A stretch of DNA of 64,000 nucleotides from Halichondria panicea. Lineage: Eukaryota > Porifera > Demospongiae > Suberitida > Halichondriidae. The notes under the pieces are model-generated. The model had not been told where the DNA came from. It did no database searches and worked only from the letters and a program-made list of their open reading frames with translations. Shown one piece after another: positions 1 to 64,000 of the stretch. Numbering within the stretch: the stretch's first letter is position 1; every line of letters begins with the position of its first letter. Both the position numbers and the translations under genes were made by a program. The stretch lies in the NCBI RefSeq assembly GCF_963675165.1, contig NC_087387.1, positions 3,151,501 through 3,215,500 of the forward strand. Reading direction: 5' to 3'.

Positions 1-805
1 GGTTATGACTACTACAATAGGTATAGACCTTGAAATATAAGTGAGTTGCACGGACTAAGAGCACAGTTACTTGTAGTTTATTATGCACTGAGTGTAGAAT
101 AGATATTGTTGTGATGGCCTTGATTAAACCGCAGCGTAGCGCGGATGTTACTCGAGATACCAACTGTTTCCTATCCCTCTAACTCTTCAATCTATGATTC
201 TACACAAAGAATAAATAGTAGTGAGACTAGAACCAGTACAGTAGTGTCTGTGAGGGCGAGTAGCGCTGTTTATATAGAGGACCTTTGGATGCAAGTCAGA
301 GAAAAACTCAAAAGACCAAAATTTACTGTCTTGTGTCTTGGATGAGTTCCAGAAGGAGGCCTTTTCTACCAGCCAATCGTAATCCAGCTAAAGTATATAT
401 ACCATGCAGTCCATGTCTAATAAGTAGGAAAGGTGCTAATAAAACTTTCTGATGCATTTAGGCTAACACTATGACTGTTAAAAGTATAAAATTACATGAA
501 AAACAGTTGACGAACCTCGAAAATGTCTCCAATAACAACACGAGGCACTGGTAAAGACTTTTTATAAACAATACCTGCTGCATGGAATGGTCGTCTCCAA
601 GAGTAGATAAGATCTATTCTTGGCGTCTCCTATAGCAGAGTTTATCAAGCAGCTAAATAAACGCTATCGTTTCTACTAATTAAAAAGCGAAACGCAGATG
701 AGATCAAAGGGATGCTCATGGAAAAATTGCAGTAAATTGTGACGTCATCCACATCCGTTTCCAATCCCTCTAATTCTTTGATCTATGATTATAGTGAGCT
801 AGAGT

Positions 806-985
806 TTACCGTATAGCGTGAAATGTTTGAAGGGCCGTTTTTGTGGGTTAGCAATGCTACACAAAAATTGTTCTTTAATTAGCTATAACATGCAAATATT
901 GAAGGCATGGTTGGGAGTATATAAGCAGTCAACCCACGAAGTCTTTTAAAGGCCATGCATACCATGGAATTTAAGTGCCTCAAGC
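806..985. repeat. family D element, 3'-degenerate copy
   Basis: It begins with TACCGTATAGCGTGAAAT and carries internal blocks (GTGGGTTAGCAA, CTATAACATGC, CCACGAAG, AGGCCAT) in the same order as the intact copy at 60068-60292. The right terminal inverted repeat has decayed, so the right boundary is approximate. It is non-coding and MITE-like. Confidence 0.6.
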
Positions 986-1616
986 ATGTTGCGTCTTCAT
1001 ACGGCACCGGTACCACGCGCACTAGACCACATACAGGAAAGAAGGGATTGACAAAAAAGCGCCTGGAATAGCCATCCGTGCTTTCCAGCAGTTCAATTGA
1101 GGCCGCCTACTTTAATGTGAAAAAAAATTGCCCTGCTTAACTTGCGGTTTGATTCCATATCAGACACACATTTCTTGTCATTTCCAAATGATGCCAAATA
1201 ACCAACAAGGAATATGGAATCTAAGTGGGGGGGGGGGGAGGTTTGGAAAATCTAACAGCTATTTTGTTGCGTTTGGCGGGGGAAGCACTGATGGAATTTA
1301 GCTCTGTATTCGTGTTAGGCCACTCCAAATCAATTACTTGTTTCTCATCCCCCCTCTACTATTCAGAGCACCCGTGCAGGCCGATACCGGAAGTTGTGGT
1401 CTATTAAGTATGACGTCACTTCCTGTTTGCATGGTTTTAAAATAAGTTGCTAAAATTTCAGGCATCATATACAGTAGACCAGTAGTGTACAAATGTACTG
1501 AGTGTCTGCAGGAGCGTCTGTAATCACGCAGTTCTTCTTTTGCAAGATAATTAGCAGCCAGTCTTCTTTTGATATTTACAGATAGCTATGGCCATGTGCT
1601 AGATCACGTGCTTGAT

Positions 1617-1653
1617 TAGCCTCGATTCAAGGCCGATTAAAATACGGCCTGGA
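1617..1653. repeat. short foldback, TAGCCTCGATTC...GAATCGAGGCTA
   Basis: The arms TAGCCTCGATTCAAGGCCG and CGGCCTGGAATCGAGGCTA are close inverted repeats around a loop of a few bases. The same ends occur at many places in the window (for example 32940, 33271, 28614, 44153 and 60487), so this is the smallest member of a foldback family (family H ends). Confidence 0.75.
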
Positions 1654-2059
1654 ATCGAGGCTAGTGCTTGATTAAATCACTGCTAGTAGCAGGTCAAAGG
1701 TCAACAATGAGTCTTATGATGAGCATGCAACCGGTATGTTTTCAAGGTAATTAACCAGGCTCAAAGTAGGTACGGCAGGGGGATGAGAAACAAGTAATTG
1801 ATTTGAAGTGGGCTTAGCTCTGTATTCGTGATTTTATGAGCAGCTTTTGTGCGATGTGATGAGTTGTCAATCCCTCACTTTCCTGTATCCAGATTAGACT
1901 TGCGTTACAAAAACCACAGCTATTTAAATATGCTGAATATGCAACACAAGTCTCTACACATGGAATTTGACTAGTCTAGGTACGTGGCACTACGGGGAAA
2001 AAAACTGATTCACTGATTTTGAGGACAATCTAACTGTATGTATATCGTTATCAGTTCAC

Positions 2060-2316
2060 CTGAATGTGTAGCGTGTCTTTTTCCTTGGGGTTGCACACTC
2101 TTCTGAGGCACTATCACCAGACTCCCTGCTTTCATCATCATCAGACCTCTTTCTGGGACGAACAGGTTTACTACTTCTTGTTGCCTTTCGACCCACAGAG
2201 AGACTGGTTCCTTCAGGAAACAGCTCCTCCAGCATCTGCTGGTTCTCCTTGATCCTCTCTAGTCGGGCAAGCTCATACTCGCTGAGCTCCTTAGCCATGT
2301 ATAACTTTATTGACAC
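2060..2316 (-). CDS. first coding exon of an unidentified gene running off the left edge
   Basis: The exon encodes about 85 residues from ATG at 2316; a second in-frame ATG follows six codons later. It ends at a GT donor (CAG|GTGAAC read on the minus strand, after 2060), and the frame hits a stop just past that donor, which supports splicing. The N-terminus holds a short helical motif, SEYELARLERIKENQQMLEE. This resembles the Y-E-x-x-R-x-x-x-I-x-x-N-x-x-x-L motif near the N-terminus of WDR76-like and some other chromatin proteins. A low-complexity basic/acidic tail (RKRSDDDESRES) follows, probably disordered and nuclear. Later exons lie outside or were not recognised, so the product is unknown; WDR76-like is a weak guess. 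Confidence 0.5.
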
Positions 2317-4141
2317 ATAAAATTAATTGTTGAAAAAGACCGGGTAACTAATAACATTTTGCGCGCGTAGACTCACACGAGTGCTGCGCCAAACTGTGAT
2401 GACATAATTATCCTGGTGTTAGTTGGGCGTGGTCCGATCGTCCAGTGTCATGTGACTGTTTTTTTTTGAAAGCTAGCTCTGGCTGTGATCTTTGTGATTT
2501 CGATCTCGATTGTGCCCAGTCTTGTTGGACTTGCAACTTGTGTAAAGTATAAACTTTTGGTGAGTTCGTGCTTGAATTTTATCTAGAATGTTTATGGTAC
2601 GGTTAAATGCATGCCATTCATAATTAATTTTATTTATGTACATAATTAATTATTATAATAATTGTTATACAGTATGACTAGAGTTTGTACGCAATTAATC
2701 CCGTATCACATTCGATCCAGTAATTGCACGTCGTCGTTGACAGCGCTTGCGTGCATTGACAGTGCTAGCGTGCAATTACTTGTTGAGTAATTACACCATA
2801 GATTTAGATAGAAGAGAAAGGGATTGGCAATGGAAGCGGTTCATGTGATGCTCTACAATGAAGTCTACCTAGTAGCTCTGAAGTAATCCGTGTTTCACCT
2901 CTAACCAGGAAACTTATTGCATGCGTCTCAAAGACTCCTCCAACACTTAACAAATGCCCCCCAATGATGAGTATCATTTGGAAACGAAGAAAATATAATC
3001 TTGGTTGTTGTGAAGTAGCTAGTCTGATTTTTCATGCTTGTGTTAGTCTAGCTACTTATAGCTAAGGTTGCGTCACTAAGTAGTGTGCTGTGTCCCAAAT
3101 ATTGATGAAGTTGATGTTCAGCAGCAGAACTGCAGCAAAAACAATTCTCATGAATTATTCATGTTAGACTCCCACGTAAGCCTCGATTAAAACCGTGGGG
3201 GAACACGGATGGTACATGTACTTTGAGGGTATTTCTGTTTCCAATACCTTTCTCTTCTATCTATGATTGCACGTTGTCAACGACAACATAATTATTGTTT
3301 TCGAATAACGGCCGCAGCTGAAAATGTGCAGGGAACTTAGTATAATTATAGTTATACCCATGCAATAAAGGATGAATACACCCACAACCATACTATTAAT
3401 TATACTAACGATAATGCCCAAGCTGGTGCTTAGTTGTTCCATTCAAGGCGACACCAAAAGTATAATAATTACTAAGGGTACACCGGTGCAAGGTTCTCAC
3501 TCAGTCCATTTGCTTGACTTTGATGTCATTCAATGATTTTATAATGATCGTCCTAATCTAATGATCGGCACTAAAGAAAGCTAGGTTTGTGTATTCAATG
3601 AAGACCAGAAGTGGGCCAGAGTCTCTTGAACCGGATTATAGCCTTGCTTTGCTCGTAATTATGCCCCAAGTGCTTTATATCGAATCAGGACAAAATGTCG
3701 CATACCGTACAGCAGGAAATGTTCGTGAAGTACAAAATTTTGCGTTTTTTTCGAGGGCAATTAAAACTGAGATAAACTCCCACGCACCGATATTTCACTT
3801 GCAAAGCTATTGGTGGGTGGGTGGGTGGGTGTGGTTTCCTGGCATTGAAACACGAATATTAGAACCCACAAACATTTCTGCTGAGGGCTCTAGAGCCAAT
3901 TAGCGAAAATTTGCACCAGCGAAAATTTCCCGCTATACTGTGTTTAGAGTGTATACGGCACACAGAAAGGCTAGTTTAAACAATAATTATTGGTGTATTC
4001 TTTACTATTAGCTACATGTAGCTGTGGCTAACTGCTGGCATTGTGGCTATTAGAAGTGCCCTACTGCTAGATTGAGCAATCTAGCAAGGCATCTCAACTC
4101 AGCAAGGTAATTTGACTGTTTTCCTGTTTCCATAGTGCATC
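2317..4141. other. intergenic region between the left-edge gene and AKIP1
   Basis: Two divergent genes start on either side of this stretch. It holds a family E element (about 2796-3268), a (GTGG)n-like tract at 3811-3832, and otherwise unique AT-rich sequence. A 104-codon open frame at 3589-3903 has no recognisable domain and runs through the GTGG microsatellite. Promoters for both flanking genes must lie here, but no specific element stands out. Confidence 0.5.
2796..3268. repeat. family E element, long or interrupted copy
   Basis: The left end ATAGAAGAGAAAGGGATTGG and the right end CCAATACCTTTCTCTTCTAT are inverted repeats. The internal block AACAATTCTCATGAATTA...CACGGATGGTAC is shared with the compact copies at 12863-13029 and 5545-5685. 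This copy is about 300 bp longer, so it may hold an insertion. Confidence 0.6.
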
Positions 4142-7100
4142 ATGGAAGAGAGAAACTGGCTGCACTGTACTCTATGTCGGTCTGGAAGGGAGGGAGCTAG
4201 CACACTGCAGAGAGCTCATCTCAGAAATGTGACCTGGCCTGAGCCAAACACTAGTCTGGCGGCCCCGATTCAGGTATGTGTTCAATGCCTGACTTCTGTC
4301 CGTTACTTAAACGTTTTAAGTGGTCAAATTTTGCAAAATGAAGCCCATACAACAGTAATACGTACAGTAGATGTACGTAATTATGCCTCGGTGCACATGC
4401 ACAAGCGAGGTATACAGTAGTGTGTGTCTGTGTATGTGTCTGTAGACTGCTACAGCTGCTCAAGGATCGATGAACTGTAAGTAAGAGTTTATAGGCTTCT
4501 AGTAACGTTTCCTTGGATTTTAATTCGTGGATCTGCAAAATAATGCTTTGTTCTCTAGTTATGCCTACTTTACTTACTTGGCACCCATTGCAGCCTTTTT
4601 AGAAGAGTGCGTAGCAAACTTGTCAGAGTGTTGCTACTTCACTTAGTAGTTATGCCTCGGTGCGCATGCGCAAGCAAGGTATACGATAGTGTGTGTGTGT
4701 TGTGTCTGTCTGTCTGTGTAGACTGCTACAGCTGCTCAAAGATTAATAAAGTGCAAGTAAGAGTGTCTATAGGCTTCTAGTCATTTTCTTTTAGATTTGC
4801 AAAATAATGCTTGGTTCTCAAGTCTAGTTTTGCTTACTTGGAATGCCATTGCAGCCTTTTCAGAAGAGTGCGTAGCAAATCTTGTTCATGGAGTGTTGCT
4901 ACTCTACTTAGTAGTTAGCTCTGCACTAGAACGCTAGCTATTGGTAGCTGCAAGAGTCAGAAGAGAGCTGCAGTGCAAGGCTCTGCGGCCCAATACATCC
5001 AGTGGCTGGTCACAATTCTCTGCTAGGGCTGAAAACTTAATAGCTGCCTTCAACTCATCTGCTGAGCCAATATAATTTTAGACTTGAACTTTTGGCATGG
5101 ATTGTTTTTAACAATATTCATGGTTGATCATTACTCTTAAATTTGAGTTTTCCCTGTGATTCTGGATTCTCTGATTTATAGGCGTTACTATATAAAAATT
5201 TTTTCAGAAATAATCTCAGGCTCTCTTATTTTCCCTGCGTGGGCATTCCCCCAGACCCCTCTAGTTGGTAAGCGGCAGGGGCTTCGCCTCACTTTTTCAT
5301 TTGTTCAATTTGCTCCCCCTGGCCACGAACCCTGGATCGAATGGCTCTTCTAGGCTCTTTTTTGCATCCGTAATACATGTACCTCTAATTAAAGCGAAAC
5401 TTTTTAATTAGTTACAAAGCCAGAGGTCGCTTCTTTCAGAGGTTGAAAAATTATGTACATGAAGAAGTCCTGGTGTCGCATATTTAGAGGGTCGCATCTA
5501 ATTGGAGATTGGAGGTACATGTAGCTCCACTTATAGTCTATACTCATAGATAGAGTAGAAGAGGAATAATTATTCATGGTAGCCCTCGTGTTAGCCTTCC
5601 ATGACCTCGATTAAAACCACGGAGATACACGGATGGTACTTCAAGGGTACATGTACTTTCATTTCAAGTTCCTCTACTGTAGTACTTGCACGTCGATTTC
5701 AGGCCGCTTAAAAACTTGTATTTTCCAGTGGGCTAGTATCGAGGCTAGGGGTGGCTACATTTATTGGCAGCTGCCTTTAATGTAAGTGAAAGCATACAGC
5801 CATAATTATCTTGGGGCACAAACATCCACGAATCAAGTAGTAGAAAATGTGTCTATGAAAGCTCCTCCTGCACTTCAACTGTTGATACAGCTAGCTGGAA
5901 TACACACACTCACGCGCACACACAATAAGCCAATTATATACCTCTGGTGCCTATGCCATAATAAATGGGAAGAGTGAGGAGGCGATAGTGGGAAAGAAAG
6001 GGGGAAGAAGGGGGATAGCTGGAAAGAAAAATAGATTATCAGGGGGATCAGTTTGCAGTTGTGCACTTCCTATGTGTACACTACCGTATAGCGGGTAATT
6101 TTCGTGGGGTAAAATATTCGTTATTTTCGTGGGCAAGCTGACCTCCACGAATTTTAACGTAGGCGTGGCTTTACCTGAACGTAGGAATGCAGTGCAGGCA
6201 ACGAGACTAAACGAAATTTTTTACTCACGAAAACCACCGTTTCTCGAGTTGAACGATTTTTTACCCCACGAAACTTACCCGGTATACATTGTTGTGTTTT
6301 TAGCAGCTGCTCCAATTACTGTAAGGGCCAAACTAGACTATAAAATAAATGATGTGGTACGTACTAGAAAAAAAGTTTATTATCCTTTTTCTGTTTTTCT
6401 ACTGTTGTGCTCTAGGGACCTGTGGTGTACACAAGTCTGGATGATGCCTTTGCCAGTATGATGCAGCTCATGTCGATCAGCACAAGAAAGTGTAGTGTAA
6501 GTAATTAATTACTATCAGTCACTGCAGGAGTGCATGAATGTTATACTCGTTCCTCAATTTTGTACTGTCATAAGAGTCAAGGTCATTTGCATGCATGCAT
6601 GATGGGATGGCTAGCGATGTATTTATGAGGAAATAGAAGTTGTTTTGTACCAAATGCGATTTCAGGGTCAGTCTGGCTATTTTCCTCGCCAGTAATTCCC
6701 TCTTACTTGCTCGTCCATTGCAGAGATATCACAACAGTCACAAGTCAGAACATCGTTCACAATCACAGGCTGTCAAGCATAGACTTAAGTATCATTCTCC
6801 TCGACCGGTGGACCCAACACTTTCTAATCCTGTGAGTTATTATGATCGACTTACATGTACTTGTATGTCGTTTTACACGTATACTTTCGTACCATGTACG
6901 TACCGCAAGGATAGTAGAGGCCACACTCACTCCATTATACATGTATGCACTGTGATAGTGCAAAGATGTTAGTATAAATATTGCACTTTAACTATGGTTA
7001 CAGGTTACATGTACTGGGGTCACAATAATCAATGGGCGGCCACGGGTATAGCAGTACTTTGGTTTGTTTGTCTGTTTGTTTGTGATCTGTGAGTCTACTC

Positions 7101-8282
7101 ACCTGGATGCTATAGCACTGCGTTCATCATTAAACCACAACAATTTGGGCCGGGGAAGATTCACCCCTGCCCCGCACTAGATTAAGTAAACATTACTTGG
7201 CTTCTGTATCATAGCAACTGGTGATCGATGTTTAGCTGTCGTAAATTCCCAGCCCTAGAGCACATTCCTCATAAACTCCCTTTCTTTGAGGACACACCGA
7301 TCTTTAATGAGCACGTTCATTCATAGTTAGCGTTGGGCCTAATTTAGCAAAAATCCCCCCTTTGGATCTCACCCAAGACATGAAATAGATTTACGTTGAA
7401 TTTATGTGATTGGCCGTTATTATCATTTGGGAAAGTACAGTATGCATTGAATTGAACACTATAAAACAAGTTATATAACAACATAAAATGTTCAAAGATA
7501 CATACATTTACATTGTATCATTTATCATCCCGTTCTTCAGTGAGATAATCTAGAGTACTGTAGGTCCACTGGACAAAGTACTGTCCATGTCATCTTGGAT
7601 ACATCCCTAGCAGTAACATAATTGCATGTATGACTACATGTAACTATTACAGTTATGGTACAAGTGTTATTGTATATTCAAAACCCGATATACAGTAGTT
7701 GCATTGCACATCACAAACTGACATGTTACTCTTAATCGGAGCTTATTGTTTATTGCATGCACACCAGAACAGATGATATCATGATACATTACAAAAAATA
7801 GCAACATTGCTGATAGAAATTCAGTACCACACACTTTAGAACTACACCCCCTAGTTACAATAATAGATGCAACGTACCACACCCCAAGCTTTAGACCATA
7901 TGAAACACTTTCAATACTCTCCTAGTGCTAATACATGGCCTGCTCTAATTATAGTCTAGCTGGAACGCTGAGGGTTTTGCACTTTGGCGCTCTAGTTAAT
8001 TCATAGTGTGGAGTTGCTTTCACTACTGAGTTGAGTCTTGCCACGTTCCCATTACGTTGCATCGACCTGACAGACTATATATATAATTATGTATCTAAAT
8101 GCCTCCACCACACTACGTGTTCCCCTGTACAGCTCTCCAAGACTCCCTCTGTCCACGTGAACACAGTGCCTGGAACGTACGCTATCACTGCTTCCAGGTG
8201 GGGAGGAAACTCGAGCACCACTCATGTCATCAGAGTAGACCCTGAACAATCTGTCAGTCTGACTTTTGATGTGAATCTGTAG
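4142..8282 (+). CDS. AKIP1: A-kinase-interacting protein 1 (AKIP1)
   Basis: The model has four phase-0 exons: 4142-4273, 6416-6496, 6724-6831 and 8133-8282, giving 156 residues (human about 210). The C-terminal exon carries the family signature, V-P-G-T-Y-A-I-T-A then T-H-V-I-R-V-D-P-E-Q-S-V-S-L-T-F, which matches the end of vertebrate AKIP1 block for block. The second exon has the aromatic/acidic segment (VYTSLDDAFASMMQLMS) that corresponds to the FRTMAEFMDYT region. In vertebrates AKIP1 binds the PKA catalytic subunit and p65 and affects their nuclear retention; that role is assumed from the family. The N-terminal exon is weakly conserved. Introns are large for this locus and carry repeats of families A, C, D, E and F. 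The start is the first ATG of exon 1, preceded by CATC. Confidence 0.86.
4379..5050 (+). repeat. family A element, tandem pair, in AKIP1 intron 1
   Basis: Two head-to-tail copies start with ATGCCTCGGTGCRCATGCRC at about 4383 and 4650, each followed by a (TG)n tract and the block CTGCTACAGCTGCTCAA. The first is truncated, the second fuller (to TAGCTGCAAGAGTCAGAAGA). Reverse-strand copies lie at 16004-16493, 24189-24666 and 62989-63532. Confidence 0.75.
5385..5515. repeat. family F fragment in AKIP1 intron 1
   Basis: The blocks AAAGCCAGAGGTCGCTTCTTT and TATTTAGAGGGTCGCATCTA are shared with 25880-26032, which lies inside the larger family F foldback of TAFAZZIN intron 1. Confidence 0.55.
5545..5685. 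repeat. family E MITE, partial
   Basis: The left end CATAGATAGAGTAGAAGAGG and internal GGAGATACACGGATGGTACT match the intact copy at 12863-13029; the right end is degenerate. Confidence 0.6.
6082..6286. repeat. family D MITE in AKIP1 intron 1
   Basis: It opens with TACCGTATAGCGGGTAATTT and closes with the inverted TACCCCACGAAACTTACCCGG-like arm ending in GGTATA. Internal half-sites (TTCGTGGGG, CCACGAA) repeat several times. The copy at 25542-25713 has nearly the same interior. Confidence 0.75.
7033..7135 (-). repeat. family C fragment in AKIP1 intron 3
   Basis: GGGCGGCCACGGGTATAG, then a (GTTT)n tract, then CACCTGGATGCTATAGCACTG. This is the reverse complement of units in the block 45217-46797. 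Confidence 0.65.
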
Positions 8283-8920
8283 CACTTCTAGGGCTACATG
8301 TACGCGTATCATTTTTACTTCAACTTTCACTATTTTTTTCCCCCGATCATTGTAGTACATGCCATGTACGTACCTTGCTCATTGCGTATAATTATTATCA
8401 CAACGAGAATGTTGTGATGAACTTAAGTGGCAATTTGTAATTAAAGGATAGACATAACAATGTACCTTGCTCATTGTGTACAATTATTACCACGATCAAG
8501 AATGTTGTGATGAACTTAAGTGGCAAGGATAGACATGACATGTTACCGGTAATAATTATGGTGTCAGGTATAAAATTAGACTATCTAGGTTAATTCTACA
8601 TAATTATTATGCCAGCACGTACTAGATCTAGTTAATGCATGCGTTAATTATCTTTGTGCTAATTAAGTTCGTGCACTTATTAATGTGTATGCATGGGTAC
8701 TCATTTTTTGTCAATTCGCTCTTGTGGAATTCCTTACCAGTACAATTATAGGCCACATGCATGCATGTGCCTTCGATCTGTACAACCCATCCTCTCACAA
8801 ATTTGAAAATTGATAACATGCATGTCATAATTAATTTTGATGTTTGAAGCCTCAAAAATGTTTGGAGTGGGTGTGGCTTGTTTTCAGGAGAAGTCCAGTC
8901 ATACTTTTAGTAACTGAACT
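8283..8920. other. spacer between AKIP1 and the CH-SH2-SAM gene
   Basis: A 639-bp same-strand spacer. It contains a direct duplication of about 55-60 bp: GAATGTTGTGATGAACTTAAGTGGCA occurs at about 8407 and 8501, each time after a TACCTTGCTCATTG block. No gene is seen. The AKIP1 3' UTR and the promoter of the next gene must lie here. Confidence 0.5.
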
Positions 8921-11900
8921 ATGATGGCTAGTCAAGCTAACTCACTTCGTCGAAGCTCCTCAGTTTCCATCGGAGAGCAGTCTGAAACAGCCTACGAGTA
9001 CCTTTGTAGGCAGGAAGAAGCAAAAAGGTAGAGATATCTACTTGGATAGCTAGCTAGCTAGCTATTAAAAAGCACAAGCTGCTGATTTTATTGTCTTTGA
9101 TCTTTGATTAATAGACAACCGCTATGATTCTAGTTTTACCTACAAACTAGATGGTTGGAGAGTGTGCTGAGCTGTGAGCTCCCTGGTGCTCCTGCCCTTG
9201 AAGAAACGCTTCAGAATGGGGTAATCCTCTGTAAGTTGGGTATGAAGCTTCTACCAGACGATCAAATGTGGAATAGGGTATATGACCTTGATCAGTCCAA
9301 GTTCAAGGTTAGTTTTGCCAACAGTTCTCATTCCTCAAATTCTAGCTTGTGTGCCATTGGACGTTTCTATGATACTGACGTTTCTATGATACTGAACCCG
9401 TACATGTATTAAAGATCGGAAAATGGAGGCCTCCTCGCGAAAGTCATCCGCGTCATGTTTTTTTTACCCTCTGCCCAAACACATAATCTAGTTTAGGCGT
9501 GTCAGTATAATTAACTGTAAGGATGGAACCAGTTTGTAGTACATTTTTTAAGTTCTGCATTTCTTTGGTTATAATAGGCTTTATTTTTATGCCAACTACA
9601 GCAAACAGTCCATGTCTTGTTATAATTAGAAGAGGTTCACGTGTTTATCCCAACAGTATACATGTATGGCACTGTTATAAGTATGACAATTAAAACAGCT
9701 GTAACTTACCTCGAAAATGTTCCAATAACAGTACGAAGCACAATCTCTTGCAAAACTAACATTAATGAACCACAGATGAACCAAAGAGATGATGACTAAA
9801 ATGTTCATGCTTCATTTAACAAGGCTACACAGACTTGGGAGTTGGCTCCTAATGTATTGTGCTCTAATTTTCCTCATACCATTGCACTGTACAAGTTCAT
9901 TCCTAATTAGTCCATGCTCAATCTAGAGAGTTGCTTGTATCTGTGTCTGCACTGCACATTGCACTCTAATTTAGACACTCCTAATAATATGCCTCGAGGC
10001 GTAGCCGCACGAGGGATTCGGTAAAGCTGACTGTGTGTGTGTGTGTGTGTGTGTCTGTCTGTCTGTTCCAGCTGTAACTGCTCAACGGTTGCAATGCGCC
10101 AAAAACTGAAAACTAACAACGGCTTCTATAGGCTTCTAGCCACGTTCTCTTGGATTTTGTTTCGTGGATTAGCAACTTCTTTCTCGAGTTATGGCTAGTT
10201 TGACTCACATTGAAGGCTGTGCAGTCTCTTCAGAATCTTTCGTAGCATCATCTGTTCGCATGAAGTTTCTATTCAACTTATAAGTTAGTCTTGCACTAAA
10301 GCGCTAGCTCTTTGTTAGCTACAAGAGTTAGAAAAGAGCTGTAAAGCTATAGCTATACCATTAATTCTGTGAAATTAACCTCTTGCAGACACACCCCTTA
10401 TTCCTATGTAATGCGCATGCACGCTCATCCCCACGTGTGAGAGAATATCCAGATCATCCTGGCAGAATCTTCTTTTTGTTGAGGCCTGGTAAACACGTAC
10501 AATATAATTATGATAACAATATGCATGTACACAAGTCTTTTCTTCTCAGTTATGATAAATATAATTATTATATACACTGAGCCCCAGATCCTGGCAGAAT
10601 CAATTTGCTTCTCTCTTGAGGTCCACAAACACTACAATGATACCATAATACAATATTATAGATGTATGTACATGTCAGTGAGTTTATATAAGCTGACTTA
10701 ATTCATTATAGAAAAAAATACTTTTTGAGCGAAAGCATAACATGGCGAGAGGCATTAGCACACCCTGGAGTGCCCTCCCCATTGGCGGCAGCGCAGCTTG
10801 CAACACTCGTTAAGCATAGGGTTGTTATCTAACCATAAAATTATACATGCCGTGCCATAATTATACAGAACAGGTGCATGTTCAGTTTGTGTGTAAGTAA
10901 TAATTTTATACATATATATCTTGTACAGAATAAAGGACTTGACTACCGCTACACAGACAATATAAACTTCTGGTTGGCTTCTCTTCAAAAGCTTGGGCTT
11001 CCAAAGGTACATGTACATACACAAGTTTCTCTTGTTTATGAATATACAGACATTGTGCAGTACGTGTATGAAGGCCGGGCACGTGCATGTGTTCTATAGC
11101 TGGTATTTAGAAAAATTTAAGTTAGGATGAGCATTAGCCTTGGAAGGCATCTGCTACGTGTAAAAGTGTTTGCTTGTATAGTTTTGCATAGAGTATACTG
11201 TTTGTGTTTTTGATAGTTGAAAGTATCATTTTCACTTTCCACTTTGTTAGGTATTCTACCCTGTAATGACAGACATTTACCACAAGAAAAACATGCCAAA
11301 ACTCTTCTACTGTTTGCACGCATTGAGGTAAAGGATCTTCACACCGTAAAATTGTTAATTTAAAATGGAATATCTAGCCCACATTTCATGCATGGTACAT
11401 GTACAACGTCCCATGAACGCTCCATGTGTGGCCAGGGCCTTGAATTTAGGCTGTACTTAGACCCGGCTTTTGAAAATCTTTTGCAGCAAGTTGAATATCA
11501 GATGCATACCCTATTTAGTACTTTTTAATGGTGCATGCATAATTGTGACAGTCGGAGATATTTATATAGTTACAAGTGCTATATATAATAATTGTTGTCC
11601 TAAGTTCTGTAACTCCTCTGTAGCCATTTGCTGAAAGGAAAAGGGATGGTGCCAAAGGCAGTGGATGACCTTTATGGCACTGCTAAGTTTCCACGTAGGT
11701 TAATCTGATACCGTATATATAACTGGAAAATTTGGCGGGTATTATGTTTGGCGAATAAACCATTTTGAACCTGACTTAGCGGTTTTTATTGTCGCAGGCT
11801 AGCTGTAAAGAGTATGCAAAAGAGTAATGTGGGAGGGTCTGCTTGTACATGTGTAATTTTGCTTTAGTTTGCACCATTGCACAAGTCAAACATGTACTTA

Positions 11901-14900
11901 CTTTGCACATAAAATTTATTCACGTATGTTAACTTCTGAATTTTCTTGTCTTAGACGATGCTATTGTGCTGACAACTCAAACGCTGAGGGCCGGTGACAG
12001 AACTATGCCCACATTTGGTTTGGTCGAAAATCTCGTAGAGGAAGAGGTAGTTTCCTTGTGTAGCCGACTCACATGCAATAGCTTACTCAGTCAATAGTCA
12101 TGTGCTCATTAATGTACCTCGTAAGCAAGCCAAGCAGTTCGGATATGATTCGCAGCTGTCATTACCTATACAGGGGCCTTGTTGTACATACATGTACATA
12201 ATATGTACATGTACTACATTGATAATTGAGAACTCAGATAAATTTACTAGTTACAGTCACCCTTACACAAAATGTAGCTTCAATACATGTCGATGGGACT
12301 GTGTGAATCGTATGAGGAGGAGTTGCCTGCTTCCCCAAATGATGTGCGTGTAGCTCCATTGGCAGGCAGGCCACTCTTCGATGATCCCAAGTACATGACT
12401 ACCAATCAAGCCAAGCAACAAGTGAGTACACATGGTCATCATTCAAAGAGTTAGACCAAGCACGTGTTCCACGGTGGATGTCAGATTTAGGTTAAAAGCA
12501 CATTGTTCATTTGTGTAATTTGATCTCCATATCGAATAGACATGAGAAGTTAAATGATGTCATTCAGCATACAATGATCATACAGTTATCATAGTGATAC
12601 ATCTACATGTTTGTAGTACTGGTAGTGTTGATGACACTCTTGACACTCTTACAATCAGGTTGTTGAAGATGAGGATGGGCTGATTGGGACAGTGCCGTGT
12701 GTATCTGCTCAAATCACTGCTAGTCTCTACGTCAGGCGAAGTGCTATAAGAAAGAGCTCAGCCAACTTTACTTCATGTGTGTGCATGCACTGTACCTATA
12801 GGTGTTATTTTATCAATGGTAGTTTTGATATATCAGCGTAGTTACAGAATGTACCTCTGATCATAGAGTAGAATAGGGATGGAAACGGAAGTGATTCGCC
12901 AAAACAATTCTCATGAATTACTCATGTTAGCCTCCTCATGTATTAAAAGTAAGCCTCGTTAAACCGTGGAGATACACGGATGGTACTTTGAGGGTACTTC
13001 CGTTTCCAATCCCTCTTCTACTCTATCTACATGTATGCTCTGACTAACACAGCTATACCATGTCAGTGAATATACAATGAACACAGCTATGCAATTATGT
13101 TTACACATAACAAAAAATTATCATTGTCACACTCCCTGGATAATAATTATTAATTTGGTCCATAATTATGCAGTGGAAAACAGCTTGAGCACCTTGAATA
13201 TCACATTGGAGAAAGATGACCCTCAGGAAACATTGAAAGCATTGCAAAATCCTGATGCTAACTTTCCCTTTGTGTATCGTGACAAAGAAGCAGACAAATA
13301 CCACAAAGCATTGATAGAACAGAAGAAATGTGGAATGCCACAATGTTTGCTGGTAAGAATCTGACACTATGCGTTGTCACGTGTCTCCTATACGTACTAT
13401 TGGTTGAACACATGCATGCACACAGCCTGTGTTTGCTGGTGTGGACAGAGAAATGTGTGAGAACCTTTTAGAGAAAATGAGGTATGATGTATAATTATGT
13501 TGGTCACCATTACGATTGTTTATTTTGGTGTGGCTACTTTGTGTACTCTAGCCCCGGGGCTTTTGTTGTGAGAAGCAGCCAAACAGTTAATGGAGCATAT
13601 GTGTTCTCTTTCAAGTAAGTTTTTCGCTCGTACAATTTAAGTCATGCTACATGTATAATTATAATGTATGCATTATAGTGTAATAATTATGTATACATAG
13701 TGTAATTGCATGGCATGCTAAAATAACTTCCTTGCGTGTTAATAGTTAAGTATTCAGCCATGACGACTCGTTTCTTCCTAGTAGACATGTACATGCATGC
13801 AATGATAATGTTATAACCTCCTGAAATGTCTTATTGTCAGGAACCTTACTGGGATTAAACATTGGAAATTATCAACAAAAGCTGGAAAATTCTACTGGGG
13901 CACAAGTTCACTCCATGCATCTCTAGAGTCATTCATAGAGGTGAGTGTTGTGTGTATTAATTAAGTTATTGTTTATGTGCACTATACGTATAAGTATAAA
14001 GGTTGGTTATTGTTCTGGCTATAATGACCATTTCTGGTCGTGTGATAATTATAGTGTGTAGGAAAAGAGAATGACATAATTAATGTGGCTTATCATGTGA
14101 CTAGTGCACTGTGCTGTGCATGAAGTTCTAGTTTTTTTTTGTGCTTATAAATTATGTGTAGCTTTCATTACTGTACATGTAGAGTTTTGTGAAGGCTCTT
14201 GCTGAAGCTACCAAGTTGCTCATCTATTGTGGGATGACCTCTGTATTACAACCAGTGTTCACATCCACTGACTGTGAAGCTGTGAGTTGCTTGAGTAGTT
14301 AATTATATACATTCAGTTATGGTAAACAGGACTACTAGCTTAATTGTACCGAGACGTACAGCCTGATTGAGATATTAGAAGTGTGCAGTAGTTTGTTTTA
14401 TGGAACTAGAAATAGATACACACTTACTCAAACCAGGGTTAGCGTAGGCATAGAATAGGTACATGTAGGTTATGAAACGTCTGCAGTTATTGGGGAGAAA
14501 CATATAATTATAATTATCCATGCAGTACTTCAAATTTGTTGCATTTGTATACAGACAGTAACTTCCATGAGGGATTCCGACGACTCTCTGTCCTACGGCC
14601 AAGTCTGCCATGTCATCAAGGAAGTCAATAACTCCATTCGGAGGGGAAGAATATCAGTGAGTTAATTGATTAAACCCCTTATAGTCCTGCATACCAAAGT
14701 AACCCGATCAAGTCTTTAGTCATCATTACAATGTAAGATGAACAGTATGGATGAGCAACACACGTGCACTCATAATTATTATGTAGAGATATCTGTGTAG
14801 AGATATCTGGCATTTGGCTTGTATGTATGCTAGCTGCATGGTGATATTTGAACACACAAGGCGCCGGACTAGGGTGACTATAGCTGTGCGTGTTAATGTA

Positions 14901-17900
14901 TAGCATATTACTAGAATGTTTTGCGAGCATCAAACATTTGCGAATTTTGCGAGGGTTGATCAATTCGCAACAATAAAATCCGCAAAACCTAAATTATTAC
15001 TAGTAAATACACATGATCCTTTCCAGAACGCAATAGTTAGATCGCAAAGGGTCAAATTTTCTGCTGATTTGGCTCATTTGCAAAGGTTTTTCACTTGCAA
15101 AATATTCTAGTAATACGGTACTGTATAATTATAATTATGTGCTTGGTGTACATGTATGTATAGCCTGCTCTTTTAATGTTATGTGCTACACACAATTTCC
15201 AGCATGTGCACACAATAATATGATTGGTGCTTTCGTATCAAGCATGGATGCTGCTCATATTGTATATTGGGTTTTGCTTGCGAATTGTCGCATAGATTGC
15301 AAACGAAAGACATGCAAAGAGTGCATGAGCATGCGATTCGCAACAGTTTAGGGCATGTACCTTGTACATTGTCATTCGCAGATGATTTGAAACACGATAC
15401 CAATGTACGGTATAATGTGCCATTATAAAAAAGTATGCTAGGGAAATCCACCACTAAACATGATTGTGCATGTAATTATGTATCTTCAGCCAATTTTGCT
15501 ACATTGTCACTTTAAGTTAGTTCAAACTACCGTATAGCGGGTAATTTTCGGGGGACAAAATATTCGTGGTTCAGCAATATTGAGACATTTCGTGGGTAAT
15601 ATTTTCGTGGTTGCTGTTTGCACTTGCAGGTAAAGGTAGGCAAGGTCGCTTCATTCGTGGGTAAAATATTCGTGGTCAGACCTCCAACCATGAAAACCAC
15701 AAATATTTTACCCCACGAAAATTACACGCTATACGGTACCTCTTCAAATAGCGTTCACATTCATAGAATTTTGTCACTATAATAATAGCGCAGTAATTTT
15801 TGTTTCGACTACAGACTACAATGTAAGTAAGTAAGTAAGTTTCTCGCAACGCTTTTCCTCTGTCTATGAGGATTTTCAGGACATAATGCAAACAATTTCT
15901 AACCAACGTCAAGCACAGGAGCCAATATACTTTTGTTTGGAATTTAGTCTGTACTACATATAGCTCTCGTTAGTTTGGATCTAGATTCTAGAACCAGTTA
16001 TTTAATGAAAGCACCACGTCCGAGTGCTGATACCTCGGTGGAGGTGTCAAAGCTACATAACATAAAGCTACTAGCTATTAGCAATAGCTTACATGTATAT
16101 CATGATGAACATTTTTGCAAGTCATAAAGAGTCCCATGGGAAATGATCGACCATGATTGTTGTTCAAAAGGATCGATGCCAAAAGTCCAAGTCTAACTGC
16201 TACATCAGCAGAGCCTTGCAGCTCTCGCAGCTACCAATAGCTAGTGTTCTAGTGCAGAGCTAACTATTAAGTAGAGTAGCAACACTCCTACACACTCTTC
16301 TGAAAAGGCTGCAATGGCATTCCAAGTAAGCAAAACTAGGCATAACTCTAGAACCAAGTGCAAATCTACGAATTAAAAGTCTATAGAAACTCTTACTTGC
16401 ACTTCATTGATCATGGAGCAGCTGTAGCAGTCTACACACACAATGTACAAACTACGGTACCGTATACCACGCATGCGCAGCACCGAGGCATAATAATTAA
16501 TGCTAAACACGGTGTTTTACCCATTGTCCACTCTAAAAGAGCGTGCAGAGGTTCAAAACATTGAGGAGTTTTCAGCTCAAAAGATGTGCAGCTGTCGAGT
16601 CCTTGTATGACCGTTTTTGGTACATGTATATACAAGTACGTGTTTTTATTGGGTGTAGCATGTATGCTACATATAGACGTACATTATTCAGTGGAACCCC
16701 TCTATAACGGACACCTTTGGGGAACAATGTTTTGGCCTTTATACAGAGGTGGCCTTTGTTGAGAGGTTGTTTTGTACACAAACTGTTCATTTGGGACCTG
16801 AGTGCCTGGCCGTTATAATATAGCAAATGGCCTTTATTCGAAGGTGGTTGTTAACAGAGGTCCCGCTGTATCAGATTTCGCCTTAATTTTTGGCTTGCAT
16901 GCTTGCTGCACTCATTTTTTTTTGTAAGGGCTATAGGCAAACAGTACATGTGGTATATCTACTTGAAGTTTAACTATAATTATTGTTCCAGAATAATTAA
17001 TTATCTGTTTCAGGTAAATGAGTCCAGTCTTACACACAGCAGTGTCCGTGACGATGCTTGGGACGAGTCGGTAAATGTCTACTACCATTAGCCTTAATGA
17101 AAATCATGATTAATTTTGCACACACTACAGATGATCGTCAGTCTCAATAGATTGGAGGCAGAGGCAGAACTTGAGCTCAAGGGAAAGTGAGCAATTCTCA
17201 GCAGCTAGACAAGCATGAATATAATTATTGTACTGCTATTATTGTTAACAAATTAAAACCAAGTCGCCATAATTATATGGGTCTACGTTCCCACAGACCT
17301 GGGTCGTTCCTTGTTAGACCTAGTGAAAGATCTCCAGGGGATTATGCACTAGCATTCCGTACAAATACAGACACAAGACACTGGAGAATTGTCAAGAACA
17401 GCGGACGGTTCTATGTGCACCCAAGACCAAATCCGTATAACTCACTGCCAGAAATAATACAGGTTGGCACAGCGTATGCATGTCAACATTATATAAGTGA
17501 CATAAATATTATACGTACAGTAGCATCACCTTCAAACGTCTGTTAATACATTGTTGATACATACATGTACATCGATAGACATAATACCTTATCTGTAATA
17601 AAATTATACTGACATTGCATTGATTTCTAGCACTTCAAAGATGCAGTAGGCCAAGAAACCGGCTTGAATATGGTACCTTTGAGCCCAAAACAACCTTCAC
17701 CTCAGCATATTGGAAAATCTCAAACATTGCAACCCCCTTCTATACAAAGGCCAATTAGTAGTAAGGAAGACGTACTGCTGATCTTTACTTTTCCGTATAG
17801 CCACTTAACCATTAGATATCTACCATTTATTATATTATACTCATTTTCACATGCAGCTGTTGGTATTCCTTCACTGTCACTGTCCAAGTTGAATCCTGCA

Positions 17901-18128
17901 AACCTGACAAGCTGGAGTGTAGATGACGTGAGTTGCTGGTTGACTCAGCAAGGGTTGGGACGGTTTGTAGAAGTATTCCAGAACAATGCAGTGGATGGAG
18001 AATGTCTACTAGCTCTTGACAATACGTTGGTGAAAGATGACCTTGGCATAACTGCATTGGGACATAGATCAAGGATACTGAAAAGAGTTCAAGACCTGAA
18101 AGAACAATTTCATCCACAGCTGAGCTGA
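8921..18128 (+). CDS. multidomain adaptor: IQGAP-type CH + SH2 + SH2 + SAM
   Basis: Nineteen exons: 8921-9027, 9151-9307, 10929-11006, 11251-11327, 11624-11694, 11955-12046, 12278-12421, 12659-12776, 13174-13352, 13426-13481, 13552-13614, 13841-13940, 14183-14281, 14555-14656, 17014-17070, 17131-17186, 17297-17462, 17631-17760 and 17857-18128. They total 2124 nt, 707 residues. Residues about 26-190 match the IQGAP N-terminus: YLCRQEEAKRW, NGVILCKLG, YRYTDNINFWL, GLPKVFYP, KKNMPKLFYCLHAL and the following DLYGTAKF segment. SH2-1 spans about 342-430, with the phosphotyrosine Arg in FVVRSS (R367) and H388. SH2-2 spans about 495-600, with FLVRPS (R526) and H547. SAM spans about 628-700 (SWSVDDVSCWL...GHRSRILKRV). 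No IQ motifs, GRD or kinase domain are present. It is probably a cytoplasmic scaffold linking actin or IQGAP-type interactions to tyrosine-kinase signalling; the function is inferred. An ATTAAA lies at 18166. Confidence 0.93.
9987..10815 (+). repeat. family B element in intron 2 of the CH-SH2-SAM gene
   Basis: It starts at TATGCCTCGAGGCGTAGCCG, continues through a (TG)n tract, the body TTCTATAGGCTTCTAGCCACG, and ends near AACATGGCGAGAGGCATTAG and GCTTGCAACACTCGTTAAGC. It is about 830 bp, the longest intact-looking copy. Others are at 27741-28566, 29991-30600 and, reversed, 50553-51263. Confidence 0.8.
12863..13029. repeat. family E MITE, intact copy, in intron 8 of the CH-SH2-SAM gene
   Basis: Terminal inverted repeats: AGAGTAGAATAGGGATGGAA on the left and TTCCAATCCCTCTTCTACTC on the right. 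It is 167 bp and non-coding, with internal AACAATTCTCATGAATTACT. Confidence 0.8.
15538..15738. repeat. family D MITE in intron 14 of the CH-SH2-SAM gene
   Basis: TACCGTATAGCGGGTAATTT at the left and AATTACACGCTATACGGTA at the right form an inverted repeat; the interior is built from TTCGTGGGTAAAATATTCGT-like half-sites in both orientations. Confidence 0.8.
16004..16493 (-). repeat. family A element in intron 14 of the CH-SH2-SAM gene
   Basis: It runs from AATGAAAGCACC...GATACCTCGGTGGAGG to CGCATGCGCAGCACCGAGGC, reverse-oriented relative to 4379-5050. The ends contain a short inverted TGCCTCGGTG/CACCGAGGCA pair. Confidence 0.75.
16689..16868. repeat. pogo/Tigger-like MITE
   Basis: CAGTGGAACCCCTCTATAAC on the left and GTTAACAGAGGTCCCGCTG on the right are inverted repeats, and TA follows the right end. 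CAGTR...YACTG ends with a TA duplication are typical of pogo/Tigger derivatives. It is 180 bp with no coding. Confidence 0.75.
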
Positions 18129-19357
18129 TTTAACTCTTTCGCTTTGTATTCTGAGTGTTTTTTGTATTAAATTTTAGTGTGTTAATTTTTGTAGTTCTGT
18201 TTCCTTTTTATAATTTGTAATAATAATAATTATTATGCACTAGAATATAATTGTAGTGCTTTGTAGATCTATATAGAGCTGCTGTAACATGATAGTTATA
18301 ATTGTACCATTAATTATAATGAAGAGCTGATGTAAAGAACATAATAATTAGTAGATTAATCAATCTACAGCTATAAGTATAATTATAGCGCTAGCTATAA
18401 TTATTATTATTATTATACGCATGCATCAAAAAAATTATATGGCTCAGCTCCCAAAAACTAACTATATGTTTTTGGGAGCTGAGTATGTTTTTAAATCTTG
18501 TATATGGCAGTCATAATTATTTTATACACACTACCCCATACAAACATAATTATAGACGATCTTTTTGGAAAAACTATTACCTGTCACATAAATTCGATCA
18601 TTACCGGTATAACATATAGACTATATATAATCAATTTATTAACGCATTCATAATTATCATCAAAAATACCGCTATTTTATTCTGCACAAAAACAGAGCCT
18701 AAAGGTGCGATTGAAAGACAACAGTGTCAGCTTTTTTTATACCAGGTGGCATGTACACACTCTCAGGGGTATTAAGGACTGTCCAAATTAAAATGACATG
18801 GAATTTTGTTATAATGATATTCATGTGCGCGACGTCATCGCTTTGGAATGTTTATCACGTGCGTGGGTGGCAAACGTCTGCAATTACTAGTGAGGGCGGA
18901 GCTTGGGTCACATGACACTGTACTTAATTTATTAAAGTTGACCGTAGCTAGTTGATCGAGTAAAACCCTGAAAGCATTTGTTGTAGGCTACCTAGTAGCT
19001 ATTAAAGGCCTTAACTAAGACTATTAGATAGTAGAGAACTTGTTTCCTGCTGCGCAAGACAGAGTGCAGCCAAGCAAGGAAGTTAGGAGGAGAAATCAGG
19101 GACAATTCAGGTAAATATTAGCTTGTTATTTGTATAGACCATGATTACCTATGAATCTGCTTTTGCGCAGCAGGATTTCATCAGTATATGATATGTACAT
19201 CAGGATTCCTGGAAAAGATAGGATCTAACTAACCTGGAACAAATGCTTTATTTATAATTAGTTTTACAATGAAATTTCATGTTAATTGGTCACATGATAA
19301 TCACATGATCTTTATTTTTGATTAAGGAAACTTAAATTTTTATGAGAAAACAAAATG
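18129..19357. other. spacer between the CH-SH2-SAM gene and the DUF1254 gene
   Basis: Both flanking genes end here (tail to tail). It contains the adaptor's 3' UTR with ATTAAA at 18166-18171, a near-perfect stem-loop at 18443-18484, promoter-like sequence at 18825-18915 (GACGTCATCG, ATCACGTGCG, GGGTCACATGAC) and, on the plus strand, a possible non-coding first exon ending in CAG|GTAAAT at about 19110. On the minus strand AATAAA (19316-19311) is a plausible polyadenylation signal about 42 nt after the DUF1254 stop. Confidence 0.55.
18443..18484. repeat. perfect 16-bp stem-loop
   Basis: CTCAGCTCCCAAAAAC and GTTTTTGGGAGCTGAG form a 16-bp perfect stem around a loop of about 9 nt (TAACTATAT). It lies 315 bp after the adaptor stop codon. 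It could be a 3'-UTR hairpin or a tiny foldback remnant. Confidence 0.75.
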
Positions 19358-22139
19358 TCAAATTGATATGTTTAATATCGCACACTTTTCAACGTATGTG
19401 ACGTTGGTCTTTTCTTGATTCTGGACGTGCCTTAATGCACCTGAGCTATCAACGTTTTGCTTTGTTGGCCAGTAAATTCGCATGATAACATTAAACAGCC
19501 CTGACTTGTATCCTTCGTGACTTGGATCGGGAGCTGGTAGCCAGTTGGCAGCCTTGGCATCTGTATCGGGCTTATCTTTTTGAATATACAAGGTTAACGA
19601 TCCGTCATTGGCATACACCAAACCTTGAGTGCGATCACCAATGGAATATCGATCAATTGGATTCTGCACAAGTAGCCTCTCAGGCAAACGGTACATGGTC
19701 ACCGACCAGAAACCGGCTTCTCCAACTACTGGAAAACGGCCTGCTGGAAAAGTAAGGGTGAAGTTGTTTTTCGTACTATTGAGTGTGTCGCCATCGATAT
19801 CTTTGTTGGCAGAGGGATAGTAGGCTTCCTGAGGATCGACCCCATACAAACCTACTTTGGCAGCAAATGCTCGAGTGGCATACTTCCCTTTGAGAACAGT
19901 CCTTGTACCAAATATTGGCGGGTTAATAGCAGCTATCCACCCGTCTGATACGTTCCCGAAATGTTCGGTAATTGGTGCTAAATCAATCTTCTTCGCACCT
20001 ATTGTAACTCCAACGTTGATTTCTTCATACTTCACCCTGCTCATGGTTTGACCGTTAAATGTCATATTCGGTCCCACACAGATTTTGTTGAATTGCTGCA
20101 TGAGTTCACTCTCATCACTATACACGGATACGTAATTCATTATGAAGTTCACATACGTGAAAAAGAGTTGAGGCTCGGGAGTATCTTTGGAAAGTTCAGC
20201 GCTGTCAATGAAAGGGAACAAAGGAACATCTGCTGGACCTGCTGCTTCTCCCTGAGCTAGTGGAGTAAGGGTGTACCCTTTCTGAATTGCCTCCACATTT
20301 TGGATGTCTTCTTCACAATACACACCAGTGCGACCAAGCACAAACGTAAAACGGCTAGTAGACGTGATAATGTGGTCTTCGTCGAAATTGCTAGGTATAT
20401 TTCCATTGAAGGATGGACCAGTGATGAGGTAAGAAGCTGCATCCCAGCTGCCAGTTGTACGTGGGGAGATGATCTTCATGTTGTACGTGTACCCGTCCAC
20501 AATTTGAAAGCTGTAGTAACGCTGAAAGGAAAATTCCCAAAATGATTTTCTACACTTGCAATCATCGAAAGTAACGACTTTCACAGAAAACCAAACAAGA
20601 CAGTATTGGTTGTTACATGTTATGTCCTAAGAAGCAACCTGGCGTCGCGTATTCATGAGAAATGGCAAAAAGGCTAGCTACTTCTTAAGTTATTCTATAT
20701 CCAACAGATAAAAATACACGAGTTAGCTAGTGACATCCACACTTTTTTTAGCATTCTATTACGTTATACAGTAGACTCTCGTTAATCCGGTCACCCTTGG
20801 GACCATGCAGCTTGGCTGGAATAGCGAGGTGGCTGTATCTCAGGAAATAGCCGCGGCTTAAAAACGTCCTTACCTCGAATCTAATGACTACTTCTGCGGT
20901 TCTTGTCTCGAGGATAATGAATCATACCCAAAATGTCATATTCGGCCGTAATATACGTATAAAATTACATTGAAAACCTTGTTTGGGACAGCCAGCACTA
21001 GCCGGTAAACGGAATAGCGAGTGGCCGTACTTCAGGGTGAGTTTTGTGCAGTAAACATATAGCTAGCATTCCGTGCCAAGCCAAATGGCCGGTATATCAA
21101 GGTGGCCGTACTTCAGAGAGCCGGAATAGCGAGAGTCTACTGTACAGCGAACTGTCAATTAAGATGCACTTAAATTGTGGCACGTCTCTGTTTGACATGC
21201 ACACACGCGCAACATGTCCCATAGTAGTACATGTATTATTCACTACAGTACATTACTTCCTAAGTCGAATCTAGTTGGGTGGAGTCCAACCCTCTGCGAG
21301 TGGTTGGGTATCATGACAATAATAATTATATGTTTTTGTTCCACTGGTTTGGGCAGAGTATGAATATTGTTTATTCTTAAGTGGCTGACAACCGCATAGC
21401 CTCCCTTCACCGACCCACTTCCCTGAATGAAGTGCGGCCTGGGATCGAGGCTAACAACCACCTGGCTCAGGGGTGCGATATAAAGTAGACTACATCGATC
21501 TAGCTATAACTGTTTTAGGATGCAATTAGAGAAAGTAGAAGGATACTGCAGCCTGTAATACAACATGTACAAGATTTAGCAGAGGCAGAAATAATTATTG
21601 CCTTGTCAGCTAAATTGAGCTGTAAGGTTTCCCAACCTGAACGCTGCAAGCTGCAAGTTTTCTGCAGTTAGAACAAAAACGTATATTGTCATGATACCCA
21701 ACCACTCGCAGAGGGTTGGACTCCGCCCAACTAAGTCGAATCATCGTTCGTATCAATAGCGAGAGGGTCATTCTCAACATTGCTTTTAAGCTACGTACAT
21801 GTCATGCATGTATATAGAATGTACTATAGTACAGTCATGTAATTGTACAAAGGCAGGAACCTTTTTGTTATTGTCCATCACAGGAACCGCTGGTAGCCCT
21901 AGAATCATTGGAGTCTTGTCCAAGTCTAGCCAGGCTCTGGAGTAGAGAGTATCATTGTTGGGAGACACCACACTTGTGAACCTCCAGTCCACCAACGTGG
22001 TGCTATGCCTAAACTGGTTCAAGGGCGCAAAAGCAGGGCTGTGTGGCCATATGGAGGCCTGAAACAAATTCTTGAGGTTCTGGACTACTGGGTAGAAGTA
22101 AACATAGGCGTCACTTGCTACCTCTACTGTCTCCATCAT
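19358..22139 (-). CDS. DUF1254/DUF1214 domain protein, possible bacterial-derived gene
   Basis: Two exons, 21861-22139 and 19358-20521, phase 0, total 480 residues. The exon A donor AAG|GTTCCT is weak, but joining it to TTTCAG|CGTTAC rebuilds a continuous family block: VVSPNNDTLYSRAWLDL and VMDNNKK, then RYYSFQIVDGYTYNM. This is DUF1254 (residues about 8-150). The C-terminal third is DUF1214: AGRFPVVGEAGFWSVTMYR, DGSLTLYIQ, NWLPAP and FNVIMRIYWP. Total length is typical of the bacterial proteins. The biochemical role is unknown. A stop lies in frame 16 codons before ATG 22139, so a short 5' coding exon is not excluded; no signal peptide is visible. The intron carries a pogo-like MITE and a foldback, and the gene starts 153 bp from TIMM10B on the opposite strand. 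Confidence 0.92.
20769..21142. repeat. pogo/Tigger-like MITE in the DUF1254 gene intron
   Basis: TA-CAGTAGACTCTCGTTAATCC at the left and GGAATAGCGAGAGTCTACTG-TA at the right are terminal inverted repeats with TA target duplication. Internal GGTGGCCGTACTTCAG motifs repeat. It is 374 bp and non-autonomous. Confidence 0.85.
21273..21732. repeat. foldback pair in the DUF1254 gene intron
   Basis: A 45-bp arm at 21273-21317 (AGTTGGGTGGAGTCCAACCC...) is the inverted copy of 21687-21732 (...GGGTTGGACTCCGCCCAACT). A TAAGTCGAATC word lies outside both arms in the same orientation. The roughly 370-bp loop includes another GAGGCTA-type fragment near 21447. Confidence 0.75.
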
Positions 22140-22292
22140 TGACTTGTCTACTGTACCACTACTCCGGATCGCGGAGTGTAGATTCTATGTCTCTATCTTC
22201 AAATGTTTGTTTTAAAATCGACGATTTGTACCTAAAAGGGCCTACACAATTTGGCCAGCTAGCTCTGGACAACTGGTTACTGGTCCGTAGTT
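22140..22292. promoter_or_regulatory. divergent 153-bp gap between the DUF1254 gene and TIMM10B
   Basis: The two start codons face away from each other, so both promoters, or a shared bidirectional one, lie here if the starts are right. No TATA box or E-box is evident. An upstream non-coding exon for the DUF1254 gene would change this. Confidence 0.4.
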
Positions 22293-22562
22293 ATGTCCAT
22301 TCCTAACTCCCGACTAGAGGAAGAATATATGATAAGGAATATACGTCAATACGCCCTTGTGAACAATGAACTGGCTAATCAATGCTTCTGTAGCTGTGTG
22401 GGTTCCCTTACAAGTAGGAAACTGACGGTAAAGGAGCAAATATGTGTTGATGGGTGTGCATCCAAGCTCATCAAGGCCACAACCAGGATTGTGATAAAAG
22501 TAGCAGAACAAAATCCTATGGGACTTGGACAACAAAACTCTGTCCCTTCTGGTTCAAGATGA
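22293..22562 (+). CDS. TIMM10B: small Tim chaperone, TIMM10B (Tim9b)-like
   Basis: An intronless 89-residue protein with a twin CX3C motif: C-F-C-S-C near residues 33-37 and C-V-D-G-C about 16 residues later, inside the helix-loop-helix pattern of zf-Tim10/DDP proteins. The alignment to vertebrate TIMM10B is direct: RNIRQYALVNNELANQCF, CVGSL and CASKLIK correspond to the RNLRDF...CF, CVPSL and CAGKLI blocks. An extra Cys (residue 35) sits between the first pair. In animals small Tims are intermembrane-space chaperones that escort inner-membrane carriers to TIM22. The start is the first ATG. The stop is 92 bp from the TAFAZZIN stop, tail to tail. Confidence 0.87.
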   Translation: MSIPNSRLEEEYMIRNIRQYALVNNELANQCFCSCVGSLTSRKLTVKEQICVDGCASKLIKATTRIVIKVAEQNPMGLGQQNSVPSGSR

Positions 22563-22654
22563 ATACGACTTGTACGCATACAAAATGTGTCAACATTGTT
22601 GTGGAACACGTTGATTTACGACTGAGTGCATAATTATAATCATCCTAATACTAA

Positions 22655-25600
22655 CTACACTTTTTTGAGGGTATGCAGTGTTTCAGCATGTGCTTTCAGT
22701 TCATACATTTTTTGCTGAATTATGTCTGTTATCTGTTTTCTTAGCTCCACAGCATTAGCATGGAAGTCTGTATGACATCGCTGGTAATGAGCCTTTATTA
22801 TTGAAGATACATCAATGGGGTCACCAACATAGACTGTCAGCTTCTATTCAGTGAGTGCATGTTGTAAGAAACATTTTTAATTAAGCACACTCATAATACA
22901 TGTATACATGCATGTTTAAATGTACCTTAAAAAAACGTGGTATGTAGGGTGCTGAATTTGGCAATATATCATCCATTCCTGCATAGAAGATGTAGAGTTT
23001 AGGAATGTTTGAGCAGTGTTTTTTTAGCTGCCCCAGCAACAAAAGTTTTCCACAAATTAAGGCAAGCAGTGATGGGGCAATATCATAATTATAGAGAGCA
23101 TTTTTAATTTGGGCCAACGGGATCAGGGGTTTGTGCTACTTATAGACTTCGTATAATGGAAATACTTATTCAGTAATTATTATAACCAAGGCCGCCTTGG
23201 GTATTGCCAATGCAGACCTTTGTCTTTTAAAGTGCAAGCCCCCCTGATCTGAATTGAGATTGCACTGTGTACTTACCAACATGCCACAAAGGAAGAACAA
23301 GTGGAATTTTAGCTGATTCAGCAACCATTCGTCCAACACCTGCATACACAAATCAAGTCGTTGCAGTGTACGTACATGTATTCAACCAATAAAAGTGCAC
23401 GACCAAAGTTTAGATCAGCTGCACAAAGCTGATTTGAACCCGAGGCACAAGTCTGGTTGTCACATGCACAAACAGGCTGAGCATTTTGTACTTTTACGAA
23501 TGTTCATCTCTTACCCGATCGCCAAACCGCCACATTTTATACGTTTACCGAAATTATAACAGCCATTAGACTAAATTAGTGCGTACTAGCTACAACGGCA
23601 CTCACCCCACTTCAAGCGCATTGTATTGCCATTCATATTCACTTTGCCTGCACAAAGTAACATTGGATTGAAAAGTGTTAACAGAGCAATTAATGCTCAC
23701 CTTCTGGGAACACATGGATCCAATTTCCTTCGTTAAGCAATTGCAAACAAAAGTTCACTCCTTGCTGATAGACACCATCACCTACATTCCCATACGGTTA
23801 CTTACAACAGTTTCTAATTACATCAAGGATATGGCTATACAAGTCTTCTATCAGACGAACGATAGCAAAACGTCAAATTTGATGAGGTAGACCTCTAGCA
23901 ACATGTACGCATATATAGTTACATGTATGTATAGTCATACCTCTAACCACAGGCACGAGCTGGCTTCTGGAAAAAAAAGATGACAGAAGCTTGTTGGGGA
24001 AAACTAACTCCTTGGCAGCAGGAACCCTGAAAACGGCTCATAAATGTACACACACAATAATTATAGTCCTTACCATCTTGACATACGTTTAGTAGTACAC
24101 AACTTCAATGGAAGAACACCTACATGAACATGTATACACATCATGAGAAGAGGGAACACGCTATTGATCATAATCATCACAGCACTTATAATGAAAGTGC
24201 CGCGGGTGCTGATGCCTCGGTGGAGGTGCCAAAGCTACATAACATAAAGCTATACTAATAGCTTTTATACACACATTATAATTATCATGATGAATATTTT
24301 TGAAAACTCAAAGAGTGGGTAATCGACCATGATTGTTGTTAAAAACGATCGATTCAACTCTAAAATTAATGGCTGCATTAGAAGAGCTCTCTTCTCACTC
24401 TTGCAGCTACCAATAGCTAGCGTTCTAGTGCAGAGCTAACTACTAAGTAGAACAAAAATTTTGCTACGCACTCTTTTGCATTGTCATTCCAAGTACTCGA
24501 GAACAAAGCATTATTTTGCAAATCCATGAATTAAAATCCAAGACTAGAAGCCTACAGAAACTCTTACTTGCACTTCATTGATCCTTGAGCAGCTGTAGCA
24601 GTCTATACACACACAGACACACAAACACACTACCTCACTTGTGCATGCGCACCAAAGCATAATTATGTGATGTAGTTATACACTATGACACACGTAATAA
24701 ATAACTATAATTTATAGACACTTACTCCAAATAGCAGGGTCATCAATGCAGGAGGCATGATTGCTCACTGTCACTAGTGGAGTTCCTTTGGGTCGGCCAG
24801 CAACTACCTTAACAAGCTGCTTAACGTTTCTTGTTTGAACCCTCTGGCCTACAGCTACATTTGATATAGAGAAACATGTAGTAAGCATGGATTATTGCGA
24901 GAGTCAGCAAAGAAGCCCTTCCAAAACAACTAAATAATAAGTGCCTCGAATCAAGGCAGCGTGTAGTTAGCCTACAGACAACGTGCAAATTGCTTTTATT
25001 TGACAACGAAGCTTTAAACACCACTATTAAAAACTAATAACTTGTTGTGTGAAGGCTATCTGGCCATGCTATAAATGCAGCGCTGTGCATCCAGGTGAGC
25101 AGACAAACCAAACCAAATGACTACTATATTGTGGCCGCCCATGCGCCTCGGGTAATTATGGTTACAGTTCTAACATGCACACCCACATTTTATAGCTACA
25201 ATTATATATACCGTACTTATTCGATTTAAGGGGACCCTCTAAATATGCGACACCCTCATCTTAGGCAATTTTCTGACCTCTAAAAGTAGCAACTGCTGTG
25301 TCGACAATAAATTGTTTTATGTCCTCGATCCAGGCCGCTAGTAATTTAAGCGGCCTGTAATCAAAGATACCGTCTTTCTTATAATTACAGCGCCACTAAA
25401 AATTAATTACGATTTTCAAGAAAAAACATAATTCCAGTTAGACACACTTATATTAGAGTGGTACTTAGCAATAGAACGTAGAGTACTAGTAGCTGTTTCC
25501 ATGAGCACCCTTGATATCCATGGTACAACTATTACATGCACTATCGTATAGCGGGTAATTTTCGTGGGGTAAAATATTTGCTATTTTCATGGGCAAGCTG

Positions 25601-26470
25601 ACCTCCACAAAATTTTAACGTAGGTGTGGCTTAATTACCGGAACGTAGGAATGCAGTGCAGCCATGACACTAAATGAATTTTTTACCCCAGGAAAATTAC
25701 CCACTATACGGTATCAATTAACGATATACAAATTTATAGATCAGTTGTATGTGTAGCCTCAATTTAAGGATAATCTAATTGCCTAAGCGCCAGCAAAAAA
25801 TAATTCCGTAAGTTACTTGGCGCTCAAATATTATTTTGTGGACTTGGCGCTGTAATGAAGAAAGACGGTAGTAGAGTAACCCTTTAGATATACCGTACTT
25901 GTTCAATTTAAGGCGACACTTTTAAATAATTACGAAGCCAGAGGTCGTTTCTTTTGTATGTTGAACAATAATATTGAAGTCTTGGTGTCACATATTTAGA
26001 GGGTCGCATCTAATTGGAGATTACTCTACTATCCTCGATTACGCGATTATAGGCCGCTTAAAATAATTTATACATTGTTTCTTACAGCCTGGAATCGAGG
26101 CTATGGTTTGACCTCTATTTAGGACGAAAGTTGTTGTTAACGCAGGAGTTGCTACTTTTAGAGGTTAGAAAATTGCCTAAGATGAGGGTGTCGCATATTT
26201 GGAGGGTAGCTTTATATCGAATAAGTACGGTATGCACATAATTATATTATGTGACACCAGGACTTCAACACCATCTTCAACAAACAACCTCTGGCTTCGT
26301 AATTATTTACACAATTCAAGTCTAAAAAACGTATAATTTAGTAATACACTGTACTTACAAATTAACAATTTCATAACCAGAGAAGTGCATAACTTCACCA
26401 TCACTGAACTAGACCTCCATCCTAAGCCACGATGTTTTGGGAACGGCCAACCATCCATATCCACGGTCAT
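22655..26470 (-). CDS. TAFAZZIN: tafazzin, cardiolipin transacylase
   Basis: Nine exons on the minus strand: 26359-26470, 24726-24854, 24074-24119, 23941-24026, 23701-23781, 23606-23647, 23277-23339, 22926-22978 and 22655-22843. They total 801 nt, 266 residues (human 262-292). The acyltransferase HX4D is NHASCID (H70, D75), and FPEG is at 149-152. Other family blocks are WPFP near the N-terminus, [14 protein letters not shown]...[19 protein letters not shown] and a C-terminal helix. The 46-nt exon 3 encodes the [14 protein letters not shown] stretch. Tafazzin remodels cardiolipin acyl chains on the intermembrane-space-facing membranes of mitochondria. Intron 1 (1.5 kb) holds a family F foldback and a family C fragment; intron 2 holds a family A element. 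It starts 181 bp from SSBP1, divergent. Confidence 0.96.
24189..24666 (-). repeat. family A element in TAFAZZIN intron 2
   Basis: ATGAAAGTGCCGCGGGTGCT...GATGCCTCGGTGGAGG on the left, and TTGTGCATGCGCACCAAAGCATAAT on the right after a (CACA)n tract. It is nearly collinear with 62989-63532. Confidence 0.75.
24990..25152 (+). repeat. family C fragment in TAFAZZIN intron 1
   Basis: TTTTATTTGACAACGAAGCTTTAAAC, then AACTTGTTGTGTGAAGGCTA, CATCCAGGTGAGCAGACAAA and GTGGCCGCCCATGCGCCTCGG, in the same order as in the block at 45780-46797. Confidence 0.7.
25209..26232. repeat. family F foldback element (about 1 kb) in TAFAZZIN intron 1
   Basis: Long terminal inverted repeats of about 90-110 bp: the left arm starts TACCGTACTTATTCGATTTA and includes ATATGCGACACCCTCATCTTA; the right arm ends ATCGAATAAGTACGGTA. 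Nested inside are a family D MITE (25542-25713), a CCTCGATyC...GGCCGC fragment pair (25323-25373 and 26034-26103) and a second family F piece (25880-26032). Confidence 0.8.
25542..25713. repeat. family D MITE nested in the family F foldback
   Basis: TATCGTATAGCGGGTAATTT at the left and ATTACCCACTATACGGTA at the right. Its interior (AAGCTGACCTCCAC..., ACGTAGGAATGCAGTGCAG) is nearly the same as at 6082-6286. Confidence 0.8.
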
Positions 26471-26651
26471 AGCTAGCGTAGCTACCTACAATTTAATACA
26501 ATCCAAGCAAAATTAAATCCTAACTTCTTGTTTTGATTTTGGATCAGCCACGCCCATTTGTAACTGTCACGTGTGTACCTATACCGCACCAGGTACCCAC
26601 GCACCCACGTGGAAATAATGAGTGCCAGAAATAAAAGCTAGAGCTAGAGAG
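26471..26651. promoter_or_regulatory. 181-bp divergent promoter region of TAFAZZIN and SSBP1
   Basis: The gap lies between the two start codons. It holds two palindromic CACGTG E-boxes at 26568-26573 and 26606-26611, 38 bp apart, and a CCACGCCC GC-box-like word near 26548. Such CACGTG sites are recognised by USF/MITF/Myc-type bHLH factors in animals. Co-regulation of the two mitochondrial genes is an inference from position. Confidence 0.6.
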
Positions 26652-29600
26652 ATGTTCTGTAGAGGTTTCAGCAGTATAGAGGTTTGTGTGCGTTCCACAA
26701 AAAGTACATGATTGAGTTATTACCAATTTGTATCGAAGTTCACAAAGCTTTAAATATTTGAAAGTTTTGTAAGTGGTGGGTCTAATAAAACCGGGATTGA
26801 GTTAGTTTTCAGATGACATTTACTATAATATTATACTATGAAATGTATTATATACCAAAGTAGATCTAACCCTAGCTGTGGAAGTGTGGATAGCACGTCC
26901 ATGCAAGAAAGTAGAATCACTAAATTGACTTAATTCGATTTCACAGGGTCTCACACGGCATGGTGTACGAAAGATAAGCACTAGTCTGAGAAGGCCAGGA
27001 GAGAGATGTGAGTGTAATGTTTATCAGATTATCCATTCTCATCCCATGCTCGCATTAGTGTTACTACCCTTATTTGTAAAGAAGATGGCTTCTAGACTAA
27101 TTGCTTTGCTCGTCCCGACTTACTGAGTGTGAATTGAAATTATTATTTTGTTTACGTATAGGTATGAATAAAGTGCAACTACTCGGAAGAATTGGAACTG
27201 ACCCAAAAATGCACGGCACAGAACGAACTATGGTTTCATTCCCGCTTGCTACGCACTACTATTTTAAAGTCTCAAATGAAGACGGGTCAAGTAAGTTTAA
27301 TGTACACACAACTGCATTGCTAGAGTGTTTCCTCTATAACCGGACATGAAAACTTTGAGCTCCTGTTGTATAAGCTTTCACAAAGCAAACGGCTATGAGA
27401 TAGGATCTATGTACCTTGCTTAGCATAGAAAGCAAGTAGAATAGCTTGTCTCTCTTTCGTTATGGAGAAGCAAGTCTACCAGACACTCAATTATCGTGTC
27501 CGGTTAAAGTTGTTCACACTATGTAAAACCACACCTACTAATTACCGGACATAATCTTCAATGTAACATTACACGCATATGCAGAACCCCTTGTGGGTGT
27601 GTTCACGCAAAAATATCAGGCAATAGATATATGTTCAGTACAGTAGCTGTACTTCATTCATTTTGCTAAAGTCTGGACAGCGTTCGGACAGTGTCCGATA
27701 ATAGTAAGTGTCCGGTGATAGAGGTGGCACTCTATGTCATTATTATGCCTCGAGACGTAGCCGCACGAGGGATACGGTAAAGCTGACTGTGTGTGTGTCT
27801 GTCTGTCTGTGTGTGTGTGTGTGTGTGTATTCCAGCTATAACTGCTCAACGGTTGCAATGTAACGAAAACTAACAGCTTCTATAGGCTTCTAGCCACGTT
27901 CTCTTGGATTTTGATTCGTGGATTAGCAAACTAAAGCTTCTTTCTCGAGTTATGGCTAGTTTGACTCACATTGAAGGCTGTTGCAGTCTCTTCAGAATCT
28001 TTCATAGCATCATCTGTCCGCACAAACTTTCTATTCAACATATGAGTTAGCCTTGCACTAAAGCGCTAGCTTTTTGTTAGCTACAATACTCAGAAAATAT
28101 CTTTTAAAACAGCTAGCTAGCAGTAGCCATTTGTGAAATTGATCTCTTTGGACACACCCTTTAATTATTCCTGTGGATGTAATGCGCATGCGCGCTCATT
28201 CCCCATGTGTGAGAAAATAATATCCCAAGATCCTCCTGGCAGAATCATCTTTGTCTTGAGGGCCTGGTATATAAGCCACAAAACACTACCATATAACAAT
28301 ATAGATAACAATATGCATGTACACAGGTCTTTTCTTCTTAGATATTATATACACTGAACTACAGATCCTGGAAGAATCAATTTTCTTCTTTCTTGAGATC
28401 CTGGTAAGCCACATAATACAACAATAGATGCATGTAAATAAGTCTTTTCTTCTCAGTGACTTTATATAGATAAGCTAACTTTAATACTAATATAACACTC
28501 TAATACTTTTAAGCGAAAGCAAAAACATGGCGAGAGGCATTAGCACAGCGCCAGCTTGAACACTAGTTATAATCAGTGCCACTTCCTGGTTTCATTCATA
28601 TCGTATGTTTATGTAGCCTCCTTCGCAGGCCTTCAAGAGAGAAAAGAAGGCCTGCTACTGACTGCTTGCTCATGCGCAATATTTTTCCCGTAACATTTCC
28701 AATGATACTGACATTTTATCAAAAAAATATCCTTAATCAATATACGGACAAAGAAGTCATAATAATTTATACAGAGCTATAGCTAGCTAGTGACAGAGCT
28801 ATAGGTTTGTTACACAGCTCTGTATGTAGACAGGTGAGATTAGCGTATGCGCAAGCAGTCGTTACCAGGCCCACTCTCAGAAGAAGTGCGGCCTGGGATC
28901 GAGGCTATGTTTATGTGACTAATTATAAGGTGATTAGTTGTAGTTAGCAATTTTGTCTTTGAATAAATCTTAATGTACTACCTCCGTTGCAATTTAGCAA
29001 CCGAGAAATCAAGAACAAACTGGCACTTGATCAATGTCAGACAACCAAGTACTCAACAGTATGTAATGAAGTATGTGAAGAAAGGATCTCGAGTGTTTGT
29101 AGGTGGGAGAATTGAGTATTTACGTTCTCAAGACGAGCAAGGACACACTAAAGATCTTGCAGTAGTTATTTCTGGTAAAAAATTAATGTTCAAGTGTTAT
29201 ATTCATTATACATGTATTAGCTGGTACTGTAAATATTTTGTTTTACAGCCTGCACGTATAGTAATCATATAATTATTACAGGCGGGCGTAGGCCTTTTTG
29301 GTCAATTTTCACCCATTTTGCTCGCTATAATATTATTGTGTGAGACTAGGGGAGTGGCTCTAGTGTATGTAGGGGAAAGGTTGTATATAAGAAGAAGTTG
29401 TTGCAGCGGTTGTCTAGTGAAACTGGGGGGAGAGGCTTTAGTGAAGTTGACTTTCGGTTAATACCGCATTTTCGAATTATTGGCGCTTTTGATGCACAGT
29501 GGTCTGTGTTTTTAGTGTCTCAATCTGTCTATGTTCTCAATCTGTCTATGTACTATACATGTCATGTTCTGTTTATGGAGTGCATAAAGTAATTTTTAAT

Positions 29601-29728
29601 GTTTTTATTTTCTCCCAGATGAAGTTATACTTTTAGCTACTCCTAGGACAGCAGCAGAGAAAGAGGAACAATTAAAGGAGGACAATAATCAAGCAAGGGA
29701 AGACTTTGATGCAGTGGATGAAATTTAG
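26652..29728 (+). CDS. SSBP1: mitochondrial single-stranded DNA-binding protein
   Basis: Five exons: 26652-26681, 26947-27007, 27162-27290, 28998-29174 and 29619-29728, total 507 nt, 168 residues (human 148). The OB fold is clear: MNKVQLLGRIGTDP, VSFPLATHYYF, TNWHLINVRQPS, YVMKYVKKGSRVFVGGRIEY and LAVVISDEVILLA, all in the order of animal mtSSB. Exons 1-2 give a basic, Arg/Ser-rich N-terminus without acidic clusters (MFCRGFSSIEGLTRHGVRK...), as expected of a matrix-targeting sequence. Exon 1 is only 30 nt with a GAG|GTTTGT donor and is the least certain part. The C-terminal tail is acidic, longer than in vertebrates. The protein coats single-stranded mtDNA during replication. Intron 3 (1.7 kb) carries three repeats. 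Confidence 0.93.
27321..27734. repeat. TIR element in SSBP1 intron 3
   Basis: TAGAGTGTTTCCTCTATAACCGGACA-type left end and TGTCCGGTGATAGAGGTGGC...ACTCTA right end are inverted repeats of about 26 bp. The interior includes TGTCCGGTTAAAG and ACCGGACATAATC words, a 'TCCGG' vocabulary shared with 31189-32177 and 35102-35491. It is 414 bp, non-coding. Confidence 0.75.
27741..28566 (+). repeat. family B element in SSBP1 intron 3
   Basis: It begins TATTATGCCTCGAGACGTAG right after the preceding TIR element, has a (TG)n tract, and ends with AACATGGCGAGAGGCATTAG and CAGCTTGAACACT. It is collinear with 9987-10815. Confidence 0.8.
28614..28907. repeat. family H foldback in SSBP1 intron 3
   Basis: The left end is TAGCCTCCTTCGCAGGCCTT, with GACTGCTTGCTCATGCGCAA inside; the right end is GCGTATGCGCAAGCAGTC with GTGCGGCCTGGGATCGAGGC-TA. 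Inverted arms surround an AGAGCTATA-rich middle. A longer copy is at 44153-44774. Confidence 0.75.
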
Positions 29729-29990
29729 TTGAGCTTCATATAATTATTGTTGACATTTAATATGGAGAGTATCATATGGGTGGGTGGTACTCGGTGGCAC
29801 AAACTAACATTGTATAATTACTGGAGGAATACACAATTATCTAGGATGCTTCAAAGTTGGGATGGGTCTGTGCATATAACTCATAACCGTATGCATCAAT
29901 CATGTATGCATGATAGCAAGTTACAGCTTGCAGTGTTAGTTTTAGTCAGCTTGATTTATGGGTATGTACTCAGTACAAACTAACATTGTA

Positions 29991-30600
29991 ATTATGCCTC
30001 GAGGTGTAGCCGCATGAGGGTAATATAAAAGCTGACTGTGTGTGTGTGTGTGTAGGCCCGGATAAGTTATGCTTTTTTTCACCCATTATTCGAAAAATGT
30101 GAATTCTTGAAAAATGTGCCTATTATTCTCATGAAAAATTCGATTATTCTATGACATAATTATAGACAAAATTTAAGACGTAGACATAACCAGTACATGT
30201 ACATGCACAACTGACACAGACTTAATTGATTTTTGCCGTGAAAACGTTGTTATGCAAAATTTGATGCAATGATTTTTACCAAAAATAGACAGTGATTCCT
30301 ATTGTGCTAAAATTATTCCCAGCATAATTTATCAGGGCCTATGTGCATGTGTGTCTGTTCCAGCTGTAACTGCTCAACGATTGCAATCCGATGAAAACTA
30401 ACAACTCTTGGATTTTCATTCGTGGATTTGAAAATTAAATCTTCTTTCTCGAGTTATGACTAGTTTGACTTCACATTGAAGGCTGTTGCAGTCCCTTCTG
30501 TTCTCACAAATATTCTATTCAACTTATGAGTTAGCCTTGCACTAAAGCGCTAGCTGTTTGTTAGCTACAGAGTCAGAAAAGAGCTGCAAAAGCCATGCAT
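29991..30600 (+). repeat. family B element, truncated and interrupted
   Basis: It starts ATTATGCCTCGAGGTGTAGC and is cut at the (TG)n tract by the insertion at 30053-30341. It resumes with TCTGTTCCAGCTGTAACTGC and ends near AGAAAAGAGCTGCAAAAGCC. Confidence 0.75.
30053..30341. repeat. nested MITE inserted in a family B copy
   Basis: TA-GGCCCGGATAAGTTATGCT on the left and AGCATAATTTATCAGGGCC-TA on the right form inverted repeats flanked by TA. It splits the (TG)n region of the host family B copy, so it is younger than that copy. It is 289 bp, AT-rich, with no coding. Confidence 0.8.
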
Positions 30601-31188
30601 GTACGTATAGTCTCACGAATCAGCCGCACCTCTCAGGGAAGAACTTCCCAAAAGAAGGGCGCATACTGAACGAAAAATTGTTACGCTAAGGAACCTGCAG
30701 ATGGCTGACTAGCTCATTGTGGTATATCGGTTTGACCAACAAGTCCGAACATATTTCACATTTCTCGTATAAGCAGCAACTATCTTTTGTGATCTGTCAG
30801 TGTTTGACCTTTGCAGTACTTCGTACTAACAGTTTCTTCAGCCTTCACACTGCTTTCCATACATTCAGTGGACAGATTAGTAGCAACATGTATATCATAT
30901 CTGCTTGTATATGCAAGCTAGTCCCAGCCCATTCTCCACTTGTGAGTTTCCATACCACCAAGAGTAGATCGTGAGAGCATTTATGATAGCACCTTATAGC
31001 AGGTAATTTTCGAGGGTGTCGCAGATTAGCCGTTTTTGTAGCCCTAGAAGCCACCATTGCTTAGGACTACATGTTGTTTGCATAGCAACATTGTAGGGTG
31101 GTTTTGTGGTAATGCAGTGAGCTGATTTAATGCAAACAGCTGTAATGACTGTGTGGTTCAGTGCAGTGTCAACAATTGCATAAATAAA

Positions 31189-32177
31189 TACCGTATTCAC
31201 CCGAATTACCGGGACACAGAAAAATAATTACGGCTTGCAGTGTCCCTTGGAGTAGAGCAAGAAAAATTACGTTAAAGTCGAAGTGTCCCTTGTATTAGGG
31301 TGTCCCGTAGTAATTAGAACGAATATTTCCCCATTTAAGGTACGTACACGGCCTCGATTCCAGGCCGAGGCTAGCTCTGCAGCTAAAATGTCTTTCGTGC
31401 AGTTTAGAAGCTGTGTACGCGGGTTCCATGTCTACAAAGGTGTCTTCAACCGTCAGTAACATATTACGGTGCTAGAGAGTAGAATCTAGAGAGTTTCTAA
31501 GAGTTTTGAGTCTCTATCGAGCTAACATGCTCTTTTTCGTTCTAATTAGATAGGGACGTCTAAAAATATTTACATTTCCTGTTGTTCCTTAATAATAATA
31601 ATAATAATAATGAACACACCAGGAATAGGTGTACATAATTATTATATTACATGTATATAGTAATAGTATAGAACTATAGTGCAAGAATAGTTAGTCCAAC
31701 TTAAAGTCAATCGCAGCAGATAGAGTTAATTATCATTGATGTATCTTCACGCGAGTTGAAAGAAATGCGGCCAAGCCTGACATCCCGAACGAAGTCCGCA
31801 CAAACCATGTTGTCACTGCTATAAACTTTAATAAAATTCCTTTGATCAGGTTGTTAGCCCCGACTGCTGTGAATGCATGGCTAGATGCCCATGAGAAAAC
31901 TGATCTAATGAGGGTGGATTTAGATGTTAAAGCACGTGAAATGAAGTTCGAAAAAATATCTGGTATTCAAACTCTGAACTCCAGCAACACAGTGGAGAAT
32001 TCTTGTGTGACATTGACAAGGCAATCTCCAAATTTTCCTCAAAAAAGCGGTTTCAAGAGCACGAATTTTCTTACTGTCAATTCTCCACAAAACACAATTA
32101 TATAGAATGAAAAAAATTACGTAAGTCCGAAGTGTCCCTTAGAATAGAGTGTCCCGGTAATTCGGGGGAATACGGTA
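31189..32177. repeat. TIR element of about 990 bp with TACCGTATTCACCCGAATTA ends
   Basis: The left TIR TACCGTATTCACCCGAATTA and the right TIR TAATTCGGGGGAATACGGTA continue inward for about 70 bp with matching GTGTCCCTT blocks. An 87-codon frame (31842-32105) with no recognisable domain could be a residue of a captured or internal coding sequence. A (TAA)n run lies at about 31592-31610, and a CGATTCCAGGCCGAGGCTAG fragment near 31355. Confidence 0.75.
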
Positions 32178-32290
32178 AACATACAAAATTAATTAGCTAC
32201 TTCTTCTATATACACTCTAATACTTTTCGAGCGAAAGCAAAACATGGCGAGAGGCATTATAGCACAGCACAGCTTGCAACACTCTTTACT

Positions 32291-32700
32291 TCAAAAGTTG
32301 GGATGGGTCTATGCATGTATATAAGGCCACGCCAAATTAATCTTATGTTTCACGGATTTTCCGGGTCATATTTTCAGAATGCCACCAAAAAACCAATTAG
32401 TGGTCCAGGTCAGAGGTCAGAATGGCCACCACATGACTATCAGTAATGTTTTGCTAATGCGACTTTATGTGGTTTGTTGTGATTCTGTTTGTGGTTTTAT
32501 AATGATATTCATTGATTTCCCCCCTTTTTTGCCTGCCACCCGGTCTGTTTTTGGGGATTAAATGTCCGTGAAAATAAGATCAATTTGGTGTGGCCTAACT
32601 CATAACTGTATGCATTGATCATGTATAATGCATGATAGTAAGTTACAGCTGCAATGTTAGTGCATAGCTTTTAGTCAGTTTGATTTATGTGAAAAGTGGG
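32291..32700 (+). repeat. duplicate of the SSBP1 3' flank (unit X), interrupted
   Basis: AAAGTTGGGATGGGTCTRTG at the start, then AACTCATAACYGTATGCAT, CATGATAG.AAGTTACAGCT and TTTTAGTCAG.TTGATTTATG, match 29850-29965. The copy is split by the Harbinger-like MITE. It directly follows a family B tail. Confidence 0.7.
32335..32595. repeat. PIF/Harbinger-like MITE
   Basis: GGCCACGCCAAATTAATCTT and AAGATCAATTTGGTGTGGCC are terminal inverted repeats flanked by TAA on both sides. The 3-bp TAA duplication with GGCC ends is the usual signature of Harbinger derivatives. It is 261 bp, with no transposase. Confidence 0.8.
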
Positions 32701-32939
32701 AACAACAATTATAATGCACAGTGCCCGGTTTATGACAGTAAACTGTACTTTTGGTCACCATCTAGATGGAATTAGGCGCAGATAATTGGGATACTGATAT
32801 ACCCGGTAGGAGGAGTACATATTCATGAGTTGAGAGTAAAGTTTTATTGAGTTCTTCCATTATAGTTTAGAGCAGATTAAGCTTTAGATTTCCCCAAAAG
32901 ACCAGTGACAGAGCACACTCAGATTCGCCGAGCACGATT

Positions 32940-32977
32940 TAGCCTCGAGACCAGTAATCGGCCAGGATTCGAGGCTA
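32940..32977. repeat. short TAGCCTC foldback
   Basis: TAGCCTCGAGACCAGTAATC and GGCCAGGATTCGAGGCTA fold back on each other; same ends as 1617-1653. Confidence 0.7.
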
Positions 32978-33270
32978 AGCACGATTTGGGCTGTATCTCC
33001 AAGCGCCAGAGGAGGTCCGACAGGCGCAGTGCAGCTCAAGCAATTAGCCTCTGATTACTCTCAGTAAAAACATACGACATGGGCGGATAATTGGGGCGAG
33101 CGAAGCGAGTCCCTTAGTTAGTCATGCACGTGGTCCGGGTGGTGTATGTATGTATATATGTCGTGGACCGGCAGACTGGCATGGACCGGCATACGATAAT
33201 TATTTGCTTTTGTGACTCGTGATTCTTTACCAATTTCTATGTGAGTCAATAACTTTAGCTCGATAAAGAT

Positions 33271-33321
33271 TAGCCTCGATCCCAGGCTGCACTTCCCACT
33301 CAAGGCCGGTGAAGGAGGCTA
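33271..33321. repeat. short TAGCCTC foldback, mixed ends
   Basis: The left end is TAGCCTCGATCCCAGGCTGC, the right end is GGCCGGTGAAGGAGGCTA. It combines the GATCCCAGGC and GAAGGAGGCTA end types seen at opposite ends of the 28614 and 44153 copies, as expected of a deletion derivative. Confidence 0.65.
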
Positions 33322-33330
33322 GATAAAGAT

Positions 33331-33728
33331 ATGAATAGCGACAAAACTAGTGATAAGGAGGGAGCGGGAGCGACAGGCAAGATCCTCAGAAACAGGGAAA
33401 GGAGGCTTGCTACCCAGAGAAAGATACAGGGCACACAGGAGCAGCAGGAAGTGAAGGTAACTGACTCAAACGGTTCTGCAGGAGTTTGCCTAACACAAAT
33501 AAATTTTGTGTAGAAACTGCACAAGTCAGCAGAAAGTGGCCAAATTATGTTATTACACTTACAGAGACTCCAGAGGCCACACAGGCACGTTTGAAGCAAT
33601 ACATGCAAGGCAGAGGCATACAGAGTGAAGCCTCTATTCGAACAATCTGCTGTTTAATCCAAGATGCTGTTTATATCTGCAGTCATGCCAATAATGTCCA
33701 TCTATCGATTACCACTTGGACAATATGA
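33331..33728 (+). CDS. possible small gene, unsupported product
   Basis: An ATG at 33331 opens a charged frame (KILRNRERRLATQRK and following) that reaches a donor-like AAG|GTAACT at about 33457. A second open stretch, TPEATQARLKQYMQGR onward (33569-33728), follows a good acceptor (TTACACTTACAG). The two frames do not join in phase: splicing gives a stop after nine codons. No domain is recognised. It may be a decayed gene, a repeat-borne fragment or chance. The 5' side abuts a short TAGCCTC foldback. Confidence 0.2.
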
Positions 33729-33983
33729 ATACGCAGGCCATGTCATTAACCTGCCACAAGATGTGGTGTCATTTGCATAAATCTTTCAGCAGAGTTGGAT
33801 GCGTCGCTTGCCCCATGGCGCTTGCCCCTATATTAATTGCCTGAGCTGCACCGCGCCTGTCGTACGCCCTCCTCTGTTCAAGCGCGCAAGAGAATTGACG
33901 TGTCTGCAACAGAGGAGGGTGGACAGGGTCAAAAGGTCACTAATGAATCATCACGTGAGCTTATGTTTTGTGCAGTAAATTTG

Positions 33984-34703
33984 TAGCCTCCTTCGCAGCA
34001 GCCTCTCCTTTTTCTGTTCTTTGTCATATATAGTTCAATAAGATAAAATACGGGACTAATTGGAGGAACAAAGAAAGAAAGAAGGAAGAGACTAAGAAAA
34101 AGGAGAGCCTGCCTTGCTAAGTCGCGTGACGGTAGAGGAGTGGTAGACGAGTGAAAATGAACGTGGGCAATCACTAGCTGGGCGGAGCCTGACAGAGCAA
34201 AAAGCTACAGCATGCCTACGCATTGCAAACTCTAAATAAAAGCTGTTAGCATCGTAGATAGTAAGCCAGAAAATCAACATCGTAGACGAGGGCTTACCTA
34301 GTAAAGACTAAAGAGACTAAATATCTAAATTTAGCTCAGTTTTTTTTCCTGAGTTCAGAACAGACCCACTTGATTAGTAGATATAATTATTACAGCAGTA
34401 TAGTCTACTCTACTCTAGTCTTTCATACTTCCTCTACTGACTAAAGGTCTCACAAAGGCTGACTCTACTGCACTGTACTGTACTGTTCATAACAGATTAT
34501 GTTCCTGGTAAATGCGCTCCAAGTACTGTGTGGGAGGACAGTTATTGAGGTTTTCTCTCGCCCACGCTCGTTAAAATTTGTCTACGTCAGTAGGGGATCA
34601 CGCGACTTAGCGAGGCAGGCTCTCCTTTTTCTTAGTTGCTTCCTTCTTTCTTTCTTTGTTCCTCCAATATTTCTCTTCTGTGACGAGGCTGCGAAGGAGG
34701 CTA
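33984..34703. repeat. 720-bp foldback with TAGCCTCCTTCGCAG ends
   Basis: The left arm (TAGCCTCCTTCGCAGCAGCC, CTCTCCTTTTTCTG...) and the right arm (...AAGGAGG-CTA, preceded by GACGAGGCTGCG) are inverted. A second inner inverted pair, GAGAGCCTGCCTTGCTAAGT and ACTTAGCGAGGCAGGCTCTC, is present, so it looks like one foldback within another. Confidence 0.75.
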
Positions 34704-35101
34704 GTAAATTTGCAAGTTTGACTGCACATCGCGCCCTGATTTTTTTGATAAAGTAGCCCCTTCATGTTACTGCTGCAAGTTAGTTAACTTTTAGCTACTG
34801 CGCCCCTCCAGAGAAATCGTGCAGTCCCTAAAAGGGGTGACCTCTCACAAAGGTCGTAGTTCTGTCATGTCAAACTGACCTCTGACCTTTATAAAGTAGG
34901 AGCTACCGTGCTGTAGAGTGAATGTATAGCTCAGCTATATCATCATCTAAGTATACTCTTGTTTCCAGAATGAAAAGGTGGCCTGCTGGCTAGAAAAGAG
35001 CTTGTTAAAGTAGGTTCAAGGTTCAAGTATTTTAATAAAGACTACGTCATTATTAACTTTTTGGACACGCATCATCATGACGCCTTCAGTCATGTGATAA
35101 T

Positions 35102-35491
35102 TACCGTATATCTTCTAATTTATCGGATAGCAAAAAATAATTATTTTGGAAATTGTCCGGGTATAATTGGAACAGAGCATGCGAAGTGTCCGGAATAATT
35201 AGAACAAGCAAGCAGCTGCATGCGAGCTAGCTAAGTTTAATAGAACAAGGTACAACTGAATAGTTGCACTAACTATCTAAAACTAGCTACTCAAAGCTAT
35301 CTAACTGCAGCACTCCAAGTCTTACTTGCCGTCTACGAATGGTAACTCAACTTTTCAAGATATTGTCCGGATATTTAGAACAAATGTAATATTAAAGTAC
35401 TGGAGTGTCCGTTGTATTAGAACAACGAAAATTGCCCAAAAGAGTGTCCGGGGTAATTAGAAGTGTCCGATAAATTAGAAGATATACGGTA
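35102..35491. repeat. TIR element with TACCGTATATCTTCTAATTT ends
   Basis: TACCGTATATCTTCTAATTT at the left and AAATTAGAAGATATACGGTA at the right are exact inverted repeats. The interior has repeated TGTCCGG.(T)AATTAGAAC words. It is 390 bp, non-coding, related in vocabulary to 31189-32177. Confidence 0.85.
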
Positions 35492-35809
35492 TACACCTTT
35501 ATAGAATTCCTTTGAGGTCAAAGGTGAGAATGTAAAAGCTTATCAGTGCAAGTAAGAGCTAGAGAACGCTAAAGAGAAACAGATTAATGGTGCTCTGACC
35601 TCCTCTGCTCATATAGATCTAGATCATAATCCTGTTAAATAAAAATTGGAAAAGTGTCAAAAAAATCTAAATACTAGTCTAGATCCATCTTGGAATCTTT
35701 TCAGCAGTGTAGGGAAGGTGAGAGGGCGGTGGGAATGCTCCTAGACCACTTCTGGCTACTTGCAGTGTCTCTGTACAGCCTACAAAACAGTGGAGCATCG
35801 AGGTGCCTA

Positions 35810-37650
35810 ATTAGACTGGCGGCGACAGCCCCTCGTGTACCGCGAGGGACTGGCAAACTGTCTATCAGTCACTCGTCTCAGCTGCAACGAGCATTGCAGC
35901 CTATCAGATTGCTCAACGTCATATTAGCCCTGTAATTGTAACCGCACTTACACTTCAGGGGATTCAGTGCATTCCATAGTAGCTGAATCTCATAGCAAAA
36001 TTTAACCACATTATCTATAACGATATTCATGTTTAGTAGTGTCATACGATCTATTACACTTCCGCTGAGACGAGTGACTGATAGGCAGTTTGCCAGTCGC
36101 TCGCGCTACACGCTCGGGCGGCTGTCACCGCCAGTCTAGTGCCTAATGTAGTCTGGGGGCCAGACCTTTTTCTCAGAGGGGGGAGGGGGAAGAGAGAAAG
36201 AAGCTAATCCTAGCTCTCTTGATTTTGCCCCCGAGCTATTAGGTCTGGCCCCCAGACTAGTAGACTCGCAAGCCACTCCCTTTTCTCTGATTGGACGGGG
36301 GCGGGAGAAAAGGGACTGGTGACTCTGGGCTACAGCTTGTGTAAATCAGGAATGCTATTAAATATTAATGTCACGTGCAAATTATCCAATTTATTCTGAT
36401 GCGTCAAAAGCTAAAGACACACAGAAGACAAGTAGTCTCGAATACCCGCCTCAACCTAAAAGCTTGAGTCTGGTCAAACTCACATTGAGGTTTGGTTCAA
36501 GTGTGTCCAGGAATTTCTTGGACATTTAATTGACCACAAGTGGGTGTGGAACATGAATAAAATTATAGTCTACATGAATATCATTATAGCTAACCGCCAC
36601 GGCAGCATGGATTGTTACTATATAGTAGAAAGAATTAGCCCCTGACAGAAGGCGACATAGGAAAATTCATGGAGAGAGTTGTAAGGATGTGATACTAGAA
36701 CTCTCCAGACTAGCAACAGGACCTTTGGAACACCTTGTTGAAATTGAATGTGACCGTCGACCATGGTTTCATGGCCCTCTAGCTCTGTGCAATGATGGCT
36801 TCAAGCTCAGTGTTTTTCTTGTAGGCTTTCAACTCCTAGCCTTAATTGATACACTGTCTGATATAGCCCTCTGTGTATGTTCTGTCCCTAACATGCGGTG
36901 GCTTGTGGCTTTATCACTATGCTTGTGGGCGTGTAGCCCACTTGACTTTGCTGACTGTGCAGAACAAAGTTCATATGTGAGTTTGACCAGACTCAAGCTT
37001 TTAGGTTGAGGCGGGTATTCGAGACTAGAAGACAAGTATACAGATCTATCTAGCCAGCCTTTTGATTTTATAGATCCTTGTACCAGTGTCTGTTGTGCCA
37101 CAACTTGTGGATTAGCATGGAACAGCTGATGAACGTAGAAATCTTGGCAGTCCTTCTTTGAACCGAGGAGTACGAGTGGCAGCGATTTAAGACAGCTTGT
37201 ACAAGTCTGACTACTCTCAATTCAACTGCTGCCGTCTGCCATTATCTGTCTTGTATTATACAGGTTATTAAAAGCTTTAGGCAACCAATGACTTTCGGCT
37301 GCCAGTTCTCATCACGTAAAACTAAAACAAGCTAATCTCTGCTGGTGTCTTAGATGACTATATCCTAGCTGAATGCCTGATGATGTTATTACTCCATCAT
37401 CTTCTCTTTTCTAGCACTAGCATCCATTCTTAAACTGTAGCTAAGAAGCCCGCGATCACTTTTGCAGGCTACGCAATTCTACTTAACCTCACGCAATTTT
37501 TGGATCACGTGGAAAAATCAATGAATAATCTCTACCCAAATTCTGGTAGAGACACAAAATGTGTCCCAGAGTCACCAGTCCCTTTTCTCCCGCCCCCGTC
37601 CAATCAGAGAAAAGGGAGTGGCTTGCGAGTCTACCAGACTAGTGCCTAAT
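35810..37650. repeat. nested inverted-repeat complex upstream of ZFC3H1
   Basis: Four arm pairs are visible. (a) 35820-35882 with 36058-36140 (CTATCAGTCACTCGTCTCAGC and inverse). (b) 36150-36175 with 36238-36262 (GTCTGGGGGCCAGACC and inverse). (c) 36258-36330 with 37566-37645 (GACTCGCAAGCCACTCCCTT and inverse), about 75 bp. (d) 36430-36483 with 36972-37034 (CTCGAATACCCGCCTCAACC and inverse). Pair d lies within pair c, so elements have inserted into each other. Confidence 0.8.
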
Positions 37651-37654
37651 GGTG

Positions 37655-37869
37655 CCTAATCTTATGAGCGCACGTGATAAAACCTGACGGTGGATGACGC
37701 GCGTCCAACCTCCTCTGGTGTCTGCAATAAGTGTGTCAGCACGTGATGTTGAGCCGCTATTAACAGGTCATGTGACAAGAAGCATGCTGGCTCATTTCTG
37801 AGCTAGCTCTTTGTTCCAAACGATAGCACCAGATACCAATCGATAATCAGCTCTGGGAAAGCATTTATT
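37655..37869 (+). promoter_or_regulatory. likely ZFC3H1 promoter
   Basis: The short unique stretch between the foldback complex and the ZFC3H1 ATG has two CACGTG boxes (37671-37676, 37740-37745) and a GGTCATGTGACA site near 37767. No TATA box is obvious. Assignment is by position. Confidence 0.4.
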
Positions 37870-40800
37870 ATGAGCAGTGACAGGCTCAGAAGTAGGAGAC
37901 ATGGCAAGAACAGACACTTCACTACCAGTGGACAGTATTCTCTGAGAAATGAAGGTAGGTAATAATTGAAAACACACACAATACCACTGTCAATCTTATG
38001 TACAACCTACTGGCTGTACTATAACTAGCTAGGATACTTGAACCAGTTATATTGCTTGTGTATTATGTTTGTTGGCAGGTGCTCGGGCCTGTGATCGAAG
38101 GACCGATATCGATAGCTCTAGCAATTATAGAACCACAGGAAGCTCCTACTATGAAGGGGATGACTCAGTGAGTGTGAGCAGCCACCCTCTAATTCAAGAA
38201 GGTCATGTGTATTATTCAGATGAGGACTACGTTGAGAACTTGGATAGATCTAGTTACCAACTGTGTGATCGAAGGCCGGATCTCAGATCAGATTATGGAC
38301 ATCATGACTACCACCAACATCATGATTACAAGCATCACCAGTATGCAATGCCTCGAAGGAGGCTGTATGATGGTGAAGATCCAATAGCTGATTCTCGATC
38401 CCATTGCAACTCATTGTATGAAGAAAATGATCGCGACGAGTGTCGGCAACCTGGTCCTAGTAGGCACACTTCACGTTCTGACTTGCCCAATGACCAAGAT
38501 GTTAGTACGAGCCAACAGTACAGCCCACTTTTAATAAATGAAGTTATCAATCAAGAAAGCTTACATAGAGATCGTGACAATTGGACATCCTCTGAAACGG
38601 GCGGTCCTTATGATAATCATGAAAGTCATTTTTGGTCAAAAAGGAATGAAACAAGTTCTAGATATTTGCCACAGGTTGCGCCAGATGATGTCCAACACCC
38701 TCCTTCGTTAATGTCTCTCAACTGTAACAGTGAAGCTTTGCAACACCCGGTTATGTCCTCGAGTAGGTACAGTGAACAGTTTGGACATCCAACACAAGTT
38801 AAAGTCGAAGAATGTAACAACCATGTGCGTGCCGAAAGGATGCCGCCAGAACCTTTAATGTCACTTCCTGTAAAAAACATTCATGCATTGAGATTCTATA
38901 GAAAAGACAATCTTCAAAAAGGGTACAGGGACAATGATACTAGCTTGCAGCCATTAATGTCCGTTTCTAATGAAGATTATCCGTCGAGTAGCTACGAGAG
39001 GTCAGATGTTATGCATGGTTTTGAAAGAGAGCCAACCTTTGTGTTTTCTCGTCTTGGACGAGAAACTCCTTACACTAGTGCAGACGAGTCCGATTACTTT
39101 TCTACGAGCATGCGAGAACCTAACCCTAACAACTCCTTCTCTGACCTGCGCTGCACTCCAATTGATTACGGAACAGGTAATTCTGAAGCAGGAACATACC
39201 CTCCACAAACAGATGTTCTATCAACATACCCTCCAAGAGCAGATGTTCTATCTAGGCTTGGCCCTGAAAATCTACCTACTGCAAGTATTCCCAAACAACA
39301 TGAAGATTTGCGGCTGTCGCTACGTCACTCAACCATAGCAAATACCGAACATATAGACTTGCGCATGTCTCTACCCCTAACACATCAAATATTACCTAGC
39401 AAATTTGAAACTGATTCTGCAGGGAGAAGTATTGCATGTCCCACTAACACTGGACCGTCTTTGTTGTCGTCTAGACTGAGCTCCTTAGTTGATGTTCTAC
39501 CGAATGTTAAAGAGTTTGTTAGTTCAGAGGTGGAGCCTTCATCATTTGACTTACCTTTCAGCAAAATTGATGGTTCAACTGTAGAAAAAACACGCATGTT
39601 GCAATCTGCTATTGAAAGTGACTTACCCCTAAAGTATTCATCTCTGCAAAAGCCAAGTGTAGTTCCTACTACTTATCCAAAGTCTTCCTCAAGGCGAAAA
39701 CCTAAAGGTTTGATTTCTAAAAATTCTTCGCAACACTGTGTTTCTCGTACAAAACGAAGTACAGTATCTTCTAAGCGTACTAAACATCGAACTAGATCGC
39801 ATGGATCTCTTGAAATGTGGAACAAAATGTCCTCGTATTCGAAACCATCTAACAAAACACCAGTTGATAAACAAAAGGTACACATCCGTAGACTTTCAAA
39901 AAGTGTGATCGGTAATATAACCGAGCATCTCTACGTTTCCAGTGATTCTAAAAGCTGTTTGCTTACTCGTCTCTACAATGCATGTGCTGTGGTGGTTGAA
40001 GTCTTGTCGAAAGAAAATAATAATGATATAAAATGTCTCCAAACTCTATGTCATCACTTTTCTGGATTTTTCTGTGCCACCCTAGTATCAACGCACCTTT
40101 TACCAGTCAGTAATGAAGATCTTTTCACAAAAGAATTGAGTCACCTTCGAGCGACTTGTGGTAATAATATCACTAAGTGGAGAAAAGAAATCAATAAATT
40201 TGTGTATTTAGCAGGAACAATTGCTAATTTAGTGAAGGATATTACTGTTCTCGATGAAAGGAGCCTGTCACCCAAATCGCTAATGCTCGATATCAGCAGT
40301 GCTGATTTTGTTGGATATAGACCACCGAAATCTGAACCTAATGTAAGTCCAGCTGCTCAGGCCAGGGAGAAATGCGACAATGGAGACAAGAACCGGTGTG
40401 TGGCTAAAAGGTTAGAAACTGTTGCTTCTCAACCCTCACAGCATCCTTCTCTGACAACTAGCACTGTTGAAGTAACGAAACCCACAAATCTCATTAAAGA
40501 TAGCGTCATTGTGCAACGATCTGGACATGCTGTTAGCACATCTGTTAAGTTTATGAGCCCCAACAAAGGGTCTAGTGGAGATTTTCCCGAGGTAATAAGC
40601 ATGCTAAAAGAGGTTAAGCCTGCAAGTGCTGAAGAGAGCGGTGCACACCCGGTAAATGGAAGTGACCCTGTACAAACACAGTCTCTATCAAGACAGTCCT
40701 TGGTACCATCCTCATCGGAAGATATTCAACCGTCCAAACCGATTTCTAAGACACCAACTCCTCTGGACAAAACCAATCCCATGGACAATGGAAGTCAACT

Positions 40801-43800
40801 ATCACCCCGTGTTAAAGAAATATCCCCGTTACCCGCAAATCATGTGGAACAGTTCAAATGTCATTCTGCGCCACCAAAATCGCTGGAAGATGAAATATTG
40901 TTGCTTCAAAAATCCTATTCTTCTCAAGATGAAGAGGCAGTTTACTTACCATTAAATCCAACTGAGGTATGTAGTCCTGAAGATGTACAGACAGGTCAGT
41001 CTGTGCATCGTCCTAGTGTGCAAGACGGACTGTGCGATGATATGCACCCTGTTCACCCTGTTCAAACAGCCATCTCTCTAAAAGAGGACCAGAAGTCTTG
41101 TGTGAAAGAACGGAAAACTCAGAAACAAGACAATCAAACTTCTACTACTGATCGTCAACTCGGCAGTATCAAAGATCAAGAATATCATGACTCAATCAAT
41201 GACAAGCAGCTACCCGTTTTGGTTACGTCGAACATTCCTGTTGGCTCTCTAAAAAGAACAGACAAAGGGCTAAAATCTTTGCTTGAAATTGTGATGTGTG
41301 GTGCTGTGCATACTGATTCTACAAAGCAAGATAATACCCCTCCGCTTGACAACTCGAAATTGCTTCCTCATAGCCAGAAATTGTGTTTAGTCAGCACCAC
41401 TACAAGTATAGTACCTTCTGAATCGCATTTAGTGGGATCGAGCACTGTTAACCTTTCTGGTCCAGACTGTAAAGGAAAGTGCTCTCCTGATAGAGCTAAA
41501 AATGTAGTCAGCAAACGTTTGGAAAGAGGTAGTCTTAGTCCAGGAGAAATTGTCAGCACTTCACCATCTCCAAGTCCTCCTCCTCCTCTTCCTGAACAGA
41601 ATAATGGTGGTAGAAAACTAGATTCCCATAACAAAATCCGACTTCATGAGAGTCAGCCTTCACTTAGCAGTAACGAAAGGAACAGTAGAATGAGAAGCAG
41701 TTCAGAGAAAAACAGTTATAAGAGAAGGCCTTATGTTCAACAACCCAGCAGGCGGAAAGTTTCTCGGTCAAGTGTAGTTAGCAAATCTAGGAAGAAAAAC
41801 CCCCTGAAAAAGATCAACTCAGACAGCGATGACGAGCTTGAGTTGTTGGATCTGCGAAAGAAAGCACTAATGTCAATGATTCAAGATAAGAAGTCCAGCG
41901 CACCTGTGTCAGCGCAGGGGTACGTAATACATGTTATTTGTCCTTTAGCTATAATTTTACTACTAATTAATGGTATCAATGCCAGCATTAGAAGTTAGAC
42001 TGTAAATATGGCACACGAATTTTTGTATTGTGGAACTTTTCGTATCTTTCGTATTGTAGAGCATCATCCAAAAATTAGAGCTATTACAGTTGAGCCTCGG
42101 TTATCCGAATCCCGGTTATCCGAATCCTCGATTATCCGAATGCTAGAGCATAGTGCAATCTGAGCATGCGCAGTAGGAAATTGCCCACGTGGCTGGCAAA
42201 AAGAAGCCAGCTGGCATGTTTTGATTATCCGAATATTTCACTTATCCAAATGGGCCCGGGGACAAAGGTGTTCGGATAACCGAGGCTCAACTGTATACGA
42301 CATTAGTAGTCCATACAGTACGTAGTTCATATATACGAAAATGTGCACAAACCTATATGCCGTTTGATTATGTCAGTACCTGTGATGTGCACAAGCTTCT
42401 CCATTTTTGTAGGAAATTGACTAGTCCTGGGAAACCAAGTGGTTTTACTCCTTTTGGACAAGACGTCTTTGAAACTATAGACATGGAAATTTGCAGTGAG
42501 TCTGACACAGATGTCGAATTGCCTACTAACACAGAATTTAAGCGTACGAGTGACAGCTCCCAGCTAGTCAATGAAATAGATAGTAACAAATTAGCGACTA
42601 TTAACACTGAAGGTAAGTTTGGGTTAGATAGAAAACAAAGCTCAGTAACATCTCTAGATGAAAGCAGAGACAAAGCGGCATCCAGCGAAGCTAGTGTTAG
42701 AGCAGCTGTTGAAAAAGAGAAAGCCAAGAACCTTCCCATGGAAAGAAAACCTTCCACCGATGCTACTGTTGTTCCACCTTTAAAATCTGTTCCAGTACAG
42801 ATACCATCGTTTGTTGTCAAGGTTTGTAATGTAGCTCGCTATGTAAGTATTATATAATTATATTGATTTTCTGTAGGTCTTGCCTGGAAATGAAAAAACC
42901 TGGAATATCGAGCCAGTCCATATCATGCCACACAATGACAGTGATAGCGAAGAGCAAGACTCTGAATTGCAACAAAAGAAGAGCCCCCAGAAAGCTGTGT
43001 CTCGTGTTAGCCAGTTTCTAATTCAAGCAAGAAATGCTTCACTTGAGCCCAAGGATGTTAATGTATGCAGATACTAGATATTTACTTTATATTGAAGTAA
43101 ACAACTTTTTTAAATTAAATTTTGTGCCTTTGCAGGTTGTGCAGCCAAACCCAAGATCTATTCCGAAGTCTATGCCTTTATTGTTGCCGACTCCAAAGAA
43201 GAAAGAATACTTGCAGCTGAAGATGAAACTGGAGATGCATGAGAGAAAAAAACGCCTAAGAACACACTCCAGTAAAAACTGTCTTTCCACCAGCAGCTCT
43301 CCAGAAAGAAGTAGACAGCCTACTCCTGAAAAGGTACCCACATTTTTTTTGTTAGAATGTTTGTAATCTTTTTTTTTTGCTTTTAGTCTAAATCATTAAT
43401 GGAGTCTCCTGGACGTAAGAGTGTGAACCACAAAGCGATTGATCTCAGTCTACATGTAGCTTTGAAGAATTACGAAAACCAGCTTCAAAGTTATCAGTAA
43501 GGCAATACTTTTTGTCATAAAGCTTATCATTCATTTCCGGTCGTTACAGGAATGTGCAGGAGGGTAATCTTTCTGACCTTAACTCTTTGACGGAAAAACT
43601 CACCGACTGTGAATTGAATATTGAAGAATGTGATGTAAAGATAGTTGAATTAGAGGCACAACAGAAACACTTGCAAAACAAAATTTTGGTAAGTTGTCTT
43701 CTACAGTACAATTACATGTATGCACGTATGTTCTACGTTCTTCTATGTATTGTAATTAGTAATAAATTATTATAGTAATGGTCAATGTACATTAAATTGT

Positions 43801-46800
43801 TATCAAAAGGCGTGCGCATATCTTAATTTGTATAACAAGCACATGAGTGCAAGGGTGTTATGGAAGAAGAACAGAACTGCCATGACTAGAGATGATCTTG
43901 ATGGATACCGATAAATAAACGTATAGATGTATGACGTACATTGTGCATTTCCTGTCAACTAAAAAGGTGTTGATTGGCTGAGAATTCCCAATGGCTTGCT
44001 GCAAACGTTTTCAGAGAGCATGCATCTGTGGAATTACCTGTAACGTAATAATTCTTGTGAGTGATCTGCATTGAATTTGTTGCAGAACATGTGAAAGTAA
44101 TACCAAAATATCATGTGACAGGTACTTCCGCTCTTTTTTACTAGGCAGATGCTAGCCTCCTTCACTGGCCTTTGAAAGAAGGCCTGCTATCGACTGCTTG
44201 CGCATGCGCCAAATTATTGGATTTTTTTCCCGTAAATATTTCTATAATACTATAATATTGGAATTTTTCCCCGTAAATATTCCTATAATACTGGATACAT
44301 CAGAGAAAATATCCTAAAAGTCATACACAGAGCTATATAGCTAGCTAGCTAGAAACAGAGCTGTGTAGGTTTGTTGTACTGCTATTTTCTTCTGATAGAA
44401 TCAGTATCAGTAGTATAGTAGACTTTCACCAAAGTTAGTGTTAAATGGGCGTGGCCTGTCCATATAGGCTCTTATCAAGCCGTCACTCCTTTCAGACGAT
44501 CGTCATCCACACTGTTGCAGGCTGTGAGTCTTTTGTTAACATAGCAGGCTAAGGATAGCTATCAGAGAATGCTATCCGATGGGCTAGAAACCTTCAATCG
44601 AACTTTCTATCTACTTCCTTCAATCCACTTCCTTTCGTTGTGATGTCATAGTTTTACTGAGCATAAACGATGTTATCCAAAGCCCCCAGATACCGGGGGG
44701 ATATTAGCGCATGCGCAAGCAGTCGATACCAGGCCCACTTCCCTAGTGGGAAGTGCGGCCTGGGATCGAGGCTAGGCAGATGCAAGCTAAAACTCTGAAA
44801 ACCGCTGTATACAGTCATTTTAGTAAAACTTGCAATATTCTGATAAACTTTGCTGCAACCACAGTTGTATGTAACCACATAGATGATAATGAATACCATT
44901 AAGCATGGAACGTTCAAACATCTAACAGCAAGCACTAGTTTTTCTGCACTGCATGTACACTGTACACCATAATGACTTCGCACAGCCTCAGAGAACAGCT
45001 CAAAGATGCCAATGAAGAGAATGTTGTATAAGTGTCCAGGGTTCTCATTAATTCGAGATAACACTATAATTATATACATGTACATATACCCATGTAACTT
45101 ATTTTCAGCATGCTGTAATGCATGTTGCTTCCCTTCTCCACTAGCCTACAACACGGACACTGCCACCCTGCGATGTATATAATTATAGGGAAACTCGCAA
45201 ATTAATTATAATTAAACTAGAGCACTAAAGTGCAAACCCTCGGCTGGTGACATGATTATAAAGAAACCAGAAGACTGATATAATGCAGTGCATAATTATA
45301 GTGATGTTGTTATCATCATCATGCATGACTTGCACAGCAACTCAGGAGCAATAAAACTAAACCAGACTGGAGGCATGCTGAAACATTTGAGAACAGGTAG
45401 TAGTACTATAAATATATGCACTGTGGATTAGGATCACAGCAAAGAAGCATGGAGTCTCAGAGAAGTATGGCTCCAGGTCCTGCATGGATCCCAGTCAGCT
45501 AAAGCAAGCTTTCTGCTTTAGTGACCCTGTTCCAATATTGTTCCTGGACCTGGTACAGGATCACTTCAGTTATAAGTAACGCATGTGCAAGTTCTGTTCA
45601 AGCTACATTTTGCTCGCTTTTATTAGACAACGAAGCTTTAACACCGAAAGCTGCCACTATTAGAAGTACTGACTTGTTGTGTGGAGGCTACCCATGCTGT
45701 AAACGCAGTGCTAGAGCATCCAGGTAAGCAGACCCAGTCACAAGCTTCTTAGCTTTTGCTTGTTTTTATTTGACAACGAAGGTTTAACATGAAATTCTGC
45801 CACTATTAAAATTAATAACTTGTTGTATGAAGGCTATCCATGCTGTAAACGCAGTGCACGCAGTGCTGTGGCATCCAGGTGAGTAGATTCACCTGTCACA
45901 AACAAACAAACAAACAAACAAACAAACTAGAGCACTAAAGTGCAAACCCTCGGCTGGTGACATGATTATAAAGAAACCAGAAATATAATGCAGTGCATGT
46001 AGTGATGTTGTTATCATGTATGACTTGCACAGCAACTCAGGAGCAATAAAACTAAACCAGACTGGAGGCATGCTGAAACATTTGAGTACTATAGATATAT
46101 GCACTGTGGATTAGGATAACAGTAAAGAGAAGCCTGGAGTCTCAGAGAAGTATGGCTCCAGGTTCTGCATGGAGTAGGATCCCAGTCAGCAGCAGGAGCT
46201 ATAATTCAAGCTTCTACTTTAGTGTTCCATGTTCCTGGTATATACAGCTTTCTACTTTAGTGACCCTGTTCCATTGTTCTTGGTACAGGATCACTTCAGT
46301 TATAAGTAACGCATGTGCAAGTTCTGTTCAAGCTACATTTTGCTCGCTTTTATTAGACAAAGGAGCTTTAACACCGAAAGCTGCCACTATCAAAAGTACT
46401 AACTTGTTGTGTGGAGGCTACTCATGCTGTAAACGCAGTGCTAGAACATCCAGGTAAGCAGACCTAGTCACAAGCTTATTCAAGCTTCTTAGCTTTTGCT
46501 CGACAAAGAAGCTTTAACATCAAAATCTGCCACTATTTAAATCAAGATATTGTTCTGTGAAGGCTACCTATGCTGCAAACGCAGCGCTATGGCATCCAGG
46601 TGAGTAGATATACTCGTGACAAACAGACAAACAAACAAACAAACAAACAAACCAACAGACTACTATACCCGTGGCCGCCCACGCGCCTCGGGTAACAAAC
46701 CAAACGACTACTATAACCCGTGGCCGCCCACGCGCCTCGGGTTAACAAACCAAACGACTACTATAACCCGTGGCCGCCCATGCGCCTCGGGTTAACGAGT

Positions 46801-49800
46801 TTTATTGGCATATGGAGCTGTTTTCTGAGGCTGTGCTGAAGTCATTCAATGTATGCTTGCTGTTACATAACTTATATTTGACTTGGTCTTGCTGCTTACT
46901 GCATGGTTTAATTATATTCATAATCATGTCCTTTCCGTGGTTACTACTGTGGTTGCAAGCCAAATTACACATGCAAGTTTTACTAAAATGACTGTATCAT
47001 TGACAAGGCTTTAGTGCAATCTTAACTAATGTTGAATGGGAATGTGCAAATAGATGAAATTGATGCTACAAACGATTCAAAAGAGGCCTTCTCTGTACAT
47101 CTGTAAAAGTAACCGTAACTCGAGAAAAAAGCGAATCCACAAATCAAACAGAAAATTTTTGCACTTTTTTTTATCAACAGTCGTAGTCAATTATTCCCCA
47201 CTTCTTTGTCCCTGAAATTAAGTACCATAATTATAATTATGGTTCCATTAGCTAGGTGTAGCTATGCCTCAAGCTATTGTGCTTGGATTTTTGTATGTTA
47301 ACTTTTCAACACGACAGTGCACGACAAGAAGTAATGTAAAGATATAATTCCACTGTACAGGAATACAGGGATACAGGGGTATACAACTCAGTACTCTGAT
47401 GTTATTGTGCATAATTATTATATACATCTAGTCCGTACATTTCTTCAGCTATGCAATTTAGGTGTGGAAGATCGTGTTAGCAACTTTGCGATCTAACCTT
47501 TGCGTTCTGGCAAGGATAGTGATGTCATAGAAGTCTGGTATAGGTATTAGCGATTTTACGATTTTGTTTTTGCGAAGCGCTCAAATGCTAATGTTTGATG
47601 CTCGAAAAACACTCCTGTGATTAATACGGTATATTTATAGTGGTGGTGCCAATTTATAATCACGTTTTGGAGCATCCAAATAATATTATATAGTGGACAT
47701 ACACTTTGGAGCAAGCGGTTTTAATGGTGGTTTTATTGGTTGTCTCCAGTTTCAGTGAACAGAATGTCCAGCATGGGGTTTTGTGTCAGTATAATGTTGA
47801 GTGTAGGGGGTCTTAATTCATTATGCTCTGTATACTATAGGCTGCGAAAACTATTCAAGTTCAAGCTGTAGAAAACAAATCTGTGCTGCAAACTGAAGTG
47901 AGAGCTGTGAAGAATAGTGTCAGTGCAACAGGGAGAAAGATTGAGCATGTCAAAAGTGAAATTAAACTAACGAAAGCCTCATTGTCTTGTTTAAATGAGT
48001 TATCGCCAATATCCACGAGCACTGCTTTGATTTCCTTAAAAAGTTTTAAATCATCAAATACCAAAGTTGTATCTCCATTTCCAAGTCAGCATACACCAAT
48101 TCCTGACATTCTAATTGAGCCTGTGTCTCAGCATCATACACCAATTCCTGACATTCTAATTGAGCCTGTGTCTGATTGTGATGCCAGTACATGTAACTCT
48201 GTTTTAGAGATAGAACCAATTTCTGACAGTGAAGTAAGTGAAGAAAGTCTATCTAAAGCTGCAAACCTGATAGTTGTAGAAGCAATCAGCGATACAGAAA
48301 TGGATACATCTAGTGCTCACCACACAGACAATCGATCTAGTGCATTTGAAAGTGCTTCTGTTGCTGAGGAAAACCGCTGTATCAAACCAGTCGGGAACAG
48401 TGTCGATGAATTGCATTCTACCTCAATAATTACTAAAACCTGCCAAATCGATTGTTTTAGTAACCTGTCTCAGTCCACTACTAGCTGTGTATGTCTTCCT
48501 GAAACCATTGTGAATGCTCAGGCTGCATCAGACTGCTTTGGTAGTGCACAGATTATTGGTTCATCAAAAGGTGTAAGTGTAAAAACTGCTGATTACAGTA
48601 CGTCTGAGAGTACTCAAAGTCCAAAACCTGAACCTGTTTTTGTGCAGGAAGAACGCTCTATGCAATGTTCCCTTCCCCAAACACCAATTACCGGTAATGC
48701 TATTGCTTGGAGTACATTGCAGCTCAAACCTCAATTATGCACACCTGTTACCAAAACTGGAAGTGTGCCAAATCTTGTTCCTGTCAATAAGATATTTTAC
48801 AACGGAACGAATAACCTTTTCTCATTAGGAAATGAACCACCTTGTTTGGCTGTTTCAGTGAATAATCTTGAGTCGCTTGATGTTGAATCTGCTTGCATTA
48901 ACGAATCTTTGCTGAAGGACATTCAACAGAAGGCTACACTTCCGGATGCTACACATTCCTGTAATCCAACTTCATCTTCTGTTTGCTCTCAGCAAAGTAC
49001 TTTGTTTCGAAACAGAAAACAAAAAAAACCCTTACACATGACCCTCAAACGTAAAGCAGAAATGCTCAGTAAAGAACGTGGTATAGATCTTGCAAAAGAA
49101 GTATCGGCATTAAAAGTCCCTACAAGCTCAAATGATATTAAAACTGCTGCATGTGGAAAACTGCAGGGTGCTAAAAAGCGAAAGCGATCACTTAAAAATA
49201 TGAGTTTCAAAATTCTGGATTCGAAACGTATGAAATTAGTTAATAATCAAGCTAAGACGTGTTTCCAAGTCAAGGATGTAGCTGATGTAGATAGCCGTGA
49301 TTCAACCCGTACATCTTCTGGTGTAGACAAAGTAACTGTTACCTTGCAACAGGCTTTCGAATCAGTTGCTCAAGAAAGCAGAACTGTGAAATCTACTCAA
49401 GTTTTGAAATTATTACAGGCTACTGGTGCTTTTCCTGTGAGTCAAGCAACCCATTCCATATCAACATGTAGTCAAGTGGACATCTCTACAATCTTCAGTC
49501 GTACCAAACTACGTACAGATCAGTCCAGCTCCTCAGTTGTGAAAATGTCAGCTACCTCCTTGGATGTTCCTCGGAGAACTAGCTGCACTAAAATAGGTAA
49601 AGTGTATACTCCATACTCGTCTCCTCTTCTCTCATTCAGCTCCTACATGTTAAGCCCCGCCTATCGGCAACAGGAGAAACTACAGCTTAGCTCTATCACG
49701 CACTCATGTAAATTGAATCCGAAGCAAGTTTTGTGTAAGTTTGAATTGTTAGGGGTGTGTAAAGATCCTAAGTGCGATTCTCAGCATTTGCGACAAGTGG

Positions 49801-51144
49801 TACTGTCTAATAAAGAGATTGTCACCAGGCTTGTTACCCATACTCCCAAAATGGCACAGTGCACACCAGCTGAACTTGAAATTGCTGAAGTAACTCAGCC
49901 AGAGTATAGGAAACTCATTGTAAACAAGATCTCAAAGTATGCATCGTCAGTGGTGGAACGTTATTCCCCAAAGCTTTCTGACGAGGAGATATACCAATTT
50001 ACAGCACATGAAGTCAATAAAGCAATGGCGGTAGATGATCCAAAACATGGCAAACATCATTTTGTTAGTTTTAGTGATAGAGGCTGGTTAGTCAAAACCA
50101 ATGTAGAGAGTCAGTTTAGCCCTGCTGTTGGAGTCAACGTGCCAGAGCTGGGTGTGTCTTATCCAGAACGAACTGACATTGCATTGTCTGGTGACAATAA
50201 TGACACACCCAAAAGGTATTCCATCGTTAATCTGGTTAATTGTCATTTAACCCTTTTTTTCTTTTGATAGGCGATACTTCAAATCCTGTGTTGAGAAACC
50301 CCACCCAGATACGTTTGCTGAGGACGGTGTGAAGCACTGGCTGGAAAAGGCTGATAACTGTATTTCACAGAACAAATGGGACGAGGCTCTAACGTCCCTA
50401 AGTGAAGGGCTTAAGAAGCACAATAAATCGGTGGTATGTTGAATATATTTTGCTGAATATGTTCGTAGTGCTAGCTTTAGCTGTTACTATAGTGGCAGTA
50501 TATTGAATGCCACAAAAATTTAAGTAGGCCCAAACCCTTTTCAAAACCGAATATAACGAGTGTTGCCAGCTGCGCTGTGCTAATGCCTCTCGCCATGTTA
50601 TGCTTTCGCTCAAAAGTGTTATAGTAGTTAGAGATGAATTTTACATTAAAAATTGCATACAAAGAAAGCTAAAAACTCTGTGTACATGCATCTATTGTAT
50701 ATGGTACCATTGTTACATGTAGTATTGTTTTGTGGCTTACCAGCCTCAAGAAAGATGAAAATTGATTCTGCTAAGGGTTCAAAATGGATTGTCTCACACA
50801 TGGGGATGAGCGCGCATGCGCATTAGATCTGGAATAAGGATGTGCCTGCAAGAGGTCAAGTTCCCAAAAATTAAATTGCTAGCTGCTTTAGCAGCTCTTT
50901 TCTGACTCCTGTAGCTAATAAAAAGCTAGCGCTTTAGTGCAAGGCTAACTCATAAGTTTAATAGAAACTTTGTGCGAACAAATGATGCTATGACAGATTC
51001 TGCAACAGCCCTCAATGTGAAGCCATAACTCGAAAAAGAAGCTTTAGTTTGCTAATCCACGAATCAAAATCCAAGAGAAGCCTATAGAAGCTGTTAGTTT
51101 CGTCGCATTGCAACCGTTGAGCAGTTAGATGTACAGCTGGAACA

Positions 51145-51193
<49 letters not shown>

Positions 51194-53235
51194 CACACAC
51201 ACACACAACACACACACAGTCAGCTTTACCGTATCCCTCGTGCGGCTACGTCTCGAGGCATAAATATGTCACAAGCTTACAACAACTCTTTTAATTTTTA
51301 TGTGCGCATTTACATCATACGTATACAACACATCAATTGTAGATCAGTACCGATTTCAGTACGCTGTTGCATGTATAATTGTACAGGAATTGTGGCTGTG
51401 CTGGCTTCGTTTGCATTCTTACCTTCACAAGATAAATGCTGCACCACATTCGGAAAGCTCTCTGAATGATGCTTGTACAATAGCTCTTGAGTCGACACAG
51501 TCGTACAAACTTCTGTTGGAGGTAATTCTAAAAAATATTTATCTGCATAAAAATTATGTGAATGCAACTGCTTTTACTTTTGTAGTGCATTCGAATTGGG
51601 GTAAAGTATGACTGGAAGCAAAGCTGGATTGTAAAAGGATTGGAGATGATATCTTGTGTCCCATCCAACAATACCACCTCTCACCAGAGTCTGGAGCTGC
51701 TCCTAAATAGTGCTCTATTGAGTTTGACTGTTGGGAAAGTGGATATGGCATTAAGGACAGTAGAAGTAGCACTATTTGGATCATCAGAAAGGCCGTGCTC
51801 TAGCTCTCTGGGTAATAAGTCTTTAATTATAGTTTCGTACGATTTTTTTTATTATTGTATTGTATGTACAGACCTGTCTCCACGACTAACAGTGCAGGAT
51901 AGGCTGTGTGCTTGCCTGTTTTTTCTTCATGTTTTGTACTGGCGTGAAATCCCCTCATTTATATTCAACAGTGCAAGTAGTACACACATTCCTTTCCAGC
52001 TTGTGTCTAAGGTAAATGAACCACTGGTACCATTGCTGATTATTATTAATTTTATATGTTCAGGTATTTTTCCTTGAGTGGGATGAGGGCAAAACCCTCT
52101 CAGGGCCAAAACTTGAAAGCATCAGGTCTTACTTCAAGAGTACGTTTTTAGCTTCAGGGTACTGTATATAGATATACATGCATAGATATACATGCATGTG
52201 TCTTTGATGTGGTAACATCTTGCAATACACAAACATAACGCTGCTATGTTTAGTACATCTATCATTCGAAGGCCACTGTCAGGCCACTTTCAGTTTAAGC
52301 CCATATTAAGTGCAATGTATAAACCTTGTGTGAAGTATGTTTTGTGTGAAGTTTTTACAATAAAATCCAGAACAGAAGGATTTTATTGTCTATCTGCTTT
52401 TGTCTTGGATACAGAGTCAATACAGCTGTGTGCGTTTGATGTTGGCGAGACGACTAAGGCTTGTCTGCCCTTGTTGGTAAGCATGGTCAGTTTTGAAGCC
52501 ACACATGGGGACTCTCAAAGAGCGATTTGTGAAATTGAGTTACTGGTTCAGAAGTATCCCAACAACGTGGAGTTGTGGTTATTGTGCGCAAGGTGAGAGT
52601 GAACAAAATGTATATGCATTATATACTCCTCGATTCCTATACAGCTGCTCATTAATGTTTCCAGCAAGTTGTGCGTTGTGCCCCTAACATGTAATTATTG
52701 GTTACGATACACAGGGCTATGGTGCAAGCTGGGCAGTCTCCTGTTTCATGTCTAGAAAGGTCCGTCACTGCCTGCCCTAGCAACGCCTGGTTGTTCTATG
52801 CCGCAGCTCAATTAGCACTCTCTCCACTGCATCAACTACCCAATCACAATGTGACACAACGCAAGAAGCAGGCAATAAATTGGTTGGAGATATGTATCAA
52901 GTCATTTTACAAAGAAGATCCCTCGGTTAAAATTGAACCACTTTTCCTCTACCGGTATGGTATAATTATACATGTGTAATATTATTGTATACATGTATTC
53001 ATGGAAAGTGGCTGAGTAAAAAAAAAATGCACTACCCCTACCCCACTCATTTGTGTAGAACCTCCATAGATTTGTACTACCTGACTTTGCTTTCTAGGAA
53101 GTTGCTTGGCCAGATGGTGCCGTACACTCTCAAGTCACCTTTGTTTGCTAATGATGTTGACCCAAACAAACTAGGCACACAGCGTGCTGCACTATGGATG
53201 TGTTATTGGTATGTGTGCTGACTCTACTCTAGGAT

Positions 53236-53290
<55 letters not shown>

Positions 53291-54481
53291 ATTCTCAGCC
53301 TTCTTGTTGAGCTAGCTGAACCCAGCTCAGTCAGTACTGGGTTTCACCACCAGTCGGCTGTCGATGCTTTTGAGTCTGCTGTCCACTCTCTCCTGGACCG
53401 AGAAAGCTGTATTATGTTGTGGCGAGGGTATCTGTTGCATCTCAGATCGAATGCCATCCAAAAAAGTGAAAGGTTGAGCTCCTATCTATCGTGCACAAAA
53501 AGATGTCTGCAAGCCATTGACTACAAACTGGTGTATCTCGACACATATTCTGGACAGCCGAGACACTATGATGATTACTCCTTTCATAATGAGGTCAGAT
53601 GTGCCACTCTGGTTGTATTTCATTAATGTGTTTTGTTACCACAGACTATCGATTTATTCATGAGCAGTTTGGATTGCACGTTGCCCCAGAAGCTGTGTTT
53701 GCTACAGAGCTTCGGTGCTCTCCTGCCCAATAATGTTGACCTGACAGCCAAGTACGAAGTGGATATATAATTATGGTTGTATGAATATTAATTTTGCTAT
53801 TTAGATAATAATAATAATAATAATAATCTGACTGTTATTTCAGGATCGTTAAGTGTGCCGTACAACAAGAAACACCTTGCACAGAGATTGCCCAGTCGTT
53901 ATTGGCCACACACCTTGCAAAATTCCCTAACAATGCGCCCTTGTGGAGAATGTATGTTGTTGTATAATTATAGTGCATGATTGGGTGGGTTAAGTGCATA
54001 ATTTATTCTTGTCGAAATTATGTCCTATTATGATAAGGGCTGCTTCAATTGAAGTGAATCTCGGACATACTAGGGAAGCACGATGGACGTATCAACAGGC
54101 TACTGATGCTTTACCCCACTCCTTATCCCTCTGGATAGATGTGAGTCCTGCCTTCAAATAAATTACAGGATGTCAAATTAATATTATTGTGACTGTGTGT
54201 GGGTGCTGTTTTATGTTCACTCCCGTGTATTATTGTTGTGTTCACATGCATTCTGACTCTTTGTACACAACTAATATAATTATTGGTTAACGATTGTTTT
54301 GACCCCATAAGCTCTGTAACTCCCTCACATACACACCAAACAGTTTTTGATGTTCGAAGTTAAGAATTACGTTGACAATCCTGGCGTTGACCTGCCTGCG
54401 CTACTAGTGACTAACATATTGTCGAAGGCACATGGGTGTGGTGTAGACCTTTACACAGCATTCAATCATCATTCCTCGTAG
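37870..54481 (+). CDS. ZFC3H1: ZFC3H1, nuclear RNA-decay scaffold (PAXT connector)
   Basis: Twenty-one exons: 37870-37954, 38079-41919, 42413-42821, 42877-43062, 43136-43333, 43387-43496, 43550-43688, 47841-50215, 50271-50433, 51387-51521, 51586-51811, 51872-52011, 52064-52139, 52415-52592, 52715-52954, 53098-53208, 53299-53593, 53645-53751, 53844-53951, 54038-54140 and 54344-54481. Total 9363 nt, 3120 residues; human ZFC3H1 has 1989. The CCCH finger is C-x7-C-x4-C-x3-H (CKFELLGVCKDPKCDSQH, residues 2288-2305). It is preceded by the family block YSSPLLSFSSYMLSP and EKLQLSS. A coiled coil lies at about 1600-1700 and HAT/TPR-type helical repeats at about 2450-3120. In humans it bridges MTR4 and PABPN1 to send polyadenylated nuclear RNA to the exosome. 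The extra length is mostly low-complexity Ser/Pro/Asp-rich sequence in exon 2. Exon 8 holds a tandem 14-15-residue duplication (TPIPDILIEPVSQ). Confidence 0.96.
42087..42293. repeat. pogo/Tigger-like MITE in ZFC3H1 intron 2
   Basis: TA-CAGTTGAGCCTCGGTTATCC at the left and GGATAACCGAGGCTCAACTG-TA at the right: a 20-bp exact inverted repeat with TA duplication. The left end holds three tandem TTATCCGAAT words. It is 207 bp, non-coding. Confidence 0.9.
44153..44774. repeat. family H foldback, long copy
   Basis: The left end TAGCCTCCTTCACTGGCCTT with GACTGCTTGCGCATGCGCCA, the right end GCGCATGCGCAAGCAGTCGA and GTGCGGCCTGGGATCGAGGC-TA. Long arms resemble 28614-28907, with about 330 bp of extra interior. 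Confidence 0.8.
45217..46797 (+). repeat. family C block: two large direct repeats plus a 50-bp tandem triplet
   Basis: The segment starting ACTAGAGCACTAAAGTGCAA at 45217 recurs at 45926, each copy about 550-700 bp and ending in the CATCCAGGTRAGCAGA unit. From about 46651 a 50-bp unit (ACGACTACTATAACCCGTGG, then CCGCCCACGCGCCTCGGGTT) is repeated three times. (CAAA)n tracts lie at 45897-45925 and 46618-46652. A fragment or reverse copy occurs at 7033, 24990 and 59550. Confidence 0.8.
50553..51263 (-). repeat. family B element in ZFC3H1 intron 9
   Basis: Reverse orientation, from AATGCCTCTCGCCATGTTAT on the left to CGTATCCCTCGTGCGGCTAC and TCTCGAGGCATAA on the right. Its microsatellite has grown to about 75 bp of (CA)n (51146-51220). 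Confidence 0.8.
53236..53287. repeat. (CA)26 microsatellite filling ZFC3H1 intron 16
   Basis: Intron 16 (53209-53298) is 90 nt, of which 52 nt are an uninterrupted CA run ending 11 nt before the exon. The acceptor is CCCTATTCTCAG. Confidence 0.9.
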
Positions 54482-54775
54482 TTTCATACATGACTCATGT
54501 TCACACACAATCACAATAATTATAATGTTATGGGTAAGTTACCTCTAGGCCATGTACGTAGTTATAATCATGATGCTGACTTTTCCTAGCTACATTGACA
54601 TTGTGTTGTGTATGAAATTTTGACATTGTACGTATACCTCCACCAATCACTATTCCAATATTTATTAATCCTGTTGTTGAAGTGTTGACATACAACTTTT
54701 TGAGTAATGACTGTAATATAATTATAGAGTTGACATTAACTGACTATTGTACATTGTAGGTAATTGTACGCTAGC

Positions 54776-57700
54776 CTACATAGTGTTGCTTTTGTGTCTT
54801 CTCCGTGTTTTAACATGAGGGTGTGGGATAAGCTTGTGCCAATGACTAATTGGATGCTGCGGGCTTGCCAACATTTCTTGGTAGTGAGTCACACCCAGTT
54901 CAGTATGCACGTTTGGACCAATGTACGCCATGCCTATCACATCATTTCGACGGAACATGTCGTGGTCCATTACAAACAATTCAATGCTAATGTCCTGTGG
55001 GTTCATTCCAAGGATATTGAATTCGAACGCATCATTAAACACTGGTGCCAGTGTGCTTTTCTTCATTGTTGACTTCCACTTGCTCATTCGTTGCTGTTTG
55101 TGTAGAAGATAGACTTTGACGTATGGATCTGTGTGCATGCAATAATTTATGAACATGAGAATTATTGTTCGAGTTATTATATATACCTTGAGAATATTAT
55201 TTTTGGTCAAATGATTATTGTTAGGGAGTAGATCATCAATCATAAGTATAATTATGTCGACATTCAAATCCCTGTATAACAGAGCCCTGGTACATTGGGG
55301 AGGGGGGGGGGGGGGGAGCAGTAGGTTTGAGCAATGAATGAAAAATACTGTAGAATGAAGTTTTGAGTCCAATTATGTGCGGCCATGCAGGCCGGGCGTA
55401 TATTTAATTGTACAATGTATACTAGTATAATAATTGTCGTCTATAACATAATGATATTCGGCCGTACCTGCTAGTCCCCATTTGTGAGGCCTGGGAAGGT
55501 TGGAGGCCTTCAATACAATGCCATGAATCATGTTACTCTGAGGGATGTAGCATAGGGACAGAAGTAGATCTCCAGTAGCAAAACGCTGAGAAGGTAACAG
55601 ACAATAAAGTCTCGTTAGTAACGTGCATGTATTTGTGAATATAGCAGTTTAGTTTCTGCAGTCAATACATGCAGAACAAGTATTAGTTATTGCCCAGCCA
55701 GAGTGCAACATGCCATATATTGCACTGGAGCAATAATTATTATAATGCCCGAGGGCATTATGTCATCCAGTGCAATATATGGCATGTTGCACGAGGGCGC
55801 CTGCAATAACTAACTTGTTGCCCAATGACGTTAAACTCGTAACTGGTCATATAAGTCGTAATAAAAGACATGTGTTTTGAAGGAATTTAGTGTATTCATT
55901 AGTTTTGCTGAATTCCATAGTAAATTTTTAGGTTTTCTTCCCACTAGTAGTTATAAAAGTAGTAGCCTATAAAAGGGTGGGATGGTGGGGCATAAGTGAC
56001 AAGTCCCAAATGGATATCTCTTAAAGAAATCTACTGCATTTATACACAGTGCAAGTGCATATAATCCAGTGCATTAGTTATAGTTGTGACACATGCACGA
56101 GTGCCACATGGGATATATTGGCTCAGTAGTGACTTAGTCTCATGATCAGCCCTCCTGAGAAGGGGTCTGTCTTGAGGTCATTTTACAGTGGAATGTGCCA
56201 GACCAATGGAATGTAATCAATTCCTGACCTTACGCTCCCACGTATTTGTTAATTGTACAAAGCATCAAGCGCAGGCATCTCTCGCTTCAATCTATGTCTT
56301 TTGCCTGTGGTGCTAACTCTCTGTGCCCAAGGACCCCTGCTTGACTTGCTTATGCTTCGTAGCAGCGTCTATGTATGAAGCGTTTACCATGCGTTAATGA
56401 TTATCCAAATGCGTTGAGCAATGTGCAGTTCTTTATTGCCTCCTATAATATCACCTGACTAGAATAAGTCAATCTGATTGAGCCGCTGGAATTCCAGCGT
56501 GTGCAACAAAACTACATCAAGAGTGCTCAGACCCCTTCTCAGGAGGGGGCTGATCCATGAGACGAGTAGTGACTTTAGGCCCGAGGGCTGATCCATGAGA
56601 CTAGTAGTGACTTAGGCCGAGGGCCGCAGGCCTCGAGGGAAACGGCACTACTGAGCCAATATATCCCATGTGGCAGGAGTGAGCTGTGTAACAACTGCAT
56701 TCCTTGTGCATTCCTTTCTGTGCACACATCACTCCTTTTATAGGACAACTAGTTTCAACTACTTGTGGTGGCTGTGGAATGCACCAGACGCATGAAAAAC
56801 GTTTTCTGCCTACCACTGAATCTGTTTAACACTATAAAAGGGACCGTTTCAGGTTTCAGGTTACTGGGTGGAGGGTGGGCTTTAGGTAACTTCAGCCATA
56901 CTATGCCAGTATCTAGATATTGGCACAGTTCAAGGCTTGACCTGTGCCATATGGCAGATATTGGCACAGTGTCTCATTTGATCTGCCCACTCAAAATGCA
57001 ACAATGCCATATAATGCAGTGCAATATAATATGGTAGCCATGGCAGTGATGCAACATGCCATATACTGAGCACTGGATTGCTTTGATCTGCCCACTCACT
57101 GGGCAACAAAGATCAATAATGAACAAATTTATTTAGGGTGTTAGTAATTGTGTGGTGTGGTGTACGGTTTTACACATAATAATTGACCCTTGCTGAGAGA
57201 GATGTGATCTATACATATATCGATCTATATACAGTGTGATAATTAATATATACCTGCAACAACTCTCTCCCTTCCCCCACTTTCTTCACCATGCTCACTC
57301 CAAACAGGTCAGCCTCTGACAGGGGAACAATAACAGATCCCACCAAGTGATCTCTGCTAAACTTGTCATGAGAAAACAATTGGAAAACCAGCACATGCTC
57401 GTACAATTCTTCAGAAACTAGACTATGAAACTCAAACTCTTCATTGAATATAGGATTTGTTGCTTTGGAGGAAACATTGGTTTGGTATATTTTATCTCGA
57501 CTTGGCAGAATAAACACGGAGAGGAAAAAATATGTTGATCCCCATATCTCACTTGTCAAGTTGTAAGCGCTCACAAGGCGAACAGACAGCACTCTCTTCT
57601 GGATGTCATAGTAGAGAGAGAATTCGACCGCGGGCTCAGATTGAGTATCCTTGACAGAGTGATGAATTAGCGGCGGTGGAGTAAACGGTGGTGATTCTGA

Positions 57701-58036
57701 TTGAGACATTTCCGAGATTGTTCCAATAGTTCTACCTTTGTCAGATATATACATGGGCTCACAGTCTAATTCTCGTGATGTTGGCTGCTGAGTCACTGGC
57801 ATTATCGCACTATCAGATGTATATGCTCTCGGTCTCATGTACGAGTGTTGTCGAAACTGTTTTGTCTCTTGTGGGAAGTCGAACATCTTCTTCATGGGAA
57901 CACCAACTACAGGCACATCAGTATCAATAGTTTTAGAAGGCTGGTAGTATTCTATGTGTGAATACCTATCCTTCTGTCTTCTGCCCTTGAAGCAGGGATC
58001 ACAGCAGCATTCACAGCACAACTGTGAACACTCCAT
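54776..58036 (-). CDS. synaptotagmin-like protein 2 (Cys-rich N-terminus, two C2 domains)
   Basis: Three exons: 57254-58036, 55468-55585 and 54776-55128, total 1254 nt, 417 residues. The N-terminus has a Cys cluster (CSQLCCECCCDPC) instead of a clear transmembrane helix, likely a palmitoylation site, as in SYT17 (B/K protein). C2A spans about 137-255 and C2B about 262-400, with the linker LLLSLCYIPQSNMIHGIVLKA and the C-terminal HWHKLI motif usual for synaptotagmin C2B domains. C2A lacks the usual loop-1 Asp (STYFFLSVF replaces SDPYVKV); C2B keeps DPYVKV and MDHD. It probably acts in membrane trafficking. The downstream neighbour in the tandem pair, it starts 310 bp after its sister's stop. 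A minus-strand AATAAA is at 54666-54661. Confidence 0.9.
55690..57110. repeat. foldback cluster in intron 1 of the synaptotagmin-like 2 gene
   Basis: AGTGCAACATGCCATATATTGCACTGGA (55711-55738) is inverted at about 55770-55797 and recurs in direct orientation near 57046-57075. A second foldback, 56096-56680, has arms GCCACATGGGATATATTGGC and inverse, with AGAAGGGGTCTG/CCCCTTCTCAGG and GATCAGCCC/GGGCTGATC pairs. No coding exon is seen. Confidence 0.65.
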
Positions 58037-58346
58037 TTTACGTCCACGGTTCGATCTTCAGAGATGTCAGGTTATATAACTGTAGCTGTAATAATAATAA
58101 TACTGTAGCTATCTATATAGCCTACATAATTATATGTATTGGACTTTTAGTCAACACCTTGGATCTAATTGCGTTTCCGCTTTGATTCATTAAAAATTCA
58201 CATCTGATTTCATTTTCAACCATTACATCCGGTCATGACCCGACTGTTTCACCATCTATGGTTCACATGCACAATGCAATGATACACATTGTCATTGAAC
58301 AGACAATGATACAATTTTACTACAAAAGTCATATCAAAGTTTTTAC

Positions 58347-61300
58347 TTATTTGCTAACTGTACTAACACAAAAAACAGGTGATTTTTTGCGGGAACGAGC
58401 AGGGGATCTTAGCAGTCGACTGGTTAGGGGTTCAGAGGTAGTGATGGCGTGCCAGCGCAGATGACTGATGTTTGGATTGCTGATCACTTCATTCCAGTAA
58501 GTTTTCCCATTTCGAGTAGCTACATCACAGCCAAATGCAACACTACCCAATTCACTGTTACGTCCGAAACGATCATAGTCCATCACCAATATTTCCATTT
58601 GTAATTCGTTGACGCTCATTGATCCTATGTCCAGAACACACAACTCGTTGAAGACAGGGTTTAAGGTATTTCTCTGTGCACCAGTTTTCCACTTAGATAT
58701 TCTAGTGCCTTCAAATATTGTGTTCACCTTCATATATGGGTCTGTAGAGAATGACAAATAATATAAGAACAGTTTTTTAAAGTATAATTATACTGGTCTG
58801 TGGCGCATGTGTACCGAGGCGAATAATAACGAGGTATACAGATATCTTCTATAGCATCAGTAATAATTATTATTGGTAAGCGGTAAGTAAGACACATAAC
58901 TACACAAGCGCTGCTGATTGTAAATGTCTGGTCGTACGTACTACCTATAATTAAGATGAGCGCAGTTAGAAACTACGTGGCAATTTATCTGTTTTTCTAA
59001 TGAATCGGCACGATAATTAGTTTGGGGCGATCACAATCCTTGCCTTACCTCATCAGAGTGTAAAACTGCATACTAACTGGTATCAATGAATAGCAACAAT
59101 CCACGCAAATTAGAACTGATTCAAAGAGGAGGTAGCGAGAAACAAGAGCCAGGGAATAATTATTAGCAGAACAGTGAGAGACTGCCAGACGCATAGAAAG
59201 CTACTGTAACAACTGAAACTGTATAACTGATAAATTGTGTGTTCAAATTTCAAATGCTCCTATAATCCTTTATAGTGAGCACATTATAATTATGGTCCCT
59301 CTCATGCAGGAGCATTATTCTGATTGTAGTCCTCAAGCTGGTATACACTTCTTTAGAATCCTTACCAATTACATTTTTATGTGGAGACATTTACATAAGT
59401 CCACTTGTATACTAAAGTCTATTTGTGTAGGAGTTGGCCAGGCCCCCCCTCCGAAGTTCTGTGAAAAAATTATGTGGTTGACAAGTATGCCAGGGACTTC
59501 TGCATGCAATGTTAACCTTTGGGTGGTTAAAGCTTGTCAGCTCTATAGCTCGAGGCGCTTGGGCGACCATGGGTATAGTAGTCGTTTGATTGTTTGTGAC
59601 ATCTGAGTCTACGTACGCACCTGGATGCCATAGCGGTACGTGTGTTTTACAGCATGGATAGCATTCACACAATAGGTATAATAGTGGCTTGATGTTAAAG
59701 CTTCGGTGTCGAATAAAGCTGAGATAGAAACAACACGCGGCTTGTATTTGAGGCACTTATATGCAGCTGAGGTGATCCTGTACCAGGAGCAATGGAAAAG
59801 GGTCACTCCAATAGAAAACTTGCTTCTTTACTGATCCTAGCCCCAGAACATAATTATCAGGAGCCATATTTCGAAGACTCCAGGCTTCTTTGCTGTGATT
59901 CTAGTCCACAGCGCATGTCTCGTGCACCACTAAAACACCGTTATCAGCCTCAAGTCTACTTTAGTTGCTGTGCTGCCCACAAATACATTATTTCACTCCT
60001 GGTTTCAATGCAGATGTATGTAGATCTTTATTACATGTCACCAGCACTTTAGTGCTCTTGTTTATTATACCGTATAGCGCGAAATTTTCACTGATTTCGT
60101 GGGTTAGCAACCCTACTACACGACAATTAAGTCCACGGAAAATTGTTCAGAATTGTCTGCTATAACATGCGAAGATTAACGGCGTGGCTTCCAATAAGCA
60201 TGCAGTCATTCCACAAACATTGTGCAACGAAATGCTTTTAGAGGCCATTCCACGAAATATAAGTTCCCTCGAAAATTTCACACTGTACGGTAGATTGAAT
60301 TTTTAACTAATGATTATATTATGAATTTTGTGCACAACTATGACAAAGTTGTCATTATGAAAGCCAAACTGTACAAAACATGTGCATTGTAGCCTTTCCT
60401 AACAAGGCAAGTTTCAAAAGGTTGTTTCATGCTAATGGTACAACTGTATATTGCCATAATTATCCTCTCCAAGCATGCAGCAAGGGTAGCCTCGTTCCCA
60501 GGCCGATCCTTCTCCAATTGAACGCTAGATTGACTCCTAGGCCTGGTGTTGATTGTATCTGGGCGTGGTTGGAATTCGCTCGTTTGAGCGAATTCCTAAG
60601 CGATTAAAACTAAAGGTGTTTACATTAGCAAGCTAGCTAGCTACCTGTGACTCGACCATGGAGACTTCAGTTCTGGATTTCGATGGACAAGGGGAGCGCC
60701 ATGTACCAAGCTTGTAGCCCATAAAAAAATGGTCAACTGGTAGCAGAGAGACTTGCCATACCCTGTTGGGAACCACACAAACACTTCCCTTCCCTCAGAC
60801 AGGAGCTTGAGCGCCTGGGCCTGTTCCTTCAAGAGAGTAAGGCCTTCCAGAACTGAAGTCTCCATAGTCGAGTCACAGGTAGCTAGCTAGCTAGTTGGCT
60901 TAGTTTGAGCGAATTCCAACCACGCCCAGATACAATCAATACCAGGCCTAGGAGTCGACCTAACGTTCAATTGGAGACGGATCGGCCTGGGAACGAGGCT
61001 AGCAGCAAGGGTAGAATTCCTACTCAGTCAAAAATAGATTTTTAATTATGTTTTAGACCCTAATTCACACACAAAACTGTGTGCTAAATTCCAAGAAACG
61101 CCTGTGGTCACAAGTAATGAATAAGACATGCGATTAGCCAAACAGTCTGCGCTTCCATGGGTTAGGCCCATTAGGGTCAAATTTCATGTCACTATTAATG
61201 GTAACAAAACAATGTACATGCCATGTAACAAATAACCTTCTACCCTACCGATCAACTCACTAGGAAGGCCAATGAAGTCCTGCTTTTTGAGATTGCTTGC

Positions 61301-62696
61301 TTCTAGCACAAGAATATCCAGAGTCCCTGCATCCGGGTGATACGTCATTGAGAGCAGTATGTTCCCTTTGCACTTGTCCTGTCGAACAAAATAATAATGA
61401 TTTTCTGTACTTCAAACCAATACGTATGTTACGTTAGCTCACCTGCAAGCCTTCTTCTTCGTCATACACTGTCAGTTCAGTTGTGTTGGAGGCCCCATAC
61501 AAATTAGCATTCCCAAGAGAAAACAGCATGCCACCTATAAAGTGATGCTTACCGTGGAGATATATTTTAACGACTAACAATTGTTCCTTAATATCATCAA
61601 TGCTCACATTACAAAATTTAAATGCTTGATCAAAAGCAGGATTCAGAGTCTCCCGTAGCACACGTGTTTCAAAAACTTCAGATTTATTTGGTAGCAAGTA
61701 AACCTCAGCAAATGGATTGCTTGTAGAACCAGGTCTCTTGGTTGGCAGATTGAACGCTTTAAGTAAGTGTGCGATAAGAAGATTGTGCTTTTCATCAAAA
61801 TAAACGGAGAATTGCATGGAAGGCTTGTGAGGGTCAGTGATAGGGTCTATCTGAAAAGATCTCATCCCTATGGGCTGCTCACAGCTTGGAATACTCTGTG
61901 AACGGATCAACATTTGATAATCTTCCGAGCCAGAATCATACTCGGGGCAATTTTTTTCCACATATACTTCAGGAGTTTTACAAATGTGAATATCTCGACC
62001 AATACGTCTCTCAACGTGTTCATACTCGACAAAGCCTAATTCCACCCCTAAGTCATCCTGGCTATCGTAAGGAGACGAGAGATCTTCTTCCGGTGACTTT
62101 GATCTACTGTAAGAAGTGGAGTACGTTAAGGACCTAGAGTGGTGCTTCAGTGTAGGAAGTGATTTTGGTTCCTCTGTGACTACCGAGTTTGATAAATAGT
62201 CTTCAACATCTTCTTCAACACTCGGGCCAGTGATTCTTCCACTCATGTGGGGAAAGTAGTGAGTAGGCATAGATATTGATTTCCGAGCTGCAGACAACGA
62301 TTGATGTGTCAGAGGGGGTCCTTCAATAGGTGAATACTCCACACCAGCATACGGGTCTTTGCTAGCTAGATAGGGACAACAGGAATGACAAATCTTGCTC
62401 AAGCAAGTCCGACAAATTGCACATGTGCAACAAACACCTGAAAAAGAAGATGGACCTGTTGAAAAATAAAACAATGTTTAACAGACTAGATCTATATAAA
62501 AATAATTATGTGACGAAACCTGTACCAAAATACAAAGCAAACTCTAGCGAGTTCGAGTATAGTCTAGCTATATATCTAAACTCTAGTCTTGTCGAACTTC
62601 CTGTAATAATTAATTTTAGATCTACCATAGATTATAACATAGATACTATCTATGATTATAATAAGTATCTATGGATCTACCTTTGTTTGAAGACAT
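58347..62696 (-). CDS. synaptotagmin-like protein 1 (Cys-rich N-terminus, two C2 domains)
   Basis: Four exons: 62681-62696, 61443-62455, 61249-61378 and 58347-58741, total 1554 nt, 517 residues. A tiny first exon (MSSNK) leads into a Cys cluster (CCTCAICRTC...CHSCC), a probable lipid anchor as in SYT17-type proteins. A Ser-rich linker follows, then C2A (about 219-342) and C2B (about 346-490). C2A has lost Ca2+-binding Asp residues (SNPFAEV in loop 1, YLHGKHHF in loop 3). C2B retains DPYMKV and MDYDRF. The C2B introns (phase 0 before the linker, phase 1 before DPYMKV) match those of the sister gene. Intron 3 (2.5 kb) holds a family C copy, a family D MITE and the RecQ-bearing foldback. The short first exon is the least certain part. 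Confidence 0.89.
59550..60062 (-). repeat. family C element in synaptotagmin-like 1 intron 3
   Basis: CTCGAGGCGCTTGGGCGACC, GGTATAGTAGTCGTTTGATT, CACCTGGATGCCATAGCGGT and ACCAGCACTTTAGTGCTCTT form the reverse complement of the 45217-46797 unit order. Confidence 0.7.
60068..60292. repeat. family D MITE, intact
   Basis: TACCGTATAGCGCGAAATTT and AAATTTCACACTGTACGGTA are inverted ends; the interior is the GTGGGTTAGCAA type, as in 806-985, a different subfamily from 6082 and 25542. Confidence 0.85.
60487..61001. mobile_element. foldback element carrying a RecQ-helicase motif fragment
   Basis: Long inverted arms, from TAGCCTCGTTCCCAGGCCGA on the left to TCGGCCTGGGAACGAGGC-TA on the right, extend inward about 170 bp to CAGGTAGCTAGCTAG and GAGACTTCAGTTCTGGA. 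The centre encodes, on the minus strand, a fragment of a RecQ/DEAH helicase. Confidence 0.8.
60641..60865 (-). pseudogene. RecQ-like helicase fragment inside a foldback
   Basis: A 74-codon frame contains QAQALKLLSEGREVFVWFPT followed by GYGKSLCYQL: motif 0 Gln, then Walker A (T-G-Y-G-K-S) as in RecQ-family helicases. After CYQL the similarity stops, and no DEAH box, motif III-VI, RQC or HRDC region is present. It is flanked on both sides by inverted copies of the sequence around its own ATG (GACTTCAGTTCTGGA), so it looks like a captured exon piece rather than a working gene. Confidence 0.75.
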
Positions 62697-63730
62697 AACG
62701 GCACGGATAACCAAAAACGATTTAGCGGTTACAACCAGGTCCACACATACATAGATTGAAGACTTGGCAGGTTGGCTGGTCACAACTTAACTAATCTTCT
62801 AATTTTATTTGTAACCTCCATTCCTAAACCCCAACCCGCTGAGTCAGCACTTTATCAGTTTTGCATTCTTGAGCTGTCTCATAATTATATGTCTTGATCC
62901 TTAAACTATGCGCTGTAGACTACCACCTTAGTCAAGTAGTGGGTAGTCATCACCAATTGTCCAATCACTAGTTATCAGTAATAATTCCAATGAAAGCACC
63001 GCGGGTGCTGATGCCTCGGTGGAGGTGCCAAAGCTACATAACATAAAGCTACTAATAGCTAGCTTTTATACACACATTCATGATTGATTATGATTAATTT
63101 TGCTGCATGCATCCAGGGAAACTCAAAGAGTGGGTAATGATCGACGATGATCGTTGTTAATTAAAACGATCGATACCAAAAGTTCCAGTCTAAAATTAAT
63201 GGCAAGTAAGCAGAGCCTTGCAGCTCTCTTCTCACTCTTGCAGGTACCAATAGCTAGCGTTCTAGTGCAGAGTTAACTACTAAGTAGAGAGCAACACTCG
63301 GTGAACAAGTTTTGCTACGGACTCTTCTGAAAAGGCAGCAATGGTAAGCAAAACTAGGCATAACTCGAGAACGAAGCTTTATTTTGCAAATCCACAAATA
63401 CCAAGCCAAGAAAACATGACTAGCAGCCTATAGAAACTCTTACTTGCACTTTATTGATCCTTGAGCAGCTGAAACAGTCTACACACACACAGACACACAG
63501 ACACACTACCGTATATCTCACTTGCGCATAATAACTGAACACCATGACATTTACTACAAAGTGAACATTGAGCTGTTATTGAGTAAATAAATGAGTAAAT
63601 AAATGAGTATAGATCTAGATATATATCTACTAGGTGAACACAAAACGTAAGTGATAGCTCAGAAACTTAGAACAATCTGTTTAACATAATATTGAGCATT
63701 TCCACTGTTCCGAGCATTTCCACTGTTCAC
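62697..63730. other. spacer between the synaptotagmin-like pair and the PHD exon
   Basis: It contains the synaptotagmin-like 1 promoter side, a family A element (62989-63532), short tandem AATGAGTAAAT repeats near 63586-63606 and a GAGCATTTCCACTGTTC direct duplication near 63695-63728. No exon was recognised. Confidence 0.5.
62989..63532 (-). repeat. family A element, near full length
   Basis: It runs from AATGAAAGCACCGCGGGTGC and GATGCCTCGGTGGAGGTGCC to TATATCTCACTTGCGCATAA, with the (CACA)n tract before the right end. It is the best copy of the family. Confidence 0.75.
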
Positions 63731-63993
63731 GGATGTCATGCATGTTGGTCAATCCTCACGCAATTAATGTGGAACCAACGTGGACAATAATCACATCCCA
63801 CCCAATTCTCCTCGTCTCCTGCCTGCTGGCACTGCTGACAAATGTTTGTGTCGATCTTTTTGTTGATCTTTTTGTTCATGCGTCTGCGTTTCACTACAGG
63901 GGTGGTACTGTGTCTCCCCTTCATCCGTTTGCTGCGCTTCAACACAGGAGTATTAATTGTCTTCAGTGCAAAGTGTAAGAGCACGCTTTAGTT
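63731..63993 (-). CDS. PHD-finger exon, partial gene at the right edge
   Basis: The frame encodes a Lys/Arg-rich segment (KRRRMNKKINKK) followed by most of a PHD finger: C-Q-Q-C, G-C-D-Y-C and F-H-I-N-C with the conserved Trp before FH. The last Cys pair of the C4HC3 ligand set is missing before the stop. A TGC|GTGAGG donor right after the FHINC Cys (about 63755) offers a splice that could supply it from a further exon. The 5' side has a stop close to the window end, so the upstream border is an acceptor or lies outside. PHD fingers read histone H3 tails, but this form is also common in transposon-encoded proteins. Identity unresolved. Confidence 0.5.
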
Positions 63994-64000
63994 GTTTTAT

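Follow-up and report, generated by a model that had tools for sequence, protein, structure and literature searches.

The window analysed here is a 64,000-nucleotide stretch of contig NC_087387.1 of the sponge Halichondria panicea. On its forward strand, 19 exons joined through GT..AG borders form an uninterrupted open frame of 695 codons (8921..18128), which runs from a start ATG at 8921 to a stop TGA at 18126-18128, with splice phases that are consistent across all 19 exons. Read from the sequence, the frame encodes the domain order CH-IR-SH2-SH2-SAM, and a single mature transcript spanning the 19 exons is predicted. An earlier note on this DNA had described the same uninterrupted 19-exon frame, which the present model bears out from ATG to TGA, but it gave a product length of 707 residues. 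With the exon 8 donor placed after 12740, picked here from eight in-phase donors, the product has 695 residues; the 3' end of exon 8 is uncertain, and the longer version probably arose from a donor 36 nt further downstream. The exons, together with two introns, are as follows.

8921..9027, + strand: exon 1, ATG and N-terminal segment ending in EEAKR; the exon end lies within the IQGAP1 CHD match
9151..9307, + strand: exon 2, IQGAP-type CH; 157 nt, phase 2 in and 0 out, as in the canonical IQGAP exon L034:1518-1674
10929..11006, + strand: exon 3, CH; 78 nt, phase 0/0, as in the canonical IQGAP exon
11251..11327, + strand: exon 4, CH; 77 nt, phase 0/2, as in the canonical IQGAP exon; codon score undistinguished
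11624..11694, + strand: exon 5, end of CH; 71 nt (68 in canonical IQGAP), phase 2/1, phases equal
11955..12046, + strand: exon 6, IQGAP post-CH segment; 92 nt, phase 1/0, as in the canonical exon
12278..12421, + strand: exon 7, linker that includes the tyrosines Y197, Y206 and Y233; placed by open frame and codon score
12659..12740, + strand: exon 8, linker, phases 0/1; 3' end uncertain
13174..13352, + strand: exon 9, IQGAP internal (IR) repeat, matching the genome's own IQGAP
13353..13425, + strand: intron 9/10, 73 nt, between the IQGAP part and the first SH2
13426..13481, + strand: exon 10, start of the first SH2; Pfam SH2 match (tested piece, residues 14-82), E 6.1e-10
13552..13614, + strand: exon 11, first SH2, holds FVVRSS
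13841..13940, + strand: exon 12, first SH2, holds KHWKL; codon score undistinguished
14183..14281, + strand: exon 13, C-terminal edge of the first SH2 and linker; placed by frame and codon score
14555..14656, + strand: exon 14, linker between the SH2s; placed by codon score
14657..17013, + strand: intron 14/15, 2357 nt; holds a MITE-like element at 15528-15738, and another inverted-repeat pair lies at 14901-15120
17014..17070, + strand: exon 15, N-terminal edge of the second SH2; placed by frame and codon score
17131..17186, + strand: exon 16, first helix of the second SH2; placed by frame and codon score
17297..17462, + strand: exon 17, core of the second SH2 with FLVRPS and RHWRI; Pfam SH2 E 3.6e-16 and own-genome SH2 scan
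17631..17760, + strand: exon 18, end of the second SH2 and linker; placed by frame and codon score
17857..18128, + strand: exon 19, SAM (17910-18101) and stop; Pfam SAM_1 E 1.1e-14 and own-genome SAM scan

In a codon-usage test, 15 of the 19 exons scored so high that no more than 5% of the stop-free windows from introns equalled them, and for exons 10 and 11 this share was no more than 10%. Exons 4 (32%) and 12 (15%) were undistinguished, yet both carry domain homology. The test is a weak one, since the same introns served to train its background and the null for exon 19 comprised only 55 windows.

When the 695-residue product was searched with hmmscan, a check that the earlier note had proposed, the CH, both SH2s and the SAM each exceeded the Pfam cut-off. 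The CH domain spans residues 29-142 (E 2.7e-13), the SH2 matches form two stretches with a combined E of 5.1e-26, and the SAM domain lies at residues 624-687 (SAM_1, E 1.1e-14; SAM_2 at the same place, 1.8e-11). Two matches below cut-off, RS4NT (19.8 bits, 27 needed) and SH2_2 (14.6, 27 needed), both fell inside the second SH2, and the only Pfam match of the exon 14 linker, DUF7622, was also below its cut-off (17.1 vs 28.2 bits). The same scan returned no GRD (GAP-related domain, PF00616) and no RGCt (PF03836) in the product, nor a DH-PH-C1 exchange-factor core, nor any SH3, PH, C2, GAP, phosphatase or PLC domain. At E 0.1 the product likewise gave no hit to WW or IQ families, although single short motifs may slip through a scan of this kind, and NCBIfam yielded no family match for it.

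The front half of the product is clearly related to IQGAP. In a phmmer search of the PDB, residues 20-190 found the IQGAP1 CHD structure 2rr8 as their best match (E 8e-44), over a range that takes in the IQGAP post-CH stretch, so that both a type-3 CH and the IQGAP-specific post-CH segment are present. Among the five PDB sequences matched by the CH part, three were IQGAP1, one was rng2 and one a Ras GTPase-activating-like protein. The genome that was scanned (131.5 Mb, 39 contigs) also contains an ordinary IQGAP gene with CH, RasGAP and RasGAP_C (contig C7, 3395013-3410987), the 5' half of which was used for comparing exons. Exons 2-6 measure 157, 78, 77, 71 and 92 nt, against 157, 78, 77, 68 and 92 nt in canonical IQGAP; all phases are equal, as are four of the five lengths. 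Along the part encoded by exon 2, the CH reaches only 44% against canonical IQGAP, a distance which suggests that the copy is probably old. Exons 7 and 8 gave no significant match among the five canonical IQGAP exons compared. For exon 7, the best candidate as an IQGAP relic was link1, whose score was equalled by 207 of 2000 shuffles; for exon 8, taken as a relic of link2, the phases are the same and the lengths are 82 and 85 nt (with the 3' end chosen), and the alignment was nonsignificant. Both assignments were set aside as unproven.

Exon 9 matches C7:3396941-3397075 within the genome's own IQGAP (47%; E 0.05 genome-wide, 6e-6 at that locus alone), and its local scores of 90 against IR1 and 84 against IR3 were reached by none of 2000 shuffles. 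These matches mark it as an IQGAP internal (IR) repeat exon, the only such repeat in this gene, where the canonical IQGAP gene has several. The scores for IR1 and IR3 are too close for the exon to be assigned to one particular repeat, while its phases (1 in, 0 out) are those of IR2, which fits more poorly in sequence (44, still reached by 0 of 2000 shuffles). By this assignment, IQGAP sequence can be followed to about residue 321. The earlier description of the front half as an IQGAP-like CH is thereby upheld; its extent was underestimated, since the IR repeat of exon 9 has been kept as well. It had also been suggested that transcripts ending between the CH part (exons 1-7) and the SH2 part (exons 9-19) would reveal two adjacent genes. 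A boundary there is disfavoured, because exons before and after it carry IQGAP sequence.

A division one exon further on, between exons 9 and 10, would leave a truncated IQGAP copy next to a separate SH2-SH2-SAM gene. It would agree with the place where the similarities change, as that to IQGAP stops at about residue 321 and that to SH2 starts at about 335, and exon 9 read without splicing ends three codons into the intron. However, this intron is only 73 nt long, a span that could scarcely accommodate the end of one gene and the start of the next. It contains neither AATAAA nor ATTAAA and has stops in both adjoining frames, with no ATG after the last stop in the frame of exon 10, and its donor, acceptor and phase all fit. 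We consider a division at this point highly improbable.

The two SH2 domains were tested singly against Pfam (cut-off 21), with 39.5 bits (6.1e-10) for the first and 59.5 bits (3.6e-16) for the second. Their landmarks are FVVRSS (residue 352) and KHWKL (375) in the first, and FLVRPS (511) and RHWRI (534) in the second. The conserved Arg of the FLVR motif and the fourth-strand His are present in both; the histidines, given before as H388 beside FVVRSS and H547 beside FLVRPS, recur as H376 and H535 in the 695-residue numbering. Together, such motifs are the mark of a working phosphotyrosine pocket. In both domains, a phase-2 intron lies immediately before PG[A/S]F. SH2 matches that start at profile position 14-15 are rare, 2 of 71 in the genome, one of them being exon 17 of this gene; the other (C2:2217583, starting at position 14) was rejected as a relative for its weak similarity (E 0.015).

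Under equal settings, the SH2s were compared with 18 loci (some overlapping) that hold part of the 71 SH2 places. The best match of the first SH2 was the second (44.7 bits; next L036, 35.4), whereas the second SH2 matched the SH2s of contig C2 (54.3 and 50.4 bits) better than the first (44.7), so the two need not be sisters. A previous comparison that had made them closest relatives (50.8 vs 38.4 bits) came from unequal settings and was withdrawn. A locus on contig C6 had been entertained as a second IR-SH2 gene (36%, E 0.002) and was dropped: its similarity comes from the SH2 core, preceded by what reads as a proline-rich linker. In the PDB, the best matches of the second SH2 were the tandem SH2s of p120RasGAP (RASA1), SHP2 and PLC-gamma, and RASA1 aligns with both SH2s. 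An origin of the pair from RASA1 was nevertheless rejected, as single-SH2 chains score alike (RASA1 6wax 43.0 bits, SHP2 9eic 42.7 bits) and as the genome's RASA1-like SH2 ranks below five other SH2 places; that SH2 (C7:1727074), called RASA1-like for a nearby RasGAP match, is contained in one exon. Searched alone, the first SH2 had an engineered repeat protein as its top PDB match (1.4e-6, in nine weak pieces), which was taken as an artefact; its first SH2 match was 2rvf (8.2e-6).

At 2357 nt, intron 14/15, which separates the two SH2s, is the largest of the 18 in the gene, and its size is one reason to consider two neighbouring genes, in which exons 1-14 would encode a CH-IR-SH2 adaptor and exons 15-19 (or 16-19) a separate SH2-SAM adaptor. 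Such a split would also fit the in-frame ATG that opens exon 16, the polyadenylation-like hexamers within the intron (ATTAAA at 14669, AATAAA at 14972) and the greater nearness of the second SH2 to those of C2 than to its neighbour; splice phase offers no test of it, because introns 12-15 are all phase 0. Repeats, however, have swollen this intron. Insertions account for at least part of its length, since it holds the MITE-like element, with 44-nt inverted ends that are 89% complementary, as well as the second inverted-repeat pair, and a 20-nt core of the TIR is found 1161 times in the genome as an exact copy (553 forward, 608 reverse; reversed control 0). Another intron of 1621 nt lies inside the CH domain of the same gene, and hexamers of this kind are present in other introns here as well (for example at 11754 and 17597). 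Moreover, the frame of exon 15 is open and includes a tryptophan in the place of the first conserved tryptophan of SH2 domains, and both SH2s have their phase-2 intron directly ahead of PG[A/S]F. A split at this intron is judged unlikely, though it is the weakest joint of the gene model.

At the C-terminal end, the SAM domain has TIR-1/SARM1, liprin-beta, DGK-delta and SHANK2 among its matches, with the DGK-delta SAM giving the highest single-domain score (35.4 bits) among the five alignments shown. The SAM domains of DGK-delta, SARM1 and SHANK self-associate. A SAM locus at C11:837903 was examined as a possible relative and discarded, the SAM alone being matched. Upstream, the exon 7 tyrosines Y197, Y206 and Y233 stand in the contexts YMSM, YEEE and YMTT, which we take to resemble SH2 ligands.

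The rarity of the combination was assessed by counting domain places in the genome, which gave at least 71 for SH2, at least 75 for CH (down to E 1) and at least 47 for SAM. Places were paired when on the same strand and less than 20 kb apart, a rule that misses wider-spaced genes. CH was paired with SH2 at this locus and at one on contig C10, a candidate Vav; SH2 with SAM at this locus, at one on C4 (SAM first) and at one on C9; and CH with SAM at this locus only, so that all three domains occur together only here in this count. No orthologue or whole-gene paralogue was found in the sponge's own genome or in a prokaryote genome collection; the latter, scanned for stray contigs, produced six pattern matches, of which none was confirmed. 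In the one open-access library searched, the CH-SH2-SH2-SAM combination appears in no described family in the titles and abstract openings among the matches listed, which is compatible with the earlier statement that no family with this order is known. Judged from its sequence, the gene puts known modules together in a new way. PMC2394772 counts SH2 as one of the hub domains in combinations specific to animals, and for this reason the gene is rated a novel variant, not a novel kind.

With IQGAP1/2/3 and the genome's own IQGAP, the gene shares the CH, the post-CH segment, one IR-type repeat and the phases of exons 2-6. Unlike these, it has no detected WW, IQ, GRD or RGCt region and ends in SH2-SH2-SAM instead; it is kept apart from the IQGAPs because these four regions were sought and not found. 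RASA1, SHP2 and PLC-gamma resemble it in their SH2s, as the best PDB matches of SH2-2, and differ in their SH3, PH, C2, GAP, phosphatase or PLC domains, which the product is without. Vav proteins carry DH, PH and C1 domains and SH3s besides. None of these was detected in the product, whose CH is of the IQGAP type, and the gene is not filed as a Vav because the exchange-factor core was not found; the likeness consists in CH and SH2 within one protein (PMC6562523). Another IQGAP chimera is Dictyostelium IqgD, which PMC13299636 describes as a fimbrin-type CH pair joined to the C-terminal part of IQGAP. The sponge gene would be its mirror image, since it keeps the N-terminal half of IQGAP and signalling modules replace the C-terminal one. 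IQGAP with WW and IQ regions is reported in unicellular relatives of animals (PMC4265756), and the full IQGAP gene is therefore probably older than the fusion.

The explanation we find best, and hold to be somewhat probable, is a single gene that combines an IQGAP 5' half with SH2-SH2-SAM and encodes a non-enzymatic adaptor linking phosphotyrosine to actin. A copy of the IQGAP 5' half, comprising the CH, the post-CH segment and one IR, would have been joined to exons for two SH2s and a SAM, without the WW, IQ, GRD and RGCt regions of IQGAP; the order of these evolutionary steps is our reconstruction. The IQGAP-type CH would direct the protein to cortical F-actin, the two SH2s could bind a partner phosphorylated on two tyrosines, and copies of the protein may self-associate through the IR repeat and the SAM, with the net effect that tyrosine phosphorylation would gather actin. 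For IQGAP1, PMC3296274 states that the CHD binds F-actin and that the IR region is required for dimerisation.

A decaying duplicate, that is, a non-functional fusion still open by chance, would agree with the failure to find a whole-gene relative in the sponge's own genome or among the prokaryote genomes scanned. Such decay is hard to reconcile with 695 uninterrupted codons, and with a copy that is probably old and yet has kept its splice sites, its frame and its SH2 pocket residues; we regard it as improbable. The small-GTPase coupling that the earlier note had envisaged, and with it control by Cdc42/Rac, is unlikely by the usual IQGAP route, because the GRD that binds GTPases was found neither in the product nor on the gene's contig C11; RasGAP and RasGAP_C matches were detected at 12 and 3 places in the genome, none of them on that contig.

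More tentatively, and with some doubt, the gene might represent a family of functional scaffolds in early animals. The actin-binding half of IQGAP would here have been released from GTPases and made to answer directly to phosphotyrosine through the two SH2s. The exon 7 tyrosines (YMSM, YEEE, YMTT) might then act as docking sites for the protein's own SH2s or those of partners, and the SAM might build higher-order actin-signalling clusters. In mammalian cells, according to PMC2585478, IQGAP1 is a substrate of c-Src, and the c-Src SH2 binds IQGAP1 independently of phosphotyrosine. That relation is one in trans, whereas the sponge protein appears to carry its phosphotyrosine readers itself, so that a link of this sort would be covalent. 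If the favoured single-gene explanation is true, an animal lineage has re-used the cytoskeletal half of IQGAP as a phosphotyrosine adaptor and, as the ancestral IQGAP sits in the same genome with matching introns, the fusion can be traced exon by exon.

Ranking the matches to SH2-1 of the fusion gene at equal settings over 18 loci holding SH2 places put SH2-2 first and an SH2 gene on contig C6 (locus L036, C6:5811001-5820900) second. This gene, near 5640-5864 of the locus, has a PGAFIVRDSQTVQGGY core that is similar to SH2-1 and is preceded by a proline-rich stretch. The exons downstream may be reminiscent of tensin, an SH2 protein linked to actin. Among the CH and SH2 places found in the genome, just one pair besides the fusion locus shared a strand with a spacing below 20 kb (C10:6051813 and C10:6060395), and it is a candidate Vav gene.

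The genome's own IQGAP displayed IR-type repeats in series, near 3402, 4480, 5283 and 9126 of L034 (C7:3393501-3403400, covering the 5' half of the gene), which makes an exon-by-exon comparison of the repeat region with the fusion gene feasible.

The intron between the two SH2 domains of the fusion gene holds a transposon-like feature:

MITE-like element at 15528-15738, its inverted ends 44 nt long

Exact matches to the core of its end number 1161 genome-wide, and by eye one of the introns of the canonical IQGAP gene appears to contain a similar end (L034, approximately 4300-4370).

Beside the fusion gene lies one uninterrupted 422-codon reading frame (19358-20626, minus strand), which matched DUF1254 at 2.1e-14 and DUF1214 at 2e-28. 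These families are found mainly in bacteria, and the frame is possibly a horizontally acquired gene.
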